DNA from: Bradyrhizobium sp. WBAH42
GTDB taxonomy: Bacteria; Pseudomonadota; Alphaproteobacteria; Rhizobiales; Xanthobacteraceae
Length of the DNA stretch: 64,000 nt
NCBI RefSeq assembly: GCF_024585265.1
Contig: NZ_CP036533.1
Span: 6,023,001-6,087,000, forward strand
Reading direction: 5' to 3'
This document shows, piece by piece, positions 1 through 64,000 of this stretch. Every line of letters begins with the position of its first letter. Within the stretch, counting starts at the first letter, position 1. Below the pieces are notes generated by a model. It ran no database searches. It was not told the origin of the DNA and worked only from the letters and a program-made list of their open reading frames with translations. Made by a program: the position numbers and the translations under genes.

Positions 1-352
1 TCGGCCACACCGAGGTCCAGGCATCGCGCATGTGGATCATGGTGTTGACGATCGCGACGATCAGCGCCACCGCATTGCCGATCAGATGCGGCCAGGCCGG
101 CGCCTGCGTCCGCACCAGCCGGTTGCCGAGGAAATCGGTCAGACCCGCGATCGCCGCCATCACGCCGAAGATGACGCCGGCGAGCAGCAGCCAGGCCGAA
201 AAATCCGCCCACATGATCTCGGCGCTTGCGACATAGGCGATGTCGGTCAGCAGCGCTCCGACGAAACACGCGATCGGGATCGGCACCAGCATGGGATGAA
301 TCGGATGACCCGCGATCTGCGCGGTAGAACGCACGCGCTCGTCGTGTTGCAC
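1..352 (-). CDS. DUF2231 family membrane protein (3' end outside window)
   Basis: The frame reads out of the left edge, so the C-terminus is missing. The N-terminal part contains the family signature GHPIHPMLVPIPI followed by hydrophobic segments, one over roughly residues 20-40 (FVGALLTDIAYVAS) and further ones (WLLLAGVIFGVMAAIAG, IGNAVALIVAIVNTMI), as in small four-helix DUF2231 inner-membrane proteins. A GTG start at 352 is preceded by GAGG with a 6-base gap; an in-frame GTG at 373 is the alternative but has no usable gap. The biochemical role of the family is not established. Confidence 0.75.
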   Translation of the reverse strand, partial: MQHDERVRSTAQIAGHPIHPMLVPIPIACFVGALLTDIAYVASAEIMWADFSAWLLLAGVIFGVMAAIAGLTDFLGNRLVRTQAPAWPHLIGNAVALIVAIVNTMIHMRDAWTSVWP

Positions 353-652
353 GATTGGCCTCGTGACCTTCACCCTGCCCGACCGGCCAACTCGTGCTGG
401 ACGCGATGGTTCCTGCTCTTGCGCGCCCGACGATTTAGCCACGACGCGCGCGCATCGCCGACATGCCCGCCGGGGGTCGTCAAACTCTCGCTCGAAGGCG
501 GAGTCTCGGCCGGCAGGTGCGCGTCAGGTTCCTGTGCATAAGTTGTGGCTTGCGGCCTCCGAACCTCGATGGCGAGTCGAGTTGCGCGTACCATCTTAGG
601 TAGTTTTCGATTTTGTCTTTGCGGCTTTACGTCTTTTTTTCATGGAGGGACA
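353..652. other. Intergenic stretch, no gene supported
   Basis: About 300 bases lie between the divergent DUF2231 gene and the membrane-protein gene starting at 653. Open frames here have no ribosome binding site or recognisable composition. The last 60 bases are comparatively T-rich (near 598-640) and probably hold the promoter of the gene at 653, but I could not pick a convincing -35/-10 pair. Confidence 0.4.
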
Positions 653-2113
653 TTGTTCGATTTCCCGCAATCGGCCATTGTGCCAGTTGATAGCCGTCAC
701 CGGGCTTCTGCCTGCGTCACTACGGTCCTCGCCGCCCTGCTCGCCGCTTCCGTGTTGGCGGCCCCTTGCTTTGCTCAACAGGGAGGCGATGCCGTCTCCC
801 CCGCCGCCGAAACGAAGGGTGTCCAAGCGGCGACCAAGGAAAACACGACCAACACGAAGAAAGCGAACGGGAAGAACGCGACGGGCGCCCGGACGGACAT
901 TTCCGATTGCGCAGGCGGCGAGGTTTTCCAAACACTCGCCAATACGGCCAACAGCGCGGCAATCATCTACAACAGCAATCTCGTACCCGCCGGAAGCGTC
1001 GTCGAATTCGGACTTGCGAGCTCGCTCGATCCCGAAGCCCATTATTTTGCGGTCTTCCTCCAGGATAAGGAAATTCCGCAGGACGAGGTCAGGCACGGCG
1101 CCCGCGCGCGAAGAGCGGGCGAAACCGACGATCTCGTCGTGAAGCGCCTACTGAAGGCCGGCGACACCATCGTTTCCATCGATGTCCCTAACGAGGCGGC
1201 GGGGTGGTGGACCCGCCGCAATCTCTACATCTACCAGTGCGACAGCACACGAAGGCCGCTCAATGTCTCCTATCTGCCGGTCTATTTGAGTCCCTACCAA
1301 CTGAGCATCTGGTTGTCGGTCGCGATCGTGGTCGCGGCGTATTTTCTCTCCGCGAAGGCCTTTGCTCGCTTGAACGACGCGACGCTGAAGGGCCTCAAGG
1401 CCTGGAATCCCATCCGGATCACGGCCGGTTCCGACAATCGCGGGAGCCTCTCGGCCTTCCAGGTGTTCTTCTTCACGATTCTGGTTTTCGCGATGCTTGC
1501 TTATGTCCTGCTTCGCACCGGCGTGCTTTCGGACCTTTCAACCACGGTCCTGGAACTGCTCGGGATCGCGGGCATCGGGGCGGCTGCGGCGAAGGGAGCA
1601 GAATCATCAAAGACCGCGCTCGACCCCGCCAATCAGGCATGGCTCATGAACAAGGGCTGGTTCGACAAGAGCTCGACCCAAGCTGCGACCGATCCAAGCT
1701 TCTACGACTTGATCTCGAGTGACGGCAGCTTTGATGTCTACCGCTTTCAAAGCCTGATCTTCACCGGTGCAGTCGGCCTCGCCCTGTTCGCCGGCGGCGT
1801 GTTTCAGCTTGCGTCCTTCACGGTCCCGCAGAACATCCTCGGCATCTTGGGCCTCAGCCAAGTGGTTTACATCGCAGGAAAGCTCGTGACCTCGAACAAC
1901 GCGACGCAGTTGAATGCCGTCATAACCGACCTGCGCAACGCAGAATCCGCTTATCGCGAAGCGTCCCACAATGCCACCGAGACCCAGGAGGCAAAGGACA
2001 AGGCCGCCCGAGCAAAAGCGGCCTACCTCGACAAAGCGGGAGGAGCGGCCAAGCTTTTCACCGACGTCACCGGGCGTCCGGTCGACGCTGACAAGCTCCA
2101 GGCACCAACCTGA
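653..2113 (+). CDS. Multi-spanning membrane protein of unknown function with an internal repeat
   Basis: I do not recognise a named family. I chose the TTG start at 653 because GGAGGGA lies 5 bases upstream and a signal peptide follows directly (hydrophobic residues about 21-43, ending near PCFAQ). An in-frame ATG at 545 would put a long unlikely leader before it. The 486-residue product has an exported domain of about 170 residues, then hydrophobic segments near residues 216-235, 268-288, 297-312, 365-385 and 396-412, and a charged alanine-rich, probably coiled-coil tail. The segments form two similar halves, each FQ..xFT followed by a helix and an LG-rich helix ending in A.K. It stands alone between a divergent gene and tRNA-Gly. 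Confidence 0.75.
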   Translation: MFDFPQSAIVPVDSRHRASACVTTVLAALLAASVLAAPCFAQQGGDAVSPAAETKGVQAATKENTTNTKKANGKNATGARTDISDCAGGEVFQTLANTANSAAIIYNSNLVPAGSVVEFGLASSLDPEAHYFAVFLQDKEIPQDEVRHGARARRAGETDDLVVKRLLKAGDTIVSIDVPNEAAGWWTRRNLYIYQCDSTRRPLNVSYLPVYLSPYQLSIWLSVAIVVAAYFLSAKAFARLNDATLKGLKAWNPIRITAGSDNRGSLSAFQVFFFTILVFAMLAYVLLRTGVLSDLSTTVLELLGIAGIGAAAAKGAESSKTALDPANQAWLMNKGWFDKSSTQAATDPSFYDLISSDGSFDVYRFQSLIFTGAVGLALFAGGVFQLASFTVPQNILGILGLSQVVYIAGKLVTSNNATQLNAVITDLRNAESAYREASHNATETQEAKDKAARAKAAYLDKAGGAAKLFTDVTGRPVDADKLQAPT

Positions 2114-2165
2114 TGGCCGCGTCGCGGGACAAATCTCGCCGGCGATGACCAATTAAATCGCGGAT

Positions 2166-2239
2166 TGGAGCGGGTGAAGGGAATCGAACCCTCGTATTCA
2201 GCTTGGAAGGCTGCTGCTCTACCATTGAGCTACACCCGC
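2166..2239 (-). tRNA. tRNA-Gly (anticodon TCC)
   Basis: Read on the minus strand the sequence starts GCGGGTG, has the D-arm TAGCTCAATGGTAGAGCA, an anticodon loop with TCC, the T-arm GGTTCGATTCC, and closes with CACCCGC, discriminator T and an encoded CCA. The acceptor stem pairs fully over seven bases. At 74 nt including CCA it is a normal length. Confidence 0.97.
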
Positions 2240-2354
2240 GTCGGGCGATCCCCTAACACGGCTCGGCGGCGGTCTCAACTGCCGGGACGGCGGCTTTCGG
2301 CGGCTTTCCGGGGCTTTGCGCAGACGGCTGGTTCCGACTTGGCCGCCCCGCCCC

Positions 2355-2383
2355 TTAACAGCGGCGGGATCGCCGCCTATATT
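2355..2383 (+). promoter_or_regulatory. Sigma-70-type promoter of the rreB mRNA
   Basis: TTAACA at 2355-2360 and TATATT at 2378-2383 each match consensus at five of six positions and are separated by exactly 17 bases. A start about seven bases downstream (near 2390) and the terminator ending at 2555 predict a transcript of about 165 nt, the length I recall for rreB mRNA. Confidence 0.75.
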
Positions 2384-2402
2384 GGAGACTTCCGCAACCA
2401 AC

Positions 2403-2419
2403 GAAAGGAGGTGATCCAG
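2403..2419 (+). promoter_or_regulatory. 17-nt extended Shine-Dalgarno sequence
   Basis: The 17 bases GAAAGGAGGTGATCCAG are the exact reverse complement of the usual alphaproteobacterial 16S rRNA 3' end (CTGGATCACCTCCTTTC). Normal ribosome binding sites use 4-8 of these bases. The last G is also the first base of the GTG start codon, so the site runs into the gene without a gap, which should hold the 30S subunit very tightly and hinder initiation. Confidence 0.9.
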
Positions 2420-2463
2420 TGTCTTATCTCGAGCGCTGTCACCTCGCTGGGATCGCCCGCTAG
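2419..2463 (+). CDS. rreB: 14-residue peptide of the small mRNA rreB
   Basis: A GTG codon overlapping the extended Shine-Dalgarno sequence opens a 14-codon frame (MSYLERCHLAGIAR) ending in TAG. The peptide is too short for a domain. Length, GTG start, 17-nt Shine-Dalgarno, own promoter and terminator, and transcript size all match the published Bradyrhizobiaceae gene rreB, whose small mRNA binds 30S subunits and is poorly translated (from memory). Codons 7-9 contain TCACCTC, complementary to the core of the Shine-Dalgarno sequence, so the message may also mask its own start. It lies between divergent tRNA-Gly and the convergent kinase gene. Confidence 0.9.
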   Translation: MSYLERCHLAGIAR

Positions 2464-2523
2464 GCTTCGATTTGGGCTTGGCATCGGGGCGCTCTCAGCC
2501 CTGGACCAGCGAGCAAGAAATCG

Positions 2524-2555
2524 GGCGCGACGGGGCCTCCCCGCCGCGCCTTTTT
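2524..2555 (+). terminator. Intrinsic terminator of rreB
   Basis: GGCGCGACGGGG pairs with CCCCGCCGCGCC around a CCT loop with one A-C mismatch, followed by TTTTT at 2551-2555. It separates rreB from the convergent kinase gene that ends at 2572. Confidence 0.85.
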
Positions 2556-2571
2556 CGTCTGTCGGCGCGGC

Positions 2572-4974
2572 TCAGGCGGGCGGCTCGCCGGCAAGCACCT
2601 CGCGAATCTTCTGCGACAGCTCCGCCTTCCGGTATGGCTTGAACAGCAGCGCCACGCCGGGATCGAGATGTCCTTCGTGGACGATGGTGTTGTCGGTGTA
2701 GCCGGAGGTGTAGAGCACCCTCACGCCCGGCCGGCGGAGCCTGACGGCTTCGGCCAATTCATGCCCGTTCATGCCGCCGGGCATGATGATGTCCGTGAAC
2801 AGGAGATCGAATCTGGCGCCCTGGTCGACCAGCGCCAGCGCGGACGCGCCGTCGCTCGCGGCAAGCGTGCGATAGCCGAGGCCGCCGAGTTGCGCGATGA
2901 CATAGCCCTGGACCAGCGGATCGTCCTCCACCACGAGTATCGTCTCCTGCCCGCGCGGCGTGGCGGGCGCCTGAACCGGGGCCGTCCTGGCCACCGCCTC
3001 GCCCTTTGCCCGCGGCAGGAACAACCGCATCACGGTGCCGCGCCCCTCCTCGCTTTCGATCGCGACGGCGCCGCCGCTCTGGCGGGCAAAGCCGTAGACC
3101 ATGCTCAGTCCCAGCCCGGTGCCGCGGCCGACCCCCTTGGTGGTGAAGAACGGCTCGAACACGCGCTCGCGAATGTCGGCCGGAATGCCGTGACCGGTGT
3201 CGCCGACCGCAACCATCACGAAGGCGCCGCGCACGCCCTCGCCGGCGGTCTCCGTGCCGTCGAGCTCGCGGTTCGCGGTCTCGAGGGTGAGCTTGCCGCC
3301 GCCCGGCATCGCGTCGCGCGCATTGACGGCGAGGTTGACGATCGCGGAGGACAGTTGCGACGGATCCACCATCGCGGACCAGGCCTCGTCGGCGAGCCGC
3401 GTCTCGATCTCGATTTGCTCGCCGAGCATCGGCTTCAGCAGCTTCGCGGTCTCGGCCACGAGGGCGTTGACGTCGATCTCGCGCGGCTCCAGCGGCTGGC
3501 GGCGTGCGAAGGTCAGGAGCTGCGAGGTGATCTCCGCCCCGCGCGCGGCTGCATCGTCGATCAATTGCGCGATCGCGGCGAGATCGGGCTTGTCCGCAAG
3601 CCCCTCCTGGATGATCTCGATCGTGCCGGTGATGACCGTGAGCACGTTGTTGAAATCGTGCGCCACGCCGCCGGTGAGCTGGCCGATCGCGTCCATTTTC
3701 TGGGATTGACGCAGCCGCTCCTCGATCTCGTGCTGCGCGGTAAGGTCGGTCGCGGAGCCGCGGTAGCCCAGGAAGCGTCCATCGGCGTCGAAAACCGGCT
3801 TGCCGTTGACGCTGAAATGATGCATCCGCCCGCGCGTGTCGCGTCCGCGATATTCGAATTTGCGGAACGGCTCGTGACGGTCCAGCGTCGCCAGATGCGC
3901 GCGCCATTTCTCGGGCTCGGTATCGCGATCGAGCGCCGTATCGGTGCGACGCGTGCCGAGCCGCACTTTGGGATCCATGCCGAAGGCAATCACCCGGTCA
4001 GAGAGGTAGGTGAAGCGGTGGTCCGGCCCGGTCTCCCAGAACCAGTCGGACGCGGTCTCGGCGTAGTCGCGGAAACGCTCTTCGCTCGCCCGCGCCTCCG
4101 CTTCGGCGCGCCGGCGGATGGTGAGGTCGCGCTCGAGATTGGCATTGGCCTCGCGCAGCTCGCCATAGGCCTGCTGGAGGTTCGCGCACATCGCATTGAA
4201 GGCCTCGATCACCTTGTCGAGCTCGTCGGCATCGGAGGGCGCCCGGCGCACCAGCCGTAACGGCGGCGGCGGTCGCGCCAGGTTGTACTTGCCGACGAAC
4301 TCGGCGATGGCCACCAGATGCCGCGTCACCAGCAGATGGACCATGTAGATGATGAACAGCGAGACCAGGAACGTCTTCGCGGCCTGGCTCGCCAGAATGA
4401 CCAGGGCCCGGTTCAGCAATTGCTGATAGACCTCGCTCAGCGTGGCCTCGACGTGAAGCACGCCGATCGGGCGAGCGGTCCCCTGCACGATGGTGTTCAA
4501 GGGATAGTCGCGCGTGACGATCGAACGCGTGCCCGGTTCGCCGACCGCGATGCGGATCGGATTGGGACGATCGGCAATCTCGCGCACCTCGGCGGCACGG
4601 AGATCGGGCAGCCGCAGGATACCTTCGAGCTGGAGCTTGAGTTGGTTCTGGTCGAGATTCCACAGGCTGTCGCCGAGACTGCCGGTCGTGCTGCGGCCGA
4701 TCTCGTCGAGCCGCGTCTCGATGAGACCGACTTCTCGATTGTAGTCGAGATAGAGCTGCAGCGCGGTCAGCGTCAGCGTCACGGCCGAAGAGAACAGCAG
4801 CACGGCCGCGAGCAGCCGCGGCCCGACGCCGCTGCGCGACCAGTTGATGAAGCGTGCCGGCAGCGATGAGAGCGTCGACGGCGCAAGCGCGCCGATGTCG
4901 GTCAGACCCGGCTTCGCCGCCATCGGCGAGATGGCGTGGCTGCGCTTGGCGTCCTCGTCACCTGCGTTGGCCAT
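2572..4974 (-). CDS. Hybrid sensor histidine kinase with PAS and receiver domains
   Basis: This 800-residue inner-membrane sensor reads in order: transmembrane helix near 52-74, periplasmic sensor region 75-193, second helix near 194-217, HAMP-like linker to about 272, PAS domain 296-412, dimerisation domain with the phospho-accepting His in VAHDFNN (H439), ATPase domain 535-655 with its N-box near 548-554, GDTGHGIP and GTGLGLS, and a C-terminal receiver 677-795 with acidic pair E683-D684-D685 and phospho-acceptor D728 (FTDIIMP). The layout is that of hybrid kinases whose receiver acts as phosphate sink or relay. The start has GGGGA upstream. No separate DNA-binding regulator lies beside it; the divergent neighbour is a periplasmic binding protein. 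Confidence 0.92.
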   Translation of the reverse strand: MANAGDEDAKRSHAISPMAAKPGLTDIGALAPSTLSSLPARFINWSRSGVGPRLLAAVLLFSSAVTLTLTALQLYLDYNREVGLIETRLDEIGRSTTGSLGDSLWNLDQNQLKLQLEGILRLPDLRAAEVREIADRPNPIRIAVGEPGTRSIVTRDYPLNTIVQGTARPIGVLHVEATLSEVYQQLLNRALVILASQAAKTFLVSLFIIYMVHLLVTRHLVAIAEFVGKYNLARPPPPLRLVRRAPSDADELDKVIEAFNAMCANLQQAYGELREANANLERDLTIRRRAEAEARASEERFRDYAETASDWFWETGPDHRFTYLSDRVIAFGMDPKVRLGTRRTDTALDRDTEPEKWRAHLATLDRHEPFRKFEYRGRDTRGRMHHFSVNGKPVFDADGRFLGYRGSATDLTAQHEIEERLRQSQKMDAIGQLTGGVAHDFNNVLTVITGTIEIIQEGLADKPDLAAIAQLIDDAAARGAEITSQLLTFARRQPLEPREIDVNALVAETAKLLKPMLGEQIEIETRLADEAWSAMVDPSQLSSAIVNLAVNARDAMPGGGKLTLETANRELDGTETAGEGVRGAFVMVAVGDTGHGIPADIRERVFEPFFTTKGVGRGTGLGLSMVYGFARQSGGAVAIESEEGRGTVMRLFLPRAKGEAVARTAPVQAPATPRGQETILVVEDDPLVQGYVIAQLGGLGYRTLAASDGASALALVDQGARFDLLFTDIIMPGGMNGHELAEAVRLRRPGVRVLYTSGYTDNTIVHEGHLDPGVALLFKPYRKAELSQKIREVLAGEPPA

Positions 4975-5306
4975 GCACCATGTCCCCGAAATGGCGCTCG
5001 CTGCTGCGGTCGAGCGGTTGCAGTCTCGAGCAATCCATGGGTTGAGACGCCCGTCTCGTCACCCGATGCAAGCGACATCCCGTCGGCCCGCGAGCCCGAG
5101 GTCGGCAAGTCACGTCTTCCGCCCCGCAGCGGGACCGTGGGCAAGCTACCACTGCCCGTGCTAGAATGACATCGGTGAAAGTCCGGTAGGCTCGCGGCAC
5201 GAGCGGGCAGCGATCGTTGCGGCCGGCGTGCAGGCGCCAACTCCCGGTAGATCGCGCCAGCATCCGGATGCCTGGGGTAGCGATGCACGGCCGAAGGAGA
5301 CGCCTG
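4975..5306. other. Divergent intergenic region between kinase and binding-protein genes
   Basis: These 332 bases separate the divergent starts. I see no RNA gene or riboswitch fold. Several GC-rich short inverted stretches occur (for example GGGCAAGCTACCACTGCCC at 5138-5156), none with a clear partner site. It must contain promoters for both genes. Confidence 0.35.
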
Positions 5307-6020
5307 ATGTGGCGGCTAGCCGTCGCCTGCCTGTCGCTGCTCGCCGCTGATCCTGCGTTGGCGCAGGACACGATCCGGCTGGCGCGCATCGCCGACATCC
5401 CCGATCAATATGTCGGCGGCGAGATGCTGCGGGCCGTCTACGCCAAGCTGAACATCAGGCTGGAGTTCGAGGACGTGCCTGGCAAGCGCGCGCTCGCATT
5501 GTCGAGCGCCGGCGAGGTCGACGGCGAGATCCAGCGGATCGGAACGCTCTCGCGCGAGTACCCGACGCTGGTCCAGGTCACGCCGGCGATCAACTACATC
5601 GAGCCGGCGGTGTTCGCGACCAAGCTCCGGTTCGAGGTCGCAGGTTGGGATTCGATCAAGGATTACAGCATCGGCATCGTCCGCGGCGTCGGCTCCTCGG
5701 AAGCCGGCACACGCGGCATGGCCCGCGTCACGGCGACTAGCAGCCTCGAGAACATGGTCAGGATGCTCGATGCCGACCGTTTCGACGTGATGGTCACCGA
5801 CCTCTTCAGCGGGCTCGCCACGGTGAGGAAACTCAATCTGCAGGCCAGGATCTACCCGCTCTCCCCGCCGCTCGAGCGCATCCACATCTACCACTACCTG
5901 CATGAACGCCATCGCGATCTGGTGCCTGAGGTTGGCAAGGTGATCGCTCGGATGCAGGCGAGCGGCGAGCTGGCCTCACTGCGCGAGGCCCTGGTCAGGC
6001 AGGTCTTGAGCGGGCAATGA
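5307..6020 (+). CDS. Orphan periplasmic solute-binding protein (SBP_bac_3-like)
   Basis: A 237-residue exported protein. AAGGAGA lies 6 bases before the ATG at 5307, and the first 20 residues form a clean signal peptide ending ALAQ. In-frame ATGs upstream (5268, 5283) would bury it. The mature part resembles the two-lobe extracellular solute-binding proteins of the amino-acid ABC type, with a first strand IRLARIADIP and the lobe motif FDVMVTD. There is no permease or ATPase gene nearby, so it may be a sensory rather than transport protein. It diverges from the hybrid kinase, which is suggestive but not proof of partnership. Confidence 0.72.
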   Translation: MWRLAVACLSLLAADPALAQDTIRLARIADIPDQYVGGEMLRAVYAKLNIRLEFEDVPGKRALALSSAGEVDGEIQRIGTLSREYPTLVQVTPAINYIEPAVFATKLRFEVAGWDSIKDYSIGIVRGVGSSEAGTRGMARVTATSSLENMVRMLDADRFDVMVTDLFSGLATVRKLNLQARIYPLSPPLERIHIYHYLHERHRDLVPEVGKVIARMQASGELASLREALVRQVLSGQ

Positions 6021-6031
6021 CGAATGCTGCG

Positions 6032-6235
6032 TCAGCCGGTGCGAAGCCGCTCGCGCAGCGCGACCGCGGCGATCAGCATGCCGACGCACCAGGCCACGAC
6101 CGCGCGGTGCGGCTCCTCCCCGAGCAGCACCGTGAGCAGGCTCGTCAGAAGGCAGGGGACGATGGCCTTGCAGGTCCGGCTCGTCAGCGCGAGCAGGAAC
6201 GGCATCGCCGTGATCGATATCTGCAGCACATCCAT
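6032..6235 (-). CDS. Small membrane protein, function unknown
   Basis: A 67-residue frame largely made of two hydrophobic segments (about residues 4-18 plus 25-37, and 43-60) ending with charged ERLRTG. That composition is not expected from a chance frame. Its stop is 11 bases from the convergent binding-protein stop. The ribosome binding site is weak (AGGA at an over-long distance), so the start is uncertain. No family recognised. Confidence 0.45.
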   Translation of the reverse strand: MDVLQISITAMPFLLALTSRTCKAIVPCLLTSLLTVLLGEEPHRAVVAWCVGMLIAAVALRERLRTG

Positions 6236-6262
6236 TTCGAATGCCGGTCCTGCCGGGAGGCT

Positions 6263-6448
6263 TCAGAAACCGAAGATGCTGAGCACGCGCCGCCGTTTGC
6301 CGCGCCGACTCTCGACGATCCGCTCGCCGCCGTTCTCGGCGGAGCTCCCGTAATAGCGGTGATGGCCGGCCTGATCGTGCAGATCGGCCGGCTCCGACTG
6401 TCCCGCCCGCCGCGCGTCGCAGATGATCTTGATGGTTTGACCCGACAT
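6263..6448 (-). CDS. Small basic hypothetical protein
   Basis: A 61-residue hydrophilic protein beginning MSGQTIKIICDARRAGQ. GGAGG sits 5 bases before the ATG at 6448, a strong binding site that supports it as real. It is rich in Arg, His and Gly and has no signal peptide or motif I recognise. It precedes the small membrane protein gene on the same strand by 27 bases, so the two may be co-transcribed. Confidence 0.6.
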   Translation of the reverse strand: MSGQTIKIICDARRAGQSEPADLHDQAGHHRYYGSSAENGGERIVESRRGKRRRVLSIFGF

Positions 6449-6661
6449 TGCCGCCTCCAGCAAAAGCTTGTTGTTCGTGGTTCATCAGTCGCGGCCTGTT
6501 CCGGCGGCGTTCACATGGCAAGGCCGCAATTGGGTTTCAGGATGGTTTCGCCGCTTGCCGGCCACGCAATATTCTGCTTCGGGAGTGTCGGCAGGGGCTG
6601 CCGTGCTGCGTCCTTGGGACTTGGATAAAAACCACGCGCAAAAGAAAAAAGAGAGGTGACG

Positions 6662-7042
6662 ATGCTCTACGCGATCCTGGCCTACCACGTGGAAGACGAA
6701 GTCCTGTCCTGGACACCGGAGCAGGACGCCGCGGTCGTCGCCAAAGTCATCGAGGTTCAGGCGCCCCTGCGCGCCAGCGGCCAGTTTGGACCGGCGGCCC
6801 GGCTCGATGAGACCCGGAAGGCCCGCACCTTGCGTGGCCCCGGCGCGGGAATGGTGCTGGACGGGCCGTTTGCCGAGACCAAGGAGCAGCTTCTGGGCTT
6901 CCATTTGATGCAATGCGCCACCGAGGAGGAGGCGATCGCAGCGGCGCGGAAGCTGCGTGCGGTCAATCCGACGGCGGTGTACGAGATCCGCCCGGTCAAG
7001 CTTTACGTGCCGGCCGATGGGTTCGGCGCGACATCCGGCTAA
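6662..7042 (+). CDS. YciI-like (DGPF-motif) protein
   Basis: A 126-residue cytoplasmic protein of the YCII-related fold. It has the family signature VLDGPFAETKEQLLGF in the middle and the usual C-terminal EIRPVKLY. The ATG at 6662 has AGAGG 5 bases upstream; an in-frame GTG two codons earlier overlaps that site. Members often sit next to ECF sigma-factor genes, but none is here. The molecular activity of most members is unknown. Confidence 0.88.
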   Translation: MLYAILAYHVEDEVLSWTPEQDAAVVAKVIEVQAPLRASGQFGPAARLDETRKARTLRGPGAGMVLDGPFAETKEQLLGFHLMQCATEEEAIAAARKLRAVNPTAVYEIRPVKLYVPADGFGATSG

Positions 7043-7046
7043 AGTC

Positions 7047-7637
7047 CTACGCGCCCGGCTCGGTCCGGTTGGGAAGGAAGCGCTGGATCACGATGCCGCC
7101 GAAAGCGACGAACCACAGGAAGGGTGCGGCCTGCGGCGCGAACGCCGCAACGATCGTGCCCGGAATGAACACCAGCAGCGGAAACAGCGAGGCCATGATT
7201 TCGTTGCGCCAGCCGCCGAGGATCGTCCACCACAGCCAGGCGTTGAGGCCGGCGATCGCGGTCAGATGCAAGCCGTAGAGCACGGCGACGGCGTTGCTCA
7301 TGCCGTAATTGGTGTAGAGGCCGTTTGTGACAGGCAGCAGCACGATCGAGAGCAGGAAGAACAGGTTGAGGATCACGTCGCCGCGGCTGCCGATCGGCTG
7401 GCGCGCCAGCCGGCGATGATGGCTGATCCAGAACACGCCTGCGATGATGAAGCTCAGCGCAAGCCCGGCCAGCTTGCCGGAATAGATATGGGCGAGCTCG
7501 CTCCAGCCGGGGGCGCTGGTGAACACCGCCGCCTTCGGCAGGTCGTAGGCCAGCAGCGTCATGGCGACACCGAAAATGGTGTTGCTGAGCGATTCCAGCC
7601 GCCGCATCTCGAACTGGTCGGGCTTGAGCTCGGTCAT
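7047..7637 (-). CDS. TMEM175-family (DUF1211) membrane protein, possible cation channel
   Basis: A 196-residue integral membrane protein. Near the N-terminus it carries the family hallmark RLESLSNTIFGVAMTLL, corresponding to the first pore-lining helix of the TMEM175 family, and five more hydrophobic segments follow, giving the usual six. Bacterial TMEM175 proteins form tetrameric potassium-permeable channels, so a channel role is inferred. Its stop is 4 bases from the convergent YciI stop. Confidence 0.85.
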   Translation of the reverse strand: MTELKPDQFEMRRLESLSNTIFGVAMTLLAYDLPKAAVFTSAPGWSELAHIYSGKLAGLALSFIIAGVFWISHHRRLARQPIGSRGDVILNLFFLLSIVLLPVTNGLYTNYGMSNAVAVLYGLHLTAIAGLNAWLWWTILGGWRNEIMASLFPLLVFIPGTIVAAFAPQAAPFLWFVAFGGIVIQRFLPNRTEPGA

Positions 7638-7758
7638 CTCGCCATGGGGTGCTGGAACCTAAGGGCCTCTTCCCCCTAAATCCTAATTCCAGTCCCGTCC
7701 AGCCGCATTGCGCTTCGCGCCGGGATCGCCGAGTCTCTTCCTTTCACCGGGGCGATTC

Positions 7759-9816
7759 GTGGCGACATATCTGGACACGCTCAATGCGGAGCAGCGCCGC
7801 GCCGTCGAGCATGGCGTGGCCGAGGTCTCGACCGTGGGCGGCCCCCTGCTCGTCATCGCCGGTGCCGGCTCCGGCAAGACCAACACGCTGGCCCACCGCG
7901 TCGCGCATCTGATCGTCGCGGGCGCCGATCCCCGCCGCATCCTGCTGATGACGTTCTCCCGCCGAGCCGCCGCGGAGATGGCCGGCCGGGTCGAGCGCAT
8001 CGCCCGCAAGGTGCTGGGCGAGAACAACGCCGCGATCATGCGCGATGCGCTGACCTGGGCCGGCACCTTCCACGGCATCGGCGCGCGGCTGCTGCGGGAA
8101 TATGCCGAGCGGATCGGCGTCGATCCCGCCTTCACCATCCATGACCGCGAGGATTCCGCCGACCTGATGAACCTGGTGCGGCACGAGCGCGGATTGTCGA
8201 AGACCGAGAGCCGCTTTCCCGCCAAGGGCACCTGCTTGTCGATCTATTCCCGCTGCGTCAATGCCGAGATGGAGATCGAGAAGGTGCTCGCCCAGCATTA
8301 TCCCTGGTGCGCGGGCTGGGCCGCCGAGCTGAAGGGCCTGTTCACCGCCTATGTCGAGGCCAAGCAGGCCCAGCACGTGCTCGATTACGACGATTTGCTG
8401 CTGTACTGGTCGCAGATGATGAGCGATGCGCTGATCGCTGAGGAGATCGGCGGCCGCTTCGACCACGTGCTGGTCGACGAATATCAGGACACCAACCGCC
8501 TGCAATCCTCGATCCTGCTGGCGCTCAAGCCCAATGGGCGCGGCCTCACCGTGGTCGGCGACGACGCGCAGTCGATCTACTCGTTCCGCGCCGCCACCGT
8601 GCGCAACATCCTGGACTTTCCGCAGAGCTTCTCGCCGCGCGCGGAGATGATCACGCTCGACCGCAATTACCGCTCGACGCAAGCAGTGCTGTCGGCGGCG
8701 AACGGCGTCATCGGCCTCGCCCGCGAGCGCTTCACAAAGAATCTCTGGACCGACCGCACGTCGGGCAGCAAGCCGCAGCTCGTCACCGTGCACGACGAGG
8801 CCGACCAGGCGCGCTACATCGTCGAGGCGGTGCTGGCCAACCGCGAGCAAGGCGCGCTGCTCAAGCACCAGGCGGTGCTGTTTCGCACCTCCTCGCATTC
8901 GGGTCCGCTGGAGATCGAGCTGACCCGCCGCAACATCCCGTTCGTGAAATTTGGCGGGCTGAAATTTCTCGATGCCGCGCATGTCAAGGACGTGCTGGCC
9001 CTGTTGCGCTTCGCCGAAAATCCGCGCGACCGCGTCGCCGGCTTTCGCATCCTGCACCTGCTTCCGGGCGTCGGCCCGGCGACCGCACAACGCGTGCTCG
9101 ACCAGATGGCGGAGAGCACCGACCCGCTTGCGGCGCTCGGCCGGCTGCCGGGGCCGGCGCGCACCGGCGAGGACTGGACCAGCTTCGTCCGGACGGTCGA
9201 AAACCTTCGCTACTCGGAATGGCCCGTCGACCTCGAACGGGTGCGGCTCTGGTACGAGCCGCATCTCGATCGCATCCATGAGGATGCCGAGACGCGCCGC
9301 GCCGATCTGATGCAGCTCGAGCAGATCGCGAGCGGCTATGCCTCCCGCGAGAAATTTTTGACCGAGCTCACGCTCGATCCGCCGGATGCGACCAGCGACA
9401 AATCAGGTCCACCCTTGCGCGACGAGGATTATTTGATCCTCTCCACCATCCACTCCGCCAAGGGCCAGGAGTGGAAATCGGTGTTCGTGCTCAACGTCGT
9501 CGACGGCTGCATGCCGTCCGATCTCGGCGCCGGCACCAGCGCCGAGCTCGAGGAGGAGCGCCGCCTGCTCTATGTCGCGATGACCCGCGCCAAGGACGAT
9601 CTTCACCTCGTCGTTCCGCAGCGCTTCTTCGTCCACGGCCAGGCCGCCAAGGGCGACCGCCACGTCTACGCCTCGCGCACCCGGTTCATCCCGGAGCAGC
9701 TGGTCTATTTGTTCGAGCGCACCGCCTGGCCGAAGGCAGCGGCGGGCGCCGCGCGCACCGCGGCGCAGGGGCCGAAGATCGACATCGGGGCAAGGATGCG
9801 CGGGATGTGGCGGTAG
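7759..9816 (+). CDS. UvrD/PcrA-type superfamily 1A DNA helicase
   Basis: A 685-residue ATP-dependent 3'-5' helicase. Walker A is AGAGSGKT (residues 34-41), followed by motif Ia (MTFSRRAAAEM), Walker B VLVDEYQDTN near 238-247, GDDAQSIYSFR, NYRS, and late motifs STIHSAKGQEW and LYVAMTRAKD. I chose the GTG at 7759 because homology to the family begins right after it (YLDTLNAEQRRAV); an upstream ATG at 7708 adds an unrelated leader. Slightly shorter than the usual 720-780 residues, with a reduced C-terminus. A role in DNA repair or replication-fork clearance is inferred. Confidence 0.93.
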   Translation: MATYLDTLNAEQRRAVEHGVAEVSTVGGPLLVIAGAGSGKTNTLAHRVAHLIVAGADPRRILLMTFSRRAAAEMAGRVERIARKVLGENNAAIMRDALTWAGTFHGIGARLLREYAERIGVDPAFTIHDREDSADLMNLVRHERGLSKTESRFPAKGTCLSIYSRCVNAEMEIEKVLAQHYPWCAGWAAELKGLFTAYVEAKQAQHVLDYDDLLLYWSQMMSDALIAEEIGGRFDHVLVDEYQDTNRLQSSILLALKPNGRGLTVVGDDAQSIYSFRAATVRNILDFPQSFSPRAEMITLDRNYRSTQAVLSAANGVIGLARERFTKNLWTDRTSGSKPQLVTVHDEADQARYIVEAVLANREQGALLKHQAVLFRTSSHSGPLEIELTRRNIPFVKFGGLKFLDAAHVKDVLALLRFAENPRDRVAGFRILHLLPGVGPATAQRVLDQMAESTDPLAALGRLPGPARTGEDWTSFVRTVENLRYSEWPVDLERVRLWYEPHLDRIHEDAETRRADLMQLEQIASGYASREKFLTELTLDPPDATSDKSGPPLRDEDYLILSTIHSAKGQEWKSVFVLNVVDGCMPSDLGAGTSAELEEERRLLYVAMTRAKDDLHLVVPQRFFVHGQAAKGDRHVYASRTRFIPEQLVYLFERTAWPKAAAGAARTAAQGPKIDIGARMRGMWR

Positions 9817-9872
9817 ACACAAGAGGCTAGTGTCGGGACCTGTCAGGATATCTGGAACAACCGAGGTCCGAC

Positions 9873-10853
9873 ATGAAAGCCGTCGTCGTCGAGCAATACG
9901 CCCCCATCGATCAGATCGAGCTGAAGGACATCCCGCCCCCGTCCATGGAGCCCGGACAGTTGCGCATTCGGGTGGAGGCAGCGGGAATCGGATTTGTCGA
10001 TGGCTTAAAGATTCAAGGCCTCTATCAAACCAAGGACCCCCTTCCCTTCATCCCCGGAACGGAGTTCGCAGGGATCGTGGACGAAGCCCCGGGCAGGCCG
10101 GGAGGTTATCAACCCGGCATGCGCGTGATGGGGATGACGCGCTCGGGCGCGCTTGCCGAAGAGATCGTCGTCACCCCCGCGGCGCTCTATCCCCTGCCGG
10201 ACGGCGTCGCGGCCGAGGTCGCCGCCTCGTTTCGCGCCAATTACCTGACCGCGCTCTATGCGCTCAGTGCACGCGCCTCGCTCTGCGCAGGCGAACAGCT
10301 TCTGGTGCTGGGCGCCGCCGGCGGTACGGGAGTCGCGGCAGTCCAGATCGGCAAGTTGCTCGGCGCCCGCGTAATCGCAGCGGCATCGACACCGGACAAG
10401 CGCGAGTTCGCGCAACAACACGGCGCCGACGCTGTGATCGACTACACGCAGACCGGCTGGCGCGACAAGCTGAAGGAATCGACTGGAGGACACGGCGCCG
10501 ACGTGATCTTCGACCCCGTCGGTGGCGACGTCTCGGTGCAAGCCTTTCGCTCCATCGCCTGGCGCGGACGCCATCTGGCGGTTGGCTTCGCCGCCGGTGC
10601 CATCCCCGCGCTGCCGTTCAATCTGCCGCTGCTGAAAGGTGGCGCCCTGCTCGGCGTCGACCTCGCGCAGCTTCCAACGCGCGAGCCCGAGTTGCAGAAG
10701 CGCCTGATGTCGGAGCTGACGGGCTGGCTGGCCGAGGGCAAGCTGAAGCCTGTGGTCGGTCGTGTCTTTGCGCTGGACGATTTCCGGGAAGCGTTCAGGA
10801 CCATGCAGACGCGTGGGGCGCTCGGTAAGATGGTCGTGCGCATCTCGAAATAG
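9873..10853 (+). CDS. Quinone oxidoreductase-like medium-chain dehydrogenase
   Basis: A 326-residue soluble NADPH-dependent oxidoreductase of the zinc-independent MDR family (QOR/Yhdh type). The N-terminal GroES-like domain contains PGTEFAGIV; the nucleotide-binding motif LGAAGGTGVAAVQIGKL lies near residues 146-162; HGADVIFDPVGG is the next typical strand-loop. The zinc ligands of alcohol dehydrogenases are absent. GAGG precedes the ATG. It starts 56 bases after the helicase gene on the same strand. The substrate cannot be told from the sequence. Confidence 0.9.
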   Translation: MKAVVVEQYAPIDQIELKDIPPPSMEPGQLRIRVEAAGIGFVDGLKIQGLYQTKDPLPFIPGTEFAGIVDEAPGRPGGYQPGMRVMGMTRSGALAEEIVVTPAALYPLPDGVAAEVAASFRANYLTALYALSARASLCAGEQLLVLGAAGGTGVAAVQIGKLLGARVIAAASTPDKREFAQQHGADAVIDYTQTGWRDKLKESTGGHGADVIFDPVGGDVSVQAFRSIAWRGRHLAVGFAAGAIPALPFNLPLLKGGALLGVDLAQLPTREPELQKRLMSELTGWLAEGKLKPVVGRVFALDDFREAFRTMQTRGALGKMVVRISK

Positions 10854-10901
10854 GAGCCGAAGATCGACATCGGTGCGAAGATGCCCGTGATGCGGCGGCA
10901 A

Positions 10902-12149
10902 CTACGCGCCCAGCCGGTCGAACTGGACCTTGCCTGCCTTCATCACCAGCGGGATGTGCTCGCCCTGACCGAGCAGGCAGGCGACGTCGCGCAGCGGATT
11001 GCCGTCGACCACCAGCAGGTCCGCGATGGCTTCGGGTGCGATCCGGCCGAGCTTGCCCTCCATGCCGAGCACTTCGGCGCCGATCAATGTCGCGCTGGCG
11101 ATGACGGCGCGCGGGCCGAGGATCTCGGCGCGAATGCGGAATTCGTCGCTCTGCAGGCGCTGCGACGGCCCGAGCAGGTCGCTGCCGAACCCCATCTTCA
11201 CACCGGCGTCGCGATAGATTGCGAGCGAGCGCAGCCCGGCGTCGCGGACATCGGCGATCTTGGCGACGCTCTCCGGCGGCAGGCCATATTGGGCGCCCTC
11301 GTTGGCCAGCGCCTCATAGGTGACGAGCGTCGGCACGACATAGGCGCCCTTCTCGGCCATGAAACGCGCGGTCGGCGCATCGACCAGATTGCCGTGCTCG
11401 ATGGTGCGCACGCCGCAGCGGACCGCGCGTTCGATGGCCGCAGCGGTATAGGCGTGGGCGAGCACATAGGTCTGGCGCCCGCGCGCCTCCTCGACGATGG
11501 CGCGGATCTCGTCCTCGGAGTAGCCGAAGGCGCCGACCGGATCGGTCGGCGAGGCGACGCCGCCGGAGGCCATGATCTTGATCTGGTCGGCTCCCATCTG
11601 CAGCTCCTCGCGCGCAGCCTTGCGCACGCCGTCGACACCGTCGGCGACGCGCGCCAGCGCGCCGACCCGCACGCAGCAGGGACATGGCGCATCGCTGGCG
11701 AGGTAATCCGAGCGTGCCCGCATGTCGCCGTGGCCGCCGGTCTGGCTGAGCGCGCGGCCGGAGACGAACAGCCGAGGACCGTCGGTCAGGCCGGTGTCGA
11801 TCGCCTGCTTCAGCGCGTGGCCGGCGCCGCCCGCGTCGCGCACAGTGGTGAAGCCCCGCCGCAGCATGCCGCGCAAGAGCAGCGTCGAGCGCAGCGTCAC
11901 CAGCACGTTCGGCATATGCACCTGCTGCGCCAGATTGAGCTCGACGGCGATGGCGTGAACATGCAAATCGATCAGCCCGGGCATCAGCGTCTTGCCTTTG
12001 AGGTCGATGATGCGATCTGCGCTGGCCTGGAGCGGCCGGTGCGAGACCTCCTTGATCACATCGTCCTCGACCAGCACGTGCTGTCCCTCCAGCAAATCCG
12101 GCTGGAGCGGGTCGAGCAGAGCGGCGTTCTTGAAGAGGATGCTGGTCAT
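10902..12149 (-). CDS. Metal-dependent amidohydrolase (imidazolonepropionase/prolidase-like)
   Basis: A 415-residue TIM-barrel amidohydrolase. Metal ligands visible are H63 and H65 in DLHVH, K190 (the likely carboxylated lysine, in QIKIMASGG), H231 in LAHAYT, H251 in IEHGN, and D323 in FGSD. It resembles hydrolases that cleave peptide-like or cyclic amides. An unusual cysteine cluster, PCPCC, occupies residues 154-158. AGGAAA precedes the start. It is the last gene of a three-gene unit with an MFS transporter and a GAF protein, 17 bases after the GAF stop, so it probably acts on the compound the transporter brings in. Confidence 0.9.
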   Translation of the reverse strand: MTSILFKNAALLDPLQPDLLEGQHVLVEDDVIKEVSHRPLQASADRIIDLKGKTLMPGLIDLHVHAIAVELNLAQQVHMPNVLVTLRSTLLLRGMLRRGFTTVRDAGGAGHALKQAIDTGLTDGPRLFVSGRALSQTGGHGDMRARSDYLASDAPCPCCVRVGALARVADGVDGVRKAAREELQMGADQIKIMASGGVASPTDPVGAFGYSEDEIRAIVEEARGRQTYVLAHAYTAAAIERAVRCGVRTIEHGNLVDAPTARFMAEKGAYVVPTLVTYEALANEGAQYGLPPESVAKIADVRDAGLRSLAIYRDAGVKMGFGSDLLGPSQRLQSDEFRIRAEILGPRAVIASATLIGAEVLGMEGKLGRIAPEAIADLLVVDGNPLRDVACLLGQGEHIPLVMKAGKVQFDRLGA

Positions 12150-12166
12150 GGTCGTTTCCTGTCAGG

Positions 12167-12670
12167 TCAGGACGAAGTCGCTGTCAGCAGCGCGGGCAGC
12201 GCGAGCTGTGCAAAGGGAAGGCACGCGGCGACATCATCTTCGCCGTACCAGCCCGCCTCGTGAAGCAGATTGAGCGAGCCGAGCGTGCGCCCACGCCAGC
12301 GCACGGGGATGTTCAGCACGCTCTCGCAGCCGAGCGAGGCGATCAGCTCGTGATCGGAGAACACGGTGCGCAGATCATCCCGCGTATAGCCGATATAGGC
12401 CTCGCCGCGGTCCAGCACGGCCTCGGTCCACGGGCCCGGTGCAAGGCACTTGCGTCCGCCAGCCGGGTACGCACCAGGCAGATTGGAGTAGAGCCGCGCC
12501 AGTTCGCTGGCCGCCTTGTCATAGGTCAGGACCGTGAACAGCTTGTGCCCGATCGCCAAGTTCAAGCCTTGGTCGAGCGCAGCGAATAGAGCATCCGGCT
12601 GGTCCACCCTGCCCTGCGCCGCCGCGACGGCGCAGAGCAGCGGATCGGCCTTAAATTTCGTCCGCGTCAT
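12167..12670 (-). CDS. Stand-alone GAF-domain protein
   Basis: A 167-residue cytoplasmic protein. Residues 30-155 read as one GAF domain: FTVLTYD, the central ARLYSNLPGAYP, then GCESVLNIPVRWRGRTLGSLNLLHE, which is the classic GAF core strand pair. There is no effector domain, membrane segment or catalytic motif. Its ATG overlaps the stop of the MFS gene (ATGA, 12667-12670), so the two are translationally coupled. It could sense the transported compound, or be an enzyme-like GAF protein such as methionine-sulfoxide reductase fRMsr; the fRMsr cysteine pattern is not evident. Confidence 0.85.
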   Translation of the reverse strand: MTRTKFKADPLLCAVAAAQGRVDQPDALFAALDQGLNLAIGHKLFTVLTYDKAASELARLYSNLPGAYPAGGRKCLAPGPWTEAVLDRGEAYIGYTRDDLRTVFSDHELIASLGCESVLNIPVRWRGRTLGSLNLLHEAGWYGEDDVAACLPFAQLALPALLTATSS

Positions 12671-14025
12671 GCCACCTCGCCCGCCGCGATCTCCTCCAGC
12701 GAACGGCCGCGCGTCGGCACGCCCATCAGCACGACGGTGACAGCCCCGAGCAGCAGCACGGTGGTTGTGACTCCGAACACGCCGGCAAAGCCGAAGTTCG
12801 GATAGAGATAGCCGACCAGGATCGGCGAGACGATCGCGCCGATGCGACCGATTGCGGAAGCGAGCCCGGCGCCCGTGGTCCTGACCGGCGTCGGGAACAC
12901 CTCGGCGGTATAGGCATAGACGCCCGCATAGGTGCCGTTCATGAAGAAGGACAGGAAGATTCCTGCCGCCATGATTTGTTGATCGCTTTGCGCGAAAGCG
13001 AGCCCGAGCGCGCTGATACCGCCGAGCACCATGTAGGTCGCGATCGTCGCCTGCCGGCCGATGCGCTCGTTGAAATACGCGGCGCTGAAATAGCCGGGGA
13101 TCTGCGCGCAATAGATCGCGATCGAATAGGCGAAGCTCTTGGTGATGCTCATGCCGTTCTGGACCAGCAGGCCCGGGATCCAGACGAAGAAAGAGTAATA
13201 GCTGAAGGTGATCGCCAGCCACATGATCCAGGTCATGATGGTGATGCGCGCCTGGCGGGGCGCAACAAGCGCCGCGAAATTGGCCAGCAGCGTGCCAGCG
13301 GTCCCGGTGGGTGCCGCGACTTCGACGACCGGCGGCGGCAGGACACGGCCTTCGCGCGCAAAGCTCGCCTCGATCCGGTCGAGCACGGCTTCGGCTTCCT
13401 TCTCCCGTCCCCTGCTCTCCAGCCAGCGCGGCGATTCCGGCAGCGCCCGGCGCCACCACAACAGCATGACGACGGGCACCGCGGTGATCACCAGCACGAT
13501 GCGCCAGCCGTTGTCGGAGGTGGGAACGATGAAGTAACCGAGCAAGGCCGCGGCAACGAAGCCGAAGGAGAAGAAGCCCGCGAGCGCCCCGGTGAAGCTG
13601 CCGCGATAACGCCGCGCCACGAACTCCGCGAGATAAGGCGCGATGATCGCGCTCTCCGCGCCGGTGCCCATGCCGGCCACGACGCGCGCGGCGAAGAAGG
13701 ATGGCCATGTGTCGACCATCGCGCTCACGATCGATGCGGCGCAATACAGCGCCAGCGCCGACATCATCACCGCGCGGCGGCCGATCAGGTCGCCCAGCGT
13801 GCCCGCCAGCAACGCCCCGAACAGAAAGCCGATATAGGTGCTGCTGCCGAGCACGCCGATCTGCACGCTCGTCAGATTCCACGCCGTGCGCAACACCGGC
13901 AGGATGAAGGCCAGCACCGCCGCGTCCATCGCGTCGAACATGTAGCCGAGCCCGCCCATCAGCAGCAGATGCGTGTGGAAGCGTGCGAAAGGAAGGCGCT
14001 CGATGCGCGCCGATATCATCGACAT
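12667..14025 (-). CDS. MFS transporter, metabolite/sugar-porter type
   Basis: A 452-residue inner-membrane protein with twelve predicted helices. It carries the MFS loop motif GTLGDLIGRRAVMM between helices 2 and 3, the acidic helix-1 motif DAMDAAV, and PESPRWL before the central loop, as in aromatic-acid and sugar symporters. A proline-rich cytoplasmic loop separates the halves. AGAGGGGGA lies 6 bases before the ATG. It is the first gene of the transporter-GAF-amidohydrolase unit and diverges from a LysR gene. Import of an organic acid or amide driven by protons is inferred. Confidence 0.92.
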   Translation of the reverse strand: MSMISARIERLPFARFHTHLLLMGGLGYMFDAMDAAVLAFILPVLRTAWNLTSVQIGVLGSSTYIGFLFGALLAGTLGDLIGRRAVMMSALALYCAASIVSAMVDTWPSFFAARVVAGMGTGAESAIIAPYLAEFVARRYRGSFTGALAGFFSFGFVAAALLGYFIVPTSDNGWRIVLVITAVPVVMLLWWRRALPESPRWLESRGREKEAEAVLDRIEASFAREGRVLPPPVVEVAAPTGTAGTLLANFAALVAPRQARITIMTWIMWLAITFSYYSFFVWIPGLLVQNGMSITKSFAYSIAIYCAQIPGYFSAAYFNERIGRQATIATYMVLGGISALGLAFAQSDQQIMAAGIFLSFFMNGTYAGVYAYTAEVFPTPVRTTGAGLASAIGRIGAIVSPILVGYLYPNFGFAGVFGVTTTVLLLGAVTVVLMGVPTRGRSLEEIAAGEVA

Positions 14026-14138
14026 GAAAGTCCCCCTCTGATGTCACGGGCCCCGGCGCGCCGCTCGGGAGGGAACCATAGACAAAGTGACATTATCGTC
14101 ATAATTTATAATCATGATCTGATATATCACGATGGTGA
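14026..14138. promoter_or_regulatory. Divergent AT-rich control region with palindromes
   Basis: Between the MFS and LysR starts lies an AT-rich island in otherwise GC-rich DNA. It contains ATTAT-N4-ATAAT (14092-14105), the palindrome ATCATGAT (14111-14118) and the 10-base palindrome TGATATATCA (14120-14129). LysR regulators typically bind such dyads in the divergent region they share with their targets, so these are likely operator and promoter elements. Which one is the recognition site is not decided by sequence alone. Confidence 0.6.
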
Positions 14139-15062
14139 ATGTCCGTGTCGTTCCGCGCGCTCGACCTCAACCTCCTGAAAGTGTTCGAGGCGCTGATGAC
14201 CGAGGGCAGCGTCACGCGCGCCGCGAATGCGTTGCGGATGACCCAGCCCGCGGTCAGCAACGCGCTCGCGCGGCTGCGCGATGCGCTCGGCGATCCCCTG
14301 TTCGTGCGGGCCGGCACCGGCATCCGCCCGACCCAGCGTGCCGTGGTGCTGTGGGAGCCGATCGGCGAGGCACTGGAAAGCGTGCGCGGTGCACTCGACG
14401 AGCAGGTATTCGATCCTGCACGTGCGCAGACCGAATTCAGCCTGTCGATGTCGGACTACGTCTCCTCGCTGGTGATGCCGAACCTGCTCGACCATCTCGG
14501 CAAGGTTGCGCCGAAGTCGCGCGTTCACACCGTGCCCAATACCGTCGTCGAGATCGCCGACCAGCTCGAGGACAACAGGGTGGACTGCGTGCTCAGCGTC
14601 TATGTCAACGAGGCGCAGCAGCCGGCCGCCATCCGCTCGCGCTCGCTGTGGACGGTCGACTATGCCTGCTTCATGCGGCGCGGCCATCCGCTCGCCGCCC
14701 AGAAACGGCTGAGCACGCGCACCTTCCTCAACGCTGGACATGTCGACGTGAGCCTCGCCGGCAAGACCATGCCGTCCTACGACCTCTTCCTGGCCTCGCG
14801 CGGGCTGTCGCGCAATCTCGTCGCGACCGTCAATCATTACAGCGCCGCCTACGAGGTCGTGCGGCAATCTGACCTGATCGCGGTGCTGCCGAGCGATCTG
14901 CGCTCGCAATCGAGGCATGCACCGCTTCTGCACGCCATGCCGCTTCCGCTCAAAGCGCCGCCACGCATCGTCAGCCTGTTCTGGCACCAGCGCAACGACA
15001 CCGTGCCGGCGCAGCGCTGGCTGCGCGAGACCCTGGTCGAGATGTTCGCCAGATCCGATTGA
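14139..15062 (+). CDS. LysR-family transcriptional regulator
   Basis: A 307-residue regulator with the winged helix-turn-helix at residues 8-66 (LDLNLLKVFEAL, then GSVTRAANALRMTQPAVSNALARLRD) and a two-lobe effector-binding domain from about residue 95. By the usual LysR rule it should control the divergent MFS-GAF-amidohydrolase unit and itself in response to the pathway compound. GATGGTGA precedes the ATG and forms a modest binding site. Confidence 0.93.
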   Translation: MSVSFRALDLNLLKVFEALMTEGSVTRAANALRMTQPAVSNALARLRDALGDPLFVRAGTGIRPTQRAVVLWEPIGEALESVRGALDEQVFDPARAQTEFSLSMSDYVSSLVMPNLLDHLGKVAPKSRVHTVPNTVVEIADQLEDNRVDCVLSVYVNEAQQPAAIRSRSLWTVDYACFMRRGHPLAAQKRLSTRTFLNAGHVDVSLAGKTMPSYDLFLASRGLSRNLVATVNHYSAAYEVVRQSDLIAVLPSDLRSQSRHAPLLHAMPLPLKAPPRIVSLFWHQRNDTVPAQRWLRETLVEMFARSD

Positions 15063-15197
15063 GCCCACCGGTTCGATGTAGAATCGGAAACGTTGCCTTT
15101 CCCGGATCAGCATTGTCGAAGCCGCCTCCCCGCCCTAGCTGCACCGCAACTATTTCCCTCCCATAAGGGCCTGTCGCGCCCCGCAGAGACCTCATCG

Positions 15198-16229
15198 ATG
15201 ACCACACCGCTCGAATTCGGACTGGATACCTTTGGCGACGTCACCAAGAACACCTCAGGCGCCCTGATCTCGCATGCGCAGGTGATCCGCAACGTCGTCG
15301 ATGAAGCGGTGCTGGCCGACGAGCTCGGCCTCGACTTCATCGGCCTCGGCGAGCATCATCGCGCCGATTTCGCGATCTCCTCGCCTGAAACCGTGCTCGC
15401 GGCGATCGCATCGCGCACCAAACGCATCCACCTCGGCTCGGCGGTGACGGTGCTGTCCTCGGACGATCCCATTCGCGTGTTCCAGCGCTTTGCCACGCTG
15501 GATGCGGTCTCGAACGGACGCGCCGAGGTGATCCTCGGCCGCGGCTCATTCACCGAATCCTTCCCGCTGTTCGGCTTCGACCTCCGCAAATATGAAGAGC
15601 TGTTCGAGGAGAAGCTCGATCTGTTGGCCGCGCTCTTGTCGCAGCAGCCGGTCACCTGGCAAGGCAAGCTGCGTCCGCCGCTGCGGGATCAGCTGGTCTA
15701 TCCGCCGGTCGAGAACGGCACGCTGAAAACCTGGATCGGCGTCGGCGGCAGTCCGCAATCGGTGGTGCGCGCCGCGCATTACGATCTGCCCCTGATGCTC
15801 GCGATCATCGGCGGCGATCCCGCCCGCTTTGCGCCCTATGTCGAGCTCTATCACCGCGCTTTCAAGGAGTTTGGCCGGCCCGCACAGCCGATCGGCGTGC
15901 ATTCGCCGGGCTATGTCGCCGAAACGGATGCGCAGGCGCGCGAAGAACTCTGGCCCGACTACAAGGCGATGCGCGACCGCATCGGCAAGGAGCGCGGCTG
16001 GCCGCCGATGGGACGCGACGAGTTCGTCCATGAGGCCGAGCATGGCTCGCTCTATGTCGGCGCGCCGGAAACGGTGGCGCGCAAGATCGCGAAGACCGCC
16101 AAGGCGCTCGGCATTTCGCGGTTTCAGTTGAAGTATTCGGCGGGACCATTGCCGCACGAGAAGCTGATGCGGAGCATCGAGCTCTACGGGCGGAAGGTGG
16201 TGCCGATGGTGCGGGAGATGATGGGGTAG
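15198..16229 (+). CDS. LLM-class flavin-dependent oxidoreductase (luciferase-like)
   Basis: A 343-residue protein of the bacterial luciferase TIM-barrel family. Visible signatures are GLGEHHRADFAISSP early in the sequence, HLGSAVTVLSSDDP, the flavin-binding GRAEVILGRGSFTESFPLFG, and a C-terminal VGAPETVARKI. Such enzymes use reduced FMN and oxygen to oxidise organic substrates. The ATG at 15198 matches where family similarity begins; an earlier in-frame ATG at 15093 would add 35 unrelated residues. It follows the LysR gene by 135 bases and might or might not belong to its regulon. Confidence 0.9.
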   Translation: MTTPLEFGLDTFGDVTKNTSGALISHAQVIRNVVDEAVLADELGLDFIGLGEHHRADFAISSPETVLAAIASRTKRIHLGSAVTVLSSDDPIRVFQRFATLDAVSNGRAEVILGRGSFTESFPLFGFDLRKYEELFEEKLDLLAALLSQQPVTWQGKLRPPLRDQLVYPPVENGTLKTWIGVGGSPQSVVRAAHYDLPLMLAIIGGDPARFAPYVELYHRAFKEFGRPAQPIGVHSPGYVAETDAQAREELWPDYKAMRDRIGKERGWPPMGRDEFVHEAEHGSLYVGAPETVARKIAKTAKALGISRFQLKYSAGPLPHEKLMRSIELYGRKVVPMVREMMG

Positions 16230-16253
16230 TGGAATGTTCGTCTTCGCTTTCGC

Positions 16254-16496
16254 TCACCAGAGTCTCTTCTTCGCGAACGCGTGGCCCGAACCCGACTTCA
16301 AATAACGCTCGAAGGCTCTCGCCTTGTGCAAATCCGAGAAGGCCACATAGGCCACCAACTTCCAAGGCATGAATCTGGAGGTATGCGATGATTTGCCTGC
16401 GTTATGATCCGCTAGCCGCTTTTTGAGGTCCGTAGTCAGGCCAATGTAGCGCTGGCCTCCGAAAGCTTCGCTCTCCAGAAGATAGACATAGTGCAT
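16254..16496 (-). CDS. GIY-YIG family nuclease
   Basis: An 80-residue single-domain protein starting MHYVYLLES, the GIY half, with RYIGLTTDLKKRLADHN (the YIG half and catalytic Arg) following, and AFERYLKSGSGHAFAKKRLW at the end. This matches the short UPF0213/YhbQ-like nucleases. No partner domain is fused. It lies 95 bases downstream of the tRNA-Tyr gene on the same strand, with a hairpin repeat between, a setting that suggests past mobility. Confidence 0.88.
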   Translation of the reverse strand: MHYVYLLESEAFGGQRYIGLTTDLKKRLADHNAGKSSHTSRFMPWKLVAYVAFSDLHKARAFERYLKSGSGHAFAKKRLW

Positions 16497-16531
16497 GGAC
16501 GCCGCCCTCCTTCGCCAAGGCTTCGGAGGGC

Positions 16532-16592
16532 ATCCTGCTTCGCGCAGTGGAAGGCTGCAAATCCTGCGAAGCGCGTTAGCGCGAAGCAGGAT
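16532..16592. repeat. 14-bp inverted repeat between GIY-YIG gene and tRNA-Tyr
   Basis: ATCCTGCTTCGCGC (16532-16545) is repeated as its exact reverse complement GCGCGAAGCAGGAT (16579-16592), and a second partial copy ATCCTGCGAAGCGC begins at 16561. The right arm ends at the encoded CCA of tRNA-Tyr, so it could fold as a processing or termination hairpin for the tRNA, or mark the edge of an inserted nuclease cassette. Confidence 0.7.
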
Positions 16593-16677
16593 GGTGGGGG
16601 AGGCAGGACTCGAACCTGCGAAGCCATGAGGCGGCTGATTTACAGTCAGCTCCCTTTGCCACTCGGGACACTCCCCC
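16592..16677 (-). tRNA. tRNA-Tyr (anticodon GTA)
   Basis: The minus strand begins GGGGGAG, has a D-arm with GCAAAGGGAGC, anticodon stem-loop GACTGTAAATC with GTA, the long variable arm of a class II tRNA, T-arm GGTTCGAGTCC, and CTCCCCC, discriminator A and CCA. Total 86 nt including the encoded CCA. Confidence 0.97.
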
Positions 16678-16884
16678 GCTCGACGGCAGCACAATCGGGC
16701 CGGACCTTGCCGGCGGACCGAAGACGGCCATGGAACGTGAAGGCCGCGACAACCCGGATCGGGGCGCGACCGGGCGCGTTTATGGGCGAAGCGGTGGGGC
16801 AAAGTCAACCGAGGCAAGCAGCTAAAATCGCCCTCACAAGCACCGAAATTGCCATATTCCGGAACCCGTGACAGAAGCGAGCCC

Positions 16885-17718
16885 ATGAAGGATCGAAAAT
16901 TCGGCCCCAAGGGGGCTCGCGGCGGGGCTAAGCCCTTCAACAGACCCGGAAAATCGGCTGGCCGACCGGCTTGGCGCGACCGTGATTCGCACGGCGACGG
17001 CCCGGTCATTCTCTACGGCTGGCACACCGTCACCATGGCGCTCGCCAACCCGCGGCGGCGGATCCGCAAGCTGACGCTGACCGAGAACGCCGCAAGGCGC
17101 CTTGCGGAAGAGCACATCGAGACGCGGGTGGCGCCCGAGATCGTGCGGCCCCAGGAGATCGACCGGCTGCTGTCGCCCGACGCCGTGCACCAGGGCCTCC
17201 TCGCTGAGGCCGATCCCCTGCCCTCGCCCGAGATCGAGACGTTGACGCAGGACGGCATGGTGCTGGTGCTCGACCAGATCACCGATCCCCACAATGTCGG
17301 TGCCATCCTGCGCTCGGCCGCCGCGTTCGCGGTGAAGGCGATCGTCACGACCGCGCGCCACAGTCCGGAAGCGACCGGCGTGCTGGCGAAGGCAGCCTCC
17401 GGCGCGCTCGAGCTTGTGCCTGTTGTCACCGTGCAAAATCTCGCCCGTGCGCTGACGGCGCTGAACGAGCGCGGGTTCCAGACTGTCGGCCTCGACAGTG
17501 AAGGCAGTGAGGATATCAGCGACGTCGCGCTGCGCGAGCCGCTTGCGCTCGTGCTGGGCGCCGAAGGCAAAGGCCTCAGGCAATTGACCCGCGAAACCTG
17601 CAGCGTCGTGGCGCGGCTCGACATGCCCGGCGAGATCAAGAGCCTCAACGTTTCGAATGCTGCAGTGCTCGCGCTCTATGTCGGCGCGAGCCGGCTCGGG
17701 CTGATGAAGCGCTCCTAA
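16885..17718 (+). CDS. rlmB: RlmB/TrmH-type rRNA 2'-O-ribose methyltransferase
   Basis: A 277-residue SPOUT-class methyltransferase. After a basic N-terminal tail comes the SpoU substrate-binding domain (GWHTVTMAL...), then the catalytic knot with motif 1 DPHNVGAILRSAAAF, motif 2 LVLGAEGKGLRQLTRETC, and motif 3 MPGEIKSLNVSNAAVLALY. Family members methylate 2'-O of a guanosine in 23S rRNA (G2251 in E. coli) using S-adenosylmethionine. ATG 16885 is preferred over an in-frame codon at 16849 because the usual basic start follows it. Neighbouring tRNA genes are read the opposite way. Confidence 0.92.
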   Translation: MKDRKFGPKGARGGAKPFNRPGKSAGRPAWRDRDSHGDGPVILYGWHTVTMALANPRRRIRKLTLTENAARRLAEEHIETRVAPEIVRPQEIDRLLSPDAVHQGLLAEADPLPSPEIETLTQDGMVLVLDQITDPHNVGAILRSAAAFAVKAIVTTARHSPEATGVLAKAASGALELVPVVTVQNLARALTALNERGFQTVGLDSEGSEDISDVALREPLALVLGAEGKGLRQLTRETCSVVARLDMPGEIKSLNVSNAAVLALYVGASRLGLMKRS

Positions 17719-17752
17719 AACAAAACGCCCGTCCGCGTCACGCGAACGGGCG
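17717..17752 (-). terminator. Intrinsic terminator for the secreted-protein genes 17779-18791
   Basis: CGCCCGT-C-CGCG pairs with CGCG-A-ACGGGCG around TCA (17726-17752). On the minus strand the hairpin is followed by GTTTTGTTTT, so it terminates transcripts coming from the right. It overlaps the last codon of the methyltransferase gene; on the plus strand no T-run follows. Confidence 0.8.
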
Positions 17753-17778
17753 CCTCGCTAGTATCAACCGATCAGAGA

Positions 17779-18273
17779 TCAGTAATAGCGGCGCAGCACG
17801 CGGTGACCGCCATAATAGTACGGCGCGGCGCGGCGGGCATAGCCGTAGCGGGGGCCGTAGTGCACGCGCGGCAGGTAGCCGTAGCGGGGGCCGTAGCCGT
17901 AGCGATACGGACGGAAGTACGGGCGGCGATAGGGATAAGCGGCCGGCGGCGCGACCGCAGCGGCACGATAGCCATAGCCGTAGCCGTAATTGGCGGGCGC
18001 GACGACCGCGTCCTCGCGGTAGGTCGGATACGGCGCGAAGGCGCCCGGACCCGTATAGGTCGGGCCCTGGTTGACGTAGTAATACTGCGTGGTCGGCTCG
18101 GCGAGACGCTCATAGGCGGCGTAGCCGTAGCCATATCCGCCGCACCCGGTGTTGCAGCCGGTATAGACCGGCGCCACCGGCGCGCACGTGGTGAAGCCGC
18201 AGGCCGCGGCCGGCGCGGTGGCGGCGAACATCACGGCAGCTGCCGCGACCAGTCCCGAAATCATCTGACGCAT
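17779..18273 (-). CDS. Secreted Tyr/Gly/Arg-rich protein
   Basis: A 164-residue exported protein: signal peptide over residues 1-25 (MRQMISGLVAAAAVMF..AAA), a short cysteine-containing segment (CGFTTCAP..TGCNTGCGG) and then a low-complexity tail full of YGYG, RYGY and GPRYGY units. AGGAGA lies 5 bases before the ATG. Similar Tyr/Gly-rich small exported proteins are frequent in this family of bacteria and are probably cell-envelope associated, but no function is established. It is 41 bases downstream of another secreted-protein gene on the same strand. Confidence 0.75.
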   Translation of the reverse strand: MRQMISGLVAAAAVMFAATAPAAACGFTTCAPVAPVYTGCNTGCGGYGYGYAAYERLAEPTTQYYYVNQGPTYTGPGAFAPYPTYREDAVVAPANYGYGYGYRAAAVAPPAAYPYRRPYFRPYRYGYGPRYGYLPRVHYGPRYGYARRAAPYYYGGHRVLRRYY

Positions 18274-18314
18274 TATACTCTCCTGTTGATTTCCGTTTTT
18301 GGTTGTCACGTTTC

Positions 18315-18791
18315 TCAACCCGGCGGCCTGCCGGGTATCTCTGTGCGCGGCCGCGGAGGCCGAGGACGGTCGTTGATCTCGGGCGCGTAGATCACCGGCG
18401 GCGGATCGACGGGCGGGTCCATCTGCGCCGGCAGCGGCGCGGACGAGGCACCCCAGCTCTGGTGATAGCTCTCGGCGGGCTTGGGCAATTTGCGGTTCGC
18501 CGGCGGCTCGACCTCGAGCCGGCCGTAGCCCGGCCGCAGGCCGAGCGTCGGATAGTAATGGCCGACGTCGTCGGGCTGCCGCTCGGCGATATAGCGTCCG
18601 CCATAGATCGTGGGCTGCACCTGCTGGCCCTTGCCGAGACCCCAGGTGCCCTCGACGACGGCATAGGACGCGTCGATGTTGTTCATGATGACAGGCACGC
18701 CGGGACGGCCGGGCACGACAATCTCGAAGCCGCCGGCAAACGCCGTCGCAGGCAGTCCGATCAGAAAGGCGGCGAGCGCCACGGCACGCAT
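18315..18791 (-). CDS. Secreted proline-rich hypothetical protein
   Basis: A 158-residue protein with a signal peptide (residues 1-19, ending TAFAGG) and a mature part containing GRPGVPVIMNN, several YGGRY-type turns, and a C-terminal third dominated by Pro-Pro and Arg-Pro. No domain recognised. The ATG at 18791 places the signal peptide at the start; its binding site is weak. Likely the first gene of a two-gene unit with the Tyr/Gly-rich protein, ending at the terminator near 17720. Confidence 0.7.
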   Translation of the reverse strand: MRAVALAAFLIGLPATAFAGGFEIVVPGRPGVPVIMNNIDASYAVVEGTWGLGKGQQVQPTIYGGRYIAERQPDDVGHYYPTLGLRPGYGRLEVEPPANRKLPKPAESYHQSWGASSAPLPAQMDPPVDPPPVIYAPEINDRPRPPRPRTEIPGRPPG

Positions 18792-19074
18792 GAGGAGACC
18801 CCGGTTATCCGGGCGCAACCTAACCGATCGCGACGCAGAGAGGGTTAAGGCCTGCTCACCAAATTCCGGTAAGCCTAACGTGCAAGGATTGCACGCCGCT
18901 CAAATGCTGCACGGCGAGCTAGCGAAGCGTTAACGGCGCGGAACCGCGCGGCTGGAACAGCGCACGCTGCTCACATCGGTTTGACGCTGCGCAGTCGAAA
19001 AATCCCAGGGTTGCATCGGAACGTCCTGCGCCGTCGGCGTTTAGCTCCTGTCAACAAAATGGGAGCGAACAACC

Positions 19075-19545
19075 ATGACCATCAAGCTTCTCGGGGCCAC
19101 GGCGATCGCAGCGACCATGCTGGCAGGCTCTGCCATGGCGCAGACCGCCGTCAATAATCCACGCTGTTCGGCGCAATTCCCCAACGCCAACTGCCAGACC
19201 CTCGGCCCCGCAAAGGCATCAACCGATAGCGGCTACCGCCACCGTCGCATGTCCTATCGCCAGACCAACCGCGATTGGAATAACGACTGGAACAGGAGCC
19301 CCACCGGGTTCTGGCCGACCGACGTCGCGGCCGGCGTCGCCGGCGCCGCCATCGGCACTGCTGGTGCGATTGCCACCGCCCCATTCCGCGCTTGGGACAA
19401 TTCCTACGCCTATGACAATTCGTGGGACCGCGGCTGGAACAATCGTAGCTGGGACACCCGCACCTATGCCCAGCGCAACGGCTTCGTCTGTACGCCCGGC
19501 ACCTGGTTCAAGGGCGCAGACGGCCGCCGGCACATTTGCCAGTAA
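19075..19545 (+). CDS. Secreted Trp/Asn/Asp-rich hypothetical protein
   Basis: A 156-residue protein with a clear signal peptide (MTIKLLGATAIAATMLAGSAMAQ). The mature part has a cysteine pair near the N-terminus (NPRCSAQFPNANCQ), a glycine/alanine helix-like segment (AAGVAGAAIGTAGAIATAPF) and repeated NSWDRGWNNRSWD-like Trp-Asn units, closing with two further cysteines. GGGAG lies 9 bases upstream of the ATG. Function unknown; it appears to be an envelope protein. Confidence 0.75.
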   Translation: MTIKLLGATAIAATMLAGSAMAQTAVNNPRCSAQFPNANCQTLGPAKASTDSGYRHRRMSYRQTNRDWNNDWNRSPTGFWPTDVAAGVAGAAIGTAGAIATAPFRAWDNSYAYDNSWDRGWNNRSWDTRTYAQRNGFVCTPGTWFKGADGRRHICQ

Positions 19546-19713
19546 GGCAGCTTGAGCCGAACACGACATCGGGCGGCCCACGAGGCCGCCCGTTTCACGT
19601 CTTGCGCTGGTGACCTCCCGGTTCTGGCACTTTCCGATCAAGTCTGGTATTGCGGCGCGCACGGGTGGACGGCCCCGGCGCAAGCCGAGCTCCGCCCCTG
19701 CCTCCCAGGCGTC

Positions 19714-19788
19714 GCCGGCTTAGCTCAGCGGTAGAGCAGCGGTTTTGTAAACCGAAGGTCGGGGGTTCAATCCCCTCAGCCGGCACCA
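19714..19788 (+). tRNA. tRNA-Thr (anticodon TGT)
   Basis: GCCGGCT acceptor arm, D-arm TAGCTCAGCGGTAGAGCA, anticodon loop TTTGTAA giving TGT, T-arm GGGGGTTCAATCCCCT, and AGCCGGC with discriminator A and encoded CCA. 75 nt including CCA. Confidence 0.97.
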
Positions 19789-19886
19789 TTGGTTGAGCCG
19801 ACACCCGTCGTGGCCTGACGCAAGAACCAAATCGTCAGTTCGGCGTTTCCTCGTTCACCATAGAGCCGTCTCGCGGAGGTCTAGTG

Positions 19887-20120
19887 ATGGACCCGAATGA
19901 TCGGACAGCCTTAGTCTTAGCCGCTGTCGGCTTGGCCATCGCCATTGTGGTTGCATCGACAGTCACGCTAGAGCACGTCAATACCCGTACGGCCAGCAGC
20001 GACGCACCTCCCGGAACGGTAGGACTCGCCAGGCCTCATCCGCCGCTGGACCGTGCTCCTGGTGAGGCGATACAGACATCAGGAGCGCCGTCCAACGCAA
20101 ATCATCGGCAGCGGCCTTGA
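19887..20120 (+). CDS. Small single-pass membrane protein, unknown
   Basis: A 77-residue frame with a single hydrophobic helix at about residues 9-28 (LVLAAVGLAIAIVVASTVTL) and a hydrophilic, proline-containing tail. CGGAGG lies 7 bases before the ATG at 19887. It follows tRNA-Thr by about 100 bases. No family recognised; the binding site and helix position are the only support. Confidence 0.5.
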   Translation: MDPNDRTALVLAAVGLAIAIVVASTVTLEHVNTRTASSDAPPGTVGLARPHPPLDRAPGEAIQTSGAPSNANHRQRP

Positions 20121-20163
20121 CCGAACGCCGGCCGCGCCGGCATCAGCGCTCGAACCCTGTGCC

Positions 20164-20583
20164 TCAGCCTGAACTCTTGCGCGCGCTGCTCTGTTCGAAA
20201 TGCTCGACAGCCGAGCCGCCGATCTCGACCCAGCCATGTTTCGACTGCTCGAACACCGATCTGACCGGGGCCGGAAAATCCGGATCTGCGATCGCGCCAA
20301 CGGCAACGCCGATCATGTCAGGCAGATTGTCGGCTTGCCAGTAGACCGTCGAGCCGCAGTCGGGACAGAAATATCTGCAGACCTTGCCGCCGCTCATCGC
20401 GGTTCGGACATACGACTTGGATACTCCAGAGATCGTGACGGTCTCTGCGGCATAGAAGGCACCGACGCCGAACGGCGCGCCGGTTCGTCGCTGACAGTCG
20501 AGGCAGTGACAGGCAACGACGAGGCGCGAGGGTCCCGGAAGCGACAGCGAAAGCGCGCCGCAGCTGCATCTGGCATCGATCAT
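20164..20583 (-). CDS. GFA-family zinc-binding protein
   Basis: A 139-residue cytoplasmic protein of the glutathione-dependent formaldehyde-activating (GFA/CENP-V) family. The zinc ligands are visible in order: CSCGAL at residues 6-11, CHCLDCQRRTG at 25-35, and CPDCGSTVYW near 73-82. GGGAGATC precedes the ATG. Despite the name most members have no proven formaldehyde role. Confidence 0.92.
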   Translation of the reverse strand: MIDARCSCGALSLSLPGPSRLVVACHCLDCQRRTGAPFGVGAFYAAETVTISGVSKSYVRTAMSGGKVCRYFCPDCGSTVYWQADNLPDMIGVAVGAIADPDFPAPVRSVFEQSKHGWVEIGGSAVEHFEQSSARKSSG

Positions 20584-20646
20584 CGAATCTGATCTCCCTC
20601 ATTGGCTGGCTGCGAATTGAAAAGGTTACGTTCGCGCTCAACCTCC

Positions 20647-20724
20647 GTCATTGCGAGCGCAGCGAGGCAATCCAGACTGCCTCCGCCGAAAGACTCTGGA
20701 TTGCTTCGCTGCGCTCGCAATGAC
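20647..20724. repeat. 78-bp palindromic repeat, copy 1
   Basis: The ends GTCATTGCGAGCGCAGCGAG and its mirror (CGCTGCGCTCGCAATGAC) form a long imperfect hairpin around AATCCAGA...TCTGGATT. The same element occurs at 40881-40958 and 60239-60317. It lies between the GFA and dehydrogenase genes, downstream of the latter, and could act as a transcription end or mRNA 3' hairpin. Confidence 0.9.
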
Positions 20725-20795
20725 GCGTTCGCGGCGGTAACCTCAATCCGTCTGCAAACGCGCTGCAGCGCGTCCGGGACACCGCGGCGAGATTG

Positions 20796-22628
20796 TCACT
20801 CCGTCCCGGCCTCGAATGCCAGCAGCACGTTGCCGGCGACGCCGCTCCACTGGCCGTAGCCGGAATTGGTGTAGAGCATGCCGCCGGCGATGACGGGACC
20901 GGGGCCGTCGATCGCGCCGCCGTGGGCAGGGACCCCGTTCACCGCCTTGAAATCCCGCGCGGTGTCGAACTCCCAGAGCAGCTTGCCGTCGGTGGCGTAG
21001 GCGCGCAGGAAGCCGCTGACGCTGCCTGAGAACACGACACCCGGGATCAGGCTCACCGCCGCCGAGAGCGCGGGGCTGCATTGCGGGCGATCGCCGCAGG
21101 CGACCGGCGGCACCTCCATCACGACTCTGCCGCTGGCAAGGTCGAGCCCGAACAGGCCACCGCCTTGCGTGGCATCGAGCTGCCGCGTGCCGTCGCGCTT
21201 GAAGCGCACGTCGGAGTTGGCGACATAGATGCGCTCGCCGTCCGCAGCCGAACCCCATTCGCTGCCGCCGAGCGCACCGCCCTTCCCGATCCGGGTCTGC
21301 CACAGGATCTTGCCGCCATCGTCGGGATCGAGCGCGTGCACGACGCCGGATTTCTGCGCGATGGCGAGAATGCGCCTGCCGTCGCGCAAGGCGACGAGGA
21401 TCGGCGACTGGCCGAAATCGTGATCGGGCCCGGGCTGGTCGGGACAATTGGTCTTGTCCATGCTGAAGCAGGCGACGACGAAGGCGTCCTTTGGCGTCGC
21501 CTGCTGCGTCCAGAGCAGCTTCCCGGTTGCAAGATCGAACGCAAGGATCGCATCGGCGGTCGCGGCCGGCGGATTCGAATAGGAATTGCTGGTCGCCACA
21601 TAGACCGCGCCGCGCTGGACATCGATCGTCGGCGCCGACCAGATGGCGGCGCCGGATGGTCCGAACAGCTGCGTGCCCTTGGCATTCTTGCTGGTCGGAT
21701 GCGGCATCTCGGGGATCGTGTACGCCTGCCAGATCATCTTGCCGGTCGCGGCCTGCAACGCCACCACGCTGCCGCGGAAGGTGCAGCATTCGTAGGAGGC
21801 TTGCGAGCCGGCGGCTTCCTCGAGCGAGGACACCGGCACGTAGAGCACGCCGGAATGCAGCGTCGGCGCGCCGGTGATGCGTGCGGCGGCATGCTCCTCC
21901 ACCTTGGCCTTCCAGATCAGCGCGCCCGTCAGCGCGTTCACCGCATAGACATTGGCGCGCAAATCGCCGAAGAAGATCGCGAACTGATCGGAGCCCGGAA
22001 GCGGCGCAAAGCTGATCGCGGCGCGCACCGCCGCATCAAGCGCCAAGGTCCACAGCGTGCAGCCGCTTCGCGCATCGAGCGCGTGGACCTTGCGATCAGT
22101 GCCGCCGATGAACAGCATCCCGCCCACGATGGTGGGCGGCGCAAACGACACCGAGGCGCCGGGAAAGGCATAGGCCCATTTCAGCCGCAAATGCGGCACC
22201 TGCACCGCGGTCAACCCGGCCATGTCGGCCGGCTGGAAGCGGCTGTTGCTGGCGTCAACGCCCCAACCGTTCCAGCGCGGACCGTCGAGGGCTTGCGGAA
22301 AGCCGCCCGCCTGCTGCACGCAGCGGCCCTCCGCGTCGGCGGCGGCGCTGCCCGTCGGCATCTTGCCGGTCACGAACGAGGCGATCGCGCGGCGTTCGGC
22401 ATCGCTGCGGTCCTTTGCCATCGCCGCCATGCTGCCTGTCGTCAACGTCCCCAGCACGTGGTCGAACGACATCGCCTGCAGGGCGGCGCGACCCGGCATG
22501 CGGGACTGCGCATCGCCGTCGTGGCACTGCGCGCAATGCGCGGCATAGAGCGCGGCGCCTTCCTGCTGCGCCAGCGCCGGCGCGCCGCACCAGATCAACA
22601 ACGCGGCCAAGACGGCACGTATGCTCAT
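20796..22628 (-). CDS. Cytochrome c / PQQ beta-propeller dehydrogenase, polyvinyl-alcohol-dehydrogenase-like
   Basis: A 610-residue exported quinohemoprotein. A signal peptide (residues 1-20, ending ALAQ) is followed by a short cytochrome c domain with CAQCH (C32, C35, H36) and then an eight-bladed PQQ-type propeller with repeated blade motifs such as VHALDARSGCTLW, VYAVNALTGALIW, VVALQAATGKMIW, ILAFDLATGKLLW. This order (cytochrome first, propeller second) is that of polyvinyl-alcohol dehydrogenase rather than of methanol or ethanol dehydrogenases, which carry haem at the C-terminus or not at all. A vicinal Cys-Cys (YECCTF) also occurs. GGAG precedes the ATG. The true substrate is unknown. 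Confidence 0.85.
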   Translation of the reverse strand: MSIRAVLAALLIWCGAPALAQQEGAALYAAHCAQCHDGDAQSRMPGRAALQAMSFDHVLGTLTTGSMAAMAKDRSDAERRAIASFVTGKMPTGSAAADAEGRCVQQAGGFPQALDGPRWNGWGVDASNSRFQPADMAGLTAVQVPHLRLKWAYAFPGASVSFAPPTIVGGMLFIGGTDRKVHALDARSGCTLWTLALDAAVRAAISFAPLPGSDQFAIFFGDLRANVYAVNALTGALIWKAKVEEHAAARITGAPTLHSGVLYVPVSSLEEAAGSQASYECCTFRGSVVALQAATGKMIWQAYTIPEMPHPTSKNAKGTQLFGPSGAAIWSAPTIDVQRGAVYVATSNSYSNPPAATADAILAFDLATGKLLWTQQATPKDAFVVACFSMDKTNCPDQPGPDHDFGQSPILVALRDGRRILAIAQKSGVVHALDPDDGGKILWQTRIGKGGALGGSEWGSAADGERIYVANSDVRFKRDGTRQLDATQGGGLFGLDLASGRVVMEVPPVACGDRPQCSPALSAAVSLIPGVVFSGSVSGFLRAYATDGKLLWEFDTARDFKAVNGVPAHGGAIDGPGPVIAGGMLYTNSGYGQWSGVAGNVLLAFEAGTE

Positions 22629-22724
22629 GGTGGGCTCCGGCTATGCGAGGGGAGATCGCTTCACGCAACCAGAAGTCTATCCCCGGCGCGATCGCGGATG
22701 CAATGGACGTTGTGCCCGCCGCTG

Positions 22725-23438
22725 TCAGATATCCGCGGCCATGCGGACTGAATCCGGCAATTCCTGCAGCCGCCACAGCCCGAGGCTCTTGTCGCGCCAG
22801 CCGCCGCCGCCCTCCTCGCAACGCTCATCGATCAGCGCGTGCGGCGCCGGCCAGCCGAACGGCGCCTTCTCCAGGTTCAGCGCCCGCCAGTCGCCGTCCT
22901 CGCAATCGTGGTTGTCGTCCCATTCCGGAAAGGTCGTGACGAGCAGATATTGCGCGCCGCTCTCGCGAAAGCGGGCGGCGGCCCGGGCGATGTTCTGAAA
23001 GCTCAGATGCACCAGGCAGTCGCGGCACAGGATCAAATCAGCGCGCGGCAGCGCATCACGCGTGATGTCCGCAACCAGGAATCGGCCGGCGAATTCGCCG
23101 TCCGCCACACGCCGGTTGTTGGTGGCGATCAGCGAGGGCACGATGTCGATGCCGATATAGTCGAGGTCGAGCTTGACGCGGCCGATCCAACCCGCATCGC
23201 CGCAAGGTGCATCGAGCAGCGAGCGCACGCCGAGCCGCTGCAGCAATGGCGGAAGCGCGTCCTGGATGGCCGCGGTGGCAAGGTCCTCCGAGCCGAGGCC
23301 CGATACCGAGCCGACAGCGCCCCAAAGGTTCGTACGCTCGATCCGCTCGAACCGCGCGGCGAGATCCAGCCCTGAGAAATTGTCACGGTCGGCGACGAAG
23401 CGCTCGTGGGCGAGCACGGGAGGACGATCGGGGATCAT
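22725..23438 (-). CDS. Class I SAM-dependent methyltransferase
   Basis: A 237-residue soluble protein with SAM-binding motif I LLDAPCGDAGWIG, motif II DYIGIDIV, a motif-IV-like region DLILCRDCLVHLSF and LLVTTFPEWDDNHD. This resembles methyltransferases of sugar or small-molecule type; the acceptor is not deducible. The ATG at 23438 has GAGG 8 bases upstream; a longer frame starting at 23492 lacks a binding site. It follows, on the same strand, no gene within 200 bases. Confidence 0.82.
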   Translation of the reverse strand: MIPDRPPVLAHERFVADRDNFSGLDLAARFERIERTNLWGAVGSVSGLGSEDLATAAIQDALPPLLQRLGVRSLLDAPCGDAGWIGRVKLDLDYIGIDIVPSLIATNNRRVADGEFAGRFLVADITRDALPRADLILCRDCLVHLSFQNIARAAARFRESGAQYLLVTTFPEWDDNHDCEDGDWRALNLEKAPFGWPAPHALIDERCEEGGGGWRDKSLGLWRLQELPDSVRMAADI

Positions 23439-23541
23439 GGGGCGAGCCTCTTCCGGTGCGGGCACAGTATACAACCCAGGCGAACTGTTCAAAATTGCCT
23501 GGCAGCAAACCTACGAAGCGTATTCGTCCCGTCCAGATCCC

Positions 23542-23655
23542 ATGCGCTCCACCACTCCCAAAGAGAAGGCCAAGATCGTCGCCGGCGCGGTGACGGCCGT
23601 CGTCATGACGACCATGCTGTTCGTGTTCGCGCTCGGCCTTGTGCTGCCGCATTAA
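23542..23655 (+). CDS. 37-residue single-pass membrane peptide
   Basis: The frame begins MRSTTPKEKAKIVAGA, a basic amphipathic start, followed by one hydrophobic helix (VTAVVMTTMLFVFALGLVL) and a two-residue end. The charge pattern (basic N-terminus, short C-terminus) is that of a real small inner-membrane protein. The binding site is poor, and it is convergent with the chemotaxis-receptor gene, their stops being 42 bases apart. Confidence 0.5.
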   Translation: MRSTTPKEKAKIVAGAVTAVVMTTMLFVFALGLVLPH

Positions 23656-23696
23656 GCGCGGTCAGCGCCGGCGGACGAAAGCCGCGGTACGACGGC

Positions 23697-25394
23697 TTAC
23701 GCCGAGCGCACCGTGCGCAGGAACTTTCCGACCTCGTCCTTCAGCCGGGTACTGTCGCTCGCCAGCATCTTGGCGGTCGAGAGCACCTGCGAGGAAGCCG
23801 AGCCAGTCTCGGCGGCGCCGCGCTGCACATCGGTGATGTTCGAGGAGACCTGCTGAGTGCCGTGCGCGGCCTGCTGAACGTTGCGCGAGATTTCCTGGGT
23901 CGCCGCGCCCTGCTCCTCGACGGCCGCAGCGATGGTCGAGGACACCTCCGAGAGCCGCTCGATCGTGGCGGAAATGTCGCGGATGGCGTTCACCGATTCC
24001 TGGGTCGCGGACTGGATGCCGGAAATCTGCTGGCTGATCTCGCCGGTCGCCTTGGCGGTCTGCTCGGCCAGCGTCTTCACCTCGGAGGCGACGACCGCGA
24101 AGCCGCGGCCGGCCTCGCCGGCACGCGCCGCTTCGATCGTGGCGTTCAGCGCCAGCAGGTTGGTCTGGCCGGCAATGGTGTTGATCAACTCGACGACATC
24201 GCCGATGCGCGTGGCCGCGACCGAGAGCTCGCTGACGCGCTCGGTCGTGGTGCGGGCCTGGGCGACGGCTTCGCCCGCCATCCGCGCCGATTCCTGCACC
24301 TGGCGGCTGATCTCGTTCACCGAGGAGGACAGCTCTTCCGTCGCGGTCGCCACCGACTGGACGTTGCCGGTGGCTTCACCCGAGGCAGCGACGACGACCG
24401 AGGTCAGCTCCTGGGCGCGCTGCGCGGTGGTCGCCAGCGTCGAGGAAGACGCCTCGAGCTCGGTGGAGGCCGAACCGACCGTGTCGATGATCTCACCGAC
24501 CGCGCGCTCGAAACCGTCGGCAAGATTGATCATGTCGCGGCGGCGCTGCTCGGCCGCCTGCTTCTCTGCTTCGGTCTGCGCGGCCTTGAGACGTTCGACC
24601 TCGAGCCCGTTGGTCTTGAACACCTCGACCGTCCTCGCCATGTCGCCGATCTCGTCGCGGCGATCCTTCTCGGGCACCTCGGTCGTGAGATCGTTGCGGG
24701 CGAGGCCCTCCATCGCGAGCTTGAGCTGGGCGATCGGCTGCGACATCGCCTTGAGGCCGATGAAGAGCGCGATCGCGATGCCCAGGATCAGGCCGCCGGC
24801 GCTGACGCCGATCACGGTCCAGGTCGCGGCATGAGCGTCGCGGTTGATGGCATCCTTGCGCTTGGCAACGGCCTGGCCGGTCTCGGTCGTGAACTGCGCG
24901 ATGCGTGCCAGAGCCCCATCGAGCAACGGATCGCACTCCTTGTGCGCACGCTCGGCGGCCTTGGCGTTCTCTTCCGTGGTGCTGGCCTGCGATCCGGCCT
25001 TCAGCACCGGGTCGCAGCCTGCGAACGCCGCCTTCAGCTGGTCACCGATGTTCTTGATCTGGCTGGCGCGCGCCGGATCATCCTGCTCCGCCGCATCCAG
25101 GTATTGACGGATCTCGTCCCGGTTCTGGTTCGCGATCTTCAGGCGGGCGGCATTGCCAGCCTCGGTCGCCTCAGTGAAGACGGCATAGAGCGCGGCGTGA
25201 TAAGTCTCCGCGCGGCGCTGGGCGCGCGCGAGGCTGAGAGCGGAGGATTGCGCAGCGGCGAGCTCGCCGAAGCCGTCGACCGTCGCGGATAGCTCGCGCA
25301 GGCCGAAGCCCGCAACTGCGATCATCGCGCAGCCCATCACCGCCACGATCAGCGCCACCTTCCACACGATCTTCAGATTGTTCAAAAAGCTCAT
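23697..25394 (-). CDS. Methyl-accepting chemotaxis protein
   Basis: A 565-residue receptor. The ATG at 25394 gives a short cytoplasmic start, transmembrane helix near residues 13-33, a four-helix-bundle-like periplasmic domain, second helix near 195-222, HAMP domain, and a long coiled-coil signalling domain containing the conserved hairpin tip [20 protein letters not shown] followed by [12 protein letters not shown]. It would pass ligand signals to CheA/CheW. The last residues ([10 protein letters not shown]) lack the NWETF-type CheR tether. It is not within a che operon. Confidence 0.93.
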
Positions 25395-25641
25395 TTCAGC
25401 CGCCCAATGATGTCCGACTCGCAGCACCGCGAGCAATTCCCAGCGGTGGGATTGGAACCAGCGGACGTTAAGAATTGATACCAAGTGACAGGAGTAGTCT
25501 TACGGAAAAATAACGCTTTGGCACCCCGTCGTAAGCTTGGCGTAAGCTTCAGCCTGTTTTCGCGTCGGAGAGCGCAGGCCCGGAACCGGCTCCGGCGTCA
25601 ACCGTTGTCGGCGCATGCGGATCCAGGAAGAAAACCGAAAC

Positions 25642-25845
25642 ATGATTCTGCTGGCGACGGTGACGCTGTGCTGCAGCGCCGTGGCCGGGACGTTGGCGCT
25701 GTTCGAGCCGATGCGGGGACAAGCGCCCGATAAGCTGGTCGCCGATCGAGCCGTGATCGACCTCACCACGCGCATGCGTGCTCAGATCCCGGTTCGGGTG
25801 GTCGGCGCGCCGTTCGAGCCCAACGTCAATCCGCGCGAGCGGTAG
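25642..25845 (+). CDS. Small exported hypothetical protein
   Basis: A 67-residue frame with a hydrophobic start (MILLATVTLCCSAVAGTLALF) that reads as a signal peptide or anchor, then a charged segment ending NVNPRER. AGGAAG lies 11 bases upstream of the ATG at 25642; an in-frame ATG at 25615 is possible but has no binding site. Its stop is 3 bases from the convergent small gene at 25849. Function unknown. Confidence 0.5.
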   Translation: MILLATVTLCCSAVAGTLALFEPMRGQAPDKLVADRAVIDLTTRMRAQIPVRVVGAPFEPNVNPRER

Positions 25846-25848
25846 CGC

Positions 25849-26013
25849 TCACCTCGGCGAAGCCTTCGCGCCCTCCTCGGGTCGGCCGTGAACACGTGCC
25901 AATTCCTCGACAAACGCGATCACCTCCGCCCGCTTGTCGGGCGGGAGCGTCAGGAACGCGCGGATGAGCCTCAGGCCCTCCGCCGCGTTCGGGCGTTCTT
26001 TCGATGCATCCAT
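25849..26013 (-). CDS. 54-residue hypothetical protein
   Basis: A short helical, charged protein (MDASKERPNAAEGLRL, LPPDKRAEVIAFVEELARVHG). The LTLPPDKRAEVIAFVEEL segment resembles the helical C-terminal piece of small proteins often found beside DNA-binding repressors, but no repressor is adjacent. No strong ribosome binding site. Its stop lies between the stop of the convergent gene ending at 25845 and its own body without overlap. Confidence 0.5.
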   Translation of the reverse strand: MDASKERPNAAEGLRLIRAFLTLPPDKRAEVIAFVEELARVHGRPEEGAKASPR

Positions 26014-26113
26014 CTGCCCAGTGTCGGACCACCGGGAAAATTATGCAATCCCCTGCAAACTGCCTTGATTCGAAGCAGCCGCTTTGCTGGAATGCGCGCG
26101 GCTGAGGTGGATC

Positions 26114-26479
26114 ATGAAATGGATCAGGGAGCGCGACGCACTGATCGCGCAGACACTGGCGTTCGTCCAATCGGTGACCAGCAGGAAGGATGACGTCCTT
26201 CAGCCGGAGACGCCTGCATCTGGCCCCGCCGTTGCAGTGGAGATCGTCACCGTGGAGGCGGTCGAGGTCGAGCCGCCGCAAGCCTCCCTTCCGCCGCGGC
26301 CCGCGCCTCTGCTGCCGCGGACCAGCGGCGATTTCCGCAGCGAGATGCAGGCCCGCATCGCCAATTTCCGCAAGCACCAGGAACGTTTCGAGCGCGAACG
26401 TGAGGAATATTGTGCGGCGACCCTGACCAAGTTGCGTGCCGCCATCCGCGACGCCTCCGGCCCACCGGCCGAAAAATAA
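26114..26479 (+). CDS. Hypothetical coiled-coil protein
   Basis: A 121-residue cytoplasmic protein. GAGGTGG lies directly upstream of the ATG at 26114. Residues 1-35 and 85-115 are charged helices (RSEMQARIANFRKHQERFER), joined by a proline/valine-rich linker. No family recognised. Confidence 0.6.
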   Translation: MKWIRERDALIAQTLAFVQSVTSRKDDVLQPETPASGPAVAVEIVTVEAVEVEPPQASLPPRPAPLLPRTSGDFRSEMQARIANFRKHQERFEREREEYCAATLTKLRAAIRDASGPPAEK

Positions 26480-26494
26480 GGCCCGCCCAGGGAC

Positions 26495-26602
26495 CTACAG
26501 CCAGGACCAGACCAGCCAGAGATTGGCCGCGCAGGCGCCGAACAGCGCCAGCGTGAGCGGCAAGAGCATGTGCCCGCAGGATGTCTTCAGGTCGCTCGTC
26601 AT
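26495..26602 (-). CDS. 35-residue hydrophobic peptide, possible small membrane protein
   Basis: The frame starts MTSDLKTSCGHML and continues with one hydrophobic helix (LPLTLALFGACAANLWLVWSW). A hydrophilic 10-residue start followed by a single helix ending in Trp-rich residues is typical of small membrane proteins. The ribosome binding site is weak, so this remains a candidate. It is convergent with the gene ending at 26479. Confidence 0.35.
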   Translation of the reverse strand: MTSDLKTSCGHMLLPLTLALFGACAANLWLVWSWL

Positions 26603-26778
26603 GGCGGAAAACATCCGCTGATTCCGGCCGACGAGTCCCAGGGATTCTTTTTTCCGAGATTCAGGACTCGTTAAGGACTCACGGACCGCCCGCCACGATC
26701 ACGCCCCCGTGATCGGCCCGATGGCCGGAACCCCTCACCCCGTGAGCTCGTTAACGGGCTTTCCTGGAGTCGGGATGG

Positions 26779-27033
26779 ATGCCCTACGCCCTGTTCTGCA
26801 ACGACGCCCAGATCAGCAAGGCCTATCCGAGCGAGGCCGACGTCTGGAAGCTCGCCGAGCGAAGTGGTCTCGTCGTGGACGTGACGGCGGACGAGGAGCG
26901 GCCGGGACCGCGCCGGGTGCTCGACAACGACTACAAGATCGAGCCCTGCCAGGCGGCCCAGGGCGAGGACCCCGCAAAGAACAAGGCGGAGGCCGATCGG
27001 CAGTCGAGGATGGAGCTCGAGCTGAATTCCTGA
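26779..27033 (+). CDS. Small hypothetical protein
   Basis: An 84-residue soluble acidic protein starting MPYALFCNDAQISKAYPSEADVWKLAE. GGAG lies 9 bases upstream. The N-terminal half looks folded (alternating hydrophobic residues), the C-terminal half is Glu/Lys/Asp-rich. It resembles conserved small proteins of unknown function common in this group. No operon partner. Confidence 0.6.
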   Translation: MPYALFCNDAQISKAYPSEADVWKLAERSGLVVDVTADEERPGPRRVLDNDYKIEPCQAAQGEDPAKNKAEADRQSRMELELNS

Positions 27034-27060
27034 GCTCCGGCACGGAGCCGGAGCGAAAGC

Positions 27061-27303
27061 TCAGGGGGTGGCGGCCGCAAGCGAGGCCTGCTCGCCCGGC
27101 ATCGGCACGCACGCCTTTCGGCGGTGCAGCCCGCGGATGGCGCCGGTGACCTTCAGCACCTTGCCGGACGGACAGGAGGCGTCCTTGACGAAGGCCACCT
27201 CATACGGTGCCAACATCAGAGGCTCGGATTTGAGGATTGTCTGTGCAGAGCACGGCAGGCAGGAGAAGCACGAGAGCGCCACTGCCGACACCAAGATACG
27301 CAT
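27061..27303 (-). CDS. Secreted small protein (DUF6719-like)
   Basis: An 80-residue exported protein: signal peptide MRILVSAVALSCFSCLPCSAQ, then a compact mature part with CPSGKVLKVTGAIRGLHRRKACVPM, containing two cysteines likely to form a disulfide. The pattern matches a family I know as DUF6719. The ATG at 27303 places the signal peptide at the start. Its stop is 27 bases from the convergent gene ending at 27033. Confidence 0.65.
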   Translation of the reverse strand: MRILVSAVALSCFSCLPCSAQTILKSEPLMLAPYEVAFVKDASCPSGKVLKVTGAIRGLHRRKACVPMPGEQASLAAATP

Positions 27304-27505
27304 GTCCGTCGTCCCACCAGCCCGGCAATTGTCATATAACGCGTTCCGGAGCGCGAGTTCCGTAAATCGCAAAAATTATTTTTGCTTTACACCGGCCCCA
27401 TGACGCGCGTGAGAATGCGCGCCAGCATCGTTTGCAAGCAAATGACGCGCCAAATGGTTCACGGAATGCAAATGAAGGCGCTGCCGGGGTGCAGATCGGC
27501 AAACG

Positions 27506-27528
27506 AAAGGCCGGCGCAGCCGGCCTTT
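27506..27528 (-). terminator. Probable terminator of the porin-like gene
   Basis: AAAGGCCGG (27506-27514) and CCGGCCTTT (27520-27528) form a perfect 9-bp hairpin with a five-base loop, the A/T ends supplying T-runs on both strands. It lies 42 bases beyond the stop of the minus-strand gene at 27570. Next to it CAGGTCTTGGAT is directly repeated (27531 and 27546). Confidence 0.65.
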
Positions 27529-27569
27529 GTCAGGTCTTGGATGTTCAGGTCTTGGATCAGCGCTGTCCG

Positions 27570-28277
27570 TCAGTACCGCGAGGCGGCCGGGCCGCCCCAG
27601 CCAAAGCGGTAATTCACACCGGCCTTGACGGTATGCTCATCCTCCCGACCACGAACGCCGACAATGTCGACCGGGCCGGAGGTGAAGGTGGTGCTGCCGA
27701 AATTGTAATACTGGTACTCGGCCTTGGCCGACCAGTTCGGCGCGAACATGTATTCGAGGCCTGCGCCGACGGTATAGCCGTCCTTGTTGTTGCCGGTGGT
27801 GGTGAAGGCCTGCGGCACCCCGGCGATGTTCACGCCAAGGCCGTTATTCCGCCAGGCATAACCGCCCTTGGCGTAAAGCAGCGTCGGTCCCCAGGTGTAG
27901 CCGACGCGACCGGTCACCGACCCGATCTGGTCGGTGTTGGAGGTCACCTGGGTGCCCAGCGGGAAGGTGACGCCGTTGTTGTTGGTCGGCAGCCAGGAAT
28001 ACTGGGCCTCGATACCCACCACCCAGTTGGGCGCGAACTGGTAGTCGAAGCCGCCCTGCACGCCGCCCACGAAGCGGGCGTCGCTCGAGCGGAAGCTGTT
28101 GTCGCCGGCAAACGCGCCGCCGACATGGCCGCCGATGTAGAAACCGGTCCAGTTGTAGATCACCTGGGGCGGCGTATAGGCCGGCGCCTTGGTGTAGGTG
28201 CGCGGCTGCACGTCTGCGGCTGCGGCCGGCGCGGCCAGCGCAAGCAGAGCTGCTGCACCCAGCAAGATCGATTTCAT
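27570..28277 (-). CDS. Omp31-like outer-membrane beta-barrel protein
   Basis: A 235-residue exported protein. The signal peptide (residues 1-20, LLALAAPAAAADV) is followed by NWTGFYIGGHVGGAFAG, the hallmark first strand of the Omp25/Omp31 family, then alternating strands such as FDYQFAPNWVVGIEAQYSW, GRVGYTWGPTLLYAKGGYAW, LEYMFAPNWSAKAEYQYYNF, ending in VKAGVNYRFGW. Eight strands are expected. Unusually the chain ends GPAASRY rather than in Phe. It is monocistronic with a hairpin downstream. Confidence 0.9.
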   Translation of the reverse strand: MKSILLGAAALLALAAPAAAADVQPRTYTKAPAYTPPQVIYNWTGFYIGGHVGGAFAGDNSFRSSDARFVGGVQGGFDYQFAPNWVVGIEAQYSWLPTNNNGVTFPLGTQVTSNTDQIGSVTGRVGYTWGPTLLYAKGGYAWRNNGLGVNIAGVPQAFTTTGNNKDGYTVGAGLEYMFAPNWSAKAEYQYYNFGSTTFTSGPVDIVGVRGREDEHTVKAGVNYRFGWGGPAASRY

Positions 28278-28562
28278 GATCATCCCCGTTCTTTCATTAA
28301 CGACACTCGGGAAACAACGTGGCGTGAATTGGGTTGCTTCGCGGCAATGCCGGAACGTTGATCGTTCGTGACTGTGACGGGTCGGCAACAACGCGATTTT
28401 GTTCCGTCACGTCGCGCTGCACCGGCTGTTTTTGTCGCCCGCGCAAGGCTCGCCGTTACGATTTGTCGCAAGTCGAAACCACCCGTTCAAAGCTCGCCGA
28501 AATGTGATCCAGCGGCTCCGGCTGCTTCTGTCTAACACCGGGCGATGAAGGCGGGCTTTGCG

Positions 28563-28985
28563 CTACCGCGTCATCTTTTCCAGTTCCGGAAAGGGTGCGT
28601 AAACCGCACCGGCGCAGAGATCGCCGGTCTGGTCCACCACGCGATCCGCACGGCCGTTAACGAAGATCACGGCCCGCTCGCGCACGCCCTTGTAGCTGCC
28701 ATCGGTCTCGCGCGGGGTGAAGTGCAGGCAGCTCACATAGAACTGCCGGCCGCCGACCTCGCGCTGTACCGGCTCGGCCATGCCGGCGTTGCGCACGCCG
28801 ACCGGATTGTTGAGGTAGGCCCGCATCAACGCCACGGTGTCGCTTCGGAAATTGTCGGGAAACGGCTGCGGCCCGCCGGCCTGGGTCCCGCCCATGAAAG
28901 TCGGACGGTCACCGTCGCTGCCGAAACATGCCGCAAGCGCCAGCGGCAACGCCAGGATCACCGCACATCTCACCAATCGCCCCAC
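28563..28985 (-). CDS. Putative lipoprotein, function unknown
   Basis: A 140-residue protein with a hydrophobic start and lipobox LALAAC (Cys at about residue 20), so it should be lipid-anchored after export. The mature part contains FVNGRADRVVDQ and two more cysteines (VSCLHF, GDLCAG). The GTG at 28985 is used, GGAGAG lying about 10 bases upstream. No domain recognised; similar to small conserved outer-membrane lipoproteins of this group. Confidence 0.65.
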   Translation of the reverse strand: MGRLVRCAVILALPLALAACFGSDGDRPTFMGGTQAGGPQPFPDNFRSDTVALMRAYLNNPVGVRNAGMAEPVQREVGGRQFYVSCLHFTPRETDGSYKGVRERAVIFVNGRADRVVDQTGDLCAGAVYAPFPELEKMTR

Positions 28986-29190
28986 AGGCCGCGCTCTCCG
29001 CTCGAACAGATCAGGAGACGTTCTAGCCCCTGGCCTGCATGAAGGGAATTCGCTTGCAGAGGCTTAAAACAGCGCACCGGCCGGCCGCCGACGCCTCGGG
29101 CTTGCGCACGAGGCGTGGCAACGGGCCAGGCCTGACGTCCGCGCGCGGCGGCGGGGCAATGCCAGGGATGCCGCCGCGCGGGATCAGTCG

Positions 29191-29601
29191 TCAGTTGCGC
29201 TTGTCTGACGTCGCGGGCTTGGTGATATCCGGCTGCGCCTTCTGCGCGTCCTTGGCCGTGACCTGCTTGTGGTGATGGCGATGCTTGCGCACGGTCTTGT
29301 GCTCGTCGGTGGTGACCGCGGCGTTCGCGTTCAGCGCCTTCGACTTGCCATCCACCTTGGCGTCCGCCTTGACGTCGGGAGCCTTCACGCCCGTCGTCTT
29401 CACGTCCGTCTTGGCGTCGGTCGTTTTGGCGTCGGCCTTGACGCCGGCTTCCGGTTTCGTGGCGGTGGTCGCCGCCTTGGTCTGGTTCTGGTCGGCCTTG
29501 ATCACCGGAGCGGGCGTGGTGGTCTTGCCGGCCTCGGCAGCGAAGGCCGGGGCTGCGATCACGGAGGTTGCGAGCAAGACTGCAGAAATGGTCTTCAACA
29601 T
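29191..29601 (-). CDS. Exported Lys/Ala/Thr-rich repetitive protein
   Basis: A 136-residue protein with a signal peptide (MLKTISAVLLATSVIAAPAFAA) and an unstructured-looking mature part made of DAKT, DVK and ADAK units, followed by a histidine/arginine cluster (KTVRKHRHHHKQ). GAGGAG precedes the ATG. Composition suggests a nucleic-acid, metal or polymer-binding envelope protein, but nothing identifies a function. Confidence 0.65.
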   Translation of the reverse strand: MLKTISAVLLATSVIAAPAFAAEAGKTTTPAPVIKADQNQTKAATTATKPEAGVKADAKTTDAKTDVKTTGVKAPDVKADAKVDGKSKALNANAAVTTDEHKTVRKHRHHHKQVTAKDAQKAQPDITKPATSDKRN

Positions 29602-29851
29602 GGTGGTCTCCTCTTGGAAGGATCTTCAGGCGGCGCCCTCTCGCCTACCCATCGATCATGGGTGGGAGCCTAGGCGGGGGGCACTGAACCCAGTCTGAAG
29701 CCCTCAGCAGGCTTCCGTTCATCTCGATGACAAGTTTGTCATCCGCGGCCGGGCGAATAGATCGTGCGAAGCGGGAATGTTTTTGCCCGAGAGGTGTTCC
29801 GGTCTTCGGGCAATCGTGTAGGATCGCCACGTTCCATACCGGAGAACTTGA

Positions 29852-30394
29852 ATGCGCAAACTCTCAACGCTCGTTGTGCCTGGACTCGTCGCCGTGACGC
29901 TCGCGGCCGCGCCTGTGCTGTCCAATGCGTATGCCGCGGCCGGCGACTCCCCTTCGTCGCCGCCGAGCTCGGACTCCTCGACCAAGAAGGGCAAGAAGAA
30001 GAGCTCTTCCGTTAGCGACCCCAAGTTCCTCGCGGCCTATCGCACCGCCTACGCGGCGATCTACGACAAGCACGATTACACGGGCGCGATCGACCAGCTG
30101 AAGTCGCTGGGGCGCGACGACGTCGCCGATGTCGCCAACCTGATCGGCTACTCCTATCGCAAGCTCGGCGATTACCAGTCGTCGAAGGTCTATTATGAGC
30201 TGGCGCTGAAGGACGATCCGAACCACGTCCGCACCTGGCAGTATTACGGCCTCTGGCAGCTCGAGCAGGGCAACCGCGAGCAGGCGCAATATCACCTTGG
30301 CAAGATCGCCTCGCTCGCCGGCACCGGCAGCTCGGAATATCGCTCGCTGGCCGAAGCGCTCGACAAGCCGACCGGCGCGACGCTCGTCTACTGA
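29852..30394 (+). CDS. Exported TPR-repeat protein
   Basis: A 180-residue protein with a signal peptide over about the first 29 residues (LVAVTLAAAPVLSNAYAA), a Ser/Pro/Lys-rich spacer and then tetratricopeptide repeats (LIGYSYRKLGDYQSSKVYYELALKDDP, then WQYYGLWQLEQGNREQAQYHLGKI). TPRs mediate protein contacts; its partner is unknown. A terminator follows 25 bases after the stop. Confidence 0.8.
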   Translation: MRKLSTLVVPGLVAVTLAAAPVLSNAYAAAGDSPSSPPSSDSSTKKGKKKSSSVSDPKFLAAYRTAYAAIYDKHDYTGAIDQLKSLGRDDVADVANLIGYSYRKLGDYQSSKVYYELALKDDPNHVRTWQYYGLWQLEQGNREQAQYHLGKIASLAGTGSSEYRSLAEALDKPTGATLVY

Positions 30395-30418
30395 TCATTG
30401 CATCTTTGAACGAAGCGG

Positions 30419-30455
30419 ACGGGCACAACCTCAGGGTTGTGCCCGTTCTGCGTTT
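30419..30455 (+). terminator. Intrinsic terminator of the TPR gene
   Basis: ACGGGCACAACC and GGTTGTGCCCGT (30419-30430, 30435-30446) pair perfectly over 12 bp with a TCAG loop, followed by TCTGCGTTTT. Confidence 0.85.
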
Positions 30456-30500
30456 TCGGCTAGCCTCGCGCACCAACCTTCCTCGCAAACCGGTAGCGCA

Positions 30501-31886
30501 ATGGACACGTGGCTGCGATCCGCGATCGACTACATCGGCTCCTGGATCGACTACCAGCTGACGACGATCCAGCAGCCGGGCGTCATCGTGGCCTTCGCCC
30601 ATCGCGGCGAGATCGTCGCCGAGCATGCGTTCGGCCTCGCCAATCTCGACACCGGCGAGAAGCTCACCCCGCGTCACCACTTCCGCATCGCCTCGCACTC
30701 CAAGAGCTTCACCTCGGCCGGCATCATGAAGCTGCGCGAGCAGCGCCAGCTCCGGCTCGATGACAATGTCGGCCAATATATCGGCGGCCTCCATCCGCGC
30801 GTCGCCGAGACCACGATCGCGCAAGTGCTGTCGCACAGCGCGGGCCTGACGCGCGACGGCGCCGATTCCGGCCAGTTCATCGACAGCCGCCCCTATCTCG
30901 ACGCGAGGGAGTTGCTTACGGAATTGAAGCTGCCGACCGCGATCGAGCCCGGCACGCGCTTCAAATATTCCAATCACGGCTTTGGCCTGCTCGGCCTCGT
31001 GATCGAGACGATTGCGAAGGAGCCCTACTCCGTCTGGATCAAGCGCGAGATCATTGCGCCGGCCGGCCTGCGCGAGACGGAGCCGGACGCACCGCTTCCC
31101 AAGGGCGCAGCGTTCGCGCGCGGCCACACGCGAAAGGTGCCATTTGGAGAGCGCTGCGTGATCCCGGGCGACAATCCCGCACATGCGATGGCATCTGCCG
31201 CAGGCTTCGTCGCCACCGCCGCCGACACCGCCCGCTTCTTCGCGCAATTGGCACCCAATGCGAAGAAGAGCGTGCTGTCGGCTGCGAGCCGCCGCGAGAT
31301 GACGCGAAACCATTGGCGCATCCCGCAGAGCTTCGAGGCCTATTATGGCTTGGGCGTCAATGCCGGCAAGACCGAGGGTTGGGACTGGTTCGGCCATGGC
31401 GGCGGTTTTCAGGGCTATATCTCGCGCACCTGCTCCATTCCCGCTTGCGAGCTTTCGATCAGCATCCTCAGCAACTCGATCGACGGCGCGGCGCCATTCT
31501 GGATGGACGGCGCGATGCAGATCTTGCGCATCTTCCAGACCCGCGGCGCGGCTGATCGTCGCGTGCGCGACTGGACCGGGCGCTGGTGGACGATATGGGG
31601 CGCGACCGATCTCGTCCCGGCGGGCAACCGCGTGCTCGTCGCCAACCCGCAGTTCAACAACCCGTTCATGGATGCCGCCGAGATCGAGGTGACCGGCCGC
31701 GACACGGGCAAGCTCGCCTGGGCTGCCGGGTATTCCAGCCATGGCGAGCCGGTGCGCCGGATCCGCGACAAGCGCGGCAAGATCAGCGACATCTGGATCG
31801 CCGGCGCGAACGTGAAGCCGGAAAAAGTCGTCGCACGCGAGATCGCGCGCCGGTATCCGCCCCGCAAGCGCCGGCCTACTCCCTGA
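30501..31886 (+). CDS. Serine hydrolase of the beta-lactamase/penicillin-binding fold
   Basis: A 461-residue protein of the class C beta-lactamase-like family (COG1680). The catalytic SxxK is SHSK in RIASHSKSFT (about residues 69-78), the second motif is YSN in FKYSNHGFGLLG, and the third is HGG in GHGGGFQG. There is no signal peptide, so it is probably cytoplasmic; family members include esterases, D-amino-acid amidases and peptidases. A C-terminal beta domain of about 100 residues follows the catalytic part. Its end overlaps the end of the S10 peptidase gene by 11 bases, tail to tail. Confidence 0.9.
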   Translation: MDTWLRSAIDYIGSWIDYQLTTIQQPGVIVAFAHRGEIVAEHAFGLANLDTGEKLTPRHHFRIASHSKSFTSAGIMKLREQRQLRLDDNVGQYIGGLHPRVAETTIAQVLSHSAGLTRDGADSGQFIDSRPYLDARELLTELKLPTAIEPGTRFKYSNHGFGLLGLVIETIAKEPYSVWIKREIIAPAGLRETEPDAPLPKGAAFARGHTRKVPFGERCVIPGDNPAHAMASAAGFVATAADTARFFAQLAPNAKKSVLSAASRREMTRNHWRIPQSFEAYYGLGVNAGKTEGWDWFGHGGGFQGYISRTCSIPACELSISILSNSIDGAAPFWMDGAMQILRIFQTRGAADRRVRDWTGRWWTIWGATDLVPAGNRVLVANPQFNNPFMDAAEIEVTGRDTGKLAWAAGYSSHGEPVRRIRDKRGKISDIWIAGANVKPEKVVAREIARRYPPRKRRPTP

Positions 31887-33435
31887 TGAGCGCCTCGACC
31901 TCGCTGCGAAGCGCCTGCCGTGAGCCGTCGCGCGAATAGAACATGTGGCCGCCGGGATAGACCACGAACTTCACCCGCTGCGTCGCGAAGGCCGGCAGCT
32001 GGTCGAGCACCCGCTTCGTTCCGAAATAGGGCGTGGCAAGGTCGAACAGGCCATGCGCGACCAGCACGTTCAGCTTGGCATCGGTGGCGAGGATCTGGCG
32101 CAGCTCGGACACCGATTGCGGCGGGTTGATGCCACGGCCGAAATCCCAATGACCTTCGACGGCGCCGTTCAGGACTTCATAGGAGCCGTCGGGCCGCCAG
32201 TTGAGCTTGCGCGAGAGCACGTCGACCGCGGCGCTCGTCAGCGGCGCCTGGAGCGCATCGCCGGAGGGATCGCCGAAGCGCGAGCTGCTGGAATCCGGAT
32301 AGGGATCGAAGCCGCGCACCGAGGCGTCGTAGCGTCCGGTCACCTTGCCGTTCTTGCGGTCGAATTCGCGGCGGAATTCGCCGACGTCGAAGCGGCCGGC
32401 GAGGCGGCGGCTCACCGCCTGGTCGATGCCCGTGAGCTCGGCGACCTTGTCGGCCAGACGATTGGTGGCCTCCTTGTCCGCCTCGCCCTTGACGAGGTCG
32501 GCAAGAAACTCACCGCGCGCGTAAGCCTCGACGTCGGCGAGGTCGGCGCGCTTGACCGGGCCTTTGGCTTCGCGCGCCACCGCCACATAGCTCGGCAGTG
32601 TCGCGACATATTGCAGGAGGCTCGTTCCGGTGAACTCGCGGAAGTCCAAGAGCGGCGAGACCAGGATCAAGCCCCTGACGCCGACGCCGTGCTGGAGCTG
32701 CAACTGGCGCACGACCTTCGGCCCGCGAATGCCGCCATAGCTTTCGCCGGCGACGTATTTCGGCGAGGTCAGCCGCTCGTGCCTTTCGAGCCAGCGGCGG
32801 ATCACGAGCGCGATCGAATTGACGTCGCCGTCGACGGAGTAGAACGACTTCCGCGCGTCCTCGCCGCTTGCCACGAAGCGGCTGTAGCCGGTGCTGACGG
32901 GGTCGACGAAGACGAGATCGGTGAAGTCGAGCCAGGTCTCCGCGTTCGGCTTCACCTCGGGCGACGCTGACGGCGACAGCGCCTCGCCGTCGAGCGGCAA
33001 GCGCCACGGCCCGGCCGCGCCGAACTGAAGCCAGGCCGAGGAGGCTCCAGGTCCGCCGTTGAACAGGAACGTCACCGGACGCGTGGCGCGATCGGCACCG
33101 TCGAGCTCATAGGATGTGACGGCGATGTCGGCCAGCGGCTCGCCCTTGCCGTCGAATACGCGGATCGAGCCGGCGGTGGCCGTGAAATTCAGCGTCCGGC
33201 CGGGCAGATCGAGCGTCTGCTTCGTGGTCGAATCCGGCGGCAGACGGTGCGGCTCGGCCGCGGACGACGACGTCTGCGCCGCGTTTTGCGCGCCGCCGCC
33301 GCGCCCACCCTTCTGTCCGGCCGGCGCGGCCGCTTCGGAGCGCGGTTGCGGTTCATCCGCATGCGCAAAGCCTGCGAGCACGAACAAAGCGAGTGCCAGA
33401 CCTACGCGACGCAGCGCCGATCGACGCATCACCAT
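31876..33435 (-). CDS. S10-family serine carboxypeptidase
   Basis: A 519-residue exported peptidase. A signal peptide (residues about 1-26) is followed by a Gly/Ala/Ser-rich linker, then the alpha/beta-hydrolase fold with oxyanion motif FLFNGGPGASSAW, nucleophile in GESYGG (about residue 228), acid in HGLFDLATPY (about 460) and base in YPGGHMFY (about 493). S10 enzymes remove C-terminal residues at acid pH. The organisation is that of the longer bacterial carboxypeptidases. It is convergent with the upstream hydrolase gene. Confidence 0.93.
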   Translation of the reverse strand: MVMRRSALRRVGLALALFVLAGFAHADEPQPRSEAAAPAGQKGGRGGGAQNAAQTSSSAAEPHRLPPDSTTKQTLDLPGRTLNFTATAGSIRVFDGKGEPLADIAVTSYELDGADRATRPVTFLFNGGPGASSAWLQFGAAGPWRLPLDGEALSPSASPEVKPNAETWLDFTDLVFVDPVSTGYSRFVASGEDARKSFYSVDGDVNSIALVIRRWLERHERLTSPKYVAGESYGGIRGPKVVRQLQLQHGVGVRGLILVSPLLDFREFTGTSLLQYVATLPSYVAVAREAKGPVKRADLADVEAYARGEFLADLVKGEADKEATNRLADKVAELTGIDQAVSRRLAGRFDVGEFRREFDRKNGKVTGRYDASVRGFDPYPDSSSSRFGDPSGDALQAPLTSAAVDVLSRKLNWRPDGSYEVLNGAVEGHWDFGRGINPPQSVSELRQILATDAKLNVLVAHGLFDLATPYFGTKRVLDQLPAFATQRVKFVVYPGGHMFYSRDGSRQALRSEVEALIRE

Positions 33436-33526
33436 GACAGCTCTCCCTGTTCGGCGGCGCTCACCGCAGCCTCGATCGCACGCGAGACCCTAGCCGGCAA
33501 TTGCGACGCTTTGGGGGATCGGAGCC

Positions 33527-33781
33527 CTAAAAGCCGATGCCGAGTATCAACACGAAATCGCGACATCCGCGGCAGGAGGAATCCATGGGCATCGAAGCAA
33601 CACGGGTCGGTGGGCGGACGCGCACGATCGCCGGCCGACCGGCATGCAAGGCCCGATGCCCCGATGTGATGGGCCTGGCGATGCGTCCTTCGCCTTGATC
33701 AGCAGCAGCAGGCGCTGCCGCTGACATCGTGACCGCCGCCGAGGCGGCCGCAGCAAGCGTCAGCGAATGAAACCGATTCAT
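33527..33781 (-). CDS. Small exported hypothetical protein
   Basis: An 84-residue protein with a signal peptide (MNRFHSLTLAAAASAAVTMSAAAPAAA) and a basic, Arg/Pro-rich mature part with two cysteines (SSCRGCRD), ending LILGIGF. GGAG lies 6 bases before the ATG. It lies just downstream of the caspase-fold gene on the same strand, whose product also ends in IGVGF. Function unknown. Confidence 0.55.
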   Translation of the reverse strand: MNRFHSLTLAAAASAAVTMSAAAPAAADQGEGRIARPITSGHRALHAGRPAIVRVRPPTRVASMPMDSSCRGCRDFVLILGIGF

Positions 33782-33840
33782 GTCCCGCTCCGTCCCTCAC
33801 CCCAACACCAGCCAGCTAACGCCGCCGGCCGCCGATCGTT

Positions 33841-36333
33841 TCAGAACCCGACGCCGATCATGGTGCTATGACCGCCGCCGCCACTCACGATGCTCGGACG
33901 TGCGACAGCCTGCTGCCGGGCACGCGGCGCATCATTCTCGGGCCTCGCACGCCTGACCGGCTCGCGGTCGGCTTCGCGGCTCGTCTGCTTGCGGCGCGGC
34001 TTGTCCTCGTCCTCGTTCTTGCGCGAGGCGGTCGCCGCCGGCGCCGGTTTCTCATTGGCAACGCAGAGGTCGCCCTTCAGCGTTTCGTCGCCCTTGCACT
34101 GGATCGGGCAGACGCGCGTGGCGCGCTTGGCGAGCTCCCCGACGAGATCATGAGTCACGCTGACCTTGTCGGCCTCGGTCGGCTGCCCACCGATGCTGAA
34201 ATAGCGGACGAGCGCGGCCTTGGTCGGCTCGCTCAGCTTGCCGTCGGGCTTGCCGGTCAGGCAACCCAGCCGGACCAGCTCGGTCTGCGCCGAGGTGACG
34301 AGCTGCGGCGAGTTCGGCAGGGTCGCCGCCCGCTTGGCGGCCTCCGCATTGAAACGATCGATCGCGGCGACGACGAGCGGCCCGAGCCGGTCGCAGGCGA
34401 CCGTTCTGGAGAATGCCTTGAGGTCGTCGATGCCCGTGCCTTCGCTGCCCTTGGCGATGATCGCATCGAGCTTGCCCTGCTGTTCTTTACAGGCGACTTC
34501 CCTGGACGCGGCGAGTTCGGCCGCCTTGCGCGCCTCCTCGGCCTCCCTCGCCTGCTTCTCGGCCGCCGCCTTCGCGGCAGCAGCCGCGGCTGCCGCACGA
34601 TCGCGCTCGGCCTGCTCCGCCTTCTGCCTGGCCTCCTGCGCCTTGCGCTCGGCCTCGGCCGCCTTGGCGAGGCGCTCGGCTTCGGCAGCTGCGGCGCGGC
34701 GTTCGTCCTCGAGACGCTTCTTCTCGGCTGCGCTGGCCTCCTTGGCGGCGGCGATCTCGGCCTTCTTGCGCGCATCCTCCGCATCGCGTGCCTGCTTCTC
34801 CGCGGCGGCCTTTGCTGCAGCAGCCTCCGCCGCAAGCCGGTCGCGCTCGGCCTGCTCGGCTTTCTGCCTGGCTTCCTGCGCCTTGCGTTCGGCTTCGGCC
34901 GCTTTGGCAAGGCGCTCGGCTTCGGCCGCAGCGGCGCGGCGTTCATCGTCCTGGCGCTTCTTCTCTGCGGCAGCGGCGGCCGCAGCCGCCCTCGCCTTCT
35001 CGGCCGCCTCGGCCTCGCGGGCGCGGCGCTCGTCGTCCTCGCGCTTCTTCTGTGCGGCGAGTTCGGCCTTCTCCGCGTCCGCCTTGCGCTTGGCCTCCTC
35101 GGCTGCCTGGCGCGCCGCCTCGCGTTCGGCGCGCGCCTTGTCCTCGCGTTCCTGGATCGCCTGTTTCAACAGATCGACGCGCTGCTGCGCGGTGATCGCG
35201 AGCGGCGCGTCGGGAAAACGCCTGATGAAACGCTGCAGCACGGGGATGTCGACGCTGTCCTTGATCTTGTCCCACTCGATCTGTTCGCGGGTGGGCGGCG
35301 CATCGCGGCTTGGCGGCGCCGACTGTGGATAGGCGGCAACCTGGATATTGGACGGCGGCGCTTGCGGCTGGCTCGCCAATGCCTCGATCTGCGCCCGCGC
35401 CAGCTCGGCATAGAAGCCGGTCGGATGGGTCGCGAGGAAGACCTCCCATGCCCGCCGCGTGCCGATCTTCTGCACCAGGTCGTAATCCGCCTTGACGTCA
35501 CTGACCGGCGCCTCGCGCGGCACGGCCGGCGCCGGTACCAGCGAGATCGTGCCGCCGCCGAGCGCGCCGTAAACATACGGCTCCTGGCGATTGGCCGTCG
35601 CCTTCAAGACTTCATCCCTGACGCGGCCGAAGGCAAGGCGAATGTCGAGACCAGGGACGGGAAGATTCTTGAGGATCGACGTGGTGAACGGACTGTGATC
35701 GCCATCGCCATCATCCGCCGTCGAGCCGGCCTTCGCCGCGTAGGCGATCAACGTGTCGGTCATTGTGGGCTCGACCTTGCCGAGACCGCCGCTGACCGCG
35801 CGGGTCGGAAGGTTGCGCCGCTCGCGCTTCATCGTGCCGACGAACGGATTGTCGCGGCAAGCATCGAGAATGATCAGACGAAGCCGCCTTGCGCCATCCG
35901 CCGAGGAGACAAGCCGCTCCAGCGGGATGGCCTCGTCGTCGGCGTCGCGGTCGGAAGCCAGCCTCGCATCAACCGGGATGAGATAATTGGTGCCGCCGAT
36001 CTCGAGCCCATGTCCGGCATAATAGACGACCGCGATGTCGGCCTGGTCCGCCGTCGTCTCGAACTTGCGGATCCCGCGCTTGAACTCGAGGTTGCCGACA
36101 TTGTTCAGCGTCTCGACGGTGTCGAAGCCGGCATCGCGAAACATCTGCGCGACCGAGACGGCATCGCGCGATGGATTGGGCAGTTGCGGCACGGATTGAT
36201 AGAGGGAGTTGCCGACCACCAGCGCCACGCGCCGCTCGGCGAACGCGCAATCGCTCGCCAGGACCACGGCCAGGAGGGTCCCGCCGATCATCGCCATCGC
36301 TGCGATCAGACGCCGGAGCATCATAAAATCCAT
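33841..36333 (-). CDS. Exported caspase-fold (peptidase C14) protein with a duplicated coiled coil
   Basis: An 830-residue protein. A hydrophobic signal (residues about 8-32) precedes a caspase-like domain (about 34-265) with catalytic H108 in YYAGHG and C159 in LDACRDN. A helical linker follows, then an Ala/Glu/Lys/Arg-rich coiled coil from about 395 to 612 that includes two copies of an 80-residue block (about 453-532 and 533-612), a cysteine-containing region and a basic disordered C-terminus. Such exported metacaspase-like proteins are common in rhizobia; their substrates are unknown. The start MDFMML is one of two possible ATGs. Confidence 0.88.
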   Translation of the reverse strand: MDFMMLRRLIAAMAMIGGTLLAVVLASDCAFAERRVALVVGNSLYQSVPQLPNPSRDAVSVAQMFRDAGFDTVETLNNVGNLEFKRGIRKFETTADQADIAVVYYAGHGLEIGGTNYLIPVDARLASDRDADDEAIPLERLVSSADGARRLRLIILDACRDNPFVGTMKRERRNLPTRAVSGGLGKVEPTMTDTLIAYAAKAGSTADDGDGDHSPFTTSILKNLPVPGLDIRLAFGRVRDEVLKATANRQEPYVYGALGGGTISLVPAPAVPREAPVSDVKADYDLVQKIGTRRAWEVFLATHPTGFYAELARAQIEALASQPQAPPSNIQVAAYPQSAPPSRDAPPTREQIEWDKIKDSVDIPVLQRFIRRFPDAPLAITAQQRVDLLKQAIQEREDKARAEREAARQAAEEAKRKADAEKAELAAQKKREDDERRAREAEAAEKARAAAAAAAAEKKRQDDERRAAAAEAERLAKAAEAERKAQEARQKAEQAERDRLAAEAAAAKAAAEKQARDAEDARKKAEIAAAKEASAAEKKRLEDERRAAAAEAERLAKAAEAERKAQEARQKAEQAERDRAAAAAAAAKAAAEKQAREAEEARKAAELAASREVACKEQQGKLDAIIAKGSEGTGIDDLKAFSRTVACDRLGPLVVAAIDRFNAEAAKRAATLPNSPQLVTSAQTELVRLGCLTGKPDGKLSEPTKAALVRYFSIGGQPTEADKVSVTHDLVGELAKRATRVCPIQCKGDETLKGDLCVANEKPAPAATASRKNEDEDKPRRKQTSREADREPVRRARPENDAPRARQQAVARPSIVSGGGGHSTMIGVGF

Positions 36334-36705
36334 GCCGAGCGTGCGCTAATGCGCCGATCCTGATCCCCTGCAAGGGACTCGGCATTCACGCGCTGGCCCG
36401 AAAATCGCTAAATCTATTCATGTTTTATCGCCGCAGACCGCCGCGATCAATGCGCCGGAGCGGCTGCTCACAAAAGGTATTCGGAGCCATCTTGGTCCCT
36501 GCGTGATGCCCATCACAGCCTGCGTGGCCAGACCTGCGACATCCCGCCACATGTGGCGGCTCCGGTACAGCCGATTGGAAATCGCCGCCGATCACGTCGA
36601 ATGCGCGCCGCTACGCTTCCGGTGCAAGCGTGGCTCCTTTAGCTTTGTTTCCGAGTGTTGCTGCGTCTGTTGATTCCTTGATTTTTGAATTGTTGGGGGC
36701 TGGGA
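36334..36705. promoter_or_regulatory. Divergent intergenic region with a 14-bp perfect palindrome
   Basis: 372 bases separate the divergent caspase and barrel-protein starts. CGCCACATGTGGCG at 36545-36558 is a perfect 14-base palindrome, a plausible dimeric-repressor site 148 bases upstream of the barrel gene. No RNA gene or open frame is supported here. Confidence 0.5.
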
Positions 36706-38673
36706 ATGAGGCAGTTTGTGCTCGCGCTGACCGGGCGGATCAGCAGCACGAAGCTCTTGTCCGGTGCCGTGGTCGCGCTTTCGCTGAGCTCGTCGGCAGC
36801 CTTCGCGCAATGCACCGGTGCGGTCACAGGCGCTGGTGCGGGATTCTTCGGGGCACAACTCGCGGCGATCTCGGCGGCGACAGGCGCGGCCTCCGGGTCA
36901 GTCGCCGGTGCGCTCGGCACCACCAACACCGCATTCCTCACGCAGCAAGGCAGCGCATTCGTCTCGGCGCCCGCCGATCCGAAGCCCGAGCAGCCCGGTG
37001 GGGGGATCTGGATCCGCGGAGTCGGCGGCGAGGTCACCAACAAGTTCACCTCGACCTCGACCGGCACGGTCAACGCCGGCATCTTCAATCCGGTGCTCGG
37101 TGCTGCATCGAACTTCAACTGCGCCGGCTCGGTTCATCAGAGCTTCGGGGGTGTTCAGGTCGGCCAGGACATCTCTCGCCTGAACTGGCGCGGCTGGAAC
37201 GTTCACGTCGGCACAACCGCCGGCTATCTGTCGTCCAAGGCCACCGACAACGCGGGTGGCAGCACGAATTTCGAGGTTCCCTTCCTCGGCGCCTATGTCG
37301 TCGCAACTTACGGCCGCTTCTTCGCGGACGTCATGGTGCGCGAAGAGTTTTACCGCGCCGACCTGACCAATGTCGGCGTCGGGCTGTTCAACCAGCAGAT
37401 CGGCGCGCGCGGCACCTCCGTGTCGGCCTCGGTCGGCTACAACTTCGCCTTGGCCAACAATTGGTTCATCGAGCCGTCCGCGGGCTTCACCTGGTCGCGG
37501 ACCAATGTCGACGACTACACCTTGAGCGGCGGCGCCGTCTCGCAAGGCATCGTCTCGACCGTGACCACTTCGCCAATCGAGAGCAAGATCGGGCGCCTCA
37601 CCCTGCGTGGCGGCACGACGATCACCTCAGGCAACCTGATCCTGCAGCCCTTCGCCTCGGTCAGCGTCTTCCACGAGTTCGCCGGCGACGTGACCTCGTC
37701 GGTCAACAGCCTGAACGCCAGCGTGTTCGGCGTCATCCCGATCGCGATTTCGCAGAACACCAGCACGAGCCGGGTCGGCACCTACGGTCAGTACTCGCTC
37801 GGTGTTGCCGGCCAGCTCGCCAACACCGGCTGGCTCGGCTTCGTCCGCGGTGACTATCGCAACGGCGAAAACATCGACGGCTGGACCGCCAATGCCGGCC
37901 TTCGCTACCAGTTCACGCCGGAACAGATCGCCTCGATCATGCCGCTGAAGGCCCCGGCCAAGGCGGCAGGCACCGTCATTGCGCCGACCAACTGGACCGG
38001 CGTCTATGTCGGCGGCTCGCTCGGTGTCGAATACGGCAAGACGGACATCCGCTTTGCCGGCGATCCGATCGACGGCAACAATCCGCGCGTGTTCGGCGGC
38101 CTCGGCGGCCTCCAGGTCGGCTATAATTACCAGATGCCGAGCAACTGGGTGCTCGGCATCGAGGGAGACATCGCGGCGACGAATTTGCGCGGATCGCGCA
38201 CCTGCACCACGGTCCAGAACCTCGCGTTGCTGCTCAATTGCCAGAACTCGTCGGACTGGATCGCGACCCTGTCCGGCCGCGTCGGCTATTCCTGGAACCG
38301 CACCCTGATCTACGCAAAGGCCGGCGGCGCCTGGGCTCAGGACCGCACCAACGTCAATTGCGTGTTCGGCCCGCTCAATGGCGCCGTCGTCGGCGTCTTC
38401 CAGCTCGGTCCCTGCGTCAACCAGTTCGGCGGGGCCACCGACGGCTTCAGCAGCAGCGGCTATCGCAGCGGCTGGCTGATCGGCTACGGCACCGAGTTCG
38501 ACCTTGGCAAGAACTGGTCGGCAAAGGCCGAGTACGACTATATCGATCTCGGCAGCCGGACGTCGCTGATGAGCGACGGCGTCACCACGATGCGCGACAG
38601 TGGCAGCCTGTCCCAGGTCAAGATCGGCGTGAACTATCGCTTCACCCCGGGCGCCGTCATCGCAAAATATTGA
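36706..38673 (+). CDS. Outer-membrane protein with two fused beta-barrels
   Basis: A 655-residue exported protein. The ATG at 36706 has GGGGGCTGGGA upstream; the signal peptide ends at SAAFAQC. Residues about 90-415 read as an autotransporter-type barrel (WIRGVGGEVT, GWNVHVGTTAGYL, FADVMVREEFYRADL, ASVGYNFALANNWFIEPSAG, WLGFVRGDYRNGENIDGWTANAGLRYQF). After a short KAPAKAAGTV linker a second, Omp31-like eight-strand barrel begins at about 425 (NWTGVYVGGSLGVEYG ... VKIGVNYRF). The long passenger domain of true autotransporters is missing. A terminator follows. Confidence 0.88.
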   Translation: MRQFVLALTGRISSTKLLSGAVVALSLSSSAAFAQCTGAVTGAGAGFFGAQLAAISAATGAASGSVAGALGTTNTAFLTQQGSAFVSAPADPKPEQPGGGIWIRGVGGEVTNKFTSTSTGTVNAGIFNPVLGAASNFNCAGSVHQSFGGVQVGQDISRLNWRGWNVHVGTTAGYLSSKATDNAGGSTNFEVPFLGAYVVATYGRFFADVMVREEFYRADLTNVGVGLFNQQIGARGTSVSASVGYNFALANNWFIEPSAGFTWSRTNVDDYTLSGGAVSQGIVSTVTTSPIESKIGRLTLRGGTTITSGNLILQPFASVSVFHEFAGDVTSSVNSLNASVFGVIPIAISQNTSTSRVGTYGQYSLGVAGQLANTGWLGFVRGDYRNGENIDGWTANAGLRYQFTPEQIASIMPLKAPAKAAGTVIAPTNWTGVYVGGSLGVEYGKTDIRFAGDPIDGNNPRVFGGLGGLQVGYNYQMPSNWVLGIEGDIAATNLRGSRTCTTVQNLALLLNCQNSSDWIATLSGRVGYSWNRTLIYAKAGGAWAQDRTNVNCVFGPLNGAVVGVFQLGPCVNQFGGATDGFSSSGYRSGWLIGYGTEFDLGKNWSAKAEYDYIDLGSRTSLMSDGVTTMRDSGSLSQVKIGVNYRFTPGAVIAKY

Positions 38674-38708
38674 TCCGCGGCAATCGACCCTGTCTTTACC
38701 CTGAATTG

Positions 38709-38745
38709 AACCGGGCGGCCGCTCAACGGGCCGCCCGGTTGCTTT
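38709..38745 (+). terminator. Intrinsic terminator of the double-barrel gene
   Basis: AACCGGGCGGCC (38709-38720) pairs perfectly with GGCCGCCCGGTT (38729-38740), followed by GCTTT. Confidence 0.75.
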
Positions 38746-38834
38746 GCAACGGGTCATCCTCGACAATGCAGACCCACCTCGTATAGACGAGCCCGGCGGA
38801 ACCTTCCTCGAGCCAGCGGCCCTGCCGAGACGCC

Positions 38835-39614
38835 ATGACCAAGCCTGCGCGATACGACCGGATCGCCTTCGTCGCCAGCCCGAGCAACGAGGCGCAGGCC
38901 GCCTTTGGCCAGCTGACCAGGGACTATGGCAATTGCGATCCCGACGAGGCCGACGTGGTCGTCGCGCTCGGCGGCGACGGCCTGATGCTGCAGACGCTGC
39001 ACCACCACATGCGGACGGGAAAGCCGATCTACGGCATGCACCGCGGCACGGTCGGCTTCCTGATGAACGAGTACTCGACGCATGATCTGCGCCAACGGCT
39101 CGAGACTGCGCATGAGTCCGAGATCAATCCGCTCTTGATGCGCGCGACCGACGTGAACGACCGCGTCCACCTGCACCACGCCATCAACGAGGTCTACCTG
39201 TTTCGCCAGACCTCGCAGGCGGCGCGCTTGCGGATCCTGATCGACGAGCGCGAGCGCATGCCGGAGCTGATCGCCGATGGCATCATTGTGGCGACGCCGG
39301 CAGGCTCGACTGCCTACAATCTGTCGGCGCAGGGCCCCATTCTCCCAATCAACGCCGCCCTGCTGGCACTGACGCCAATCAGCGCCTTCCGGCCGCGGCG
39401 CTGGCGCGGCGCCCTCCTGCCCAATACGGCCTATGTCGTGATCGAGGTGCTGGAAGACGACAAGCGCCCCGTTGCCGCGGTCGCCGACCACGAGGAGGTG
39501 CGCAGGGTCCGGCGCGTCGAGGTGCTTTCGGACAAGAGCATCTCCATGCGGATGCTGTTCGACCCTGGACACAGCCTGGAAGAGCGCATCCTGCGGGAGC
39601 AGTTCGGCTACTGA
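38835..39614 (+). CDS. nadK: NAD kinase
   Basis: A 259-residue cytoplasmic enzyme making NADP from NAD and ATP (or polyphosphate). It has the catalytic GGDG motif (residues 46-49, D48), the NE/D motif in AINEVYLFR, and [16 protein letters not shown], which binds the nucleotide. Length is typical of alphaproteobacterial NadK. It is followed at 97 bases by the response-regulator gene on the same strand, with a strong inverted repeat between. Confidence 0.95.
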
Positions 39615-39648
39615 GCCTCCTGCCTCCTGCCGCCCGCCTGCCGGCAAC

Positions 39649-39685
39649 CCTTCGTTAACCCACGCCACGATATGGTTAACGAAGG
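39649..39685. promoter_or_regulatory. 12-bp perfect inverted repeat with TTAACC arms upstream of the response-regulator gene
   Basis: CCTTCGTTAACC (39649-39660) and GGTTAACGAAGG (39674-39685) are exact reverse complements separated by 13 bases. The right arm with its left flank reads TTAACCAT on the minus strand, a CtrA half-site. The repeat ends 25 bases before the start codon at 39711, so it could be an operator, or a hairpin ending the nadK message although no T-run follows. Confidence 0.6.
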
Positions 39686-39710
39686 TTGACCCGCTTTTGG
39701 CCCGGGCGTC

Positions 39711-40256
39711 ATGTTCCGTATCGACTTCAACAAGCTGCGCTTCCTCGTCTGCGACGACAATCCGCATATGCGCCGCATCCTGCGGACGCTGCTGCATTCG
39801 TTCGGCGCGCGCGAGGTCTACGAGGCCGAGGACGGTGCCACGGCGCTCGAAATGTACAGCCATTACGTGCCCGACATCGTCATCACGGACTGGGCCATGC
39901 CGATCTTCGACGGGCTCGAGCTCGCGCAGATGATCCGCCAGCCGGAATCCAAGGGCAATCCTTACGCACCGATCATCATGCTGACCGGCCATTCGGAGAA
40001 GCGCCGCGTCACGGTCGCCCGCGATGCCGGCGTCACCGAATTTCTGGCCAAGCCGATCTCGGCCAAGGGGCTCTATCAGCGCATCCTCAACGTCGTCGCC
40101 AATCCCCGCCCCTTCATCAAGACCAAGACCTATTTCGGCCCCGACCGGCGCCGCAACACCAACTCCGCCTATATGGGCCCGGAGCGCCGCGTCGGCGAAA
40201 AGCACGAGGTGCTGCAGCAGCCCTCGCTGCTCGACAAGGCCCGCTCCTCCATCTAG
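39711..40256 (+). CDS. CheY-like single-domain response regulator with C-terminal extension
   Basis: A 181-residue protein. Residues 8-130 form a receiver with acidic pair D15-D16, phospho-acceptor D60 (VITDWAMP), T-loop residue in MLTGHSE and the conserved Lys in FLAKPIS. There is no DNA-binding or enzymatic domain; instead a basic tail of 45 residues (FGPDRRRNTN, GPERRV). The next gene on the same strand, 28 bases on, encodes a histidine phosphotransfer protein, so the two probably exchange phosphate. Confidence 0.9.
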   Translation: MFRIDFNKLRFLVCDDNPHMRRILRTLLHSFGAREVYEAEDGATALEMYSHYVPDIVITDWAMPIFDGLELAQMIRQPESKGNPYAPIIMLTGHSEKRRVTVARDAGVTEFLAKPISAKGLYQRILNVVANPRPFIKTKTYFGPDRRRNTNSAYMGPERRVGEKHEVLQQPSLLDKARSSI

Positions 40257-40284
40257 CGCAACCTCTTCAGACGAGGCAGGCATC

Positions 40285-40863
40285 ATGGCGAAGAACAGCG
40301 CAAAGGACATCGAGGTCAAGGCCTTCGCCACGCACCAGGTCATCACGCAGCCGAATCCGCTGCGCAAGGTCCTGCGCCGTGTCGAAGACAAGGACATGGA
40401 CGACCCGATCGCCCGCGCCGAGCAGGCGCTCGCGAGCCTCTCCGGTGAGTTCAAGGACTGGATGGCGATCGAGGTCCAGAGACTGTCCGCCGCCTGGACG
40501 GCCGTGCAGAAGGACGGCTTCACGAAGAAACTGCGCGACGAGCTGTTTCACGCCGCACACGACATCAAGGGCGATGCGGCGACGTTCGGCTTTCCTTCGG
40601 CAGCGGGCATCGCCGAAAGCCTGTGCCGCGTCATCGAGCACGCGCCTGATCTGGACAAGGTGCCGGCCGAGCTGTTCACGCACCACATCAACGCCATTCT
40701 CGCCATCGTGCACGAGAACACGAGGCTCGACAGGATCAGCGTCTCAGCCGAGCTCAGCCGCCGCCTGCGCAAGGTTGCGGACGATTATCTTGCCCACGTC
40801 AACCGCGACCGCCCCGAGCATCTCGAAGTGATCCTGGCGCCGAGCATCGCGCCCGTGGAGTAA
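40285..40863 (+). CDS. Histidine phosphotransfer (Hpt) domain protein
   Basis: A 192-residue helical protein whose central four-helix region carries the Hpt motif FHAAHDIKGDAATFGF with phospho-accepting H92. AGGCAGG precedes the ATG at 40285. It would shuttle phosphate between a hybrid kinase and a receiver, most likely that encoded just upstream. Residues 1-40 and the last 35 form extensions not typical of a bare Hpt module. Confidence 0.85.
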   Translation: MAKNSAKDIEVKAFATHQVITQPNPLRKVLRRVEDKDMDDPIARAEQALASLSGEFKDWMAIEVQRLSAAWTAVQKDGFTKKLRDELFHAAHDIKGDAATFGFPSAAGIAESLCRVIEHAPDLDKVPAELFTHHINAILAIVHENTRLDRISVSAELSRRLRKVADDYLAHVNRDRPEHLEVILAPSIAPVE

Positions 40864-40880
40864 GGCTTCACTCACTCCTC

Positions 40881-40958
40881 GTCATTGCGAGCGCAGCGAA
40901 GCAATCCAGAATCCCTCTGCGGAAACAGTCTGGATTGCTTCGCTGCGCTCGCAATGAC
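40881..40958. repeat. 78-bp palindromic repeat, copy 2
   Basis: Same hairpin-forming element as at 20647-20724, with ends GTCATTGCGAGCGCAGCGAA and its mirror. It sits exactly between the convergent Hpt and DUF2336 stops (40863 and 40976), where it could end both transcripts. Confidence 0.9.
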
Positions 40959-40975
40959 GGAATTTGCGGATCCAC

Positions 40976-42151
40976 CTACGCCGCGATCAGATCGTCGTCG
41001 ACCGGATCGATCACATCATCCGCGACAATCTCCTCGCAGAACAGCCGCGCCTCTTCGCGCGCGGACTCGGTGGCGAAGCGGCGCAGCAGGACCATCAGGG
41101 GCTCGGTGGCGCCGCGATCGGACTCGCAATGGGTCAGCACGCGTTCGACCATGCGCCGGCGCAGCCGCACCGCGCCATCGTCGCTGTCGACGAAGCCCTG
41201 CTCGTGGCAGGCATCGAGCGCGACCTGGAACGCCGCAAACGTCGCCTCCGGAAGCCCGGCGCGACGGAGCAGCGCGTGCACGCTGTTGCCGCCGCGGTCG
41301 TGCAGCAGCGCCGAGACGCGCGCCAGCGGCAGGTCGGCGAGTTCGGCGAGTGCGGCGTCGAACAAGCCCAGATTGCCCGACAGCAGTGCGCGCAGGATCA
41401 GGCCCGCGGTCAGCTGGCCGGTGATGCGCAAGTGCCGGACCAGGCCCTGCATGTCATCGCCGCGCGAGCGCGCCGCAATGTTCATGGTGGAGCGGTCGCG
41501 CGCTTCGACGGTGATGCGGTCGGCGCGGTCGGCGCTCAGCCAGTTCCGCGCCACGACGAATTGGGCCAGCGTCTCGGAGAGCTTTGCCACCAGCGCCGCA
41601 CGCGTTGCGGCCGGCAGATCCTCCAGCACCAGCATCGCCTCGCGGATGGCTGCGAGATGGCCGTGGCGCTCGACGATCCGGTCCCACGAGAACGGGGCGA
41701 GCTCGGCGTGGGGATTTTCAATCAGCTCCAGCGCGGCAGCCGCGCAGCCGACTTCGGCGATCGCGGCGCACACCGAGACCGGCAATGCGATGCGCCGGGC
41801 GACCGCGCATTGCACCTCCTCGCTGCCGGTCGCGACGATGTCGACGAGATCGGCGTCGATCAAGAGCGGGGAATGTTCGAGCACCGGCAGCGCGACCGTC
41901 GGCTGATCGGCCGACAGTGCCCGCACGATTGCGGCCGGCGCGTCGAGGCTGCGGGCAAAGGCTTCGGCCATCGCCTGCCGTACCAGCGGCGAGGGATCGT
42001 CCAGCAGCATCAGAAGCGCGCCTTCGGCGGCGGTGCGGTCGTCTGCAGAAAGGTCCGAGATCAGCCAGGCCCGGGCCAGCGCCCGTGTTGCCTCGGCCCG
42101 CTCGCCTGCGGGCGCCGTCCTGATCCAATTGATGAACTGCCGAACAATCAT
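40976..42151 (-). CDS. DUF2336-domain protein
   Basis: A 391-residue alpha-helical protein, all-helical HEAT-like throughout, with the DUF2336 core including SPLVRQAMAEAFA and LRITGQLTAGLILRALLSGNL. No catalytic motif is visible. DUF2336 proteins are restricted mainly to alphaproteobacteria and often neighbour signalling genes, as here. GGAAG precedes the ATG. Upstream is an inverted repeat with TTAA ends. Its molecular role is unknown. Confidence 0.88.
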   Translation of the reverse strand: MIVRQFINWIRTAPAGERAEATRALARAWLISDLSADDRTAAEGALLMLLDDPSPLVRQAMAEAFARSLDAPAAIVRALSADQPTVALPVLEHSPLLIDADLVDIVATGSEEVQCAVARRIALPVSVCAAIAEVGCAAAALELIENPHAELAPFSWDRIVERHGHLAAIREAMLVLEDLPAATRAALVAKLSETLAQFVVARNWLSADRADRITVEARDRSTMNIAARSRGDDMQGLVRHLRITGQLTAGLILRALLSGNLGLFDAALAELADLPLARVSALLHDRGGNSVHALLRRAGLPEATFAAFQVALDACHEQGFVDSDDGAVRLRRRMVERVLTHCESDRGATEPLMVLLRRFATESAREEARLFCEEIVADDVIDPVDDDLIAA

Positions 42152-42223
42152 GCTGCTTCCGGCTTACACAACAAACGAAAACGGTGACGGCTCGTCACCT
42201 GCAACACAAAATAAACCACGACG

Positions 42224-42274
42224 CTTAACAAAGCGTTCACCATAACTGGCTGGTTTTGTTGATGATTTGTTAAG
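42224..42274. promoter_or_regulatory. Inverted repeat and degenerate CtrA-like box upstream of DUF2336 gene
   Basis: CTTAACAAA (42224-42232) and TTTGTTAAG (42266-42274) are exact reverse complements 33 bases apart. The left arm also forms TTAA-N7-TTCA (42225-42239), one mismatch from a TTAA-N7-TTAA box. It lies about 75-120 bases upstream of the minus-strand start at 42151. Confidence 0.45.
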
Positions 42275-42298
42275 GGAACAAAGCCGCCTCAGCTGTGT

Positions 42299-42356
42299 GC
42301 CCCGGACGCAGCGCAGCGCCTCGTCAGGCGAGGCGCTGCAGAGCCGGGCCCAGGCC
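42299..42356. repeat. Palindromic intergenic repeat, GCCCCGGACGCAGCGC family
   Basis: GTGCCCCGGACGCAGCGCAG at its left end and CTGCAGAGCCGGGCCCAGG at its right end recur, in inverted orientation, at 60176-60201 and 60120-60138. It contains a short hairpin (GCGCCTCG-TCA-GGCGAGGCGC). It is downstream of the lytic-transglycosylase-side gap, between two minus-strand genes. Confidence 0.75.
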
Positions 42357-42374
42357 TCGAACACGCGAACTCGG

Positions 42375-43394
42375 CTAGCTCGAGAACGTCCCGCTGCGAT
42401 CGCTGAAGAGATCGAGCGGCTGCGGCGGCCGCACGTCCGGCGTCACTGAGGCGACCGAGGTCAGCGAGGCATTGTTGCCCCAGAGTTTCTGCACCGTGGT
42501 CGAGACCGGCTGCGTGGCATCGCCGGGCTGATAGATCGAACGAAACACCGGCGTACTCGCCGCATTGTCCGCGACCTGTGTCGACGACGTCGCGCTGACG
42601 GGCGTCACTGTGCGGGTATTCGGGAAGGTCTGGAGATAGGCGGCGTTGTCCATGACAGGTGCAGTGGGCACGACTGCATTGGCACTCGCGACCTGCGTGG
42701 TCGACGGCGTGCCGCCATACATCGCCATCGCACTGCGCGTGACTTTCGAATTCGCGGCGCCGGCATAGCGGGCGTCCAGGACCGAATAGACTTCGGAAAC
42801 GCTGCGGGCGCGGCCGTCCTTGGCGTAGAAGATCGGGCGGTTGGCGGCCGCCGCGTTGGGAAACAGCCGCGCCCCGACCGCTTGCGGATTGTCCTCGGCG
42901 TTGGCGATCAGCTTTGCGGCGCCGCCGACGCCCATGAAATGCGCCATGTAGAGCTCGCTGTCGCTCGGCCTGCGGCCGAGCAGACCGGTGAGCTTGAAGC
43001 TGTTCGACTGCGTCAGCGCCGCCGCCATGGCGGAAGCGGCTTCGGGGTCGTCGCGCAGCTTCATGATCGACCGCTTCTTGACGGGATCATCGACGCTGTA
43101 GGTGCCCGACGACGTCCTGGTGATGGCGTCGGCATAGCTGCCATAGCCGAGCTGGGCGCCCGCCTCCTTCACCGTGCCGAGCCAGGTCTGGTCGATGAAC
43201 TGGTAGAGCCCGTGCGCGGACGAGGTGGTGGCACCGGCCGTCGGATCGAAATCCGATTCCATCTTGGCCGTGGTCAGCATGTATTGGAAGCTGACGCCAC
43301 TGATGTTCGAGGCCTGCTTGATCGCACCGGCGACACGCGCCCGCGACGGATCAAGGCCGGTCGTCTGCGGGGCACTGAAATTGTCGATCGACAT
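42375..43394 (-). CDS. Lytic-transglycosylase-like protein
   Basis: A 339-residue protein whose N-terminal 170 residues match the Slt/transglycosylase fold: AGAIKQASNISGVSFQYMLTTAKMESDF with catalytic E46, then AHGLYQFIDQTW and LYMAHFMGVGGA. It would cleave peptidoglycan, for instance to open space for flagella or secretion machines. No classical signal peptide is visible, which is unusual; export might use the flagellar route. The C-terminal half is Ser/Thr/Pro-rich and disordered. A TTAA-N7-TTAA site lies about 80 bases upstream. Confidence 0.85.
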   Translation of the reverse strand: MSIDNFSAPQTTGLDPSRARVAGAIKQASNISGVSFQYMLTTAKMESDFDPTAGATTSSAHGLYQFIDQTWLGTVKEAGAQLGYGSYADAITRTSSGTYSVDDPVKKRSIMKLRDDPEAASAMAAALTQSNSFKLTGLLGRRPSDSELYMAHFMGVGGAAKLIANAEDNPQAVGARLFPNAAAANRPIFYAKDGRARSVSEVYSVLDARYAGAANSKVTRSAMAMYGGTPSTTQVASANAVVPTAPVMDNAAYLQTFPNTRTVTPVSATSSTQVADNAASTPVFRSIYQPGDATQPVSTTVQKLWGNNASLTSVASVTPDVRPPQPLDLFSDRSGTFSS

Positions 43395-43472
43395 GATGAA
43401 GTGCCCGCCCCGCGCGGCGTTGAGCGACGCCGGCAATTCGGCGCCCGTCGTATCACCGTGGGACAGGTATGG

Positions 43473-43487
43473 TTAATGGGGGGTTAA
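43473..43487 (-). promoter_or_regulatory. TTAA-N7-TTAA (CtrA-type) box
   Basis: TTAA at 43473-43476, exactly seven bases, then TTAA at 43484-43487. On the minus strand it reads TTAACCCCCCATTAACCAT, matching both the full TTAA-N7-TTAA and the TTAACCAT forms of the alphaproteobacterial CtrA site. It lies 79 bases upstream of the lytic transglycosylase start. Confidence 0.65.
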
Positions 43488-43510
43488 GGCGCCTCTCGTC
43501 GGCTGAATGG

Positions 43511-43547
43511 ATTCCGGGCTCGCACCTTCGGTGCGTCCCGGAATGAC
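43511..43547. repeat. Short ATTCCGGG...CCCGGAAT hairpin element
   Basis: ATTCCGGG and CCCGGAAT enclose a second hairpin GCACC-TTC-GGTGC, followed by GAC. The outer ends resemble the larger element at 45403-45515. It lies between the stop of hisI and the transglycosylase promoter. Confidence 0.7.
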
Positions 43548-43553
43548 AGCGAG

Positions 43554-43976
43554 CTATTTCTTATAGACCGCGTCTGGATCGAACAGCCGCTCGGCGTCGG
43601 TGAAGACCAGCTTCGCTCCTCCGCCCTCGGCCTCGACCTTGCGGTAGAAGCACGACCGCCGGCCGGTGTGGCAGGCCGCGCCGATCTGCTCGACGCGGAT
43701 CCAGACCGCGTCCTGATCGCAATCGGTGCGCATCTCGACCACGCGCTGGGTCTGACCCGACGTCTCACCTTTTCGCCACAAGGCATTGCGCGAGCGGCTG
43801 AAGTACCAGGCGTCGCCGGTCGCAATCGTCTTGCGCAGCGCCTCCTCGTTCATGTGCGCGACCATGAGCACGTCGCCGGTAGCGACGTCGGTGGCGACGA
43901 CCGTCACCAGGCCAGCGGCATCGAACCTGGGCAGGAAGGCGAGGCCTTCCTCGATCTCGTGGGAGTGAGCGGACAC
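43554..43976 (-). CDS. hisI: Phosphoribosyl-AMP cyclohydrolase
   Basis: A 140-residue enzyme of histidine biosynthesis that opens the adenine ring of phosphoribosyl-AMP. Signatures are [30 protein letters not shown], and the metal-binding cluster [24 protein letters not shown]. The GTG at 43976 has GAGAG upstream and fits the family N-terminus. It is 26 bases downstream of folE on the same strand, so the two are probably co-transcribed, though the pathways differ. Confidence 0.95.
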
Positions 43977-44002
43977 AGCAACTCTCGCCGGTTTTCGCGA
44001 GG

Positions 44003-44683
44003 TCAGCGCGTCGTGCCTCGCACCAGGGACAGGAAACGGGCCTGCTCCGCCGGATTGTCGCGGAACATGCCGGTGAAGCGGCTGGTGAAGGTAGAGGCGC
44101 CATGCTTGGCGACGCCGCGTACCGACATGCAGGTATGCTCGGCCTCGATCAGCACCGCAACGCCGCGCGGCTTGAGCACCTCGTCGATCGCGGCGGCGAT
44201 CTGTGCCGTCAGGTGCTCCTGGGTCTGGAGCCGGCGGGCGAAGATGTCGGTCAGGCGGGCGAGCTTGGACAGGCCGACGACGCGCTCCACCGGCGTATAG
44301 GCGATGTGCGCCTTGCCGTAGAACGGCATCATGTGATGCTCGCATTGCGAGGTGAACTCGATGTCGCGCACCAGGACGAAATCGTCATAGCCTGCGGTCT
44401 CGCCGAAGGTGCGGTCGAGCACCTCGGCCGGGCACTGGTGGTAGCCCTGATACAGCTCGTCGAAAGCCTCGACGACGCGACGCGGCGTGTCGAGCAGGCC
44501 CTCGCGCTCGGTGTTCTCGCCGATATAGGCGAGCAGCGTCTTCACCGCCGCTTCCGCCTCGGCGCGCGCAGGGCGCGGCTGGTCGGCGCGGACGGCGGCC
44601 GCGAGGAATTCGGCAGGATCAAGCTCGGCCGGGCGGCTCTCGGGCTGCTTGTTGGGGCGGATCGGCTTGATTGTGGCGTCCAT
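44003..44683 (-). CDS. folE: GTP cyclohydrolase I
   Basis: A 226-residue enzyme making dihydroneopterin triphosphate from GTP for folate. Visible motifs are [26 protein letters not shown] (zinc and catalytic residues), [16 protein letters not shown] and [16 protein letters not shown] lies 5 bases before the ATG at 44683; a longer frame to the right lacks similarity. It is the upstream partner of hisI. Confidence 0.95.
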
Positions 44684-44935
44684 GTCTACTCCGTTCGACG
44701 GCCTTGTGGCCGGAGTGTCACCGGCAGACGGGGCGGCAAGCCGCCAGACGCCTGAAGAGAACAGTTTTGGCGAAAAGGCCCTTTGGTCACAACGTCGATA
44801 GTGCAGATCTGGATCGCAGGCGACGCACCGCTGGACTGTTTTTCCACCAGTTCCGCCCCTATATAGGACCGTGGGCGGCGCCCGCCAAGGCCGATCAGGC
44901 CCGGACGCGGGTGTGGACGTGTTGGACTCCATCAC

Positions 44936-45391
44936 ATGCTGAACGACATTTATAACAAGCGGATCATCGAGCTGGCCGGGAATATTCCGCGCCTCGGACG
45001 GCTGTCGGCCCCCGATGCCAGCGCGACCGCCCACTCCAAGCTGTGCGGCTCGACGGTGAAGGTCGATCTCAAGATGGACGGGGACACCGTCACCGACTTC
45101 GCCCATGACGTGAAGGCCTGCGCCTTGGGCCAGGCCTCTTCATCCATCATGGCAAGTCACGTGGTCGGCTCGACTGCGAGCGAACTCCGTGAGTTACGCG
45201 AAACCGTTCGCAAGATGCTGAAGGAGAACGGCGCGCCTCCTCAAGGCAAATGGGAGGAGATCAAGTTCCTCGAGCCGGTCCGCGACTACAAGGCGCGCCA
45301 TGCCTCGACGCTTCTCACCTTCGATGCCGTGGTTGATGCCATCGGCCAGATCGAGGCCAGAACCAAGCAGCCGGCCGCAGCGCAGGGCTGA
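44936..45391 (+). CDS. IscU/NifU-N-like Fe-S cluster scaffold protein lacking the third cysteine
   Basis: A 151-residue protein of the IscU/SufU fold with the N-terminal [15 protein letters not shown] helix. Of the three scaffold cysteines two are present, C37 in KLCGS and C62 in KACALGQ, while the third is replaced (S124 in RHASTLL, next to a conserved-looking His). The Asp normally following the first Cys-Gly is Ser. Such two-Cys members are typical of alphaproteobacteria; whether they assemble clusters is uncertain. Divergent from folE, with no isc or suf genes nearby. Confidence 0.85.
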
Positions 45392-45402
45392 AGCCCCTCT
45401 CC

Positions 45403-45515
45403 GTCATTCCGGGGCGATGCGCAGCATCGAACCCGGAATCCCGAGATTGCAGCGCGAAATCCTCAGGTGCATACTTGCGCACCATGGTTCGCGCTGAGGC
45501 GCGCCCCGGAATGAC
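45403..45515. repeat. 113-bp palindromic element with perfect 14-bp ends
   Basis: GTCATTCCGGGGCG (45403-45416) and CGCCCCGGAATGAC (45502-45515) are exact reverse complements; the interior holds a second dyad (GCGCGAAATC..GGTTCGCGC). It occupies the gap between convergent genes ending at 45391 and 45533. Confidence 0.85.
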
Positions 45516-45532
45516 TGCCAGGATTTAAGAGC

Positions 45533-46426
45533 TTACTTCTGCGTCGCCGCAGCCGGCGTGGCAACGCTACCGGTCGGCACCACGGCCTCCGCCGTCTTGG
45601 TCGACTTGGAAGCCTGCTCCGGTTCCGCGCCGAACCTGGCCTGCGTCTTCGCTGCGAGCTCCGCCATTGCCGGCGCCGAGATGTCCACGTGCGGGAGCAC
45701 GTCAGCCACGAGATCGGTCGTGACCAGATTGGTGAGCTTGAGTTCGCCGGCGTCAAGCTCGTGCAGGTCCTCCCAGGGCGGGACGCTGAGCGCAAGCGAC
45801 AGCAGGTCGCCGGCCCCGCCCATGTCGAAGGTGTACTTGGCGAGGCGGCCGATGTCGCGCTCTACGATCATCAGGTCCTGCGCGCTGTAGCTCGCCGCCT
45901 TGGCATCGTCGGCGCGGTCGCCCATCCAGATCTGGTGAACCCGGACATGGGCGGCTTCCGGCACGTAGCGCTTCTTGCCGGCCAGCAGCAGGAACACGCA
46001 CATGGATTCGCAATAGGCTTCCGGCGCGACCGCCGGGCGCGTCGATGGGCCCCCACGGAGGCTGACGCCGACCGTGGTCAAAAGCCCGAGGTTACGGAAG
46101 CGCCGGCCGAGCGTGATCGCGTCATTGACGGAACCGCCGCTGGAATCGAGCACCACCGTGGCGCCGCCGAGCTGCCGGCCGCGCGAAAACTCTTCGAATT
46201 CTTTGGGCGTATCGGCCGTGATGATGCCGACTGCGCTGACCCAGCCGCGGCAGTTCGGCTCACAGGCGACCCAGCTGAACTTCATCGGCAGCTTGCGCTC
46301 TTCGAGGGCAACGCCGGCGCGGGCCGACGATCCGAATGTTGCGACGGCGCCAGCCAGCGCGACTCCACATACGGCTGTTCCCACCAGCAACCAGCCGCGA
46401 AGATTAAGGGAGTTCAGAAGTCTCAA
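45533..46426 (-). CDS. Periplasmic ClpP-fold (COG3904-like) protein
   Basis: A 297-residue protein anchored or exported by a hydrophobic start (GWLLVGTAVCGVALAGAVATF). The TTG at 46426 has GGAAGGA 6 bases upstream and places this segment at the N-terminus; a longer frame to 46471 starts with TTG lacking a site. The central domain resembles the ClpP/crotonase fold of COG3904, with VVLDSSGGSVNDAITLG, the serine in CESMC (C-x-S-x-C) and a histidine in VHQIWMG. A protease role is possible but unproven. The C-terminal 60 residues are Ala/Thr/Glu-rich. Confidence 0.75.
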   Translation of the reverse strand: MRLLNSLNLRGWLLVGTAVCGVALAGAVATFGSSARAGVALEERKLPMKFSWVACEPNCRGWVSAVGIITADTPKEFEEFSRGRQLGGATVVLDSSGGSVNDAITLGRRFRNLGLLTTVGVSLRGGPSTRPAVAPEAYCESMCVFLLLAGKKRYVPEAAHVRVHQIWMGDRADDAKAASYSAQDLMIVERDIGRLAKYTFDMGGAGDLLSLALSVPPWEDLHELDAGELKLTNLVTTDLVADVLPHVDISAPAMAELAAKTQARFGAEPEQASKSTKTAEAVVPTGSVATPAAATQK

Positions 46427-46681
46427 TCTGGTTCCTTCCCCAAGCCCCAATGCCACAAGGTCCCCAAACAATCCCCGGTAGCGCTATCTGAGTCCATCAT
46501 ACAGGCGTATGTTTCTACACACGGCCGTCATAAAAATGGTATCCGGGCGAATACAGATCGTCCACAGATACTTGCTGCACTGCTCCCAAAAAGCATGCAA
46601 AATATGGCGTGGAAACAACAGCTTACAGTTCCCTGCGCCGGAACCGGGCAACACCTCGCTCAACATTGCAGCATAACGCAC

Positions 46682-47020
46682 ATGAAGCATTCAGCCTGCG
46701 AGCATTATTCCAGTTCCGGCGATCGTGCGCTCCGGCTGCCGCGCAGATTCGGCCGCGCGCTGATCTGGCTGTATCGCCATACGCTGTCGCCTCTGGTCGG
46801 GTACAATTGCCGGCACCTACCGACCTGCTCCGTCTATGGCGATGAGGCGATCGACCGGTTCGGGCTCTGGGCCGGCGGCTGGATGACGCTCGCGCGCCTG
46901 CTCCGCTGCAATCCCTTCGGCACATCCGGCATCGACAACGTGCCTCTCACCGCGCCGCGGGGCGCACGCTGGTATCTGCCCTGGCGCTACGGCCGCTGGC
47001 GCGGGGTCAATGCATCCTGA
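46682..47020 (+). CDS. yidD: Membrane protein insertion efficiency factor
   Basis: A 112-residue protein of the YidD family, with the diagnostic IWLYRHTLSPLVGYNCRHLPTCSVYGDEAI (proline, cysteine and tyrosine positions), GWMTLARLLRCNPFGTSGIDNVP. YidD assists YidC-mediated insertion at the inner membrane. N-terminal and C-terminal extensions are basic. Here it is not next to rnpA/yidC, as is common in this order. The ATG at 46682 is used. Confidence 0.93.
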   Translation: MKHSACEHYSSSGDRALRLPRRFGRALIWLYRHTLSPLVGYNCRHLPTCSVYGDEAIDRFGLWAGGWMTLARLLRCNPFGTSGIDNVPLTAPRGARWYLPWRYGRWRGVNAS

Positions 47021-47110
47021 CGTTGCCGCGCACTTGTGCGGCGCTGCCCCGACCGGAACCTTGAAGTTTCCACTTGCGTTGTTTTGGTGCTCCCACGGGA
47101 GGAAACAACA

Positions 47111-47317
47111 ATGCGCTGGAAAATCAGCCCGCACTTTCACGTCAAGCCTGGTCCGAATCTCGATCACAGGGGCCACGATCCGAGAACCATCGACCTGCTC
47201 GCCATCATCGCTTTGCTTGCGCTCGTCCTCGGCTCCGGCTGGTATCTGACGAGGAGCCTTGCGACACAACCGAGCACGACGACCTTCATCGTACCGAGCC
47301 AGAGCGTGCATTGGTGA
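47111..47317 (+). CDS. Small single-pass membrane protein, unknown
   Basis: A 68-residue protein with a basic, His-rich N-terminus (MRWKISPHFHVKPG), one hydrophobic helix (LLAIIALLALVLGSGWYLTRSL) and a short outer tail. GGGAGGAAA precedes the ATG. It follows yidD by 90 bases and its stop directly abuts the convergent stop at 47318. No family recognised. Confidence 0.65.
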   Translation: MRWKISPHFHVKPGPNLDHRGHDPRTIDLLAIIALLALVLGSGWYLTRSLATQPSTTTFIVPSQSVHW

Positions 47318-48532
47318 TCACCGGAACCAGAAAAAACGTCCCTGTGACGGCGGGACCGATTCCGGCGGCCGTAGCCGCTTCGGGCGTGGCGGCTTCGGCG
47401 CCGGCTCGGCCGCCGAAGTGGTCTCCATAGCCGGTGCGGCGTCGCTGCCCGGCACCTTCACCGACAGCAGCAAATTCGATTCATGCATGCGCCAGCGATA
47501 GCCGACGCCGAAATCGATCGGCTGGGCCCGCGTGAACAGCTCGGCGTAGCGCTGCTGGTGGCGGCCGGGGAATTCGTCAATCGGACCGAGATAGCGGCCG
47601 AACGGAAAGAACCGCCATTGCCGCGCATTGTAGTTCGCGAGCGGGATGCCGGAATCGTCCTGGACGATGGTGGCGCTGTTGGCGAGCAACCAGTCCCGAA
47701 CGACGGTGAAATTGCTGGAATGCAACAGGTAGGACGCACTCTTGAGCAGGCTGTTGCCGGGTCCGAGCGTCTCGCAGAACTTCAGGAAGCCTGCGGCACG
47801 TGCGCCGGAATTGGAGAGGTCGGTCGAGAAATAATACAGCGTGCGCGTTTCCCCGTCGCTGCCGGCGAAGGTGATGCGGACGCCGCGCGTGGCGTTTCGT
47901 CCGGGATTGTCGTCGCCGACATGTACTCCGCCCTTGTCGTCGAGCGCGACCATCTCGACATTGCGGATGGTCTTGCCGGAGCGGGCGAGGAAGACGTAGA
48001 GGATCGGCAAGGTGCCGTTGACCTGGTTGGCGTGCAGGTCGACCTTCATCTGCTTGGTGATGAAGAAGGAGAAGCTCAGGATCGAGCCGAGCGAGCGTTC
48101 GACGTTGTAGAGCGCAGCGCTGACCGAGCCGCGCGGCAGCCGCGTCAAATCGGGCACCGCGCCGACCGGCTCCAGCGCGCCGAGCACGTAGGTGCTGGCC
48201 TTGGAATAGAAGGCATTGGCGTAGAGGAAATCGGGGCCGCTGAACATGTAGAACATGGTCGGCCGCGGCGCGGCGAGATTGAGGTCGGTCCAGCTGCGGA
48301 TCTTGGAGAGCTGTCGCTGCTCGAGCTGAGCGAAGGCGCCGTCAAAGAATTTCGCGTGACGCTGCCAGGCCGGGTCCCTGGTGAGCGGCACCAGCGGCGA
48401 GTCCGCCGAAGGCTGCATGCCCGCAAGGAAGCGCGCCGTGTCGTCGAAGGTGACGTCAGCGGCACGCGCGAACGAGACGGCCGCAACCAGGAGGGCGAAG
48501 GCAACGGCCGCGATTCTCAGGGGGCGGAGCAT
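47318..48532 (-). CDS. Exported hypothetical protein of about 400 residues
   Basis: A 404-residue protein with a signal peptide (LRIAAVAFALLVAAVSFARAA) and a globular mature part without motifs I recognise; segments include PTMFYMFSGPDFLYANAFY and SASYLLHSSNFTVVRDWLL. Its last 40 residues are proline and lysine rich. Its ATG at 48532 begins 2 bases after the APC permease stop, indicating co-translation. The pairing of a secreted protein with a transporter suggests a shared task, unknown. Confidence 0.7.
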   Translation of the reverse strand: MLRPLRIAAVAFALLVAAVSFARAADVTFDDTARFLAGMQPSADSPLVPLTRDPAWQRHAKFFDGAFAQLEQRQLSKIRSWTDLNLAAPRPTMFYMFSGPDFLYANAFYSKASTYVLGALEPVGAVPDLTRLPRGSVSAALYNVERSLGSILSFSFFITKQMKVDLHANQVNGTLPILYVFLARSGKTIRNVEMVALDDKGGVHVGDDNPGRNATRGVRITFAGSDGETRTLYYFSTDLSNSGARAAGFLKFCETLGPGNSLLKSASYLLHSSNFTVVRDWLLANSATIVQDDSGIPLANYNARQWRFFPFGRYLGPIDEFPGRHQQRYAELFTRAQPIDFGVGYRWRMHESNLLLSVKVPGSDAAPAMETTSAAEPAPKPPRPKRLRPPESVPPSQGRFFWFR

Positions 48533-48534
48533 GT

Positions 48535-49902
48535 CTATTTGCGATGCGGTGAGGCGGCAGCAGCAGCGGGCCGCCCGCGGAAAACAGCGTAAATCAAAAG
48601 GCCGGAGAGCATGACCAGCATTCCCGACAGCGACTGAACCGGCCGCTCCGTCAAAAGGTAGTACATCATGAACGCGGTCACGAGCAGGAAAACGAGCGGC
48701 GTGAACGGGTATCCCCAGGCGCGATAGGGCCGCGGCAGATCGGGATCGGTGATACGCAGCTTGATGACGCCGGCGACCGTGAAGAACGAGCAGAACAACA
48801 GCGCGAACTGGATGAAGTCGAGCACCGCCTCGAAGCTGCGCGTGAACAGCAGGAGATTGGCGACGGCCAGTTGGAACAGGATGGCATACGCCGGCGCGCC
48901 GCTTACCGACCGCTTCGAGAAGACGCGCAAGGCAGGAATGTCCTCTCCCATCGTCATCATCACGCGCGGGCCGATCCACATCATCGCGCTGATCGACGAG
49001 ATCAGACCGAAGCAAATCATCGCGCCGACGATCCGACCGCCGAGACTGCCGAAGATGGCGGTGCCGGCGACACTGGCGACGTCGAGCTGGCCGGCGAGCG
49101 CGCTGACCGGCGTGGAATGCAGAAAGACCGCGTTCAGCGCGACGTACAGCACGAGCACGATCAGCGTGCCCGCGAGCAGCGCGCGCGGCAGGCTGCGCTG
49201 CGGCGTCTTCATCTCGCCGATGATGTAGGTCGCGGCGTTCCAGCCCGAGAACGAATACATCACGAAGACGAGTCCGATCGCGAACGGCGCGCTGACGATG
49301 TGGGCGATATCGCCCGGTTGCGGCGTGAAGGTGATCGGCTGCGGCACGGCGATGACGAAGCCGGCGACCAGGAAGGCGACGATCAGCACGACCTTGAGGA
49401 CCGTCGAGATCAGCTGGAATGTGGATGAGTGCCTGACGCCGGTCAGTTGCACGAGGGAAACCAGCCACACGACGCCGATGGCGAGCGGAATCGCCGGCAG
49501 ATCGGGTACGACCGACTTGGCATATTCGCCGAACGCCATCGCGGCGAGCGCAACCGGCGCCGCGAAGCCGACCGTGGCCGACACCCAGCCGGCGAGGAAG
49601 CCGAAGGCCGGATGAAAGGCGCGGCCGAGGAAATTGTACTCGCCGCTCGAGCGCGGAAACATCGCACCCAGCTCGCTGTACGCGAACACCCCGCACAGCG
49701 CGACGATGCCGCCGACCGTCCAGAGCAGGAGGATGGAGAAGCCGGACGGGATGTCCTTGACCTGAAAGCCGAGGCTGGTGAAGACGCCGACCCCGATCAT
49801 GTCGGCCACGACGATGGCGGTTGCGACCGGAACGGAGACCCCGGCCCGGCTCCCGGTCAGCCGGTCCGTCCAGGGCGGGGTACCCGCATCTGATGCCGTC
49901 AT
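48535..49902 (-). CDS. APC-family amino-acid permease
   Basis: A 455-residue membrane protein with twelve predicted helices. Helix 1 carries the substrate-binding signature IGVGVFTSLGF, and FSGWNAATYIIGEMKTPQRSLPRALL matches the helix 6-7 region of LAT-type transporters. Substrate cannot be assigned. It is upstream of the exported hypothetical protein in a two-gene unit. Confidence 0.9.
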   Translation of the reverse strand: MTASDAGTPPWTDRLTGSRAGVSVPVATAIVVADMIGVGVFTSLGFQVKDIPSGFSILLLWTVGGIVALCGVFAYSELGAMFPRSSGEYNFLGRAFHPAFGFLAGWVSATVGFAAPVALAAMAFGEYAKSVVPDLPAIPLAIGVVWLVSLVQLTGVRHSSTFQLISTVLKVVLIVAFLVAGFVIAVPQPITFTPQPGDIAHIVSAPFAIGLVFVMYSFSGWNAATYIIGEMKTPQRSLPRALLAGTLIVLVLYVALNAVFLHSTPVSALAGQLDVASVAGTAIFGSLGGRIVGAMICFGLISSISAMMWIGPRVMMTMGEDIPALRVFSKRSVSGAPAYAILFQLAVANLLLFTRSFEAVLDFIQFALLFCSFFTVAGVIKLRITDPDLPRPYRAWGYPFTPLVFLLVTAFMMYYLLTERPVQSLSGMLVMLSGLLIYAVFRGRPAAAAASPHRK

Positions 49903-50234
49903 CGGGGTCCTTAACCTCAGGCGCGTCGCCTCGTGGGCCCATCGTGCACTTTGGCCCAGTCAATTCAAGCAGGGTTAACAAGGGTTAAATGAGGCAAGGG
50001 AAGCAGGTACCGAAACACCGTAAACGCGCGTTTTTGATCTAGGGCACTGGATTTAACCGGGATTAGCCCGTTCCCCTTCCCCACAATCAGGACACGATTG
50101 CATGGTCCTTTTGAGCGTTCCGGATGTGGGGAGTTTCTCCGGACGCTTAACGTCGCCTAAACGCCAGTCGGCTCAATTGTCTCAAGATTGCCGATGGGCG
50201 TGTGACTTGGGTCGTGACTTGGGGTCATGGGTGG
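49903..50234. other. Divergent intergenic region, no gene supported
   Basis: 332 bases separate the permease start from the alpha/beta-hydrolase-like start. AGGGTTAA occurs twice 10 bases apart (49971-49988), followed by TTAA again at 50052. I see no hairpin, RNA or small frame that is convincing. The region probably holds both promoters. Confidence 0.35.
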
Positions 50235-51557
50235 ATGGTCGGGGCCGCTCCGAAACTGAGAGCTGATGATCGTGCCGATCGGACACCGTCCGGTCGGCAT
50301 GGTCGTGCGCTCCGGGCCGGTCTGATCTCAACCCTGGTGCCGCTGTCGCTGACGCTGGTTCAATGCGGCAAGGCGCCAGATCCGGCGGCGCTGGCGGCGA
50401 ACTCCCAGGCGAATGTCCAGGTGGTCGCCAAGACCAATTCACAGACGGCGAACGCGCGCGTGGCAGGCGGCGACACGTTCGAGGATCGCTTCCCTGCCCC
50501 GCAGTTCAAGGAGCGCTTTCCCTCGGCGAGTGAAGGCTTTCTGCAACGCCAAATGTCGGACTTCTCGCCCAAGCGCGCGGTCCAGCGACAAGGGCCGGAG
50601 CAGGCGCCCTACAAGGTGGCCTCGCTCGAGCCGCAAGTCCCCTATAAACGCCCCGCGCGCGAGGACCTGACGACACTCGTCAGCATGAAGTCGTCGGCCT
50701 TTCCCTATTTCGGCAACAACCCTGCCTCCGACGCGCCCTTCCTCAACATTTCCAAAGGCGACCGCCGCGGCCACCGCAGCTATTCCGGCCGCGTCTACTG
50801 GCAGGACGAGACCTACAGCGACAGCCGCGTGCTGGTGCACGTGCCCGAGCATTTCGACCTGCGCAAGCCGGGCGTGATCGTGGTGTTCTTCCACGGCAAT
50901 GGCGCAACGCTCGAGCGCGACGTCCGCGACCGGCAGATGGTGCCGAAACAGATCACCGATTCCGGCGCCAATGCCATATTGCTTGCGCCGCAGATGGCGG
51001 TCGACGCCGCCGATTCCAGCGCCGGCAAGTTCTGGCAGCCGGGCGGCTTCAAGCGCTTCATGGCGGAATCGGCTGACCACCTCGCCCGCCTCACCGGCGA
51101 TCCCAGCAGCGCGCGCGCCTTCGCCAACATGCCGATCGTGATCGTCGGCTATAGCGGCGGATTCCTGCCGACGGCCTGGAGCCTCGAGGTCGGCGGCATC
51201 AGCGACCGCGTGCGCGGCGTGGTGCTGCTCGATGCCGTCTATGGCGAGATGGACAAGTTCGCGTCCTGGATCGAGAGCCACCGCTCCGGCTTCTTCGTCA
51301 GCGCCTACACCCGCTACACCGCGCGGCGCGACCGCGAGCTGATGAGCATGCTGAGGCAGAAGGGCATCAGCGTCGCCGAGGACATGGACGGGCCGCTACG
51401 GCCCGGCAGCGTGGTGTTCGTGGAGACCGGCGAGGGCATCACCCATCGCGACTATGTCACCCGCGCCTGGACGCGCGACCCGCTCAAGGACGTGCTGGTG
51501 AAGATGGCGGCGACGCCGTCGCTCGCGCTCACGCGCGTCGCCTCCACAAATCCCTAG
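50235..51557 (+). CDS. Alpha/beta-hydrolase-like exported protein, unknown
   Basis: A 440-residue protein. A hydrophobic segment (AGLISTLVPLSLTLVQCG, about residues 31-48) acts as signal or anchor, preceded by a basic region. The C-terminal 260 residues look like an alpha/beta hydrolase: VIVVFFHGNGATLERDV (oxyanion side), VIVGYSGGFLPTAW (nucleophile elbow G-x-S-x-G), VVLLDAVYG, and a late His in GITHRDYV. The region 50-165 is Gln/Pro/Ser-rich. The ATG at 50235 has GGTGG upstream; a GTG at 50202 is an alternative. Substrate unknown. Confidence 0.75.
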   Translation: MVGAAPKLRADDRADRTPSGRHGRALRAGLISTLVPLSLTLVQCGKAPDPAALAANSQANVQVVAKTNSQTANARVAGGDTFEDRFPAPQFKERFPSASEGFLQRQMSDFSPKRAVQRQGPEQAPYKVASLEPQVPYKRPAREDLTTLVSMKSSAFPYFGNNPASDAPFLNISKGDRRGHRSYSGRVYWQDETYSDSRVLVHVPEHFDLRKPGVIVVFFHGNGATLERDVRDRQMVPKQITDSGANAILLAPQMAVDAADSSAGKFWQPGGFKRFMAESADHLARLTGDPSSARAFANMPIVIVGYSGGFLPTAWSLEVGGISDRVRGVVLLDAVYGEMDKFASWIESHRSGFFVSAYTRYTARRDRELMSMLRQKGISVAEDMDGPLRPGSVVFVETGEGITHRDYVTRAWTRDPLKDVLVKMAATPSLALTRVASTNP

Positions 51558-51581
51558 CCGGGCGAGTATCAGTTCCAAATA

Positions 51582-51959
51582 TTAGTTCTTGGGCAGCTTC
51601 GGAATGCTCTCGGCAAAGCCGTTGAAGCAGGACAGTCGCTCGTCCTCTTCCTTGAAGAAGCGGCAATCGGCGTAGCCCTTGGCCTTGGCCGGCTTCGGCT
51701 TCGGCGCCGGCGGGATGACGGCGTCGTAGCAGTTGAGGCGATCCTTGGTACCGTCGTCGATCTCGAGGCAGGCCTGGAGACGGACGGCGACCGATTGCGG
51801 CTTGCCCTTCGCCGCCGCGGCGGGCTTGGCCGCTGCCTCCTTGGTCCCTTTGGGCTTGACCTGCACGAGCGGCTTGTCCCCCACCATCGGTGGCTTCTCG
51901 GTCTGCGCAAACGCAGAGGCTGAATAGAGCACCGCGGCAACCGCCAGAATCATCCTCAT
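51582..51959 (-). CDS. Small exported hypothetical protein
   Basis: A 125-residue protein with signal peptide MRMILAVAAVLYSASAFAQ, a Lys/Ala/Pro-rich middle and a cysteine-containing C-terminal half (QACLEIDD, LNCYDAV, YADCRFFKEED, LSCFNGF). The repeated Asp/Cys pattern with DRLNCYDAV resembles the lysozyme-inhibitor-like or type VI-associated TssM-free DUF families, but too weakly to name. GAGAG precedes the ATG. Convergent with the gene ending at 51557. Confidence 0.6.
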   Translation of the reverse strand: MRMILAVAAVLYSASAFAQTEKPPMVGDKPLVQVKPKGTKEAAAKPAAAAKGKPQSVAVRLQACLEIDDGTKDRLNCYDAVIPPAPKPKPAKAKGYADCRFFKEEDERLSCFNGFAESIPKLPKN

Positions 51960-52048
51960 CTCAGTCAACTCTCTTTGATCCCCACGCCGGCCTTCTACCG
52001 CTCCGGCGCGAGGTTTGCCAAGCGCCTTGCGCATACGACCTGCAGCGT

Positions 52049-53224
52049 TCAGGCGGTGGCGGCAGCCGCCCGCCGGGGCCGGGTCACGACCACCAGGATC
52101 AGCGCCAGCACGACGAAACCCACCGCGACGAAGCCGAGCGTGTGCAGCAACTCGCGGGCGAACAGCAGCCCGCCGACGGCGGAGCCGACCGCCTGACCTA
52201 TATAGAGGACGGACGTGTTGAGCGCGACGGTGGCCGAGGCCAGCGGCGGCGCAGCCGCGACCAGCCGGACCTGCTGCATCGAGTTGGTCGAGGCGAAGCC
52301 AAGGCCCCAGACCGCGACCGCGCCCGCCATCATGACGAGCGAGCCGGCACCGAGCGCCCAGCCGCTCATCCCGGCAAGCAGCAGGCACGTGAACAGCAAC
52401 GAGGTGCGGTAGGGCCCCGAAGTGTCGACGATGCGGGTCGCGACGACGACGCCGAGGAAGCCGCAGATCCCGTACAGCGCGAACACGGAGCCGATCGCAT
52501 CGGGGCCGGCGCCGGTGAGCTTGTTGAGCAGCGGCCCCATATAGGTGAACACGACGAACTGCCCCGACATTTGCAGCATCGTGATCGCAAGCAGCAGCAG
52601 GATCGTCCTGCTTCGGCCGACGGCGGCCCATGTCTTCAGATCGACCGGTGCGCCCTTCAGGCCGCCCGGCAGACGCAGCAGCAACAACAGCAGGCTGGTG
52701 CAGCCGAGCGCGCCAATCCCGCCATAGGCCGCGCGCCAGCCATAACGGCTGGCGATGAAGGTGATCAGCGGCAGGCCGATGGCGGCTGCGAGCGACCAGC
52801 CGAGGAAGACGTACGCAATGGTGCTGCCGCGCCGTTCCGCCGGCACGATCAGTGCAGCCGTGCCGGCGGCCTGGGGCGTATAGAGCGCGCCGATTGCGAG
52901 CATCACGAGGCGAATGATGAGCAGGCTGGAGTAATCAGGCGCAAACGCGGAGGCGAGATTGCCGAGTGCAAGCACCGCCAGCGTCGTGGCGAGCAGGGTC
53001 CGTCTTTCGATGCGGCTGGTTAGCCACGCCGTCAGCGGCGAGCCGACGCACAGCGTCACCGCGCCGAAGGTGATCAGGAGTCCCGCCGCGTGGATGCTGA
53101 TCCCGAGCCCCGCCGACAATTCGGGCAGCATGCCCGCCGGTGCCAAGACCGAGCAGCCGGTGACGAGATTGCCGAGCATCAGGGCGGTCGGCGCGAAACG
53201 ACCGGCGGCGGGGGCATTTTCCAT
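52049..53224 (-). CDS. MFS efflux transporter (AraJ/YdhP-like)
   Basis: A 391-residue inner-membrane protein with twelve helices of the drug/sugar-efflux DHA1 type. The N-terminal half has the loop motif [15 protein letters not shown] and helix 4 [19 protein letters not shown]; the second half opens [11 protein letters not shown]. Efflux of small molecules is inferred. No convincing ribosome binding site precedes the ATG, so the start is less certain. Divergent from thrS. Confidence 0.85.
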
Positions 53225-53411
53225 GCAAACGCATGTAGCGGCGGCCTGCGGCGGGTTAAAGGGTACAACGTCAAATAGTTGCGGGCTCCGCCCCGGGTTT
53301 TGCGCGCCACTTTCTTGGAAATGCCGGATTGCACGGGCCGAATCGCCTGATATATCGCTCGTTCCCGCTTACCTGCGCTCGTTCGCAGGAGTGAGCCTCA
53401 GGAGAAAAGCA

Positions 53412-55454
53412 ATGTCCGACCAGCCCAAATCCGAGTCCGGGTTCCAGTACAGCCTCTCCAATTTGAAGCCCGTGACCCCCGCTCCCAAAGTCACCCTCAC
53501 CTTCCCCGACGGCGCCCAGCGTCAGTTCGACAAGGGCATCACCGGCCTCGATATCGCCAAGGGCATCTCGCCCTCGCTCGCCAAGCGTACGGTTGCGATG
53601 GCGCTCGACGGCGCTCTCGCCGATCTCAACGATCCCATCGAGGCAGACGCCAGGATCGAGCTGGTCAATCGCGACGATCCACGCGCGCTCGAATTGATCC
53701 GCCACGACTGCGCGCACGTGCTGGCCGAAGCGGTGCAGACGCTGTGGCCGGGCACCCAGGTCACGATCGGCCCGGTGATCGAGAACGGCTTCTATTACGA
53801 CTTCTTCCGCAACGAGCCGTTCACGCCGGAAGATTTTGCCGCGATCGAGAAAAAGATGCGCGAGATCATCGCGCGCGACAAGCCCTTCACCAAGGAAGTC
53901 TGGGACCGCGAAAAGACCAAGCAGGTGTTCCGCGACAAGGGCGAGGCCTTCAAGGTCGAGCTGGTCGACGCCATTCCCGGCAACGAGCCGATCAAGATCT
54001 ACTACCAGGGCGACTGGTTCGATCTGTGCCGCGGCCCGCACATGACATCGACCGGCAAGGTCGGAGGCGCCTTCAAGCTGATGAAGGTGGCCGGCGCCTA
54101 TTGGCGCGGCGATTCCAACAACCCGATGCTGACCCGCATCTACGGCACGGCCTTCGCCAAGCAGGAGGACCTCGACGCTTACCTCAAGCAGATCGAGGAA
54201 GCGGAGAAGCGCGACCATCGCAAGCTCGGGCGCGAGCTCGACCTCTTCCACTTCCAGGAGGAAGGTCCGGGCGTCGTGTTCTGGCACCCGAAGGGCTGGA
54301 CCATCTTCCAGCAGCTGATCGCCTATATGCGCCGGCGCCTGACCGGCGACTACAGTGAGGTCAACGCGCCGCAGATCCTCGACAAGGTGCTGTGGGAGAC
54401 CTCGGGCCATTGGGGCTGGTACCGCGAGAACATGTTCGCGGCGCAATCGGCCGGCGACGAGGCCGAGGACAAGCGCTGGTTCGCGCTGAAGCCGATGAAC
54501 TGCCCGGGTCACGTGCAGATCTTCAAGCACGGCCTGAAGAGCTACCGCGACCTGCCGCTGCGCCTCGCCGAGTTCGGCGTGGTGCATCGCTACGAGCCCT
54601 CGGGCGCCATGCACGGGTTGATGCGCGTCCGCGGCTTCACCCAGGACGACGCGCACATCTTCTGCACCGAGGATCAGCTCGCCGAGGAGTGCCTGAAGAT
54701 CAACGATCTCATTCTGTCGACCTATGCCGACTTCGGCTTCACCGGCGACCTCACGGTGAAGCTGTCGACCCGGCCGGAGAAACGCGTCGGCACCGATGCG
54801 ATGTGGGATCACGCCGAGCGCGTGATGGCGACGGTGCTGCGCGAGATCCAGTCGCAGAACAATCATATCAAGACCGAGATCAACCCCGGCGAAGGCGCGT
54901 TCTACGGGCCGAAGTTCGAGTACGTCCTGCGCGATGCCATCGGCCGCGACTGGCAGTGCGGCACCACGCAGGTCGACTTCAACCTGCCGGAGCGGTTCGG
55001 CGCGTTCTACATCGACCATGACGGCGGCAAGAAGCCGCCGGTGATGGTGCACCGCGCGATCTGCGGCTCGATGGAGCGCTATATCGGCATCCTGATCGAG
55101 CACTATGCCGGCAACTTCCCGCTCTGGCTCTCGCCGGTGCAGGCGGTGGTCACCACCATCACCTCGGAAGGCGACGAATACGCCAAGGTGGTGCTGGAGC
55201 AGGCGCGGCGCGCGGGGCTTCGGGTCGAGATCGACCTGCGCAACGAAAAGATCAACTACAAGGTCCGCGAGCACTCGCTGGCCAAGATCCCGGCCCTGCT
55301 CGTGGTCGGCAAAAAAGAGGCCGAGACGCATTCGGTCTCGGTTCGCCGGCTCGGCAGCGACGGCCAGAAGGTGATGACCACCGCCGAGGCGATCGCCGCC
55401 CTGGTCGACGAGGCGACGCCGCCGGATGTGAAGCGGGCGCGCGGCGCCGTCTGA
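53412..55454 (+). CDS. thrS: Threonine-tRNA ligase
   Basis: A 680-residue class II synthetase that loads tRNA-Thr. From the ATG at 53412 (AGGAGAAAAGCA upstream): about 25 extra residues, TGS domain ([19 protein letters not shown]), editing domain with the [11 protein letters not shown] metal-site helix and YYDFF, catalytic core with zinc Cys in [50 protein letters not shown], and the anticodon-binding domain ending in VKRARGAV. The N-terminal extension is slightly longer than in E. coli. Transcription is divergent from the MFS gene. Confidence 0.97.
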
Positions 55455-55547
55455 GCCCTGAAATCGATCTAAATTCGCTTCCGGTTGCGGGCGTGCATGC
55501 TTATCTCGGCATGGCACGCCCGCCGACCATTCGAAGAGGATATCGCA

Positions 55548-56111
55548 GTGCCCGATGCCATCGAACTCCTGAAGACCCGCCGCTCGGTCAAGCCGCGCGA
55601 GATGACGGGGCCCGGCCCCTCGCCGGCCGAGCTCGAGACGATCCTCACCATCGGGGCGCGCGTGCCCGATCACGGCAAACTCGCGCCGTGGCGCTTCATC
55701 ATCTTCGAGGGCGACGCCCGTGCACGTGCCGGCGAGGTGATCGCGAGGGTCTTCGCCGGGAAGAATCCCGGCGCGCCTGCGGCCGACGTCGAGACCGAGC
55801 GCAAGCGCCTCATGGACGCGCCGCTGGTGATCGGCATCGTCAGCTTCACCAAGCCGCATCCGAAGGTGCCGGCGTTCGAGCAGGAATTGTCGGCGGGCGC
55901 CAGCGCCATGAACATCGTCACGGCCGCCACCGCGCTCGGCTACGGCGCCTGCTGGCTGACCGGCTGGTTCTCGTTCGACCGCGACGTGCTCGAAGGCCTC
56001 GGCCTCAAGCCGGATGAGAAGCTCGCCGGCTTCATTCATGTCGGCACCCCGACCAAGCCGAGCGAGGACCGTCCGCGTCCGTCGCTTTCGGACATCGTGA
56101 CGCGATTTTAA
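55548..56111 (+). CDS. Nitroreductase-family flavoprotein (YdjA-like)
   Basis: A 187-residue FMN-dependent oxidoreductase: LLKTRRSVKPREM binds FMN phosphate, RVPDHGKLAPWRFIIF follows, then SAMNIVTAATALGYGACWLTGW, and a late FIHVGTPTKP. The GTG at 55548 has AAGAGGA upstream at the right distance. It follows thrS by 93 bases on the same strand. Substrate unknown; related YdjA uses NADPH poorly. Confidence 0.88.
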   Translation: MPDAIELLKTRRSVKPREMTGPGPSPAELETILTIGARVPDHGKLAPWRFIIFEGDARARAGEVIARVFAGKNPGAPAADVETERKRLMDAPLVIGIVSFTKPHPKVPAFEQELSAGASAMNIVTAATALGYGACWLTGWFSFDRDVLEGLGLKPDEKLAGFIHVGTPTKPSEDRPRPSLSDIVTRF

Positions 56112-56174
56112 TCGATGTCGTGTTGACGCACCGAGCGTCTTGCGGCTTGATCCCGCCGAGGGAGGAAGGTGCGG

Positions 56175-57443
56175 ATGAGACGCCGTGAATTTCTGGTCGG
56201 GGCCGCGATGCTCGCCGGTACGATGGCGCGAAGCCGGGCCGCGGACGTCCCCGCCCCTTCGCCCGACGGGCTCGACCGCATCACCGCGTTCTTCGACAAC
56301 GAGGTGACAAGCGGCCGCCTGCCGGGCGCGGTGATCATGGTGCAGCAGCACGGCAAGCCGGTCTACCTCAAGACCTTTGGCGTGCGCGACACCAGGACCG
56401 GCCTCGCGATGACGCCGGATACGATCTTCGCCATCCACTCCATGACCAAGCCGATCACGTGCCTCGGCGCGATGATGCTGATCGACGAGGGCAAGCTTGC
56501 GCTGACCGACCCCGTGTCGAAATACGTTCCGCTGTTTGCCGAGACCAAGGTCGGCCTCGAGGTGACCCGGCCCGGTGGCAAGCTGGAGCTCGACTTCGTC
56601 CCACCTGACCGCCCCGTCAACATCGAGGATCTGCTGCGGCATACTTCGGGCATCAGCTACGATTATATCGGCAGCGAATGGGTCGAGCACGCCTACAAGG
56701 CCGCCAACATTTTCGAGGGGAACTTCAACAACAGGGAATTCGCCGATCGCATCGCCAAACTGCCGCTGGCGCGGCAGCCCGGAACGCTGTGGCGCTACGG
56801 GCATTCCACCGACGTGCTCGGCAGCGTCATCGAGATCATCTCGGGACAGACGCTGTACGCCTTCCTGAAGGCCCGCATCTTCGATCCGCTCGGCATGAAC
56901 AGCACCAAATTCGCGCTCGCGACCGAGGACGAGCTGGCGCGGATGGCGCGGCCGCTGCCGAACGACTTCATCCTGCTCGCCGGCGAGCGCGACCGCCTGG
57001 ACCATCCAGAATGGCAGTCGGGCGGCGGCGGCCTGCTCTCGACCATCACCGACTATCAGCGCTTCGCGCAGATGCTGCTCAACGGCGGCGAGCTCGAAGG
57101 CAGGCGCTATCTCAGCCCCGCCGCGTTCAAGGCCATGACGAGCGATCAGATCGGGCCGGGCTCCGGCGTCGGACGCGACTATTTCTATTTCCCGGGCGAC
57201 GGCTTCGGCTATGGCTACGGCCTTGCGGTACGCACCGATCCCGGCAATGCAAAGCCGCCGCCGCCGGGCTCGCTCGGCGAGCTGAAATGGGACTCGGGGA
57301 GCGGCACCTATTTCGGCGTCGATCCCAAGCTCGACATGGTCTACGTCATGATGCAGCAGACCCAGAACGAGCGCGGCCGCATCACGCCCGCGTTCAAGGC
57401 GCTGGTCTACGATTGCTATCCGCCCGCATTACGCCGCCCGTGA
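56175..57443 (+). CDS. Tat-exported class C beta-lactamase-like hydrolase
   Basis: A 422-residue serine hydrolase with a twin-arginine signal (RRREFLVGAAMLAG). The SxxK nucleophile is in HSMTKP, the second motif is YGH (LWRYGHSTDVLG) instead of Y-x-N, and the third lies in WDSGSGTYFG. This combination occurs in family VIII carboxylesterases (EstB type) rather than true beta-lactamases, so esterase activity is likely. GGAGG precedes the start; the GTG two codons upstream is less favourable. Its last 15 bases overlap the convergent GGDEF-EAL gene. Confidence 0.88.
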   Translation: MRRREFLVGAAMLAGTMARSRAADVPAPSPDGLDRITAFFDNEVTSGRLPGAVIMVQQHGKPVYLKTFGVRDTRTGLAMTPDTIFAIHSMTKPITCLGAMMLIDEGKLALTDPVSKYVPLFAETKVGLEVTRPGGKLELDFVPPDRPVNIEDLLRHTSGISYDYIGSEWVEHAYKAANIFEGNFNNREFADRIAKLPLARQPGTLWRYGHSTDVLGSVIEIISGQTLYAFLKARIFDPLGMNSTKFALATEDELARMARPLPNDFILLAGERDRLDHPEWQSGGGGLLSTITDYQRFAQMLLNGGELEGRRYLSPAAFKAMTSDQIGPGSGVGRDYFYFPGDGFGYGYGLAVRTDPGNAKPPPPGSLGELKWDSGSGTYFGVDPKLDMVYVMMQQTQNERGRITPAFKALVYDCYPPALRRP

Positions 57444-59891
57444 GGTGCGCTGGCCGAAATCGGCGAGGAGCTTTCCGATTTCGGCCGCGGGCCGCGCGGC
57501 GCTGAACAGAAATCCCTGCACCTCGTTGCAGCCTTCGGCACGCAGCCAGTCGAGCTGATCCTCGGTCTCCACGCCCTCGGCCGTCGTGGTGATGTTGAGG
57601 CTGCGGCCGAGCCCGGAGATCGCGCGTACGATCGCACCGCAATCGGGCCGCTGCGCCAGATCCTTGACGAAGGAGCGGTCGATCTTGATCTTGTCGAACG
57701 GAAAGCTGCGGAGATAGCTCAGGCTGGAATAGCCGGTGCCGAAATCGTCCATGGAAATGCCGACGCCGAGCTCGCGCAATTGGTGCAAGGTGGCGACATT
57801 GGCATCGGTCTCGGCCAGGAAGATCGACTCGGTGATCTCGAGCTCGAGCCGCTTCGGCGACAGGCCGGACTGCGCCAGGGCCGAGATCACGATCTGGACC
57901 AGGTTGCGGCTGCGGAATTGCGCCGGCGACAGGTTGACGGCGACCTTGACGTCGACGGGCCATTTCACCGCCTCGGTGCAGGCTTCGCGCAGCACCCATT
58001 CGCCGAGCTGGGTGATCAGGCCGATGTCCTCGGCGACCGGGATGAACTCGGCGGGCGAGATCATGCCCTTGTCCGGATGACGCCAGCGCAGCAGCGACTC
58101 GAAGCCGGAGATGCGGTCGGAGGCGATCGACACCAGCGGCTGGTAGTGCAGCTCGAACTCGCCATTGGCGAACGCCCGGCGCAGATCCAGCTCCATGTCG
58201 CGGCGCCTCTGCGCCTGGAGGTCCATCTCGCGCTCGAAGAAGTGGTGCACGCCGCCGCCGTCGGCCTTGGCCCGGTACAGCGCCATGTCGGCATTGCGCA
58301 TCAACTCTTCCGGCGTCGTGCCGTCGCCCGGCGACAGCGCGATGCCGATGCTGGCGCCGATCACCATCTCCTGTCCATCGACGTCGTAAGGCGCCTTCAG
58401 CATGTCGATCAGCAGGGACGCGCAGGCGCTTGCCTCGTTCGGCGAGACGTCGGTTGCCAGGATGACGGCGAACTCGTCGCCGCCGAGCCGCGCGGCGAGA
58501 TTGCTGCCGCGGACCGCAATGGTCAGGCGCTCGGCGACCTGCTTCAACAGGCGATCGCCCACCGGATGACCGAAGGAATCGTTGATGTTCTTGAACAGGT
58601 CGAGATCGATGTAGAGCACGCCGACCCGTTTTCCCGCGGCCTGGTCCAGCGCCTGCTTCAACCGCTCCTGGAAGTGTTCGCGGTTCGGCAAATCGGTGAG
58701 CCCGTCGTGGTGCGCCATATAGGCGATGCGCGCTTCTGCCTTGCGCCGCTCGGTGATGTCGACCACGGCAACCAGATAGCCGTCGCGTTCGTCGAAGGCG
58801 ACGCGACGGCCGAAGGTGAGCACCTCGATCTCGCTGCCGTCGGCGCGCAAGTGTCGCCAGTTGCGCGACGAGTGGTAGGCGTCGCCGAGACGCTCCAGCG
58901 CCGCGGCGTGGCTGTCCCATTCGTCCTCCGGCCATATCTCGTGCAGCTTCATGCGCAGGAAGGTCGCGCGGCTGTAGCCGTAATGCTGGACCGCGGCGTC
59001 GTTGACGCTGAGGAACGCCTTGGTCTCTGCGTCGAACACCCACATCGGCATCGGGTTGTTGTCGAACAGCAGCCGGAACGAAGCATCGCGCCGCTTCAAG
59101 ACGGTGACATCGGAGATGGTCAGCGAGACCACGTCGGCGAAGGCGGTGGCGCTGAGCCTGAGGTAGCGCCCCGCGCTCTCGATCTCGAGCTGCTCGCCGC
59201 GGCCGCCCGACACGGCCTTGAGCAGGAATTCCATCACCTCGGGCAAGGCCAGCAGCGTGCTGCCCTCGCCGATCCGCCGCCACAGCAGGCTTCCACCCAC
59301 AACCTTCAGCAGCTCGCCCGCGCTCCTGTTGTGGTGCACGACCTGAAGGTCGAACGCCTTGCCGGCGGCATCGCGCAGCGTCGCCAGCGAGACCACTGCG
59401 TCGTCGGTCGCGGAAAAGATGGCGTCGAGGAGATTGTATTGCGCGCCGCGCTCGTTGACATAGGCGCCGATCAGCGTCGCGCCCCAGCGCGAGGACGTCG
59501 GCAGCGCCAGCACGTCATAGGTCCTGACCATGCCGTCGCGCACGCAATGCGCGCTGGCGCGGTGCGGCCGCCCGGCCGCCAGCGCGCTCGCCGCCGCTCC
59601 CGACAGCGCGGTGGCGCAATCGGGCGACAGCTCGGCAAGGGGAATGTCCCAGCGCTCCTCGCCGAGCCATTTCTGCACGTAACGTCCGCTGCGCGACAGC
59701 TCGAGCACACCATCGTTCTTGAGCAGCGCGATGTGGTCGGCGAGGCGTCCGAGGCTGCCGAGCATGACGTCCTCGTAGCGCGGCAGCCGCTCGCCCGGCT
59801 TCAACGCCGCACGCCATTTGCGCTGAAGCACCGGGATGTCGTCGAACATTTCGGCGGCCGGTTTTCCCGGCATCTTCTTCGCGGCAGTCAT
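57429..59891 (-). CDS. PAS-GGDEF-EAL cyclic-di-GMP protein
   Basis: An 820-residue cytoplasmic signalling protein: N-terminal PAS-like sensor (about 20-135), second PAS domain 270-380 (NNPMPMWVFDAETKAFLSVNDAA), diguanylate cyclase domain with intact GGDEF (470-474, RLGGDEFAV), and an EAL domain in which the signature reads ESL (GFESLLRWRHPDKG), with NLSPAQF, ITESIF, DDFGTGYSSLSYL, KIDRSFVKD and AEGVET. The catalytic residues of the phosphodiesterase look mostly present, so both activities are possible. ATG 59891 is used (GGGGA upstream); 59921 is an alternative. Confidence 0.92.
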   Translation of the reverse strand: MTAAKKMPGKPAAEMFDDIPVLQRKWRAALKPGERLPRYEDVMLGSLGRLADHIALLKNDGVLELSRSGRYVQKWLGEERWDIPLAELSPDCATALSGAAASALAAGRPHRASAHCVRDGMVRTYDVLALPTSSRWGATLIGAYVNERGAQYNLLDAIFSATDDAVVSLATLRDAAGKAFDLQVVHHNRSAGELLKVVGGSLLWRRIGEGSTLLALPEVMEFLLKAVSGGRGEQLEIESAGRYLRLSATAFADVVSLTISDVTVLKRRDASFRLLFDNNPMPMWVFDAETKAFLSVNDAAVQHYGYSRATFLRMKLHEIWPEDEWDSHAAALERLGDAYHSSRNWRHLRADGSEIEVLTFGRRVAFDERDGYLVAVVDITERRKAEARIAYMAHHDGLTDLPNREHFQERLKQALDQAAGKRVGVLYIDLDLFKNINDSFGHPVGDRLLKQVAERLTIAVRGSNLAARLGGDEFAVILATDVSPNEASACASLLIDMLKAPYDVDGQEMVIGASIGIALSPGDGTTPEELMRNADMALYRAKADGGGVHHFFEREMDLQAQRRRDMELDLRRAFANGEFELHYQPLVSIASDRISGFESLLRWRHPDKGMISPAEFIPVAEDIGLITQLGEWVLREACTEAVKWPVDVKVAVNLSPAQFRSRNLVQIVISALAQSGLSPKRLELEITESIFLAETDANVATLHQLRELGVGISMDDFGTGYSSLSYLRSFPFDKIKIDRSFVKDLAQRPDCGAIVRAISGLGRSLNITTTAEGVETEDQLDWLRAEGCNEVQGFLFSAARPAAEIGKLLADFGQRTSRAA

Positions 59892-60050
59892 TGCAGTCCC
59901 CAACGCACTTTCCCGCCGCATCCAATGCAGGCGCGCTTAACGACGTGTAAAAAGCGCGAAGGCGTGGGTTCCATTCGGCGATTATGACAGTTTTAAGTCA
60001 GGTGTTGGTTAGTGGGCGTTAGAGACTGTGACGGTTGCGCGAATGTGCTC

Positions 60051-60225
60051 TCTCGACGCAGCGCGCGAGTGGTAGCCGCGCAGAGCCGGGACCCAGCAGG
60101 CGACGTCGCTCGCTGCCGCATGGGCCCCGGCTCTGCAGCGCACCGCCGCACCGGACGATGCTTCGCATCGCCGGGGAGGCGCTGCGCTGCGTCCGGGGCA
60201 CGAGACGGGAGATTCCAGCACATAG
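60051..60225. repeat. Palindromic element of the GCCCCGGACGCAGCGC family
   Basis: CGCAGAGCCGGGACCCA (60078-60094) mirrors TGGGCCCCGGCTCTGC (60121-60136) with one mismatch, and GAGGCGCTGCGCTGCGTCCG (60176-60195, continuing to 60201) is the reverse complement of the element at 42299. A further dyad GACGATGC-TTC-GCATCGCC lies between. No gene is encoded. Confidence 0.75.
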
Positions 60226-60238
60226 CTGCCTCAACACC

Positions 60239-60317
60239 GTCATTGCGACCGCAGCGAAGCAATCCAGGAATGCATCCACGGAAAGCCTCTGGATTGCTTC
60301 GCTGCGGTCGCAATGAC
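60239..60317. repeat. 79-bp palindromic repeat, copy 3
   Basis: Third copy of the element at 20647 and 40881. The arms read GTCATTGCGACCGCAGCGAA and mirror, with the compensating change GAGCGC to GACCGC on one arm and GCGCTC to GCGGTC on the other, so the hairpin is preserved. Confidence 0.9.
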
Positions 60318-60352
60318 GGGGTGTGGCAGGAAAATCGCTTTCCAAATGCTAC

Positions 60353-60454
60353 TGTCATTCCCCGCGAAGGCGGGGAATCCAGTACGCCGCGGCCTATCGA
60401 TGAACCACAACCGTCTCGGAGTACTGGATCGCCCGGTTAAACCGGGCGATGACA
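60353..60454. repeat. TGTCATTCCCCGCG palindromic element
   Basis: TGTCATTCCCCGCGAAGGCG at the left and CGGTTAAACCGGGCGATGACA at the right form inner hairpins (CCCCGC-GAAG-GCGGGG; GCCCGGTT-AA-ACCGGGC), with mirror CCAGTAC...GTACTGG in the body. The TGTCA/TGACA outer ends resemble the other repeats. Confidence 0.8.
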
Positions 60455-60469
60455 GCGAGTGTGTCGTTG

Positions 60470-61075
60470 CAGACGTGCATATTCGTCCTCGCGGCGCATC
60501 TCGCCCGAGCTTTGCCTGGTGGCTTCGCCCTCTGTGAAAAGGGCGCAGGGAAGACCGGGTGCCGGCCGGGCACCCACGGTCCACTGTGCGAAAGGTGGCA
60601 ACAAGAATTTGCACAGCGGCATACAGGTGAAGCCAAACATCCGGCCTTCCCTGCGCAGTGGTCTTACGGCTTATGTCGCGCTCTCCCCGGGGAGCGATGC
60701 ACTATTGCCCCCGTCGCCTTGCGGATGGCTGATGCGCATCGCCCGGTCGGGCAACCACATCACCACAAGACTTGACGCACAGACCCCGGGCGTCAGGACC
60801 ACACGATTTTGCCGTACGCTGATGACACCGGTCGTATGCGCGACGACCTCGCTCACGGCTCTCCGCCCTGCAAAGCCGTTCGCGCCGACGCCATCCGCGT
60901 CCACCGCCCCCCGGCCCGCGTTCGTGACGATCGCGATACGCCCCTCTTCCTTGGGCCGGGTTGAGCCGAAACATACGTCATTTCCGAATTTCGGCAAAGC
61001 GGAATATTTTCGACCGAGCCCATTGACCCATAAATCGGGTGTTTTGCCCGTCGGGCAGCGCAAGGGATCGTAGCC
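60470..61075. repeat. Long dispersed repeat of Bradyrhizobium type, non-coding
   Basis: About 600 bases without a believable gene. Segments (CTTCGCCCTCTGTGAAAAGG near 60524, GTGCCGGCCGGGCACCCACG near 60560, CGTCATTTCCGAATTTCGGC near 60977, ATCGGGTGTTTTGCCCGTCG near 61036) are stretches I recognise as occurring many times in Bradyrhizobium genomes. Boundaries are estimates. Composition, with stops in every frame and several short hairpins, argues against coding. Confidence 0.5.
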
Positions 61076-61082
61076 CGCCCGA

Positions 61083-61277
61083 CTAATCCTCGCTGGAGGC
61101 CGCCGAGCGGTTGCGCAAATGGGCCTGGGAAAGCAGGAAGAACAACGCGCGCTCGCCTTGATATTTGGCGGACGGACGCGTGCGCTCGAAGCCGTCGGCA
61201 AATACCTTGCCGGACTGGTCGCACACCTGCCACCGCCAGCCGAACCGCTTGCGCCTGGTGAGGATCACTTCGAACAT
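61083..61277 (-). CDS. Small conserved basic hypothetical protein
   Basis: A 64-residue protein starting MFEVILTRRKRFGWRWQVCD, then GKVFADGFERTRPSAKYQGERALFFLL. A beta hairpin of alternating basic and aromatic residues followed by a helix is suggested. Short homologous proteins recur in Bradyrhizobium, as far as I remember. The ribosome binding site is weak. It directly follows the long repeat. Confidence 0.55.
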   Translation of the reverse strand: MFEVILTRRKRFGWRWQVCDQSGKVFADGFERTRPSAKYQGERALFFLLSQAHLRNRSAASSED

Positions 61278-61646
61278 GCCGACGAGCCTGGTCCCCTGCT
61301 CCGAGCCGGTCCTGCAAGGCAAGCGCCTGCTCCGGCTTCCCCCGTTGGACGGACGCCAGACATATAGCGCAGCAGGATGGAAAGAGAATAAAATTGATGA
61401 TCGGAAATACGTATCGTCCACGGTCGTGAGCGAGACGCGCCGCTGCTGGAATAAGCCGATGCCGCCGGTGTTTGTTGGCCGCTGCAGGGGACTGGTGGCG
61501 CTACCAGTGTTCAAGACAGAACACAGAAGAGTGGGGGACGGTTACTTGGCAGAAACCCGCTGAAGCCGACGGTAATGGAGGATGCACATCCGTGCGCGCG
61601 ATGAGAATTGTCGTGCCGGAGCTTCTCGCCGCGGGCCGCCCCCGCC
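61278..61646. other. Intergenic stretch, no gene supported
   Basis: 369 bases with several short open frames but none with a binding site or recognisable content. It includes a T/A-rich piece near 61383-61425 and CGCTACCAG next to CTGGTGGCG around 61491-61508, which form a small hairpin. It may be the remnant of an older insertion. Confidence 0.35.
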
Positions 61647-62720
61647 TTAGCGCGCGATGACTTCGACTTCGCCGTCGACGCCGTTGACGACGTTGAATCC
61701 GCGCTCGTAGACCTTGCCCTCGTTCTTGGCGATGGCGCGGTACTCGCCTTCGGACAGCACGACGCGCGGGAACGCGCCGATCGATTCCTTGATGACGTCG
61801 CCGCCCGGCGTCAGCACCGACCAGGCGGTGTTGGCGAGCGCCTCGCCGCCACGGTCGCTGACCAGCTTGAGGGTGATGACGGCGGCGCGGTGGGTGATGG
61901 TGACGTCTGTGAGCTTGCCGGCCTGAACGCGGATGTCCGAGCGCACCACCGAATTGGCATCGCCGTAGTTGGAGACAATGTAGTAGGTGCCCTCCGGGAT
62001 CAGCACGACGTCGCCGGCGGCGACGTTCGGCACCAGGGAAGCGCGCTCGCCGGATTCGAACTGGCTGCCCTTGTAGATCGCGAACGAGATCTGGTTCTGC
62101 GGAATGCGGCTGGTGCCGACGCGGCCCTCGATGCGCAGGCCGCCGGCCGGCAGCACGAAGGATTCGCGGTTGGTCTCGGATTTCAGGCTGACGGTGCGCA
62201 CCGCGCTGACGAGGCCGAAGGCAACGTGGACGACATAATTGCCGGGCGGCAGCACGATGTTCGGCGTCCCGCTGCGGTCCTCGCGGATCAGCTTGAAGGT
62301 GCCGTTCTCGTCGGGCCGGTCGGCAAACACGCGCCAGACCAGGCCACTGGTGATCGGAGCCGAGTCCTTGCCGTATTTCGCGGTCAGCGACAGCACGCCC
62401 TGTCCGGGCACGGCGGCATTCAGCGGGGCGGCCGGCGGCACGGTCGAGACCGCGGGCGGCGGCATGCTCGGGGTCGCCGGCTGCATCAGGGTCGGCGGCA
62501 GGCTGGGGGGTCCCGCGCCCGGCCCGGAGGGCGGCGCCAGGCTGACGGCGTTGCCGGGGTCGGGCACAGAGGCCGGCGGCACCGGCGGCGGTCGATCGGA
62601 GAAGAGCTGCGCTTGGGCAGCATTCCGGCCGGAGATAATGACGCACGCGGCAAGGATCAGCGCCGGCAGCAGCCTGCCGCTGCGCCGCCATCCGATGATG
62701 CCGTCACCCCCGCGTGTCAT
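61647..62720 (-). CDS. Exported proline-rich protein with beta-sandwich repeats
   Basis: A 357-residue protein. A basic start and hydrophobic helix (LLPALILAACVIISG) form a signal; residues 40-105 are Pro/Ser/Ala-rich. The rest reads as three similar beta units, each with a hydrophobic strand pair and PxGxY turn (LPPGNYVVHVAFG, IPEGTYYIVSNYG, LSEGEYRAIAKNEG), like carboxypeptidase-regulatory or Ig-like domains. No catalytic motif. An AAGGAG site sits too close (one base) to the ATG, so the start may be slightly wrong. Divergent from the patatin gene. Confidence 0.7.
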   Translation of the reverse strand: MTRGGDGIIGWRRSGRLLPALILAACVIISGRNAAQAQLFSDRPPPVPPASVPDPGNAVSLAPPSGPGAGPPSLPPTLMQPATPSMPPPAVSTVPPAAPLNAAVPGQGVLSLTAKYGKDSAPITSGLVWRVFADRPDENGTFKLIREDRSGTPNIVLPPGNYVVHVAFGLVSAVRTVSLKSETNRESFVLPAGGLRIEGRVGTSRIPQNQISFAIYKGSQFESGERASLVPNVAAGDVVLIPEGTYYIVSNYGDANSVVRSDIRVQAGKLTDVTITHRAAVITLKLVSDRGGEALANTAWSVLTPGGDVIKESIGAFPRVVLSEGEYRAIAKNEGKVYERGFNVVNGVDGEVEVIAR

Positions 62721-62968
62721 GCTCCTTGCTTTTCACCGAAAACGCGGCAAATTCAAGCCTCTGAAACCCCAGGAAATACGGCCCCGGAGGGTTCTGTGGA
62801 ACCGGGTTGACGGCTGCGTGATTAGTTCGCAAGCAACCGCCCCTCGCCATACTCCTGCCCCGTGCCCTTTCCAAAGCGGCATAAACCATGCCTCGCGCCT
62901 GATATGGCGGAGGGCACGTGCGATGCCTAGTCTGACGATGCGGGCTGGCCCGGCGTAGGAGAGTTGCG

Positions 62969-64000
62969 GTGCTGGACAGATTGAAAGGCCGGGGCGCGAA
63001 CGGCTCGAACGGCGAGAAGGTGGGCGAAAAAGTCGGCTTGGGCAGCATCCGCCGGCCGGTCATCGGCCTTGCCCTCGGCGGCGGCGCGGCGCGCGGCTTT
63101 GCCCATATCGGAATCCTGAGGACACTGATTGCCAATGGGATCGTGCCCGATGTCGTGGTCGGCACGTCCATCGGCGCCGTGGTCGGCGGCCTCCATGCGG
63201 CCGGCCGGCTCGATACGTTCGAAGACTGGGGACGCAGCCTGCAAGGGATGCGCAACATCCTCGGCTATCTCGATATCCGTCTCAACGGCTCCGGCCTGCT
63301 TGGCGGCGAGAAGCTCGCGACCCGGCTCGAGGAGGCGATCGGGCACGTGCTGATCGAGGACCTGCCCATCAAATTCGCGAGCGTCGCGACCGAGGTTCGC
63401 ACCGGCCACGAGATTTGGCTGACGCGCGGCCGCGTCGTCGACGCCATGCGCGCGTCCTACGCCCTGCCCGGCATCTTCGCGCCGGTGCTGATCGGCGACC
63501 GCTGGCTGGTCGACGGCGCGCTGGTGAACCCGGTGCCGGTCTCGGCCGCCCGCGCGCTCGGCGCCGAAATCGTCATCGCCGCAAATCTTTCCAGCGACAT
63601 CTTCACCCATTCCACCACGATCTATTCACACGGCGCAGCGCCCGCCCCGGTCGTGCCGGCGGCAGAGGAGCCGGCGACCAAGCGGCGCTTCCCGCGCCTG
63701 TTCTCGCCCGAGAAGACGATGAAGCGCGAGTTCTTCGGCGGCAACGGCCGGCCCGGCATCTCGTCGGTGATGGTGGACGCCTTCAACATCATGCAGGACC
63801 GCATCACCCGCGCCCGTCTGGCCGGCGATCCGCCCGACATGCTGATCACGCCGCGGGTCGGCCAGTTCGGCTGGTTCGACTTCCACCGCTCCGAAGACCT
63901 GATCGCACATGGCACGCGCGCCGCCGAGCGCGCATTGGAGTCCATCCAGGAGGCGATCCACGTGCTGGCGCCGGCGCCCGCGGGCACCGCGCCGAAAGTC
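62969..64000 (+). CDS. Patatin-like phospholipase, 3' end outside window
   Basis: 344 codons are present without a stop, so the C-terminus is missing. The GTG at 62969 has AGGAGAG 6 bases upstream. The patatin fold is clear: GLALGGGAARGFAHIGIL holds the oxyanion hole and first loop, GTSIGAVVGGL the nucleophile (G-x-S-x-G), and LVDGALVNPVPV the catalytic Asp in D-G-A. This is the RssA/YchK-like bacterial type, lacking a signal peptide, and should cleave acyl chains from lipids. A Ser/Pro-rich insert precedes KTMKREFFGG. Confidence 0.9.
   Translation, partial: MLDRLKGRGANGSNGEKVGEKVGLGSIRRPVIGLALGGGAARGFAHIGILRTLIANGIVPDVVVGTSIGAVVGGLHAAGRLDTFEDWGRSLQGMRNILGYLDIRLNGSGLLGGEKLATRLEEAIGHVLIEDLPIKFASVATEVRTGHEIWLTRGRVVDAMRASYALPGIFAPVLIGDRWLVDGALVNPVPVSAARALGAEIVIAANLSSDIFTHSTTIYSHGAAPAPVVPAAEEPATKRRFPRLFSPEKTMKREFFGGNGRPGISSVMVDAFNIMQDRITRARLAGDPPDMLITPRVGQFGWFDFHRSEDLIAHGTRAAERALESIQEAIHVLAPAPAGTAPKV

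Follow-up and report, generated by a model that had tools for sequence, protein, structure and literature searches.

The closest described system is the rreB gene of the Bradyrhizobiaceae, which we take to be a small mRNA with a 17-nt Shine-Dalgarno (SD) sequence, a GTG start, 14 codons and a length of ~165 nt, a description that matches the unit at 2355-2555 analyzed here. The long SD and the GTG of rreB are each said to have lowered translation, a start-to-stop mutant is reportedly more stable, and the synthetic rreB peptide is said to be unstructured. Both rreB and the rreR gene of the Rhodobacter/Roseobacter lineage were reportedly described by Hahn et al. 2017 (RNA Biol 14:1353), where the rreB RNA is said to co-sediment with 30S subunits and to be weakly translated. 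In the available parts of PMC5082802, PMC4842269, PMC7143759 and PMC10117765 no description of rreB was found. In the accessible text of PMC9037510, the string "rreR" denotes a protein motif and not the RNA, and the anti-SD motifs of a Bartonella sRNA, as given in the accessible portion of PMC7717549, are a different thing.

A second point of comparison is CC2171, which is filed by Rfam as a Caulobacter sRNA. According to the excerpts available, a Mesorhizobium sRNA candidate has been tabulated as CC2171 (PMC5596092), CC2171 is among the families with a revised structure (PMC11701678), and two previously predicted Caulobacter ncRNAs are translated (PMC4117421). Searches by name or accession in partially accessible literature met no functional account of CC2171 among the matches listed.

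The unit at 2355-2555 and its surroundings

We analyzed a window of 64,000 nucleotides from Bradyrhizobium sp. WBAH42. A sequence-only reading of this DNA had proposed a promoter, a 17-nt complement of the 16S rRNA 3′ end, an overlapping GTG, 14 codons and a hairpin followed by a T-run, and we found every one of these sequence parameters in place, the hairpin being imperfect (Table 1). The first base of the GTG is also the last base of the 17-nt complement (2419). The promoter is the sole match in 2250-2620, with a mean of 0.0 in shuffled sequence, and at rreB-type loci a −10-like hexamer occurs in 42/42 and a −35-like hexamer in 37/42, as scored with loose patterns that were drawn up after viewing the sequences and applied without a control. 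The terminator stem (2524-2550) carries one A-C mismatch on the + strand, and a simple scan reports it on the − strand only. This hairpin and its T-run sit between convergent genes and score as a − strand terminator, and they may serve both.

Table 1. Features of the small unit and its two neighbors, in window coordinates
Feature	Positions	Strand	Details and basis
Sigma-70-type promoter, TTAACA-17-TATATT	2355..2383	+	−35 at 2355-2360, −10 at 2378-2383; 10/12 matches
Putative transcript, ~165 nt	2391..2555	+	Start placed ~8 nt past the −10 box and end placed at the T-run, as deduced from where promoter and terminator lie
17-nt extended SD, GAAAGGAGGTGATCCAG	2403..2419	+	Exact complement of the alphaproteobacterial 16S tail; predicted duplex −32.2 kcal/mol
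GTG-initiated 14-codon ORF, peptide MSYLERCHLAGIAR	2419..2463	+	GTG 2419-2421, stop TAG 2461-2463
Predicted hairpin over SD core and start codon	2408..2445	+	−18.6 kcal/mol, modeled
ORF:3′UTR helix, 5′ arm, codons 9-11, CTCGCTGG	2443..2450	+	Complement search in 42 loci
ORF:3′UTR helix, 3′ arm, CCAGCGAG	2506..2513	+	Complement search, RNAalifold
Terminator-like hairpin (2524-2550) and run of five T (2551-2555)	2524..2555	+	Sequence inspection
tRNA-Gly(TCC), divergent neighbor, outside the unit	2169..2239	−	Rfam
Hybrid histidine kinase (CHASE5, HisKA, HATPase, response regulator), convergent neighbor, outside the unit	2572..4974	−	

The 17-mer has no second match with three or fewer mismatches in the window, where 0.08 would be expected by chance, and in the 8.29-Mb genome the pattern GGAGGTGATCCANTG occurs at two places, this site and 919174; the copy at 919174 precedes a CTG and the bases before it do not lengthen the complement. 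The sequence of the 16S tail, GCTGGATCACCTCCTTTC, was found in 21 of 26 same-genus genomes, with the window's own genome scored as a miss and placement inside 16S assumed, and its last 17 bases are the exact complement of the SD. Across the family, the GGAGGTGATCCANTG pattern was present in 122/248 genomes compared to 1/248 for a reversed control. When the family places were read, own genome included, 87/92 had a frame of 8-30 codons and 5/92 did not. For Alphaproteobacteria at large the pattern occurred in 29/289 genomes versus 0/289 for the control, numbers that count pattern matches and not frames.

Scanning genome contigs for AAGGAGGTGATCCANTG gave at least 116 loci, with frames of 9-30 codons in 107 and over 30 codons in 9 of the 116 matches listed, and the peptides of these loci group by lineage. 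The alphaproteobacterial groups, drawn by peptide, are an rreB type (42 loci), an 18-codon type (32 loci, mainly Rhodobacterales records and referred to below as the Rhodobacterales type) and a 20-28-codon MSHC/MSDR type (84 loci). Loci were assigned to the rreB type by the exact SD pattern and the peptide K/E-R-C-H-L or near variants at codons 5-9. Bradyrhizobium records carrying the unit are L044, L052, L059, L060, L080 and L093.

The unit is stand-alone, since its neighbors are a divergent tRNA gene and a convergent kinase gene. We also considered a cis-acting leader of a downstream gene, which is ruled out in the window because the next gene is convergent and no same-strand gene follows in the unit. 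A tRNA-Gly neighbor is found at 26 of the 42 rreB-type loci, 25 of them within 300 nt, while no Rhodobacterales-type locus (0/32) has a tRNA within 2.5 kb and other tRNAs are near 2/84 MSHC/MSDR loci; these counts are lower bounds because many loci are just 701 nt long. At L095, a MAG, ~2.46 kb lies between a tRNA-Gly and the unit, whose promoter region differs, and an insertion may separate the two. With respect to mobility, the segment 2385-2556 was unmatched among 72,556 plasmid records. Rfam models scored over their curated cut-offs gave nothing but tRNAs within the window.

The sequence-only reading had also named the unit as rreB, and the two match in the lengths of SD, ORF and predicted transcript, in the start codon and in the host group. 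We found no difference between the two in these features. The GTG overlaps the SD ahead of a 14-codon ORF, a length kept in 38/42 relatives; a promoter and a terminator of its own, the latter with one stem mismatch, would yield ~165 nt as judged from sequence; and the pattern is present in 17/17 same-genus genomes of the family draw, own genome included. It is very probable that the unit is an ortholog of rreB. In this genome the gene is so short that standard gene callers would probably overlook it.

Constraint on the ORF and its predicted RNA structure

The invariance of the SD and of the amino acids at codons 5-9 is partly built in, because the loci were chosen by those features; synonymous invariance of codons 6-14 is not a product of locus choice. 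Among the 38 fourteen-codon relatives, which represent 26 distinct ORFs, codons 6-14, 342 codons in total, carried 15 amino-acid differences and not a single synonymous one; of the 15, one lies at codon 10, three at codon 11, ten at codon 12 and one at codon 14. Codons 3-5 of the same relatives showed both synonymous and amino-acid variation, and the stop codon was TAG in 13, TGA in 13 and TAA in 12. The remaining 4/42 loci have 13 or 17 codons, and both 17-codon loci differ in codons 7-8 and have CGT at codon 14; no other frames of 13-17 codons were found among the 92 family places. At the level of sequence, the pattern at codons 6-14 is the reverse of what protein-level constraint gives. Taken with the interchangeable stops, it suggests that selection sees the RNA letters and termination more than the peptide, which seems to drift where the RNA allows. 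This apparent RNA-level constraint on the ORF supports, on its RNA side, the earlier suggestion that the behavior of such a message is closer to that of a ribosome-binding RNA than to that of an ordinary gene.

Folding of the putative window transcript was better than 199/200 shuffled sequences (z −2.88). RNAalifold, run on 41 rreB-type sequences without an input structure (alignment A1, from which L154 was dropped as a repeat of L093), paired GAGGUGA of the SD (2408-2414) with UCACCUC of codons 7-9 (2439-2445), the start region CAGUG (2417-2421) with CGCUG of codons 6-7 (2434-2438), and codons 10-11 with the 3′UTR. For the arm CTCGCTGG, 41/42 loci contain an exact complement of 7 nt or more further downstream, and the remaining locus, L196, pairs through G-U. 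At L199 both codon 11 and the 3′ arm have changed so that they still pair, a single two-sided change, which is no more than shuffles give. The SD hairpin had no two-sided change in the rreB alignment, and no measure of covariation for that alignment as a whole beat shuffled controls. Four pairs of the SD hairpin are lost in L122 and L123, which have CGT at codon 14.

The 7-nt internal SD complement at this site is reached by 9-19% of shuffles in two reads and by 4.5% when scored by duplex energy. Locus by locus this complement is mostly not significant, and we therefore offer the SD hairpin as a prediction. Predicted energies place the hairpin (−18.6 kcal/mol) between the contact of the GGAGG core with the 16S tail (−8.7 kcal/mol) and the 17-bp contact (−32.2 kcal/mol), and on these modeled values a hairpin that resists a short SD could be opened by a long one. 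When codons 2-10 were kept open in the model, the median predicted accessibility of the SD rose only from 0.12 to 0.22.

A proposed mechanism and competing explanations

On balance we favor the reading that the unit is rreB and that it acts as a ribosome-responsive mRNA, standing alone, whose signal is the very act of translation. A small mRNA of ~165 nt would be transcribed by sigma-70 RNA polymerase from its own promoter, end at its own terminator and control no downstream gene in cis. Codons 6-9 would fold over the SD and start codon. A 5-nt SD contact would lose to this hairpin and a 17-bp contact could win, so that the long SD would let a 30S subunit with a full 16S tail open the structured start region. 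Initiation and passage of a ribosome over 14 codons would then unfold the ORF:3′UTR structure, and this unfolding would determine whether the RNA persists, is broken down or becomes able to act. Translation would be the regulated event, a readout of how many initiation-competent 30S subunits with a complete 16S tail are available, and the peptide would be largely a by-product. What the comparison shows directly is the sequence, its conservation, the constraint on RNA letters, the kept termination and, in other phyla, covarying helices; we infer the hairpin that hides the SD, the switch, the role as a sensor and any target. As in leader-peptide attenuators (trpL, for example), translation of a short ORF would reshape the RNA; unlike them, the rreB unit contains no downstream gene.

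If the RNA were a titrator that traps 30S subunits in a hard-to-leave initiation complex, thereby lowering or storing initiation capacity, the predicted 17-bp duplex of −32.2 kcal/mol that takes in the first base of the start codon would fit, as would the reported 30S co-sedimentation and weak translation. We nonetheless regard a titrator as unlikely, as it needs an RNA copy number near that of the 30S subunits and leaves the constraint on codons 6-14, the 3′UTR arm and the kept stop unexplained. The same constraint speaks against a functional micropeptide whose dose is tuned by the long SD: no synonymous and 15 amino-acid differences at codons 6-14 in 38 sequences are hard to reconcile with a 14-residue product, peptides differ between lineages, and the synthetic peptide is reportedly unstructured. 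Frame length is kept in 38/42 loci, and in the MSHC/MSDR loci the peptide endings recur with some synonymous change (scored by eye); even so, we consider a micropeptide decidedly improbable.

The RNA could instead be a base-pairing sRNA with a seed in its variable or 3′ part, the ORF merely switching the availability of that seed. It is stand-alone, terminated and structured, and Rfam files the similar family CC2171 under sRNAs, but the part past the stop is the least conserved and no shared seed is visible, and we hold this to be quite unlikely. Chance or artifact, for example a fragment derived from 16S, has a negligible probability. The SD is part of the 16S reverse complement, and an all-genome scan with a 16-base pattern must find chance copies, as the 9/116 listed matches with frames over 30 codons illustrate. 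The likeness to 16S, however, ends after CCAG, dozens of genomes retain the ORF and the 3′UTR arm, and the reversed control matched 1/248 genomes; conservation already contradicts such an origin at this locus.

Relatives in Alphaproteobacteria and beyond

Of the described relatives, rreR resembles the window unit in its extended SD, its GTG and a terminator-like structure (28/31 Rhodobacterales-type loci), and differs from it in an 18-codon ORF, in its peptide and in having no tRNA within 2.5 kb. The SD complements of Rhodobacterales-type (rreR) loci lie mostly past the stop, whereas that of rreB lies within the ORF. Assignment of the unit to rreR was rejected, as the window ORF has 14 codons and belongs to another lineage. 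At Rhodobacterales-type loci (L004, L016 and L034 among them), four same-strand frames before the unit and one after it recur in ~19-30 loci.

The CC2171 model (RF01867) starts CAACAAUCGAAAGGAGGUGAUCCAGUGUCU, with the same extended SD at its 5′ end, and, like the window unit, ends in a terminator-like hairpin. On the window it scored 41 bits versus a cut-off of 75 (E 1.4e-7 in 271 bases, over the full model length), and six outer pairs of its outer helix, UCAUUGUC:GACAAUG, were marked as non-pairs. Membership was rejected on the score and because the outer helix is not formed. CC2171 matched 19/19 same-genus genomes, own included, at E ≤0.01, none over the cut-off, and 0/31 relatives exceeded it. 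Given the sub-threshold score and these relatives, we do not place rreB in CC2171; the shared SD seems to account for much of the score, which therefore does not decide on common descent of the two. Four of four MSHC-type loci tested (L022, L051, L064 and L085, with ORFs of 21-25 codons) exceeded the CC2171 cut-off, the other loci in the same test scored 35-49 bits, and the Rhodobacterales locus L061 had no CC2171 match at E 0.01. In 14 control genomes, Caulobacter vibrioides and Deinobacterium chartae matched CC2171, one of the two over the cut-off.

We then compared layout across groups. Pairing of the ORF 3′ end with the 3′UTR reached p ≤0.05 in 32/42 rreB, 16/32 Rhodobacterales-type, 16/33 Phycisphaerales and 7/14 Myxococcota loci, compared to 0, 1, 1 and 1, respectively, for an upstream control segment, the 3′UTR length in this test differing by group and being set by hand. 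MSHC/MSDR (CC2171-type) loci showed little excess, with 14/84 versus 9/84 for the control. Within 190 nt past the stop, a terminator-like structure was present in 40/42 rreB, 28/31 Rhodobacterales-type, 32/34 Phycisphaerales (a count that includes the repeats L232 and L234) and 68/83 MSHC/MSDR loci, and in 10/167 background stretches; among the Myxococcota loci, only 2/14 had one.

In the order of the L028 genome (Phycisphaerales), the pattern occurred in 28/101 genomes, one copy each, with 0/101 for the reversed control. Once L214 with its 269-codon frame is discounted the count is 27/101, with frames of 10-19 codons and all three stop codons in use. Eight Phycisphaerales loci had no Rfam match over cut-off at the site, and two of them gave weak CC2171 matches of 30.3 and 25.2 bits. 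We aligned 26 Phycisphaerales sequences (alignment A2), leaving out 11/37: L021, L031 and L227-L230 as divergent, L013 and L231 as short, L214 for its 269-codon frame, and L232 and L234 as repeats of L028 and L023. In a structure composed of an ORF-end:3′UTR helix and a CGACGG hairpin and predicted on the same alignment, 8/12 pairs had two-sided changes while pairing; shuffled controls gave 3.7, and slid versions no more than 5. A hairpin in which the ORF hides the SD was not predicted for this alignment. In the class of the L074 genome (Myxococcales), 14/57 genomes had one copy with a frame of 14-20 codons, the control giving 0/57; across 11 Myxococcota sequences (L242, L253 and L254 left out as divergent), 15/36 predicted pairs had two-sided changes, a number obtained without a shuffle control.

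Based on these comparisons, we raise with some reservation, at a little under an even chance, the idea that a single class of stand-alone RNAs, serving as ribosome-state sensors, spans several phyla and has rreB, rreR and CC2171 as its local forms, that at least CC2171 is an mRNA, and that the Phycisphaerales and Myxococcota loci belong to the class as well, by descent or convergence. Its features would be near-complete complementarity to the 16S tail, a micro-ORF of ~9-28 codons that starts with GTG, ATG or TTG, a lineage-specific peptide and ORF:3′UTR pairing that is broken by translation, and what such sensors may read is the free 16S tail. Should RNAs of this kind prove to recur across unrelated phyla, each with a peptide unrelated to the others, they may represent a recurrent way for bacteria to sense initiation-competent ribosomes, and the wider pattern offers a reading of CC2171, an Rfam sRNA. 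In the titles and abstract beginnings of the open-licence literature, neither such RNAs outside Alphaproteobacteria nor a link between rreB and CC2171 was found, which is weak evidence of novelty.

Other phyla contributed scattered records. In the class of the L010 genome (Gammaproteobacteria), 1/114 genomes matched, which is the seed itself, inside a 119-codon frame. The 116 matches listed include Gammaproteobacteria/SAR92 records (L010, L082 and L116) and one of Nitrosomonadales (L084). The 23-codon frame of the gammaproteobacterial record L116 begins MSSEI and looks alphaproteobacterial, which could reflect wrong binning or transfer. The order of the Krumholzibacteriia record L045 gave 1/4 genomes, again the seed itself, and four genomes are too few to tell. 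L030, L043 and L045 (Krumholzibacteriia and Acidobacteria) have in common a GC-rich segment prone to pairing ahead of the SD, as well as GGAGGTGGCG close to the end of the ORF, and from their sequences they look like another lineage of the same kind of RNA. In the Gemmatimonadetes, L009 and L063 each have an extended SD, a TTG start and a frame of 20-21 codons, with the stretch WASDR in both.
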